Shown in pieces: positions 1 through 20,325 of a DNA stretch of 20,325 nucleotides. How positions within the stretch are numbered: position 1 is the first letter of the stretch; each line of letters begins with the position of its first letter. Both the position numbers and the translations under genes were made by a program. A model generated the notes under the pieces. It was not told where the DNA came from, did not search any database, and saw nothing but the letters and a program-made list of their open reading frames with translations. This DNA is from an uncultured Nitrososphaera sp. (lineage in GTDB: Archaea > Thermoproteota > Nitrososphaeria > Nitrososphaerales > Nitrososphaeraceae): positions 1 to 20,325 of the forward strand of contig NZ_CAMLDP010000028.1 of NCBI RefSeq assembly GCF_946478925.1. Reading direction: 5' to 3'.

Positions 1-1
1 A

Positions 2-46
2 AGCGTTACGATGCAGATTCCCGTGACAATCGAAGAGCACCCGTAG
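2..46 (+). CDS. possible C-terminal end of an upstream gene (partial)
   Basis: An open frame enters from the left edge and closes with TAG at 44-46, giving the last 14 residues SVTMQIPVTIEEHP. Third codon positions are mostly G or C, like the neighbouring genes, and a TATA-like element for the next gene follows at 60-66. This is too short to name and could be chance reading. Confidence 0.3.
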   Translation, partial: SVTMQIPVTIEEHP

Positions 47-59
47 GCCCCTGCCCAAC

Positions 60-66
60 CTTAATA
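60..66 (+). promoter_or_regulatory. TATA box of the aminotransferase gene
   Basis: TTAATAG is centred 27 bp before the GTG at 90, the spacing expected if transcription starts at the start codon (leaderless mRNA). It supports the GTG start. Confidence 0.5.
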
Positions 67-89
67 GCGACTTTTGTCAAAACACTTGC

Positions 90-1319
90 GTGAAATACGC
101 CAAGGTATCAGGCGAGCTCCCCGGGCCGATAGCTTCTGATGTTATTTCCTCTGTGAAAAAGAACTGCTACGACTCGACGTTCACGTACCCGCTCGTCATC
201 GCAAGCGGCAGCGGCTGCGTGATAAAGGACGTCGACGGCAACTCGTTTCTTGACTTTACGTCAAACATCGGCGCCTGCCCACTGGGCTACTCGCACCCAG
301 ACGTCACCGGGGTGCTTGCCGAAATGAGCAGAAACGGCGCGCACAAGATTGCCGGACAGGACTTTTACTGCAGGGAGCACGCCGGCCTTGCAGAACAGTT
401 CGTCTCCGTGCTCCCAACAGGCTTCAAGGCGTTCTTTATCAACTCTGGCGCGGAGGCAGTCGAGAACGCGGTAAAAGTGGCGTATAGAAAGAGGTTTGCA
501 GAGGGCCGGCCGGTCCTCCCTGGAGTTTCGTGCACCGGCGCCTTCCACGGAAGGACGCTTGGCGCGCTGTCGTTTACGTACAGCAAGCCCGTGCAAAAGG
601 CCGGCTTTCCCGAGCTAGCCGTTTTGCGGATAAAGTTCTGCACGTCCGACGGCGACTCGGAGATAGATGCCGTCGAAAAGATGCTTGCGGAAAACGACGC
701 GGCGTTTGTCATTACCGAAATAGTGCAGGGGGAAGGCGGCTACAACATCGCAAGCCAGCAGTTCGTGCAGAACCTGCGCAAGGCGACGGAAAAGCGCGGC
801 GTGCCCCTGATACTTGACGAAGTCCAGTCGGGCATGGGCCGGACGGGCAAGTGGTGGGCATTTGAGCACTATGGCGTCGTACCGGACATCATGAGCGCGG
901 CAAAGGCGCTGCAGGTGGGCGCAACCGCGTACAGAGGCGACTATGACCCCGGCCAGCAGGGCATCCTTTCAAGCACGTGGGGCGGCGGAAGCAGAATAGA
1001 CCTTGCGGTGGGGGCAACAGTTATCGAGGTGATAAAGCGCGACAGGCTCCTTGCCAACGCGCTTGTGATGGGCGAGCGGCTGAAAAAGGGGCTTGCAGAT
1101 ATTGTGGGCAAAAAAGGCATAATCGACGTGCGCGGCCTCGGACTCATGATAGGGGTAGAGTTTGATACAAAGGAAAACCGGGACTCGGCGCTCCAGCAGG
1201 CGTTCCGGCGCGGCCTCCTGCTGCTTCCCGCCGGCCAGAAAGCAATGCGCGTGATACCCCCTCTTGTCATAACCGGCGAGGAAGTCGACGAGGGGCTCGA
1301 ACTGATGACGAGCCTCTAG
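90..1319 (+). CDS. class III PLP-dependent omega-aminotransferase
   Basis: Transfers the terminal amino group of an omega-amino acid (4-aminobutyrate, ornithine, lysine or similar) to a keto acid, in the cytosol. The 409 residues match the usual family length. Visible landmarks are NSGAEAVENA at 118-127 (phosphate-binding region), FHGRTLGAL at 152-160, ILDEVQSGMGRTG at 241-253 with the cofactor Asp243, and SAAKAL at 269-274 with the expected PLP lysine K272. The following QVGATAYRG and STWGGGSRID segments look more like lysine 6- or 4-aminobutyrate-type enzymes than acetylornithine aminotransferase, so the substrate is left open. It starts with GTG, supported by the TATA box at 60-66. Its stop overlaps that of the convergent acyl-CoA dehydrogenase (shared CTAG at 1316-1319). 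Together with that enzyme and the MaoC protein it may serve amino-acid or short acyl-CoA breakdown, which is inference. Confidence 0.85.
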   Translation: MKYAKVSGELPGPIASDVISSVKKNCYDSTFTYPLVIASGSGCVIKDVDGNSFLDFTSNIGACPLGYSHPDVTGVLAEMSRNGAHKIAGQDFYCREHAGLAEQFVSVLPTGFKAFFINSGAEAVENAVKVAYRKRFAEGRPVLPGVSCTGAFHGRTLGALSFTYSKPVQKAGFPELAVLRIKFCTSDGDSEIDAVEKMLAENDAAFVITEIVQGEGGYNIASQQFVQNLRKATEKRGVPLILDEVQSGMGRTGKWWAFEHYGVVPDIMSAAKALQVGATAYRGDYDPGQQGILSSTWGGGSRIDLAVGATVIEVIKRDRLLANALVMGERLKKGLADIVGKKGIIDVRGLGLMIGVEFDTKENRDSALQQAFRRGLLLLPAGQKAMRVIPPLVITGEEVDEGLELMTSL

Positions 1320-2548
1320 TACGCCGCATACTCGTCCCCGAGGACCTGCGCCGCTATCTTTAGCTCAAGCACCTCGTTTGCGCCCTCGTAGATGATGGTC
1401 GCCCGCGAGTCGAGAAAATGGCGCGCCACGCGGGCAGTTTTCCTGTATCCTGCAGAGCCGAAAACCTGCATCGACCTGTTGGCGCATTCAAATGAGTGGT
1501 TGCTTGCGTGGAACTTTGCAATAGCCGCAAGCCTGTCTGCCTCTGCCCTGAGCGCAGTGTATTCCCTGTCCTGCCTACCAAGCCTGTCGAGCCATTTTGT
1601 GTCGGTTTCTTTCAAATTTTCAACGTATTCGTGAAGCCTCTGCCTTGCAGCCGCCGCCCTGTAGACCAGCCAGCGCGAGCTTTCAATGTCCGTCGCAATC
1701 CTTGCGACGTGCTCCTGTATCAATTGCTTTTTCGCTAGCGCGCCTCCGTGCTGGTGGCGCGACTTTGCATATTCTGCCGATTCTGCAAGGCAGTCTTCCA
1801 TGACGCCGACTGCGCCGGCGGCCACGCTGAGCCTGCCGTCGATGAGCGCGCTGTGCGCGACGCTCAGGCCCTCACCCTTTTTTCCAAGCAGGTTCTTTTT
1901 CGGGACGATGCACCTGTCAAAGTAGACCTCGGCGTTTTTGACTGTGAGAAGGCCCATCTTGTTCTTCATCTCCTCCGTGCGGAGTCCCTCCGCGTCGCCG
2001 TCTATTATGAACGCCGACACCCTGCCGGTGGACGGGTCTTTTGCGTACGTAGTCATCACACCGGCAAAAGTGCCGTTTCCTATCCAGTGCTTTTTGCCCT
2101 TCAGCACGAACCCTTTTGGCGTTTCCTCAAACGTCGTCGTCATCGCGGCAGGGTCGCTCCCGGCAGCCGGCTCTGTGAGCGCAAACGCCATCGCCTTTTT
2201 GCCTGTGGCAGTGTCTGGCAGGTATTCTCTCTTTTGCTCTTCGTTGCCCCACCCCTGCAGCACCAGCTGCCCTATCGAGGTGTGCGCGGAAAAGAACGTA
2301 CGAAGTGAGCTTCCTTCCTGACCTATCCTTTCAATTGCCAGCGCGTACGTGAGCATGTCAAGGCCAAGGCCGCCGTACTTTCTTGATATGGGGCAGCCGG
2401 TCATTCCTATTTTGCCGAAAACCGGGACGATCCTGTCGTTGAGCCTTTCGGCAAGGTAAGCCTCGTCCTCGTACGGCCTTATCTCCTTGCACGCCGCATC
2501 AACCCTGCCGAGGAACTCTTGCTGCCTTTTTGAAACCTCAAAATTCAT
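1316..2548 (-). CDS. acyl-CoA dehydrogenase, FAD-dependent
   Basis: Oxidises an acyl-CoA at the alpha-beta bond and passes electrons to an electron carrier. The chosen start MNFEVSKRQQEF gives 410 residues and matches the usual N-terminal helix of the family; an upstream ATG at 2656 would add 36 atypical residues and overlap the divergent gene, so it is rejected. Visible motifs are FALTEPAAGSDPAAM (FAD/substrate region), KHWIGNGTFAG, a central DGRLSVAAGAVG segment, and near the C-terminus QVFGSAGY and IIYEGANEV, whose Glu corresponds to the catalytic base of short- and medium-chain enzymes. A longer region with a charged stretch (KETDTKWLDRLGRQDREY) lies between the last helices and may be lineage specific. 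It is convergent with the aminotransferase and divergent from the MaoC-like gene, with which it shares a promoter region. Chain length and substrate cannot be read from sequence. Confidence 0.9.
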   Translation of the reverse strand: MNFEVSKRQQEFLGRVDAACKEIRPYEDEAYLAERLNDRIVPVFGKIGMTGCPISRKYGGLGLDMLTYALAIERIGQEGSSLRTFFSAHTSIGQLVLQGWGNEEQKREYLPDTATGKKAMAFALTEPAAGSDPAAMTTTFEETPKGFVLKGKKHWIGNGTFAGVMTTYAKDPSTGRVSAFIIDGDAEGLRTEEMKNKMGLLTVKNAEVYFDRCIVPKKNLLGKKGEGLSVAHSALIDGRLSVAAGAVGVMEDCLAESAEYAKSRHQHGGALAKKQLIQEHVARIATDIESSRWLVYRAAAARQRLHEYVENLKETDTKWLDRLGRQDREYTALRAEADRLAAIAKFHASNHSFECANRSMQVFGSAGYRKTARVARHFLDSRATIIYEGANEVLELKIAAQVLGDEYAAY

Positions 2549-2600
2549 CTCGGAAATGTCAGAATAATAGCCAGGCACGCCGGACTGAAATTCGCAGCGT

Positions 2601-2610
2601 AGGTATAAAA
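2601..2610. promoter_or_regulatory. TATA element in the divergent acyl-CoA dehydrogenase / MaoC promoter
   Basis: AGGTATAAAA lies about 29 bp before the MaoC start at 2635, fitting a nearly leaderless transcript. Read on the minus strand the same bases are TTTTATACC, about 58 bp before the dehydrogenase start, and could serve that gene with a leader of roughly 30 nt. Use by both genes is inference. Confidence 0.5.
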
Positions 2611-2634
2611 GCGAGGCTGCGGGAATTTCGGCAG

Positions 2635-3084
2635 ATGAAGTTTTCCGAGTTTGCAATCGGCCAGGAATTTTCCGCGTCTTTGACGATAACCGAGGCCGAC
2701 TTTCACACTTACATCGCTTTTGCCCGCACGAGAAACGTCCTGCACGAAAACAAAGAGCTTGCGGAAAAAGAGGGCATCAAAGGCACGCTTGTACCGGGCA
2801 GGGCGGTCATCGCAAGGGCTGAAGGGGAAATGACGCGCCTGCCTGCGTTTTCAGACTGCGTCATGCTCCTGTACGGGATGGACGGCGACCCCGAGTGGGC
2901 AGGGCGCCAGACGCGCTTTATGGGCGAGGTGTACGCCGGCGACACGCTTGACGCCAGGTACAGAGTGGCATCAAAAAAGGAGGAAAAGGGATACGGGATA
3001 TTGCGAGTCGACTATGAGATAAAAAACCGCTCCGGGAAAACCGTAGTCGTGTCGAGGGGCAACCTGTACCGGATAAAGATCTAG
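2635..3084 (+). CDS. MaoC-like hotdog-fold dehydratase/hydratase
   Basis: This 149-residue protein begins MKFSEFAIGQEFSASLTITEAD, the typical opening of MaoC-type enoyl-CoA hydratases and related hotdog proteins; family members hydrate or dehydrate acyl-CoA thioesters. LVPGRAVIARAEGEMTRLP fits the central helix region and YAGDTLDARYRV the conserved beta strand. An in-frame ATG at 2530 would add 35 residues with no family support and overlap the divergent gene, so the start at 2635 was chosen; a TATA box at 2603-2609 agrees. The usual His of the catalytic D-x-N-x-x-H motif is not obvious: the segment reads HTYIAFARTRNVLHENKE, with N and H present but the pattern altered. It is next to the acyl-CoA dehydrogenase, so a role in the same acyl-CoA pathway is plausible. 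Confidence 0.75.
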   Translation: MKFSEFAIGQEFSASLTITEADFHTYIAFARTRNVLHENKELAEKEGIKGTLVPGRAVIARAEGEMTRLPAFSDCVMLLYGMDGDPEWAGRQTRFMGEVYAGDTLDARYRVASKKEEKGYGILRVDYEIKNRSGKTVVVSRGNLYRIKI

Positions 3085-3230
3085 TTTACGAGTGCAAATC
3101 GCACTCCACGCGCATTACTTCTTTTATACACACGCGTGTGCGCGTTTCCAGTGGACTACAAATACAAGCGTAGTTGTAGCAGTTTTTAGTTCTTTTATTG
3201 TAGGCTTGTCAAACAGCTTCCGACACATAG

Positions 3231-3269
3231 GCAAAAAGAAGAAAAGGAGAAGATGATGAGGGCATCATC
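3231..3269 (-). terminator. hairpin plus T-rich tract, terminator for the 3332-4117 gene
   Basis: GATGATG at 3252-3258 pairs with CATCATC at 3263-3269 around the loop AGGG. On the minus strand the hairpin is followed by a pyrimidine tract (TTCTCCTTTTCTTCTTTTT) about 60-100 bp past the stop codon, which suits termination of the minus-strand gene. It also lies between two convergent genes. Confidence 0.45.
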
Positions 3270-3331
3270 ATCATCCTTTGAATCTACGGCATGTTAGTTG
3301 GTGAAGAAGCCCTCATTATTTCTAGCTCGGA

Positions 3332-4117
3332 CTAGGGACGCGGAAACGTCACGATGCTGTGCCCATCCTTATCTCTCAACATGTTTACAGTCCCATAGAT
3401 GGACTGCCCTACAAAATGATTTGAGGTATCCTTTGGATCTAGCATGATGGTTATTGTGCTGAGTTTGTCTATTATTATGACTGTCTTGACGTTCGTCCAC
3501 GTGATGGCGTGGTTAAGGGCTACATCGACGGTTCCTGCTATCGTGGTGGTCCCGTTGGCGTTCAGTTGAATTGACGTGTTATTGCTTGCAGGATGAAAGT
3601 TGCTGATCTCGTGTACATGGCGATTGCTGGCGTCAAGATGAACCTTTGTGAACTTTACGTCAAGGAGCGTTATATTCCCATTTTCAGCTTTTAGATGCCA
3701 TGCCCCGCTAAGGATAAAGGTTTTTGGAGGCACGACGGACGCATTCATAGTGGCAGTTGAATTCATTGACGACGATGACGATGGCGACATCATGTTGCTG
3801 CCGGTCGTGTTTGAAGGTGCCATTGATGAAGTCATGTTGTTGATATTTCCTGCCTGATTATCCGCAGAAGATGCAGGGAGGATCAAACCTGCAATATAAC
3901 CCGCGGCTGAAAACGTGCCAAGCCCCGTCGCGTTTACAGGGCCAGTCGCTAAAACCGACGAGTTAGAGTTGGTCATCATTGATGATGAAGTCATGTTGTT
4001 TGATTCTGTCGCATTCTGTGCCAGAATTTGCTTGGGGGCCAGAACTCCCATCAACGAGAGTGCCGTTCCAAGTACTATGCTAACCATCATCAGGGTTGCA
4101 ATGGTTTTTGTTAACAT
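3332..4117 (-). CDS. secreted Ser/Asn/Met-rich protein of unknown function
   Basis: This 261-residue exported protein has a signal peptide, with Lys at position 4, a hydrophobic stretch to about residue 30 and probable cleavage near ILAQ-NATE. Residues 35-130 are low-complexity and rich in Ser, Asn, Met and Thr, with many N-x-S/T sites that archaeal N-glycosylation could use. Residues from about 135 to the end form a compact-looking beta-rich domain: SGAWHLKAENGN, DVKFTKVHLD, HVHEISNF with closely spaced His, then strands to the C-terminus. I recognise this style from small exported thaumarchaeal proteins, but no function is known to me. The segment NNMTSS occurs twice and is encoded by a 17-bp direct repeat, suggesting internal duplication. 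It is divergent from the ChrB_C/MFS operon; a TATA-like TATTTTTATT lies at about 4170-4180. Confidence 0.7.
   Translation of the reverse strand: MLTKTIATLMMVSIVLGTALSLMGVLAPKQILAQNATESNNMTSSSMMTNSNSSVLATGPVNATGLGTFSAAGYIAGLILPASSADNQAGNINNMTSSMAPSNTTGSNMMSPSSSSSMNSTATMNASVVPPKTFILSGAWHLKAENGNITLLDVKFTKVHLDASNRHVHEISNFHPASNNTSIQLNANGTTTIAGTVDVALNHAITWTNVKTVIIIDKLSTITIMLDPKDTSNHFVGQSIYGTVNMLRDKDGHSIVTFPRP
3825..4000. repeat. 17-bp direct repeat inside the secreted-protein gene
   Basis: GATGAAGTCATGTTGTT occurs at 3825-3841 and again at 3984-4000, in the low-complexity part of the gene. Both copies encode the NNMTSS segment on the minus strand. Confidence 0.8.
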
Positions 4118-4227
4118 TGGTTCGGTTATCCTGCCAGCGTGTTTAACCCTTACTCAACCATGGTACAGAGAATAAAAATAGTCTACGAGCCATTACTATT
4201 GTTGTTCAAAATGGGAGATCAAGAGAG

Positions 4228-4665
4228 ATGAAGTGGATCACAAGAGAGCACGCAAAAGTGGACAGGATTGCCTGTCCCTGGCTGATAAAGAATTTTGTGG
4301 ACAAGGATGCAGAATTTCTTTTTGTTCCAGCTGACAAAGTCGTTCAGACTGCCAGAGAAGCAAACGCGACGCCCTTTGACGTGCCTAACGTAGAACTGGG
4401 ACATCATGGAGAAGAGTGCTCATTTGACGCCATAGTGAAAAAGTATGCTCTTTATGAAAAAGAGCCTGCGCTGGTAGAATTGTCTAAAATTGTCCGGGGT
4501 GCAGATACTCCCAACAGGACGTTGACGCCGCAGTCAGAAGGACTGGTTGCAATAGCCACGGGATTCAGCATGAATTCAAAAGATGATCATGACAACATGG
4601 CCAAGCAGTTCCACGTTTACGATGCCCTTCTGACATTCTGCAAAAGCCACGCGGGCAGAGCATAG
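4228..4665 (+). CDS. ChrB C-terminal-domain protein (Chrome_Resist family)
   Basis: This 145-residue protein matches the C-terminal domain of bacterial ChrB, found in chromate-resistance loci. The hallmark is DRIACPWLIKNFVD at residues 12-25, followed by AEFLFVPADKV. Other candidate ligands or active residues are HHGEEC at 59-64, DTPNRT at 93-98 and HVYDALLTFC at 129-138. The N-terminal half of full ChrB is absent, so this is a stand-alone domain. A purine-rich GGGAGATCAAGAGAG lies just before the ATG and may act as ribosome binding site; a TATA-like AATAAAAAT is at 4171-4179. The MFS transporter follows 22 bp after the stop in the same direction, so the two probably form an operon. A role in metal or oxyanion stress is inference from the family name; the biochemical activity of the domain is not established to my knowledge. 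Confidence 0.75.
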   Translation: MKWITREHAKVDRIACPWLIKNFVDKDAEFLFVPADKVVQTAREANATPFDVPNVELGHHGEECSFDAIVKKYALYEKEPALVELSKIVRGADTPNRTLTPQSEGLVAIATGFSMNSKDDHDNMAKQFHVYDALLTFCKSHAGRA

Positions 4666-4687
4666 AGAGAGACAAAAGAAAGACTTG

Positions 4688-5929
4688 ATGCTGGAATGGC
4701 TCTCTAGGGACGGCAAGCTCGTACTAGCGGCCAGGATGATAAGGACATTTGCGTACGGCTTTCTTTCAATCGTGCTTGCCATATACCTCAAGACAATAGG
4801 GTTTGACAATGTCCTCATAGGATTAGTCCTGGCTGCGACGCTAGTCAACAGCGTCATATTTACTCTGGTGGCAAGTTTTTACGCAAACAGGATTGGCAGG
4901 CGCAACACCCTCGTTATTTATGCGGCGTTGATGTCGGTAGCCGGGCTGGTATTCGTCGTAACTGACAACCATGCCGCGTTGATTGGCGCTGCCCTTGTGG
5001 GAACAATCAACGTGACGGGATCGGAGACAGGCGCTTTTCTCTCGATAGAGCAGGCACTGCTTCCCCAGACTGTACGCGACCAAAAGAGGCGCACCCTGGC
5101 ATTTGCGCTTTACAACATGGCCGGAACCTTGGCCATGTCGGCAGGTGTACTCTTGTCAGGCTTGCCATCTATTTTTCAGCAGCAACAACAAGGCTTGAAT
5201 CAAATCGAATCCATAAAGCCCCTTTTTCTCTTGTACAGCCTTCTTGGCATTGTAGTGCTTGCCATCTATATGTCACTTTCAAAGAAAGTTGAATCGATGG
5301 CAAACGAGTCCCTGGCAGCCAAAAAACAAATGCCATTATCGCCCGCATCAAAGAAAATTGTCGGCAAATTGTCCGGACTGTTTGCAGTAGACGCATTTGC
5401 CGGCGGCTTTGTAATTCAAAGCATCGTATCTTTCTGGTTCTATACCAAATTCGGCGCTGATTTGGCCGCTCTGTCATTAATTTTTTCAGCTGCCGGGGCG
5501 TTGACGGCGCTTTCCTTTCTAGCTGCAGCAAAAATCGCAGACAGGATCGGGCTCATAAATACGATGGTCTTTACCCACATACCGTCCAACGTATTTCTGA
5601 TACTTGTAGGATTTGCTCCTTCGCTGCCTCTGGCAATTGCATTTTACCTGACGAGAATGGCTCTGTCACAGATGGACGTTCCCACAAGGCAATCCTATAT
5701 CGTCTCTGTTGTAGCCGAAGAAGAAAGGACGCCTGCGGCTGGAATTACCAACATATCCAGGAATATTTCTCAGGCAGTATCGCCATCCTTGACTGGCTAC
5801 ATCCTGCAGGCTTTGCCTGCACTAGCCGCTCCTTTTGTCTTTGGCGGGGCGCTAAAGATCGCGTATGACATAGCCTTGTACCTTAATTTCAGAAACATCA
5901 AACCATCTGAAGGAAAAAAGTCTGGATAG
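4688..5929 (+). CDS. major facilitator superfamily transporter
   Basis: This 413-residue integral membrane protein has about twelve hydrophobic segments in two halves joined by a charged loop near residues 200-225 (SKKVESMANESLAAKKQ), the classical MFS layout. In the first half FYANRIGRRNTLVIYAAL at the end of the second helix matches the MFS signature G-x-x-x-D/R-R-x-G-R-R; in the second half AAKIADRIGLINTMVF is the equivalent. RMALSQMDVPTRQSYIVSVVAEEERTPAAG resembles the drug or metabolite efflux branch. A TTG three bases upstream (4685) is possible, but the ATG at 4688 is preferred. It follows the ChrB_C gene by 22 bp, replacing the ChrA transporter that ChrB normally accompanies. Substrate unknown; export of a toxic anion or metal complex is a guess from context. 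Confidence 0.85.
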   Translation: MLEWLSRDGKLVLAARMIRTFAYGFLSIVLAIYLKTIGFDNVLIGLVLAATLVNSVIFTLVASFYANRIGRRNTLVIYAALMSVAGLVFVVTDNHAALIGAALVGTINVTGSETGAFLSIEQALLPQTVRDQKRRTLAFALYNMAGTLAMSAGVLLSGLPSIFQQQQQGLNQIESIKPLFLLYSLLGIVVLAIYMSLSKKVESMANESLAAKKQMPLSPASKKIVGKLSGLFAVDAFAGGFVIQSIVSFWFYTKFGADLAALSLIFSAAGALTALSFLAAAKIADRIGLINTMVFTHIPSNVFLILVGFAPSLPLAIAFYLTRMALSQMDVPTRQSYIVSVVAEEERTPAAGITNISRNISQAVSPSLTGYILQALPALAAPFVFGGALKIAYDIALYLNFRNIKPSEGKKSG

Positions 5930-6281
5930 CTGCTATGGGCTCTGCTAGTGCTCGGTGATGATGGGATTCGAGCCAGAACCGCTGGTTGTTGTCAATCGCA
6001 GGCTATCGCGCGTTAATCAAGTTTGGACACGCCGTCATTGTTCCCCGAAGCTCTCTGTGACGGTCTGTAAATAAATTTGCATGTCATAGACTCAAATGTT
6101 TGATTTATTGTCTAACCAAGGCTTGGGTAAATTGCACAGCCAATCATTTCTTCCACAAATGTCGAGTGCAAACCTTAGTCATTGCAGGATCTATTGAAAA
6201 ACAATTATCCAAAACTTGAGAAATTTTAAACAGAGTTACTCTTCTCAACGCTTTAAAACATTGGCCACAAGATAACGCGAG
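5930..6281. other. intergenic region with a C-box/guide-like segment
   Basis: This 350-bp stretch has no convincing gene. Near its start, GTGATGA (5955-5961) is followed by GGGATTCGAGCC (5963-5974), complementary to a typical tRNA T-arm, and by a small hairpin AACC-GCT-GGTT (5977-5987). The rest is AT-rich and holds only the promoter of the next gene, with TTTAAAA at 6252-6258. Confidence 0.5.
6252..6258 (+). promoter_or_regulatory. TATA box of the Gly-Gly-Asn repeat gene
   Basis: TTTAAAA is centred exactly 27 bp before the ATG at 6282. It indicates a leaderless transcript and favours that ATG over the in-frame ATG at 6297. Confidence 0.55.
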
Positions 6282-6692
6282 ATGTTGAATAGCATCATGA
6301 AAAACAAAACGGCATTCCTATCGATGTTGGTACTGGGTGCCGTAATAGCAACATACGCCTTTGGCACGCCTGTCCACGCGTTTGCTTCCGGCAGCGGCGG
6401 GAACGGTGGTAACGGCGGCAATGGTGGAAACGGAGGTAACAGCTATGGTTCCGGCAATGCCGGCGATGGAGGAAACGGTGGTAACGGTGGAAATGGCGGC
6501 GATGCCATTGGCGATGCAGTCGCCGGAAATGGCGGCGACGGAGGCAATGGTGGAAATGGCGGCAATAGTTTCGGTTCAGGCGATGCCGGCAACGGTGGTA
6601 ATGGCGGCAACGGCGGAAACGGTGGCGACGCAAGCGGCAGCAGCGACGACGAAGAAGAGAGCAACTGGCAGTACGACAGCTGCGGCTGCTGA
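6282..6692 (+). CDS. secreted Gly-Gly-Asn repeat protein with C-terminal Cys-Gly-Cys
   Basis: 136 residues. Residues 1-35 form a signal peptide (KNK, then a long hydrophobic run, probable cleavage after VHA or AFA). Residues 36-119 are almost entirely Gly, Asn, Asp, Ser and Ala, built from GGN triplets. Two 31-residue units, 45-75 and 87-117, are identical except for Y55/F97, N59/D101 and D62/N104, a 42-residue (126-bp) period. The tail is acidic (SSDDEEES) and ends NWQYDSCGC, with Cys134 and Cys136 the only cysteines. Regular GGX triplets could form polyproline-II-type bundles, and PGRS-like bacterial proteins look superficially similar, but no homology is claimed. The Cys-x-Cys end could bind metal or make disulfides. 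It has its own TATA box upstream and a strong terminator just after, so it is a single-gene unit. Confidence 0.75.
6414..6632 (+). repeat. two-copy 93-bp coding repeat at a 126-bp period
   Basis: Units at 6414-6506 and 6540-6632 encode near-identical 31-residue blocks of GGN triplets around a SYGSGNAGD or SFGSGDAGN core. Within them GGN-AAY codons are repeated with synonymous variation, so the protein repeat is maintained while the DNA differs. Confidence 0.8.
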
Positions 6693-6711
6693 GTCTCTAA
6701 CGCAGAATAAC

Positions 6712-6738
6712 GAGAGGATGACGTTTCCTCTCTTTTTT
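6712..6738 (+). terminator. hairpin terminator after the Gly-Gly-Asn repeat gene
   Basis: GAGAGGA (6712-6718) pairs with TCCTCTC (6726-6732) around a 7-nt loop, followed directly by TTTTTT. It lies 20 bp past the stop codon. Confidence 0.7.
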
Positions 6739-6890
6739 CTTTCTCTGAAGCAAGTTTCTGGATACGCACTATCATCATCCTTCTTTGCGCCACGGCGCGT
6801 ACGAATAAAATGAAAAATTGTACACTGCACGCCGGCCTTGCATCATCATCAACCGCCACTACTACTATCATACACAAAAATGATCTGCGA

Positions 6891-6900
6891 AAATAAATAG
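6891..6900 (+). promoter_or_regulatory. TATA box deciding a TTG start
   Basis: AAATAAATAG is centred 27 bp before the TTG at 6923, which directly follows an in-frame stop. The spacing supports a leaderless TTG start rather than the in-frame GTG at 6947. Confidence 0.45.
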
Positions 6901-6922
6901 TCTGTCGCGCTTGCAAAGCTAG

Positions 6923-7272
6923 TTGCCTGCGACCGGTAGAGTCAGCGTGGGCTGGCAGATTGTCTTTACGTTCCTACCAATTCCGGACTTGTGGGCATTT
7001 TACAGGATCAAGAAGCTGCAAAAATACGTGCTGTACGTAGTTTTGCCGTCCATTGTTTTGTCAATCATCATGGTTTCATACATTATTGCCACAGAAAGTC
7101 GTTTCATGCCATGGGGGCACAACGGTCTTGCATTTGGTAACAACACTGATGCGGCAGAAACCGCATCAATCATGGGCAATGCGATAGGCTGGGGCCTTCA
7201 GGGTTTTCCGTCTACCTTGTAATTATCTGGTCGAAAAGGCACAACCAAACCTTCGATACTTTGTCTTTGTAA
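6923..7272 (+). pseudogene. small two-helix membrane protein with a single-base frameshift
   Basis: The first frame runs from TTG 6923 to TAA 7220-7222 (99 residues). It opens VGWQIVFTFLPIPDLWAFYRI, the characteristic start of a small thaumarchaeal membrane-protein family, followed by a hydrophobic helix (YVLYVVLPSIVLSIIMVSYII). The frame then breaks at GLQGFPSTL. In the +2 frame from 7204 the sequence continues FSVYLVIIWSRKHNQTFDTLSL to TAA at 7270-7272, a second hydrophobic helix and charged tail of the kind this family ends with. Adding one T to the TTTT at 7204-7207 joins both halves as GLQGFSVYLVIIWSRKHNQ, about 116 residues in total. Either the gene is recently broken, or the run is a sequencing error, or the frame is corrected by slippage. 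Function unknown. Confidence 0.7.
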
Positions 7273-7296
7273 ACTTGCCGCGGCGGGATTCTGACC

Positions 7297-7611
7297 CTAG
7301 AACCCCGCTTTTTTCATCTTCGAGCCGCAGTTAGGGCACGACACCTTGTTGTGCTTGGTGCCGCAGTTCAGGCAGTAATAGTCGATGCCGCTCTTTTGGC
7401 CAAAGGGGTTTCCAAACATCGACCCTTGCTGGCCGCCAATCTGCTTCATGAAGCGGTACCTGCGGTAGTATGCGATGCCAAAGATGACGGGCAAGAGCAC
7501 CATGAGCGAGTAAGGAAAGTCGATGAACATGGTGATTACGATGCTTATTGCAAAATAGATTCCAAGCCAGATCATTTGCTGGTATAGGAACCGCTTTGCG
7601 CCTGCGTCCAT
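7297..7611 (-). CDS. small membrane protein with C-terminal zinc ribbon
   Basis: 104 residues. Two hydrophobic helices at about 14-30 and 34-48 (MIWLGIYFAISIVITMF; SLMVLLPVIFGIAYY) are followed by a basic loop YRRYRFMKQ. The C-terminus is a zinc ribbon with Cys80, Cys83, Cys92 and Cys95 (YYCLNCGTKHNKVSCPNCGS). The start MDAGAKRF at 7611 was chosen because the TATA element CATATATG (7635-7642) is centred 27 bp upstream; the in-frame ATG at 7623 would lie upstream of the predicted transcript start, and a longer reading to 7887 overlaps other genes. Topology suggests a membrane anchor with a cytosolic zinc-binding tail. No specific function is known to me. It is convergent with the frameshifted gene, 24 bp apart. 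Confidence 0.75.
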   Translation of the reverse strand: MDAGAKRFLYQQMIWLGIYFAISIVITMFIDFPYSLMVLLPVIFGIAYYRRYRFMKQIGGQQGSMFGNPFGQKSGIDYYCLNCGTKHNKVSCPNCGSKMKKAGF

Positions 7612-7634
7612 CGTGATATACATCACATGTGTTA

Positions 7635-7642
7635 CATATATG
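7635..7642 (-). promoter_or_regulatory. TATA box of the 7297-7611 gene
   Basis: CATATATG on either strand, centred 27 bp before the ATG at 7611. It decides the start codon in favour of MDAGAKRF. Confidence 0.5.
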
Positions 7643-7657
7643 CAAGTCGGATGCGGC

Positions 7658-7807
7658 TCAACCTTGTTCCGGCACAAGGTGGAACATGGCGTGGCCGAGG
7701 AGCTTTTCGTGCACGTGCGCGTCCTCGTCTGACAGGAACACGGTGCTGCAGCGTTCGCAGTAAAACAGCCTGTCGTCGTGAACCAGTGTTCCGGAACCCT
7801 GTTCCAT
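7658..7807 (-). CDS. 49-residue C2H2-type zinc-finger protein
   Basis: A very small protein starting MEQGSGTLVHDDRLFYCERC. It carries one C2H2-like finger: Cys17 and Cys20, an aromatic/hydrophobic core (VFLSDEDAHVHEKLLGH) and His33/His39 (His31 alternative). Single C2H2 fingers of this form occur in many archaea and can bind nucleic acid or protein. The start at 7807 was chosen because TATA-like ATTTATAG (minus strand, 7836-7843) is centred about 32 bp upstream, giving a leader of around 5 nt; longer in-frame starts lie upstream of this promoter or inside the polymerase gene. It is downstream of and co-directional with the DUF72-polymerase gene, 76 bp away, but has its own promoter. Confidence 0.65.
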   Translation of the reverse strand: MEQGSGTLVHDDRLFYCERCSTVFLSDEDAHVHEKLLGHAMFHLVPEQG

Positions 7808-7883
7808 AATATGATGATGTGTCGCTGGACTGCAGCTATAAATGCTGTGGGTTGACATTGTAGACGCGCCGCGGAAAACGTGT

Positions 7884-9725
7884 TCACCCTTGTCCTCCTT
7901 CAACAAAATCGAGGAGCGTCCGTTGCGCCTCATGCTTCCCGGGGTGGCTCAGGTTGGTCACGCGCAGGCCGACCTTTCTGACCGGCGCGCCAAGGTCGAA
8001 CCTGTCGACCAGCTGCGGTATTGCGGCAAGTATGCTCTCGCGCCTCTGCTGCGGGCCCTGGTACGACATCTCCCTCGTCTCGATTGAAAAATCGGCCCTC
8101 ACTATCTTGGCACCCACCGTGCGGAACAGGTAGCCGTGCCCTGCCACCCTGGCGTACAGCTCGTCAGAAAGAGCGGTCAGCTCTGCAAGGACTTCCTTTC
8201 TGTCCTTTGCGTACACCTCTAGGCTGTGCTCAGTGCTTATCGAGACGTGGTCCTCCCTTGGGACTACCGGCTCGCTTTCTGCGCCCGTCGCCACCTGCCA
8301 CATCCACAGCCCGTTCCTGCCAAATCGCGACGTGAGCTTTTGCACGTCGCAGGCCGCAAGCTGGCCTATCGTGGAAATGCCGATCTTTTTCAGCTCCTGC
8401 TGGGTCTTGGGGCCGATGCCAGAGATCCTACCTACCTCAAGGGGCGCAAGAAAGTCCTGCAGCCTGTCAGGGTAGGCCACGGTGACTCCATCCGGCTTTT
8501 TGAAATCCGACGCTATCTTGGCTGCCGACTTGGACGGCGCCACCCCTATCGAGACCGACAGGCCGCACCCCTCTTTTACCGCCCTCTTGACCGCCGACGC
8601 GTACTCGTGGGGACTTGCGTCGCCGACTCTACCGGTGCAGTCGAGAAATGCCTCGTCTATACTTGCCTGCTCTATCACGTCTGCAAACCCTGAAAGGACT
8701 TGCATCACCTTCTCAGACACCTGCTTGTAGTACGCAATGTCGACGGGCCGAAGCTCCATGTCGGGGCACAGAGCAAGCGCCCTTGCAAGGGGCATGGCCG
8801 ACCTGACGCCGAACCGGCGCGCCTCGTACGAGCAGGACGACACCACGCCCCGCGTTATCTTGCCGACGGGCTGGTCCGTCATTATCACGGCGTGCGGCCT
8901 GCCCCTGAGGGCTTGCTCGCGCAGCTCCTCGCAGGAGGGGTAGAACGCGTTGAGGTCGACGCAGAGGACCATCCTGCTGTTGCCCGGCCACCTCGGCGCA
9001 GGCACGGGCAGGGCAGGCGCAGGCATGGGGCCCGAGTACTTGCGCTCTGGCAGGCCGAGGTGTACAAGCGCGGCGTTTGCGCCTCCCGGGCTGTCTGCAA
9101 TTATTATAGACATGTCGATCTGGCTGTCCTGCCCTGCTTCTCTGAGGGCCTTTTCAAGCTCGGCCTTCCAGTTGCCGCCGTCGCCTGCCAGCCTGAGGAA
9201 AATGAAATCCGACGTGATGGCTGCCTGCGCGCTCTTGCCGCCGCTCCTCCAGTACAGGGCCGCGCCGTGCTTTCTCAGGATGTTGTAAGCGGTATCCTGA
9301 AACCACGAGGGGTGGGAAAAGTCCAGAATTGCCGAGTAGCCGTGGTAAGTGCACGTGGCAAGCACCCTCTCAAGCCAGCGCTGCCCGTCGGACAGCGCGA
9401 GCCCCTGCGGCGCCCTGACTACAACTGCAAGCGTCTTTTCCTCTATCGGCCTGAAGGCTTCAAGCAGGTTCCCTAGCGCGCCGTCCTCTTCTGCTACTGC
9501 TGTTGTTGTCGTGGCCTGCTCTGGTATCCTGACAACAAAGCGAAAGCCTTCCGGCGTCTCATGCGCCCACCTCCAGAACGAGTGCTCGTAGGTGGCCGGC
9601 ACGCCCACCTCGACTGCGTCAAACACCCGGGAATAGTGGGAAAGGTAGTCCTTTGGCGCAAGGGCTTGAGGATAAAAGTTACCAAACCTCCATCCCGCGC
9701 ACCCGACGAAATGCCGCAAGTGCAC
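7884..9725 (-). CDS. DUF72 domain fused to a Y-family DNA polymerase (Dpo4/DinB type)
   Basis: 613 residues in two recognisable parts. Residues 1-230 are a DUF72 (YecE-like) domain: VGCAGWRFGNFYPQAL near the N-terminus, VEVGVPATYEHSFWRW, FVVRIPEQ, ILDFSHPSW at 133-141 and FIFLRL at 174-179, the order seen in stand-alone family members. A Pro/Ala-rich linker (234-248) joins it to a full Y-family polymerase from M252: catalytic Asp257 (VDLNAF), steric-gate-position Tyr262, SSCSYEARRFGVRSAM, catalytic Asp357/Glu358 in SIDEAFLD, SIGVAPSKSAAKIAS, the helix-hairpin-helix ISGIGPKTQQELKKIGI, and a little-finger domain. The C-terminus QRTLLDFV resembles a PCNA-binding motif. Such polymerases copy past damaged bases. 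The role of DUF72 is not established; the fusion suggests a DNA or nucleotide substrate linked to lesion bypass. GTG start, with a TATA element at 9744-9750. Confidence 0.9.
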   Translation of the reverse strand: MHLRHFVGCAGWRFGNFYPQALAPKDYLSHYSRVFDAVEVGVPATYEHSFWRWAHETPEGFRFVVRIPEQATTTTAVAEEDGALGNLLEAFRPIEEKTLAVVVRAPQGLALSDGQRWLERVLATCTYHGYSAILDFSHPSWFQDTAYNILRKHGAALYWRSGGKSAQAAITSDFIFLRLAGDGGNWKAELEKALREAGQDSQIDMSIIIADSPGGANAALVHLGLPERKYSGPMPAPALPVPAPRWPGNSRMVLCVDLNAFYPSCEELREQALRGRPHAVIMTDQPVGKITRGVVSSCSYEARRFGVRSAMPLARALALCPDMELRPVDIAYYKQVSEKVMQVLSGFADVIEQASIDEAFLDCTGRVGDASPHEYASAVKRAVKEGCGLSVSIGVAPSKSAAKIASDFKKPDGVTVAYPDRLQDFLAPLEVGRISGIGPKTQQELKKIGISTIGQLAACDVQKLTSRFGRNGLWMWQVATGAESEPVVPREDHVSISTEHSLEVYAKDRKEVLAELTALSDELYARVAGHGYLFRTVGAKIVRADFSIETREMSYQGPQQRRESILAAIPQLVDRFDLGAPVRKVGLRVTNLSHPGKHEAQRTLLDFVEGGQG

Positions 9726-9790
9726 AAGAGCTTGTCCCGGCCCTTATAATGTGACGTATACCTCCGGGAGAGGGAGAGAGGGTATATGTC

Positions 9791-9943
9791 TCAGGCCGCG
9801 TCTATGCCAGCCTTTCTGGCGTACTCTATCACGGGGTGGCATGAATAGCAGTAATTGCACCGGATGCACAAGTAGGCCGTGCGCTTGCCGCACCACTTGC
9901 ACTCGCTGTACTGTGGCTTTAGCGGTGAGAGGTACTCGTGCAT
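9791..9943 (-). CDS. 50-residue cysteine-rich zinc protein
   Basis: An intact minus-strand frame from ATG 9943 to TGA 9791-9793 begins MHEYLSPLKPQYSECKWCGK. It holds six cysteines at 15, 18, 26, 29, 32 and 35 plus His36 (C-x2-C, then C-x2-C-x2-C-x2-CH), enough for one or two zinc sites. It ends VIEYARKAGIDAA. The cysteine spacing and charge pattern are too regular for chance, and the protein is the only sensible reading of the gap between the polymerase and cyclophilin genes. It lies 65 bp upstream of the DUF72-polymerase gene in the same direction. Function unknown; possibly a zinc-ribbon adaptor. Confidence 0.65.
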   Translation of the reverse strand: MHEYLSPLKPQYSECKWCGKRTAYLCIRCNYCYSCHPVIEYARKAGIDAA

Positions 9944-9993
9944 GATGTGATATTAGATGATTGTCGATTCAGATAGATGACCTTTTCCCTCGT

Positions 9994-10011
9994 GCAGGTT
10001 CAAATACCTGC
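9994..10011. promoter_or_regulatory. 6-bp inverted repeat upstream of the cyclophilin gene
   Basis: GCAGGT (9994-9999) and ACCTGC (10006-10011) flank TCAAAT, which is itself a weak TATA candidate about 35 bp before the ATG at 10040. It could be an operator; it resembles a tRNA T-arm by eye but has the wrong loop length. Confidence 0.25.
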
Positions 10012-10039
10012 CAATGGCAACCAATGCTGTCATTATAAT

Positions 10040-10528
10040 ATGCCAACTGCCAAGATCCAGACAAAGCACGGCGACATTGCAATCGAGTTCTTTCCGGAAG
10101 TTGCGCCCAAGCACGTCGAGAATTTCAAAAAGCTTGCATCAAGCGGCTTTTTCGACGGCACGCTGTTCCACAGAATAGTGCCCGGGTTTGTAATCCAGGG
10201 AGGCGATCCTCTGACAAAGAGTGCGACAAACAAGGGCCGGTGGGGGACGGGAGGCCCGGGATGGAGCGTAAAAGCCGAGTTCAACAAGACCAAGCACTCG
10301 CGGGGGGTGCTGTCGATGGCCCGGTCGATGGATCCAAACAGCGCCGGCTCGCAGTTCTTTATCGTGCTGAAAGACTCTAACTTTCTCGACGGCCAGTACA
10401 CGGTCTTTGGCAAGGTGACTTCGGGGATGGAAGTCGTCGACAAGATTGCAGCGCTAAAAACCGACGCAAACGACGCCCCTGCGGACCCCGAGCAGGCCAG
10501 GATGACAAAGGTCACGTACAGCGATTAA
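10040..10528 (+). CDS. cyclophilin-type peptidyl-prolyl cis-trans isomerase
   Basis: This 162-residue single-domain cytosolic cyclophilin speeds proline isomerisation during folding. It opens PTAKIQTKHGDIAIEFFPEVAPK and carries the family hallmarks FHRIVPGFVIQGGDP (catalytic Arg), the segment MARSMDPNSAGSQFFI and FLDGQYTVFGKV. Phe stands where human cyclophilin A has Trp121, as in many bacterial-type members with low cyclosporin affinity. The start at 10040 fits the domain edge. An in-frame ATG at 9977 also has a TATA-like GATATTAG 25 bp upstream, so a 21-residue N-terminal extension cannot be excluded. The gene ends 3 bp before the convergent TetR gene. Confidence 0.9.
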   Translation: MPTAKIQTKHGDIAIEFFPEVAPKHVENFKKLASSGFFDGTLFHRIVPGFVIQGGDPLTKSATNKGRWGTGGPGWSVKAEFNKTKHSRGVLSMARSMDPNSAGSQFFIVLKDSNFLDGQYTVFGKVTSGMEVVDKIAALKTDANDAPADPEQARMTKVTYSD

Positions 10529-10531
10529 TAT

Positions 10532-11125
10532 CTAGTTAGAGTAGCCGGCGATGACTGCCTTTAGCATCGCCACCCACGCCCTTTTGTTCACTGGGTCGCT
10601 GACGCCAAGCATCCTGTTAATCGCAAGGCCGTCGTAGAGCGCGACGAGTGCCATCGCAAGGCCGAGGGCGTCAACGTCCTTTCTGATAAAGCCCTCCTCG
10701 GTTTTCTTTTTGAGCCCTTCCAGTACATGTTCGTGGACCTTGAGGTGGTGCTCGTACATCACCTTTTTGAGCCGGGGGTTTCTGGTAGACTCGACTACCA
10801 TCTCTAGCAACACTTTGTCGTTTCCGCGCTCGCGCCGGCGGATGTTGTCATAGATCTCTTCTGCGTCAGAGGCGGCGTTTTCCTTCTTTGTGAACAGGTG
10901 CGCGTCCTGATTGTCGCCCGCCTTCATGTTCCTCTCACATACGCCCAGAAAGAGCTCCTCCTTGCTCTTGAAGTATAGATATAGCGTGCCCTTGCTCAGG
11001 CCCAGCCGGCGCGAAATGTCGTCCATCTTGGTCTTGTCGTAGCCGGTCTGCGAGAAACTCTCCATCGCAGCCTGGACTATCCTGTCGCGCACCTGCGCCT
11101 TGTGTGCGCTTGTCACCTTGGGCAT
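10532..11125 (-). CDS. TetR/AcrR-family transcriptional regulator
   Basis: This 197-residue repressor-type protein has an N-terminal helix-turn-helix, residues 15-60: VRDRIVQAAMESFSQTGYDK, then MDDISRRLGLSKGTLYLYFKSKEELF, the classical TetR recognition region. The variable C-terminal domain (from about residue 65) would bind the inducer and dimerise; its ligand cannot be told. Upstream is a purine-rich GGAGGGAG and GAGAGG before the ATG, so unlike its neighbours this gene probably has a leader of about 30 nt with a ribosome binding site. The 14-bp palindrome at 11193-11206 next to the TATA-like CTTATTAG (minus strand, 11183-11190) points to autoregulation. No transporter or enzyme target lies next to it. 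Confidence 0.9.
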   Translation of the reverse strand: MPKVTSAHKAQVRDRIVQAAMESFSQTGYDKTKMDDISRRLGLSKGTLYLYFKSKEELFLGVCERNMKAGDNQDAHLFTKKENAASDAEEIYDNIRRRERGNDKVLLEMVVESTRNPRLKKVMYEHHLKVHEHVLEGLKKKTEEGFIRKDVDALGLAMALVALYDGLAINRMLGVSDPVNKRAWVAMLKAVIAGYSN

Positions 11126-11192
11126 ATTCCTCTCAAGCTCCCTCCCAGGATGCTCACGGTAGTTGATTGCTGCCGGGGGCTAATAAGTATAC

Positions 11193-11206
11193 TGACTGGT
11201 CGGTCA
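11193..11206. promoter_or_regulatory. palindromic operator upstream of the TetR gene
   Basis: TGACTGGTCGGTCA is an imperfect palindrome (TGAC at one end, GTCA at the other) of the form many TetR proteins bind. It lies just upstream of the TATA-like element of the TetR gene, so it is probably the regulator's own operator. Confidence 0.55.
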
Positions 11207-11234
11207 TTTTTCTTTGCCGCGCAGGGAGAATATC

Positions 11235-11708
11235 TTACTTTATCCTGTCAAGGAGGCCCGGATTTTCCAGCAGCGCGTTGTTGTACGCCCTCTCGCTCAG
11301 CTTGTCGGCCTCGCTGTTATACTTGCGGGGGACCCATGTTATCGAGACATCGCGGAACTTTTTCTTCAAGAGCGCGGCCTTTTGGAAGAGGGGGATTATC
11401 TGCTTGTTTTTCACCCGGAACTCGCCGTTCATCTGGCTGACTACAAGCTGCGAGTCGCCCTTGACTTCGACCCTGCGAGAGGAATAGCCGTTTTCGTCGA
11501 GCCACTCAAGCGCCCTTATGAGGGCGGTGTACTCGGCTACGTTGTTTGTGGCGCCGGCGGACATTGGCTCTGCCGCCACTCCAGAATCGCTGTGCACGAG
11601 CCGGCCTTCCTCCTTGACGAGGTAGGCATAGCACGCAATGCCGCCCGGGTTTTTCGGCAGGCACAGGCCGTCAAAATACACCTCGACGATAGTATTAGTC
11701 TCGCTCAC
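11235..11708 (-). CDS. rnhA: ribonuclease HI-type enzyme
   Basis: This 157-residue enzyme cuts the RNA strand of RNA-DNA hybrids in the cytosol. All four catalytic acids are visible: Asp13 (VYFDGLC), Glu59 (NNVAEYTAL), Asp85 (VKGDSQLVVSQMNG) and Asp135 (WVPRKYNSEADKLS). The NPGGIACYAYL segment follows the first strand as in archaeal and Bacillus-type RNase HI, without the basic handle of E. coli RNase HI. It starts with GTG at 11708; TATA-like sequences at 11733-11747, inside the end of the upstream small membrane-protein gene, would give a very short leader. The symbol is by family, not strict orthology. Confidence 0.9.
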   Translation of the reverse strand: MSETNTIVEVYFDGLCLPKNPGGIACYAYLVKEEGRLVHSDSGVAAEPMSAGATNNVAEYTALIRALEWLDENGYSSRRVEVKGDSQLVVSQMNGEFRVKNKQIIPLFQKAALLKKKFRDVSITWVPRKYNSEADKLSERAYNNALLENPGLLDRIK

Positions 11709-11721
11709 AGACGTGCTATTG

Positions 11722-11919
11722 TTACGCGGGCCTCATTATCACTATATCGCCCGTCAAGTTGTCAAGCTTGTCCCTGGCGGCGTTTGTCACGTTCTCTATG
11801 ACGGGGTTGTCGCCTATCTTTCTGGCGCCCTGGACTATGCCGGAAAAGAAGGTCTGCCACCCAAGGCCGATTATGGCAAGGACTACTATTCCAACCACTA
11901 TCCACGTCAGTACTCCCAT
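11722..11919 (-). CDS. 65-residue single-pass membrane protein
   Basis: Starts MGVLTWIVVGIVVLAIIGLGW, a single N-terminal membrane helix, followed by an amphipathic soluble tail (FFSGIVQGARKIGDNPVIENVTNAARDKLDNLTG). The ATG at 11919 is preferred over an in-frame TTG at 11934, because the TATA-like TATTAA at 11942-11947 is centred 25-26 bp before it. Small proteins of this design are common in thaumarchaea; function unknown to me. It lies 13 bp upstream of RNase HI in the same direction, whose promoter may overlap its end. Confidence 0.65.
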   Translation of the reverse strand: MGVLTWIVVGIVVLAIIGLGWQTFFSGIVQGARKIGDNPVIENVTNAARDKLDNLTGDIVIMRPA

Positions 11920-11934
11920 GCCGGGAATGCGCAA

Positions 11935-12444
11935 AAAATGGTATTAAGAATTCAGGAGAAAGGTTCTGTAAGTATCCACCAGGCTAAAGGCAAAGGCAGT
12001 GGCGTGGAAGGGAGATCAGAGGGAACTGGCGATCCAAAAAAATGTCGCCAGCTCGCGTCTGACCCCGATTAGACTTTTGGGGGAAGGTTATGGAATCGCG
12101 TACCTTCTGCCCCTAGTTTTCTTGTTATTCATTAAAACCATTGCGTGTACAATGTACTCTTTTTATTGCTGAAAAATGTATAGTATGCAGAATATTGATT
12201 TTTCACGACAGAATCTCGTCTAAAAACTATCCGCCAAGCTTGAAACTATTAACTAGTCAGCATATCGTGTATTATAGCGGCACTGCGAATTGAAACAGTC
12301 TTGAGGCTGTGAGCGTCATTAAACCATCGCCATCCTTTTTTTTAGTTTATGATGAACCAATTCAATATAACTTGAGACCGGTGTGCGCTCCTGTAACTTT
12401 GTTGTGAAATATAATATAGCAAGGGGTAAATTTGGCAGCTGTCG
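11935..12444. other. AT-rich intergenic region with hairpins
   Basis: 510 bp without a convincing gene. It contains an inverted repeat CTGGCGA/TCGCCAG (12026-12032 and 12045-12051), a G-rich/C-rich imperfect hairpin followed by a T-rich tract (12079-12126), a small hairpin with a downstream T8 tract (12295-12342), and the TATA element of the next gene at 12408-12418. Positions 12130-12260 are AT-rich with nothing recognisable. Confidence 0.5.
12079..12126 (+). terminator. possible hairpin terminator
   Basis: GGGGGAAGGT (12079-12088) faces ACCTT (12102-12106) and GCCCC (12109-12113), followed by TAGTTTTCTTGTT. No clear plus-strand gene ends just before it, so it may end an unannotated transcript or be incidental. 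Confidence 0.3.
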
Positions 12445-12633
12445 ATGCCTTTTCTTTGCGCCGTGCGACTATTGCCGATGGCCGTCTCCGGCTACAGGCA
12501 CACGGACAACGACAAGAGAAGCAGGCAGGAACTGCTGGAAGAGATAGCGAAGCTGAAGGAAAAGCTAAAGGCAAAAGATGAGGAAATAGGGCTTCTCAAG
12601 AAGAGGCTTGCGCTTTACAAGACGTTAAAATAA
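12445..12633 (+). CDS. small coiled-coil protein
   Basis: 62 residues from the ATG at 12445. From about residue 26 on it is one continuous heptad-patterned helix (RQELLEEIAKLKEKLKAKDE, then EIGLLKKRLALYKTLK) with Leu/Ile at the a/d positions, expected to dimerise. The N-terminal MPFLCAVRLLP is hydrophobic and may not be translated: a second ATG at 12478 gives MAVSGYRHTDND and a 51-residue protein. TATA-like AAATATAATATAG (12407-12419) is centred about 32 bp before 12445, which favours the first start or a short leader. Function unknown; possibly a subunit or adaptor. Confidence 0.6.
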   Translation: MPFLCAVRLLPMAVSGYRHTDNDKRSRQELLEEIAKLKEKLKAKDEEIGLLKKRLALYKTLK

Positions 12634-12642
12634 TGAGAGAGA

Positions 12643-12669
12643 AGAAAAGAAAAGAAAAGAAAAGAAAGG
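12643..12669. repeat. AAAAG pentanucleotide tract
   Basis: Four to five copies of AAAAG. Read on the minus strand it is a CTTTT pyrimidine tract about 40-65 bp past the stop of the SIMPL gene and may serve as its terminator. Confidence 0.6.
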
Positions 12670-12709
12670 AAGGGGAAGATGGGGGCGGCCGTCTGTCTGA
12701 TTGCCTGCC

Positions 12710-13531
12710 TTAACCCATCGTGAAGACGACCTGGACGTTCATCGTGACCTGCTGCTGGCCCGGAAGTATCGGGGTCGGTACTGGCGCTCCGCCAACTGCT
12801 GCCTCGGAAAAGCTCTTGTAGGCGACTGGGAAGTAGACGTCGCCCAGGTTTATCGACTGGACGCCCGTGACGTTCATGTTCACCGCTGCTGCGGCCTTGT
12901 CTGCGCGGCTCCTTGCGTTGTCGATCGCCTTTGCAATGAGGCTGTCGCGGATCTCCTGCTGCATTTCATCCGAGATGAAGAAGTATGCACCGTTCACGTT
13001 GTTTGCGCCTGCGCCTACGGCCGTGTCAATTATCTTGCCGACGTCAGAGCTTGCGTCAACCGTCACCGTTACAGAGTTGACTGCCTTGTAGCCGGTTATC
13101 ACGTCCTTTGGCTCGCATCCTGGGGGTCGCGGGTAGATGTCGATGCACACAGGGTTTGTCGAGCCGTATATCGGAAAGACGCTGTACTGGCTGGTGGCGA
13201 TCTGGCTGTCGGTGATGCCGAGTGCCTTGAGCGCATCAATCACCTTCTGCATCAGTTGGGCGTTTGCAGCGACCGCGTCCTTTGCGGTTGTGCTGTTTGT
13301 CTCGACGCCGATTGTCACGCTGACTTTGTCAGGTGTGACATTGGTGCTTGATGTGCCGGTGGTGCTCACGGTAGGCTTGGTACTGTTGCCGTTGTTGTTC
13401 TGTGCTGGCTGCTGTTGCGCAGCTGCTGTCATTGATTGGCCGCCAAGTATGCTGGCCGCCACGAGGCCGATTGCAAGTATGCCTGCAATCAGCACAATAT
13501 TGCGGTTGTTCTTCATGTTCTGGTATGACAT
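12710..13531 (-). CDS. exported SIMPL-domain (DUF541) protein
   Basis: 273 residues. An N-terminal signal or anchor helix (NIVLIAGILAIGLVAASILG, 11-30) is followed by a Gln/Asn/Thr-rich spacer (35-66) and a SIMPL domain from about 67: VTPDKVSVTIGVETNSTTAKDA, then ALGITDSQIATSQYSVFPIY, SVTVTVDASSDVGKIIDTAV and a C-terminal AIDNARSRADKAAAAVNM helix and strands, the order seen in bacterial outer-envelope and eukaryotic SIMPL proteins. Cys129 and Cys139 (PVCIDIYPRPPGCEP) could form an extracellular disulfide. Family members are linked to envelope or oxidative stress, but no reaction is known. Start 13531 or the in-frame ATG at 13516 are both possible; TATA-like GTAATATAG at 13541-13549 favours 13516. 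It is divergent from the beta-propeller gene. Confidence 0.8.
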   Translation of the reverse strand: MSYQNMKNNRNIVLIAGILAIGLVAASILGGQSMTAAAQQQPAQNNNGNSTKPTVSTTGTSSTNVTPDKVSVTIGVETNSTTAKDAVAANAQLMQKVIDALKALGITDSQIATSQYSVFPIYGSTNPVCIDIYPRPPGCEPKDVITGYKAVNSVTVTVDASSDVGKIIDTAVGAGANNVNGAYFFISDEMQQEIRDSLIAKAIDNARSRADKAAAAVNMNVTGVQSINLGDVYFPVAYKSFSEAAVGGAPVPTPILPGQQQVTMNVQVVFTMG

Positions 13532-13570
13532 GACGCCCTATATTACAAGGGTAGGATAACTAAGCCTAGG

Positions 13571-13611
13571 GTTCAGAACGCGTTCCAAGGGGCTGTTCTG
13601 CGTTCCAGAAC
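13571..13611. promoter_or_regulatory. cluster of GTTC/GAAC half-sites
   Basis: Six GTTC or GAAC tetramers fall in 41 bp, at 13571, 13576, 13582, 13595, 13602 and 13608. They include the perfect palindrome GAACGCGTTC (13576-13585) and the inverted repeat GTTCTG-5 nt-CAGAAC (13595-13611), with centres about 22 bp (two helical turns) apart. They sit between the divergent SIMPL and beta-propeller genes, beside TTTTATAG at 13617-13624, and look like a multi-site operator. Confidence 0.55.
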
Positions 13612-13802
13612 GGCTGTTTTATAGTCAGTTGACGAGCTATCTTGCAGGCCGTTTTTTTATAAATATTATATCAGAGCTTGTAAAAATTATGCACCCTAAA
13701 ATGATAATACGCTATCTGTCGAAATTGGCCGTAAAAAATGAAACGCAGACACCAAAAAGGGTGTTCTAAAGTGTAGATTAATGATGTATAGGTTGGTTAA
13801 TA

Positions 13803-16160
13803 ATGACGGTAGAGAGGTTCAGAGAACAGAAAATGGCACGTTACTCGATGTACGGGATGGCTGGGATTGGGATTGCCGCCGCTATCGGCTTTGTGCTAGT
13901 GCTGGGGTCTATAGGGAGCAGCATTATCACCCGGGGGTCCAGCCCGGCGGCCTTTACGGGCGGAAACGGCACTGCCGGCGCTCCTGCCGCCCTTGTAACG
14001 GCGTCCACCCAGAACCTTGCAAAGTTCTCCTCGATTGACGAGCTGCGGGCGTTTCTGACAAACGTCGAGGCCAGCCGCAACGCGTTTTCGACCGCCCAGA
14101 CCGGGATACCGTTTGGGTCTGCCCCTGGCGGTATTGCCTCTTATGGCCCTGCTGGAGGAGCAGCCGTTACAAGGGACGGCTCTACATCGCAGCAGCAAAT
14201 GCTTCCGCCGGCGCCGCTCTCGTCAAACGCTGAAAAAAGCACCCCTGCCGACAATGCGCAAACCGGCAGTCCGTCGTTCTCTGGCACAAACAACCAGGTG
14301 GCCGGAGTCGACGAGCCCGACTTTGTCAAAAACGACGGCAGGTATGCGTACGTCTTGTCCGGCGACAAACTCACAATATCCTCTGTCTATCCGCCAGAGA
14401 ACGCCACAATAGTAGCCAAGGTCGGCCTTGACATCAAGAGCGGTAGCCAGTACCTGCAAGAGATGTTCCTGAACAACGACACGCTTGTCGTGTTCTATAC
14501 AGAGTACGCGCAGGACTATGTCATCCCGCAGTACGAGTTTGCGCCGCAGCCCGTGTACGCACCAAAGACTCACGCCCTCCTGCTGGATATCACTGACAGG
14601 GCAAACCCCAAGACGGTCCACGACTATGTGGTGAGCGGCACGTACCACGACGCAAGGATGATAGGCGACCGCGTGTATCTCGTCACGACAAGCGACCTGT
14701 ACAGCTACCGCCAGCCGCTGGTGCCAAAGGTGGTAGAGTCGTCAAGGACGGTCGTAGAGCCTGATATCTATTACTTCAGGAACCCAGAGCCGTACTACAA
14801 CTTTAACACCGTGACTTCGATAGGTCTAGCGAGCAAGGACGACAACCTGAATTCAAAGACGTTCATGATGAACCCTGCCTCGACCCTGTACGTGTCGCAG
14901 GATAGCATCTACATCGCCTACCAGAAATACCTGCCGTACAACTATTACGAGCAGTCAAGCCGCGACAGGTTCTTTGCAGCGGTGGTTCCGCTCCTGCCGC
15001 AGGACGCGCAGGACAAGGTAAAGGCCGTGGACGCAGATGCGTCGATACCTTCATCCGACAAGTGGGACAGGATAGCGACAATCCTGCAGGACACGTACAA
15101 TGGCATGAGCGAGTCTGCCAAGTCGCAGCTGTTTGAAAAAATCCAGAAATCGCTTGCCGACTATGACTTGCAGGCGCAGAGGGACGCGACGAGAACTGTC
15201 ATACACAGGATAGCAATCGGGCCAAACGGCGAGATTGACTACAAGGCGAGAGGTGAGGTCCCAGGCAGGCTCTTGAACCAGTTCTCGATGGACGAGAGCG
15301 GCAACAGATTCAGGGTCGCGACCACTGTCGAATACTACTCGCCGTACGCGCAGGGCCTCTATAGCAATGTGTACGTGCTCGACAGGGAAGACATGCAGAC
15401 CGTGGGCAAGCTGGAGCAGATACAGCCTGGCGAGGCGATGTACTCGACCCGCTTTATCGGCGACAGGCTGTACCTCGTGACGTTCCAGAGAGTGGACCCG
15501 TTCTTTGTGATAGACCTTTCCCAGGACACGCCGGAGGTGCTCGGTGAGCTGAAACTGCCCGGCTACTCTACGTACCTGCACCCGTACGACGAGACTCACA
15601 TAATCGGCATCGGCAAGGACACCAAGGACAACGGCTACGGCGGAGTCGTGCCGACCGGGGTAAAGCTGGCACTCTTTGACGTGTCAGACGTAAAGAACCC
15701 AAGATTGGTCAACGACTATACGATACCGGGGCAGGACACCGACTCGGAAGTGCTGCAGAACCACAAGGTGCTCTTGTTCAGCAAAGAGAATCCAAACGTG
15801 CTTTCGATTCCTGTGACAAAGTACGACGCGGAAGATGCCAAGTACGCGCCTGACGGGCGCTACCTTCCTCCAAAGGTGTGGCGCGGGTTCTACGTCTTTG
15901 GCGTGAGCGCCGACGGTGGAATCGCGCTAAAGGGTACGGTGGAGCACTCTAACAACGCGACCGACTATTATTATCCCTACTACGGGATACAGGGAAGCAG
16001 CAGGTCGTTCTACATTGGAAATGTGCTGTACACCGTGTCGGCAGGCAACCTCATCAAGATGAGCGACATCAATACGCTCAAGGACCTCGGGCAGCTGCAG
16101 ATAGGAAGCACGGGCGACGTGATAAAGTACCCAGTGCCCCTCGACGCGCCGCCAAAATAA
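13803..16160 (+). CDS. membrane-anchored secreted beta-propeller-domain protein
   Basis: 785 residues. A short cytosolic N-terminus is followed by a membrane helix at about 17-43 (MAGIGIAAAIGFVLVLGSI), a Ser/Ala/Gly/Pro-rich linker to about 160, and a large extracellular domain opening TNNQVAGVDEPDFVKNDGRY, the hallmark of archaeal and bacterial secreted proteins with a C-terminal beta-propeller distantly related to WD40 repeats. Propeller blades appear as repeated strand patterns such as GDRVYLVTTSDLYSY, GDRLYLVTFQRVDPF and GNVLYTVSAGNLIKM. Between blades is a helical, charged insertion (about 395-460). In-frame ATG codons at 13803 and 13833 are both possible; a weak TATA (GATTAAT, about 13776) favours 13803. 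Possibly a cell-surface interaction or scaffold protein; no enzyme motif seen. It is divergent from the SIMPL gene. Confidence 0.85.
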   Translation: MTVERFREQKMARYSMYGMAGIGIAAAIGFVLVLGSIGSSIITRGSSPAAFTGGNGTAGAPAALVTASTQNLAKFSSIDELRAFLTNVEASRNAFSTAQTGIPFGSAPGGIASYGPAGGAAVTRDGSTSQQQMLPPAPLSSNAEKSTPADNAQTGSPSFSGTNNQVAGVDEPDFVKNDGRYAYVLSGDKLTISSVYPPENATIVAKVGLDIKSGSQYLQEMFLNNDTLVVFYTEYAQDYVIPQYEFAPQPVYAPKTHALLLDITDRANPKTVHDYVVSGTYHDARMIGDRVYLVTTSDLYSYRQPLVPKVVESSRTVVEPDIYYFRNPEPYYNFNTVTSIGLASKDDNLNSKTFMMNPASTLYVSQDSIYIAYQKYLPYNYYEQSSRDRFFAAVVPLLPQDAQDKVKAVDADASIPSSDKWDRIATILQDTYNGMSESAKSQLFEKIQKSLADYDLQAQRDATRTVIHRIAIGPNGEIDYKARGEVPGRLLNQFSMDESGNRFRVATTVEYYSPYAQGLYSNVYVLDREDMQTVGKLEQIQPGEAMYSTRFIGDRLYLVTFQRVDPFFVIDLSQDTPEVLGELKLPGYSTYLHPYDETHIIGIGKDTKDNGYGGVVPTGVKLALFDVSDVKNPRLVNDYTIPGQDTDSEVLQNHKVLLFSKENPNVLSIPVTKYDAEDAKYAPDGRYLPPKVWRGFYVFGVSADGGIALKGTVEHSNNATDYYYPYYGIQGSSRSFYIGNVLYTVSAGNLIKMSDINTLKDLGQLQIGSTGDVIKYPVPLDAPPK

Positions 16161-16179
16161 CGACACATAGCGCCGGCAG

Positions 16180-16195
16180 GATTTTTTCTCTCTCT
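16180..16195 (+). terminator. T-rich terminator after the beta-propeller gene
   Basis: TTTTTT at 16182-16187 followed by CTCTCTCT, about 20 bp past the stop. There is no strong hairpin, but T-tracts alone can terminate archaeal transcription. Confidence 0.35.
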
Positions 16196-16285
16196 GCAAC
16201 CCGCCGGACTTTTTATAGAATCTTGTTGCATGCAGCCGAAATTTCTTTTATACGATAAAGCCGATATACTGTACGGTTTTTCTTC

Positions 16286-17383
16286 ATGATTCAGGAAGGC
16301 GAGCTCGTCTTCATCTATGTCTCGGATATCGGAGGCGAGGTCCAGCCCAAGGACCTCGAAGGCAGGCTGCAAGAGTACGGAAAAGCGTACCGGGAGCGGG
16401 TTACAGGCTCGTCATGGGTAGAGGAGGGAGTCAGGATTGCAGCCAAAGACGCGGTGGAGGTCTGCGGAATAAAATGCTGCGTAGAGATAAAGGTCTTTTC
16501 CGTGGGCGGAATCCTAGTCAGGATAAACGTGCCGGTAAAGAACAAGGGTTTTTCCGAGGCGCTTGAAATAATTTCAAGGGCAGAAGACGGGGTGGTGGCC
16601 GTGCGGGGCGCCTCCGTCCCGATGGCCGACTATGCAAGGGATCTTGCCCACAGGATAAAGGAGGACATCAAGCCCTTCATAACAAGCCCGTACGCCAGCG
16701 TGGACTATGAAGAGAGGTACAGGCTCATAGTGGTCAAGGAGGGCAACAGGGACCTCATAGGGAAAAGCAGAAAGGAGATTGTCGGCCTGCTGAGAAAGGA
16801 GCCTTTTGAGCGGCTCTGCATGGATGAGGTGGACGAGATAGTCGGCAACCGCTACGCGTACAGGGACAACTTTTTCATCGCGGACTTCAGGGGGGCGTTT
16901 GGCTTTGTAAAGAACATGGAGGCTTTTCCGGTGTCAAGGGCGGTAGAGCTGTACCTGCTCCAAAAGCTCCAGCTGCGAGTCTATGACTCACTCCTTGATG
17001 ACATGCTGGGCAAGTCCTACGACATCCTCGCAAGAGCCGAGTCCAAGGCCGACCGGGAGCTTGGAGAAAAGATAAACGAGATCCACCTCCTGAGGCTGGA
17101 GCTACTAGAGATAGTCTCGGCCATGAAGGTCGCCCGGGGAAGTCCGAGGGCTAGGATATTCTCCTCCCTGTGCCAGACTCTGGGCGAGGTGTTTGAACTG
17201 CAGGACTTGGTAGATTCTGTGACGAGGAAACTTGACAGGTTGGGTGAAATCTACACGATGGTCTACGACTCGCTGCAGAATACCCGGTTCATAAAGATGG
17301 ACAGGACGATGCTGATGCTGGAGGCGATAATCGTCGTCCTGATAGCAATCGAAATAGTGCTCGTGCTGTCCGGCAAATTCTAG
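16286..17383 (+). CDS. DUF155/RMND1-like protein with C-terminal membrane anchor
   Basis: 365 residues with an architecture like the Rmd1/Sif2/RMND1 (DUF155) family: a globular N-terminal part (about 1-220), a long helical coiled-coil part (about 225-335, including LHLLRLELLEI-type segments and LDRLGEIYTMVYDSLQ), and one membrane helix at the very end (LEAIIVVLIAIEIVLVL, about 345-361), leaving the bulk in the cytosol. The end of the helical hairpin followed directly by LEAIIVVLI is the feature that most suggests this family, whose eukaryotic members tether complexes to mitochondrial or Golgi membranes. The match is by pattern, not by a search, and the N-terminal half is divergent. TATA-like TTTTATAC (16247-16254) lies about 35 bp before the ATG. 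Confidence 0.55.
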   Translation: MIQEGELVFIYVSDIGGEVQPKDLEGRLQEYGKAYRERVTGSSWVEEGVRIAAKDAVEVCGIKCCVEIKVFSVGGILVRINVPVKNKGFSEALEIISRAEDGVVAVRGASVPMADYARDLAHRIKEDIKPFITSPYASVDYEERYRLIVVKEGNRDLIGKSRKEIVGLLRKEPFERLCMDEVDEIVGNRYAYRDNFFIADFRGAFGFVKNMEAFPVSRAVELYLLQKLQLRVYDSLLDDMLGKSYDILARAESKADRELGEKINEIHLLRLELLEIVSAMKVARGSPRARIFSSLCQTLGEVFELQDLVDSVTRKLDRLGEIYTMVYDSLQNTRFIKMDRTMLMLEAIIVVLIAIEIVLVLSGKF

Positions 17384-17403
17384 AGTTTTTTTGCAGTAAA
17401 TGA

Positions 17404-17412
17404 TTTTAGATA
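17404..17412 (+). promoter_or_regulatory. TATA box of the basic coiled-coil gene
   Basis: TTTTAGATA is centred 28 bp before the ATG at 17436, supporting that leaderless start over the ATG at 17400. Confidence 0.45.
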
Positions 17413-17435
17413 GCGCCTTCTACCACAGCCCGTAT

Positions 17436-17861
17436 ATGTCTACAGAAGGGGACACCGAAATGCCGCCGGCCATGACCGCAACAGAAGCTACCAGCAGCGC
17501 AGAGCAAGTGATCGAAACACAGCAGCAACCGTCATCATCGTCCACGATGCCCCTGCCAGAGCGCACCGTGACCAACGAGGAAGTCATGATAGCCCAGGCT
17601 CTTTCGAGGATAAAAAAGAACGCCAAGGTCCTTGAAAAGACCAACAAGATGCTCGGCCAGGTGCTCGACTCGCTCAAGAGGGCAGAAAAAGAGAGCGCAG
17701 GCCACGCAAGACAGGTAGCGGCGCAGAACAAAAAACTCGCGTCACAGATAACGCAGCTGCAAAAGCGCGTCGCCAAGATCAAGAGTGCTCCTGCGCCAAG
17801 GCCAACAGCTGCCAAGAAGCAAAAGAAGAAAAAGGCAAAGGCTAGGCCAAAAAGGCGCTAG
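17436..17861 (+). CDS. coiled-coil protein with Lys/Arg-rich C-terminal tail
   Basis: 141 residues from MSTEGDTEMPPAM. The first 45 residues are low-complexity (Thr, Ser, Gln, Pro). The middle, from NEEVMIAQALSRIKKNAKVL to KLASQITQLQKRVAKIK, is a continuous coiled coil. The last 30 residues are extremely basic and disordered (PTAAKKQKKKKAKARPKRR). The tail suggests nucleic-acid or ribosome binding, perhaps a chromatin-associated protein with a histone-like tail, but there is no direct evidence for a function. An alternative ATG at 17400 would add MILDSAFYHSPY. The gene starts 52 bp after the DUF155-like gene and has its own TATA box, so it can be transcribed alone. Confidence 0.65.
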   Translation: MSTEGDTEMPPAMTATEATSSAEQVIETQQQPSSSSTMPLPERTVTNEEVMIAQALSRIKKNAKVLEKTNKMLGQVLDSLKRAEKESAGHARQVAAQNKKLASQITQLQKRVAKIKSAPAPRPTAAKKQKKKKAKARPKRR

Positions 17862-17910
17862 GTGAGCCAGGCAGCCGCAGGGCCGCGGGTCTCGGAATAC
17901 TCTATCTCTC

Positions 17911-17920
17911 TATCTTTTTT
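17911..17920 (+). terminator. T-tract after the coiled-coil gene
   Basis: TATCTTTTTT about 50 bp past the stop, in the gap between convergent genes. It has no clear hairpin. Confidence 0.3.
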
Positions 17921-17923
17921 CTT

Positions 17924-17959
17924 CAAAAAATAAAAAAAGGAAAAAAGGGCGCCAGCCCT
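17924..17959 (-). terminator. hairpin terminator of the cupredoxin gene
   Basis: On the minus strand AGGGC pairs with GCCCT around TGGC (plus positions 17946-17959), followed by T-rich runs back to 17924. It begins 6 bp past the stop codon of the cupredoxin gene. Confidence 0.7.
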
Positions 17960-17964
17960 GCTAC

Positions 17965-18642
17965 TTACTTTACTTCTACTTCGCCTGTCATCCACGGGTG
18001 GATTACACAGACGTAGTCGTATGTCCCCGCCTTTTCGAACTTGACAGTAAAGGTGTCAATCGGCGGCAGACCCTGTGGCGTCATCCCCTTTGGCCAGATA
18101 AAGCCCGAGTTGATGTACTGCTCTGTGCCGGCCATCGTGTAGTTACCGTTTGGCGGCAGCTTCATCACGTTGCCGTCGGACGCAATCGTGACGGGCAGGA
18201 ATGCCCTTGCATTTGCTCCTACTACTACGGTGGCGCCTCCCGGCCCTGCCATGGTTATCGCCTCAGAGTTCGGCGCAAGCGGCGTGATGCCTGTCGAGTT
18301 GTTCACTACAAACGGCGCCATAAAGTCTGTCATCTGCGTCTGGTTCAGGACAAACGTCACTGTGTGTGGCTCGCCAACTCTGGTCGGGTTGAACCACATG
18401 ACGCTTTCACCCACCTTTATCGTGGCCTTTTGCGGTAGGAACTTTGTCAGGGGCGCATTTGGTCCCCCTCCTCCTGCCATCACCTTGAACACGCCGTCCT
18501 TGTAGTCTTTGAACTTCAAGCCCAGTCCTAGCGACTGTGCAACACTCTGGTTGTCGTTTGCCGCCATCGAGGCCGTCACGGTGCTAACTGCAAGCACCGC
18601 GCTGGCAGCTATGGCAAGCGCAATAATGAGGTACCTGTTCAT
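17965..18642 (-). CDS. exported type 1 copper protein (plastocyanin-like cupredoxin)
   Basis: 225 residues. Signal peptide 1-28 (MNRYLIIALAIAASAVLAVS, then ASMAAND). The copper ligands can be read: His93 (EPHTVTF), Cys212, His215 and Met218 in YVCVIHPWMTGEVEV, the classical C-x2-H-x2-M end of a blue-copper fold. A beta-rich region of about 110 residues between the first ligand and the last three is longer than in plant plastocyanin. It is expected outside the membrane as a one-electron carrier; thaumarchaeal ammonia oxidisers use many such proteins in place of cytochromes, which is established for the group, while the partner of this one is unknown. TATA-like CTTTTAGA (minus strand) is centred 28 bp before the ATG (leaderless), with a palindrome just upstream at 18678-18692. 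Confidence 0.9.
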   Translation of the reverse strand: MNRYLIIALAIAASAVLAVSTVTASMAANDNQSVAQSLGLGLKFKDYKDGVFKVMAGGGGPNAPLTKFLPQKATIKVGESVMWFNPTRVGEPHTVTFVLNQTQMTDFMAPFVVNNSTGITPLAPNSEAITMAGPGGATVVVGANARAFLPVTIASDGNVMKLPPNGNYTMAGTEQYINSGFIWPKGMTPQGLPPIDTFTVKFEKAGTYDYVCVIHPWMTGEVEVK

Positions 18643-18677
18643 TAGGCCATCTCAGAGGCAGGATGTCTAAAAGGATA

Positions 18678-18692
18678 CCGCTTTGAAAGCGG
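18678..18692. promoter_or_regulatory. palindrome between the cupredoxin promoter and the zinc-ribbon gene
   Basis: CCGCTTT-G-AAAGCGG (7-bp arms, one-base spacer) lies next to the upstream side of the cupredoxin TATA element; a third CCGCTTT occurs at 18704-18710 in the end of the zinc-ribbon gene. It may be an operator of the copper-protein gene, or, as an RNA hairpin followed by CCTTTT, a terminator of the zinc-ribbon gene. Confidence 0.45.
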
Positions 18693-18700
18693 CTATACTG

Positions 18701-18877
18701 CTACCGCTTTAGGCTGGCGTTCTTTATCTCGCTTAGAAAGCCGAGGAAGGTTATCTGGTGCTCCTTGCTGCATTTTGAGCACACGAGCGTGCCCGCCTGC
18801 GCGTTCTGGCCGCCGACGACGCGGTCGGTGTACTCTATGAACTTGCCGCAGTCGCACTTGATCTTTTTGATTGCCAC
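18701..18877 (-). CDS. 58-residue zinc-ribbon protein
   Basis: The minus-strand frame from GTG 18877 to TAG 18701-18703 starts MAIKKIKCDCGKFIEYTDRV and has Cys8, Cys10, Cys33 and Cys36 (C-x-C and C-x2-C), a zinc-ribbon arrangement, ending ITFLGFLSEIKNASLKR. TATTATA at 18901-18907 is centred exactly 27 bp before the GTG, strongly supporting a leaderless start. It is co-directional with the cupredoxin gene 58 bp downstream. Function unknown; small ribbons like this may act in transcription or as adaptor proteins. Confidence 0.7.
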   Translation of the reverse strand: MAIKKIKCDCGKFIEYTDRVVGGQNAQAGTLVCSKCSKEHQITFLGFLSEIKNASLKR

Positions 18878-18900
18878 GGAAACGCTGTTGTCGGCGCCGG

Positions 18901-18907
18901 TATTATA
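18901..18907 (-). promoter_or_regulatory. TATA box of the zinc-ribbon gene
   Basis: TATTATA (TATAATA on the minus strand) centred 27 bp before the GTG at 18877. Confidence 0.6.
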
Positions 18908-19071
18908 CTATTTTGCGCATTAGGCATCTGACGAATAATAGTGCATGAGATACAAGGTTTCCTGCAAAATCCACAGATATACTTATGATTCTACAATTTT
19001 ACTTGCAAATACACAACAGCTCACACTTGGTCTGATATAATCTGCCGGCATACCATTTTCAACGGGTAATA

Positions 19072-19260
19072 ATGTACAACAAGCAATCATGCCGCGAGTG
19101 CGGCGCTTATTTGATTCCTCATTCGTTCTGCATGGGATGCCGCGAGCACGTTAGCTGGGAATGCGGCCAGTGCGGCAAAATCGACGACTATACCCACGTA
19201 CACAACTATTGCCGGGCAGTGTTCAAGCGCGAGATAGTAGTCGAGACGGTGCGGGGCTAA
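19072..19260 (+). CDS. 62-residue cysteine/histidine-rich zinc protein
   Basis: Contains four paired-cysteine elements: Cys7/Cys10, Cys20/Cys23 (FCMGCREH), Cys31/Cys34 (WECGQCGK) and Cys47 with His42 and His44 (HVHNYC). This gives enough ligands for two zinc sites, like a pair of crossed ribbons. It starts MYNKQSCRECGAYLIPHSFC at the ATG at 19072; TATA-like ATATAAT (19034-19041) lies about 34 bp upstream. Its stop overlaps the convergent neighbour's stop by 3 bp (19257-19260). No defined function; the arrangement resembles small RNA- or protein-binding zinc proteins. Confidence 0.7.
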   Translation: MYNKQSCRECGAYLIPHSFCMGCREHVSWECGQCGKIDDYTHVHNYCRAVFKREIVVETVRG

Positions 19261-19589
19261 TCAGCGGTCTTCATGCGCTTGTCGTACGCCTCTATTATGC
19301 GCACCAGCGCGTTGTCCTCTTCTTTTACCGCGGAAAGGAACTCTTCGTAATAGCCCCACTTTTTCACCTGCCCTACAGTCCTTGCAAAGTCCGAGTTGTG
19401 CTCCTTTTCCATCTCGACGACTTTTTTTTCGAGCAATGGGTCGCCTGCCGACCTTACCAGCACCTGCTGGATGAGCAAACGGTTATACCTGCTTGAAGCA
19501 AAGTACCTGCGGTAGAGGTTCATCCTGTCCTCCTTGGCATTCGCGTTTTTGAGCTCCTGGAGCCGCAGCTGGAATAATGCTATGGTCAC
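19257..19589 (-). CDS. small helical protein of unknown function
   Basis: 110 residues when started at GTG 19589 (TIALFQLRLQELKNANAKED), chosen because ATAAAAA at 19613-19619 is centred 27 bp upstream; the longer ATG start at 19655 would lie upstream of this promoter. The protein is predicted to be mostly alpha-helical and charged (MNLYRRYFASSRYNRLLIQQ, then KKVVEMEKEHNSDFARTVGQ and VRIIEAYDKRM). No motif I recognise. It is convergent with the Cys/His-rich gene and divergent from the TRAM gene. Confidence 0.6.
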   Translation of the reverse strand: MTIALFQLRLQELKNANAKEDRMNLYRRYFASSRYNRLLIQQVLVRSAGDPLLEKKVVEMEKEHNSDFARTVGQVKKWGYYEEFLSAVKEEDNALVRIIEAYDKRMKTAD

Positions 19590-19612
19590 GTGGTGAAAAT
19601 TTGCGGCGTGGG

Positions 19613-19619
19613 ATAAAAA
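19613..19619 (-). promoter_or_regulatory. TATA box deciding a GTG start
   Basis: ATAAAAA (TTTTTAT on the minus strand) centred 27 bp before the GTG at 19589. Confidence 0.5.
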
Positions 19620-19747
19620 CAACACTCTTGGCGACGTTGAGAAGTTAAGGGACATGAACTATCATATAGTTCGAATCTTCATGAGCTTCACCGCAATCAG
19701 GTATATCCTCCGTTTATATTGCAGAGACGGATACCTTCCATTAACTA

Positions 19748-19990
19748 ATGTCATACGGTGAAAGAAGAGGCTTTGGCGGAGGAAACTTTGGTCCAAAGCC
19801 TGTAGAAACAGGTAAAGAATACGACGTACAGATTACTGAAACGAGCAGACAAGGCGACGGCATTGCCAGAGTACAGGGATTTGTTATCTTTGTGAAGAAC
19901 GGCAAAGTTGGTCAGACCAGCAAGGTGAGGGTCACCAATGTAGGCCCAAGGTTTGCAACTGCAGAATTGACTGCACCAACAACTCAGTAA
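19748..19990 (+). CDS. stand-alone TRAM-domain RNA-binding protein
   Basis: 80 residues. A Gly/Arg-rich N-terminus (MSYGERRGFGGGNFGPKPVE) leads into one TRAM domain, an OB-like RNA-binding fold: VETGKEYDVQITETSRQGDG, then IARVQGFVIFVKNGKVGQTSK and VRVTNVGPRFATAEL. Single TRAM proteins replace bacterial cold-shock proteins as RNA chaperones in several archaea, which is established for methanogens and haloarchaea; here it is inferred. TTTATAT at 19713-19719 lies about 32 bp before the ATG, and a small hairpin plus T6 follows at 20065-20080. Confidence 0.9.
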   Translation: MSYGERRGFGGGNFGPKPVETGKEYDVQITETSRQGDGIARVQGFVIFVKNGKVGQTSKVRVTNVGPRFATAELTAPTTQ

Positions 19991-20064
19991 GAAGAAATAC
20001 AAAACCCGACAAGACTGCACAAAAATAATGTGGCAACTGCCTCTCTTTTAACAGAACGGAAAGT

Positions 20065-20080
20065 ACCACGTTGGTTTTTT
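20065..20080 (+). terminator. short hairpin plus T6 after the TRAM gene
   Basis: ACCA-CGT-TGGT followed by TTTTTT, about 75 bp past the stop codon. The stem is only 4 bp. Confidence 0.45.
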
Positions 20081-20144
20081 CTTATTACTATGTTTATTAT
20101 TTCAGGTTAACACGCACACGGTTATTACAACATACACACACTAA

Positions 20145-20325
20145 CTAAGGCAGAAATGATGTGGTGAAAAAGCTGCCCGCATATACGATTGCCAAAATCT
20201 TTATCGCTTTACCCACAGACATCGCAACGGCGAATTTTCGGATGTCATACTTTTTTGTTCCTGCTACGATTGGTATGACGTCTCCCAGTACGGGAATCCA
20301 TGAACAAAAGAAGATGGCAACCCAT
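20145..20325 (-). CDS. VTT/DedA-like membrane protein, C-terminal part (partial)
   Basis: A minus-strand frame enters from the right edge and ends at TAG 20145-20147, giving the last 59 residues. It reads WVAIFFCSWIPVLGDVIPIV, then AGTKKYDIRKFAVAMSVGKA and IKILAIVYAGSFFTTSFLP. The pattern of a hydrophobic helix, proline-containing IPVLGD-IPIVAG re-entrant element, basic loop and final helix fits the SNARE-associated/VTT (DedA-like) family, which includes lipid scramblases. The N-terminal part and start lie outside the window. Confidence 0.65.
   Translation of the reverse strand, partial: WVAIFFCSWIPVLGDVIPIVAGTKKYDIRKFAVAMSVGKAIKILAIVYAGSFFTTSFLP

Follow-up and report, generated by a model that had tools for sequence, protein, structure and literature searches.

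What is a DUF72 domain doing at the front of a Y-family DNA polymerase? The question is raised by a gene on the minus strand of the window, by which we mean the whole 20,325-nucleotide stretch of DNA that was analysed. A first-pass annotation had read this gene as a single frame that carries a complete DUF72 domain, a linker and a complete Y-family polymerase, a reading that Pfam matches and the catalytic residues bear out. The features referred to below are as follows.

7884..9719, minus strand: DUF72-DinB fused gene, likely start TTG 9719, 611 aa
7884-9725, minus strand: the same frame as first annotated, beginning at GTG 9725, 613 aa
9048..9716, minus strand: DUF72 domain, residues 4-226, predicted eight-stranded TIM barrel with a degenerate site
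8976..9029, minus strand: Pro/Ala-rich flexible linker, residues 233-250, with pLDDT <50 at 233-240 and a conserved Trp246
7935..8975, minus strand: Y-family (DinB-type) polymerase, residues 251-597, Pfam IMS/IMS_HHH/IMS_C, catalytic D257, D357 and E358
7905..7925, minus strand: PIP-like C-terminal clamp motif QRTLLDF, residues 601-607; the tail around it is predicted to be disordered
9744..9749, minus strand: TTATAA, TATA-box-like by sequence, 24 bases from TTG 9719, at a position common to two close relatives

One fused gene with a probable TTG start

The gene more likely starts at TTG 9719 than at GTG 9725, as had been proposed, because in two close relatives (G141 and G145) the TTG is kept and a CTG replaces the window's GTG. 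Together, TTATAA at 9744-9749 and TTG 9719 would fit a leaderless archaeal transcript. Inspection of the junction sequence revealed no clear internal start for a free polymerase. In a model of the full-length protein both parts are well formed (overall pTM 0.54, pLDDT 86) and the linker is disordered, as the C-terminal tail appears to be (pLDDT <50 at residues 598-601 and 603-613); at that pTM the model contains no predicted interface between the DUF72 and polymerase domains. Trp246 of the linker is kept in 93% of 28 fused copies.

The fusion recurs within one archaeal family

A protein search identified 2948 homologues at E 1e-10 among 7998 candidates scored. Both DUF72 and IMS were present on 118 of the 120 homologues listed, the window protein included, although this proportion is no frequency, as ranking and length limits favour fused proteins; those with names were DNA polymerase IV. 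Within a single archaeal family, 26 of 70 genomes proved to carry the fusion. In one of them (G254) it is cut at a contig end, and in six (G141, G145, G118, G109, G079 and G102) it lies on contigs of 2.5-3.4 Mb. The recurrence of the frame in 26 genomes, six times on a single multi-megabase contig, rules out an assembly artefact, and the fusion is genuine. DUF72 domains of the fused type were also seen at contig ends in G203 and, by match identity only, in G366.

A polymerase of the same subfamily occurs without the fused DUF72 in 13 of the 70 family genomes, and one further genome (G335) has a decayed copy; the barrel is therefore dispensable in these genomes, which keep the polymerase. Among the loci read, the label 'polymerase only' is unreliable for L012 and L013, which start at contig ends, and a separate DUF72 gene farther off is possible for L026, L027, L030 and L032, with <750 bases upstream. 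G367 and G401 hold fragments that could not be placed, and the remaining family genomes have no close match. At L036 a decayed fusion is visible as a DUF72 fragment and a shortened polymerase (5107-5304 and 3218-4300) with stops between them, and one unfused gene (L010) opens with a piece that resembles the end of a DUF72 domain plus linker. Of 400 genomes sampled from the class, 253 contain DUF72 as such, as do 9 of 14 controls, E. coli included, and free DUF72 genes remain in several of the genomes that bear the fusion.

The polymerase part is of the DinB type

All three polymerase domains of the window protein (IMS, HHH and IMS_C) exceed their Pfam cut-offs, NCBIfam models of DNA polymerase IV match residues 248-608, with one of them (PRK02406) above its cut-off, and the nearest solved chains by sequence are again DNA polymerase IV. 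Moreover, D257, D357 and E358 are invariant across 53 fused homologues. By its domains, catalytic residues and clamp-like motif, the polymerase part is assigned to the DinB-type Y family, and is predicted to carry out lesion bypass.

In some polymerases of the family, fused and unfused (L046-L052 and L031-L035), the chain is longer by tens of residues close to positions 367-375 of the window protein, beyond the catalytic Asp/Glu. Fusion-bearing genomes can also contain a second, divergent Y-family polymerase (~34-37% identity; L113, L114 and L115), which has a C-terminal clamp-like motif and no DUF72.

DUF72 and polymerase also occur as a gene pair

The first-pass annotation had asked whether unfused DUF72 genes neighbour polymerases elsewhere, and in related archaea they were found just upstream. 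For this we used an order-wide polymerase list covering 400 genomes, with at most three candidates scored per genome and results checked against fetched DNA. Outside the 70 family genomes the list holds 46 polymerase matches scoring 235 bits or more. All were inspected, and for 35 of them a same-strand DUF72 gene lies no more than 300 bp upstream. The 11 without one are in G007, G329, G353 (twice), G262, G121, G412, G208 and G358, together with one locus each in G350 and G371, both of which have the gene pair at another locus. Six more pairs below 235 bits, picked from hints in earlier lists, bring the total to 41; polymerases below that score without a DUF72 neighbour were taken as well (L105, L106, L107, L111, L112, L153 and the paralogues L113-L115). 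The two genes are separated by 0-25 bp in 37 of the 41 pairs, most commonly by 7 bp (18 pairs); in the four outliers the distance is at least in part a matter of which start codon the script chose.

Across a phylum-wide sample of 398 genomes, adjacent separate genes occurred only in G105 among the matches listed, and in G712 and G733 the DUF72 and polymerase genes lie ~10 kb apart. The few named close relatives of one gene-pair DUF72 belong to uncultured Nitrososphaerota, Nitrososphaerales or Thaumarchaeota. The gene pair is lineage-bound, and DUF72 and polymerase are linked in two ways, by fusion and as a gene pair.

Position of the clamp-like motif

We scored as clamp-like any match to Q..[LIM]..[FYW], or to its short form, within the last 25 residues, leaving out 11-12 duplicate locus ids and L037, which is cut at a contig end. 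The strict motif ends all 26 fused proteins and 114 of 115 fused database homologues of at least 540 aa; the fused linker contains the motif in 0 of 26, as expected by chance (shuffled mean <1; here and below the sequences are related, so that shuffles overstate the significance of motif counts). In the gene pairs the motif is present on 2 of 41 polymerases and on 35 of 41 DUF72 proteins, 18 of them strict, against a shuffled mean of 4 for the short form. The polymerases without a partner carry it in 29 of 36 cases: 16 of the 17 that fall within the fused clade and 13 of the other 19. Like the gene-pair polymerases, partnerless ones near or inside the pair clade (L091, L098, L100, L101, L108 and L111) lack it.

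Free DUF72 proteins have the motif in 5 of 8 cases in clade II and 6 of 33 in clade I, with L040, truncated where the fetched DNA ends, scored as a miss. Among 20 further clade II DUF72 genes of the order, 17 have the motif and 14 the strict form. These genes (L177-L196) come from elsewhere in the order; their usual ending is KQKTLGxF (17 of 20 by the loose pattern), and no polymerase lies in the stretch fetched. The DUF72 frames of the phylum sample yielded 3 of 23. Among 120 database relatives of one gene-pair DUF72, the short form is present in 101 (shuffled mean 15); QQTLFG, the commonest gene-pair ending, is not a full PIP consensus (0 of 120 strict).

Taken together, these counts suggest that one partner tends to carry the clamp-like motif alone, in gene pairs usually the DUF72 and not the polymerase; the contrast is suggestive only, because it reflects largely one change on the tree and because 34 of the 41 gene-pair polymerases keep an LxxW-like ending. 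An attempt to couple motif and pairing statistically on the tree was given up, with too few independent changes (2-3 independent pairs, sign test p 1).

Selection and the origin of the pairing

Purifying selection acts on both parts of the fusion in each of the seven pairs compared, the DUF72 part having a dN/dS of 0.14-0.25 in pairs that share genomes and of which two have dS >1. In six of the seven, the DUF72 part evolves at least as fast as the polymerase.

For the trees we left out 12 duplicate locus ids, polymerase domains <250 aa and DUF72 domains <150 aa, and from the second DUF72 tree also four long-branch or cut free-DUF72 rows. Fused DUF72 domains form one clade (28 of 28 rows, SH-aLRT 100), in which L038, cut at a contig end but nested among them, is counted as fused, as it is in the site and fixed-residue counts below. 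In a quick polymerase tree, supported by SH-aLRT only, unfused polymerases are scattered among the fused. One gain of the fusion followed by several losses is the simplest reading, on change counts that alone cannot separate gain from loss. Holding one shared pairing together was not rejected for either protein (p-AU 0.119 for the polymerase and 0.374 for DUF72), and an origin of fusion and gene pair from one pairing is neither shown nor rejected. In a larger DUF72 tree the fused clade lies closer to free DUF72 of the order, which are mostly PIP-bearing, than to the gene-pair copies, a placement that is unsure because of its long stem. If the pairings were independent, the functional link would be stronger still.

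Neighbouring genes

When 21 loci were compared, the genes flanking the fusion proved to be kept in five close relatives, and the 16 other loci share none except DUF72/polymerase. A 50-aa Cys-rich gene, zinc-ribbon-like by eye, lies just upstream of the fusion on the same strand (9791-9943, minus); it was found near the fusion in G001, G009, G118, G141 and G145 and not in the 16 other loci. Just downstream, also on the same strand (7658-7807, minus), is a gene for 49 aa in which a C2H2-like pattern can be seen by eye; this gene follows the fusion in the same five genomes, ~1 kb off in G118. Farther away, 13803-16160 on the plus strand encodes a 785-aa protein with Beta_propel (PF09826), which stands in order with its neighbours in three close relatives (L001, L011 and L055).

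The fused barrel keeps its fold and loses most of its predicted site

The window's DUF72 domain matches PF01904 with 85.7 bits (cut-off 25.3) over profile positions 1-164 of 217, it has the TIM-barrel fold of 1vpq/1vpy, and fused DUF72 domains retain a mean of 9.7 of 10 scaffold residues. The nine site residues, a set defined by a prediction for another DUF72 protein (Konc 2013, PMC3828134) together with conservation, are in contrast largely gone: fused copies keep 0-5 of them (mean 2.8, n=28; two in the window), whereas gene-pair DUF72 average 9.0 (n=39 of 41, two cut copies being left out) and other free groups 8.6-9.0. The Tyr of position 48 and the His of position 79 are found in none of the 28 fused copies and the Arg of position 145 in one; E42/E143 vary too, in an alignment that is uncertain around a short deletion at Tyr47-Tyr48. 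Four residues (E89, G114, W117 and Q143) are fixed specifically in fused copies. As judged from these alignments, the fused DUF72 is a homologous domain without the usual polar site of its family, and the doubt voiced in the first-pass annotation, that the DUF72 part might lack the conserved core, holds for the site and not for the scaffold.

In Tm1631, a DUF72 protein, residues have been proposed as a DNA/phosphate site and DNA binding has been predicted (Konc 2013, PMC3828134). A likeness of other DUF72 proteins to Endonuclease IV/UVDE is stated in PMC3828134 and PMC11791011; Endonuclease IV and UVDE were not among the fold matches listed here, a listing that excludes neither.

What the barrel may do

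We consider it probable that the gene encodes a clamp-associated translesion polymerase whose DUF72 barrel, at the N-terminus, is an accessory domain without catalysis of its own. The fused DUF72 is best read as a pseudoenzyme, a module through which a clamp-bound bypass polymerase would dock, contact DNA or dimerise. PCNA would bring the fusion protein to a stalled primer end through the C-terminal motif, the polymerase part would copy past the lesion, and the tethered barrel would dock on DNA, on a partner protein or on another copy, probably by way of the residues that have become fixed on helices 3-4 and on the loop that follows helix 4. We infer this docking role from an anatomy drawn from sequence and structure prediction. 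A PIP-bearing free DUF72 might cooperate with the polymerase at PCNA where templates are damaged or stalled. In a single family both would have become one chain, after which the barrel would have lost its chemistry and been kept for docking.

More tentatively, and by analogy, PIP-bearing archaeal DUF72 could be the PCNA-binding subunit of a two-part Y-family mutasome, which would hold the clamp in gene-pair lineages and which, in the Nitrososphaera family, would be fused, with the motif at the polymerase end and the barrel as a dead regulatory domain, like iRadA for PolB2. This possibility strikes us as somewhat less likely to be right than wrong; were it true, DUF72 would be a general bypass accessory for polymerases of two families.

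The first-pass annotation took the fusion as a hint that DUF72 acts on damaged DNA, nucleotides or the bypass complex. We now think it unlikely that the fused domain is still an enzyme, with changed chemistry or another site, and cuts, trims or cleans up lesions or damaged nucleotides ahead of the polymerase: a complete fold, purifying selection, the DNA binding predicted for another DUF72 protein (PMC3828134) and the DUF72 genes near polB2 (PMC11791011) would suit such an activity, but no fused copy keeps more than five of the nine site residues, the Tyr48 and His79 positions are lost in all 28 and that of Arg145 in all save one, E42/E143 vary, and several genomes with the fusion retain free DUF72 genes as well. 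The broader claim that DUF72 acts in lesion bypass has thereby been split, its link to bypass being strengthened by the conserved fusion, the purifying selection and the upstream free genes, and its idea of a fused copy that itself processes lesions or nucleotides finding no support, with the site largely lost across 28 copies. The intact free barrel and the decayed fused barrel offer a natural contrast by which an enzymatic and a docking role could be told apart.

That the barrel is a dimerisation module, pairing two polymerases or the fusion with a free active DUF72, would fit a scaffold kept without its site, the newly fixed residues on helices 3-4, and a conserved flat patch of Tm1631, interpreted by PISA as an interface between two like subunits of a homodimer (Konc 2013, PMC3828134); as a reading of its own we rate it quite unlikely. 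It is very unlikely that DUF72 belongs to some other process, such as sugar or nucleotide metabolism, and is paired through shared expression only, since the fusion, the gene pair and the clamp-like motifs on the partner DUF72 point to DNA. A neutral passenger or artefact, a useless decaying relic left in frame, is hardly credible, for all its absence in 13 family genomes, the relic-like N-terminus of L010 and the decayed L036, given the dN/dS of 0.14-0.25 and a fusion found in 26 genomes, six times on long single contigs.

Comparison with known systems

We found no description of a DUF72-Y-family polymerase fusion or gene pair among the open-access titles and abstract openings listed, a scope outside which, in subscription papers or preprints for instance, a prior description is possible; DUF72 is not mentioned in the passages checked of a genome paper (PMC4084955). 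DUF72 is without an assigned function according to Timinskas et al. 2025 (PMC11791011), a computational study in which DUF72 genes are enriched near polB2. Beside that enrichment, the fusion and the recurrent gene pair give DUF72 a direct, testable place in damage tolerance.

The families are known; their combination is new, as is the kind of Y-family polymerase partner. With the DUF72/YecE family (PF01904; solved as 1vpq, Tm1631, and 1vpy/1ztv, EF0366) the window domain shares fold and scaffold residues, and it differs in lacking most site residues, in the Tyr47-Tyr48 deletion and in being fused to a polymerase. With archaeal DinB/Dpo4-type enzymes (DNA polymerase IV) the protein shares IMS, HHH and IMS_C, the catalytic Asp/Asp/Glu and a C-terminal clamp-like motif. 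The N-terminal DUF72 barrel sets it apart: standard Dpo4 begins at the palm, and solved Dpo4 chains align to the window protein starting near their residue 2. In E. coli Pol V (UmuD'2C) a Y-family polymerase is under the control of a dedicated partner whose gene lies just upstream, an arrangement that the DUF72 pair resembles, although UmuD is unrelated to DUF72.

The PolB2-iRadA-PPB2 mutasome, as proposed in PMC11791011, offers a likeness in that an inactive enzyme homologue serves as polymerase accessory and the clamp motif, which there tends to be on one partner of PolB2/iRadA, is rarely on both. That system has a B-family polymerase, a RadA-like partner and separate genes, whereas the present one, known from sequence, has a Y-family polymerase and a DUF72 barrel. 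If our preferred reading of the barrel as a non-catalytic accessory is right, the fusion would be a further case of a polymerase accessory that is an inactivated enzyme.
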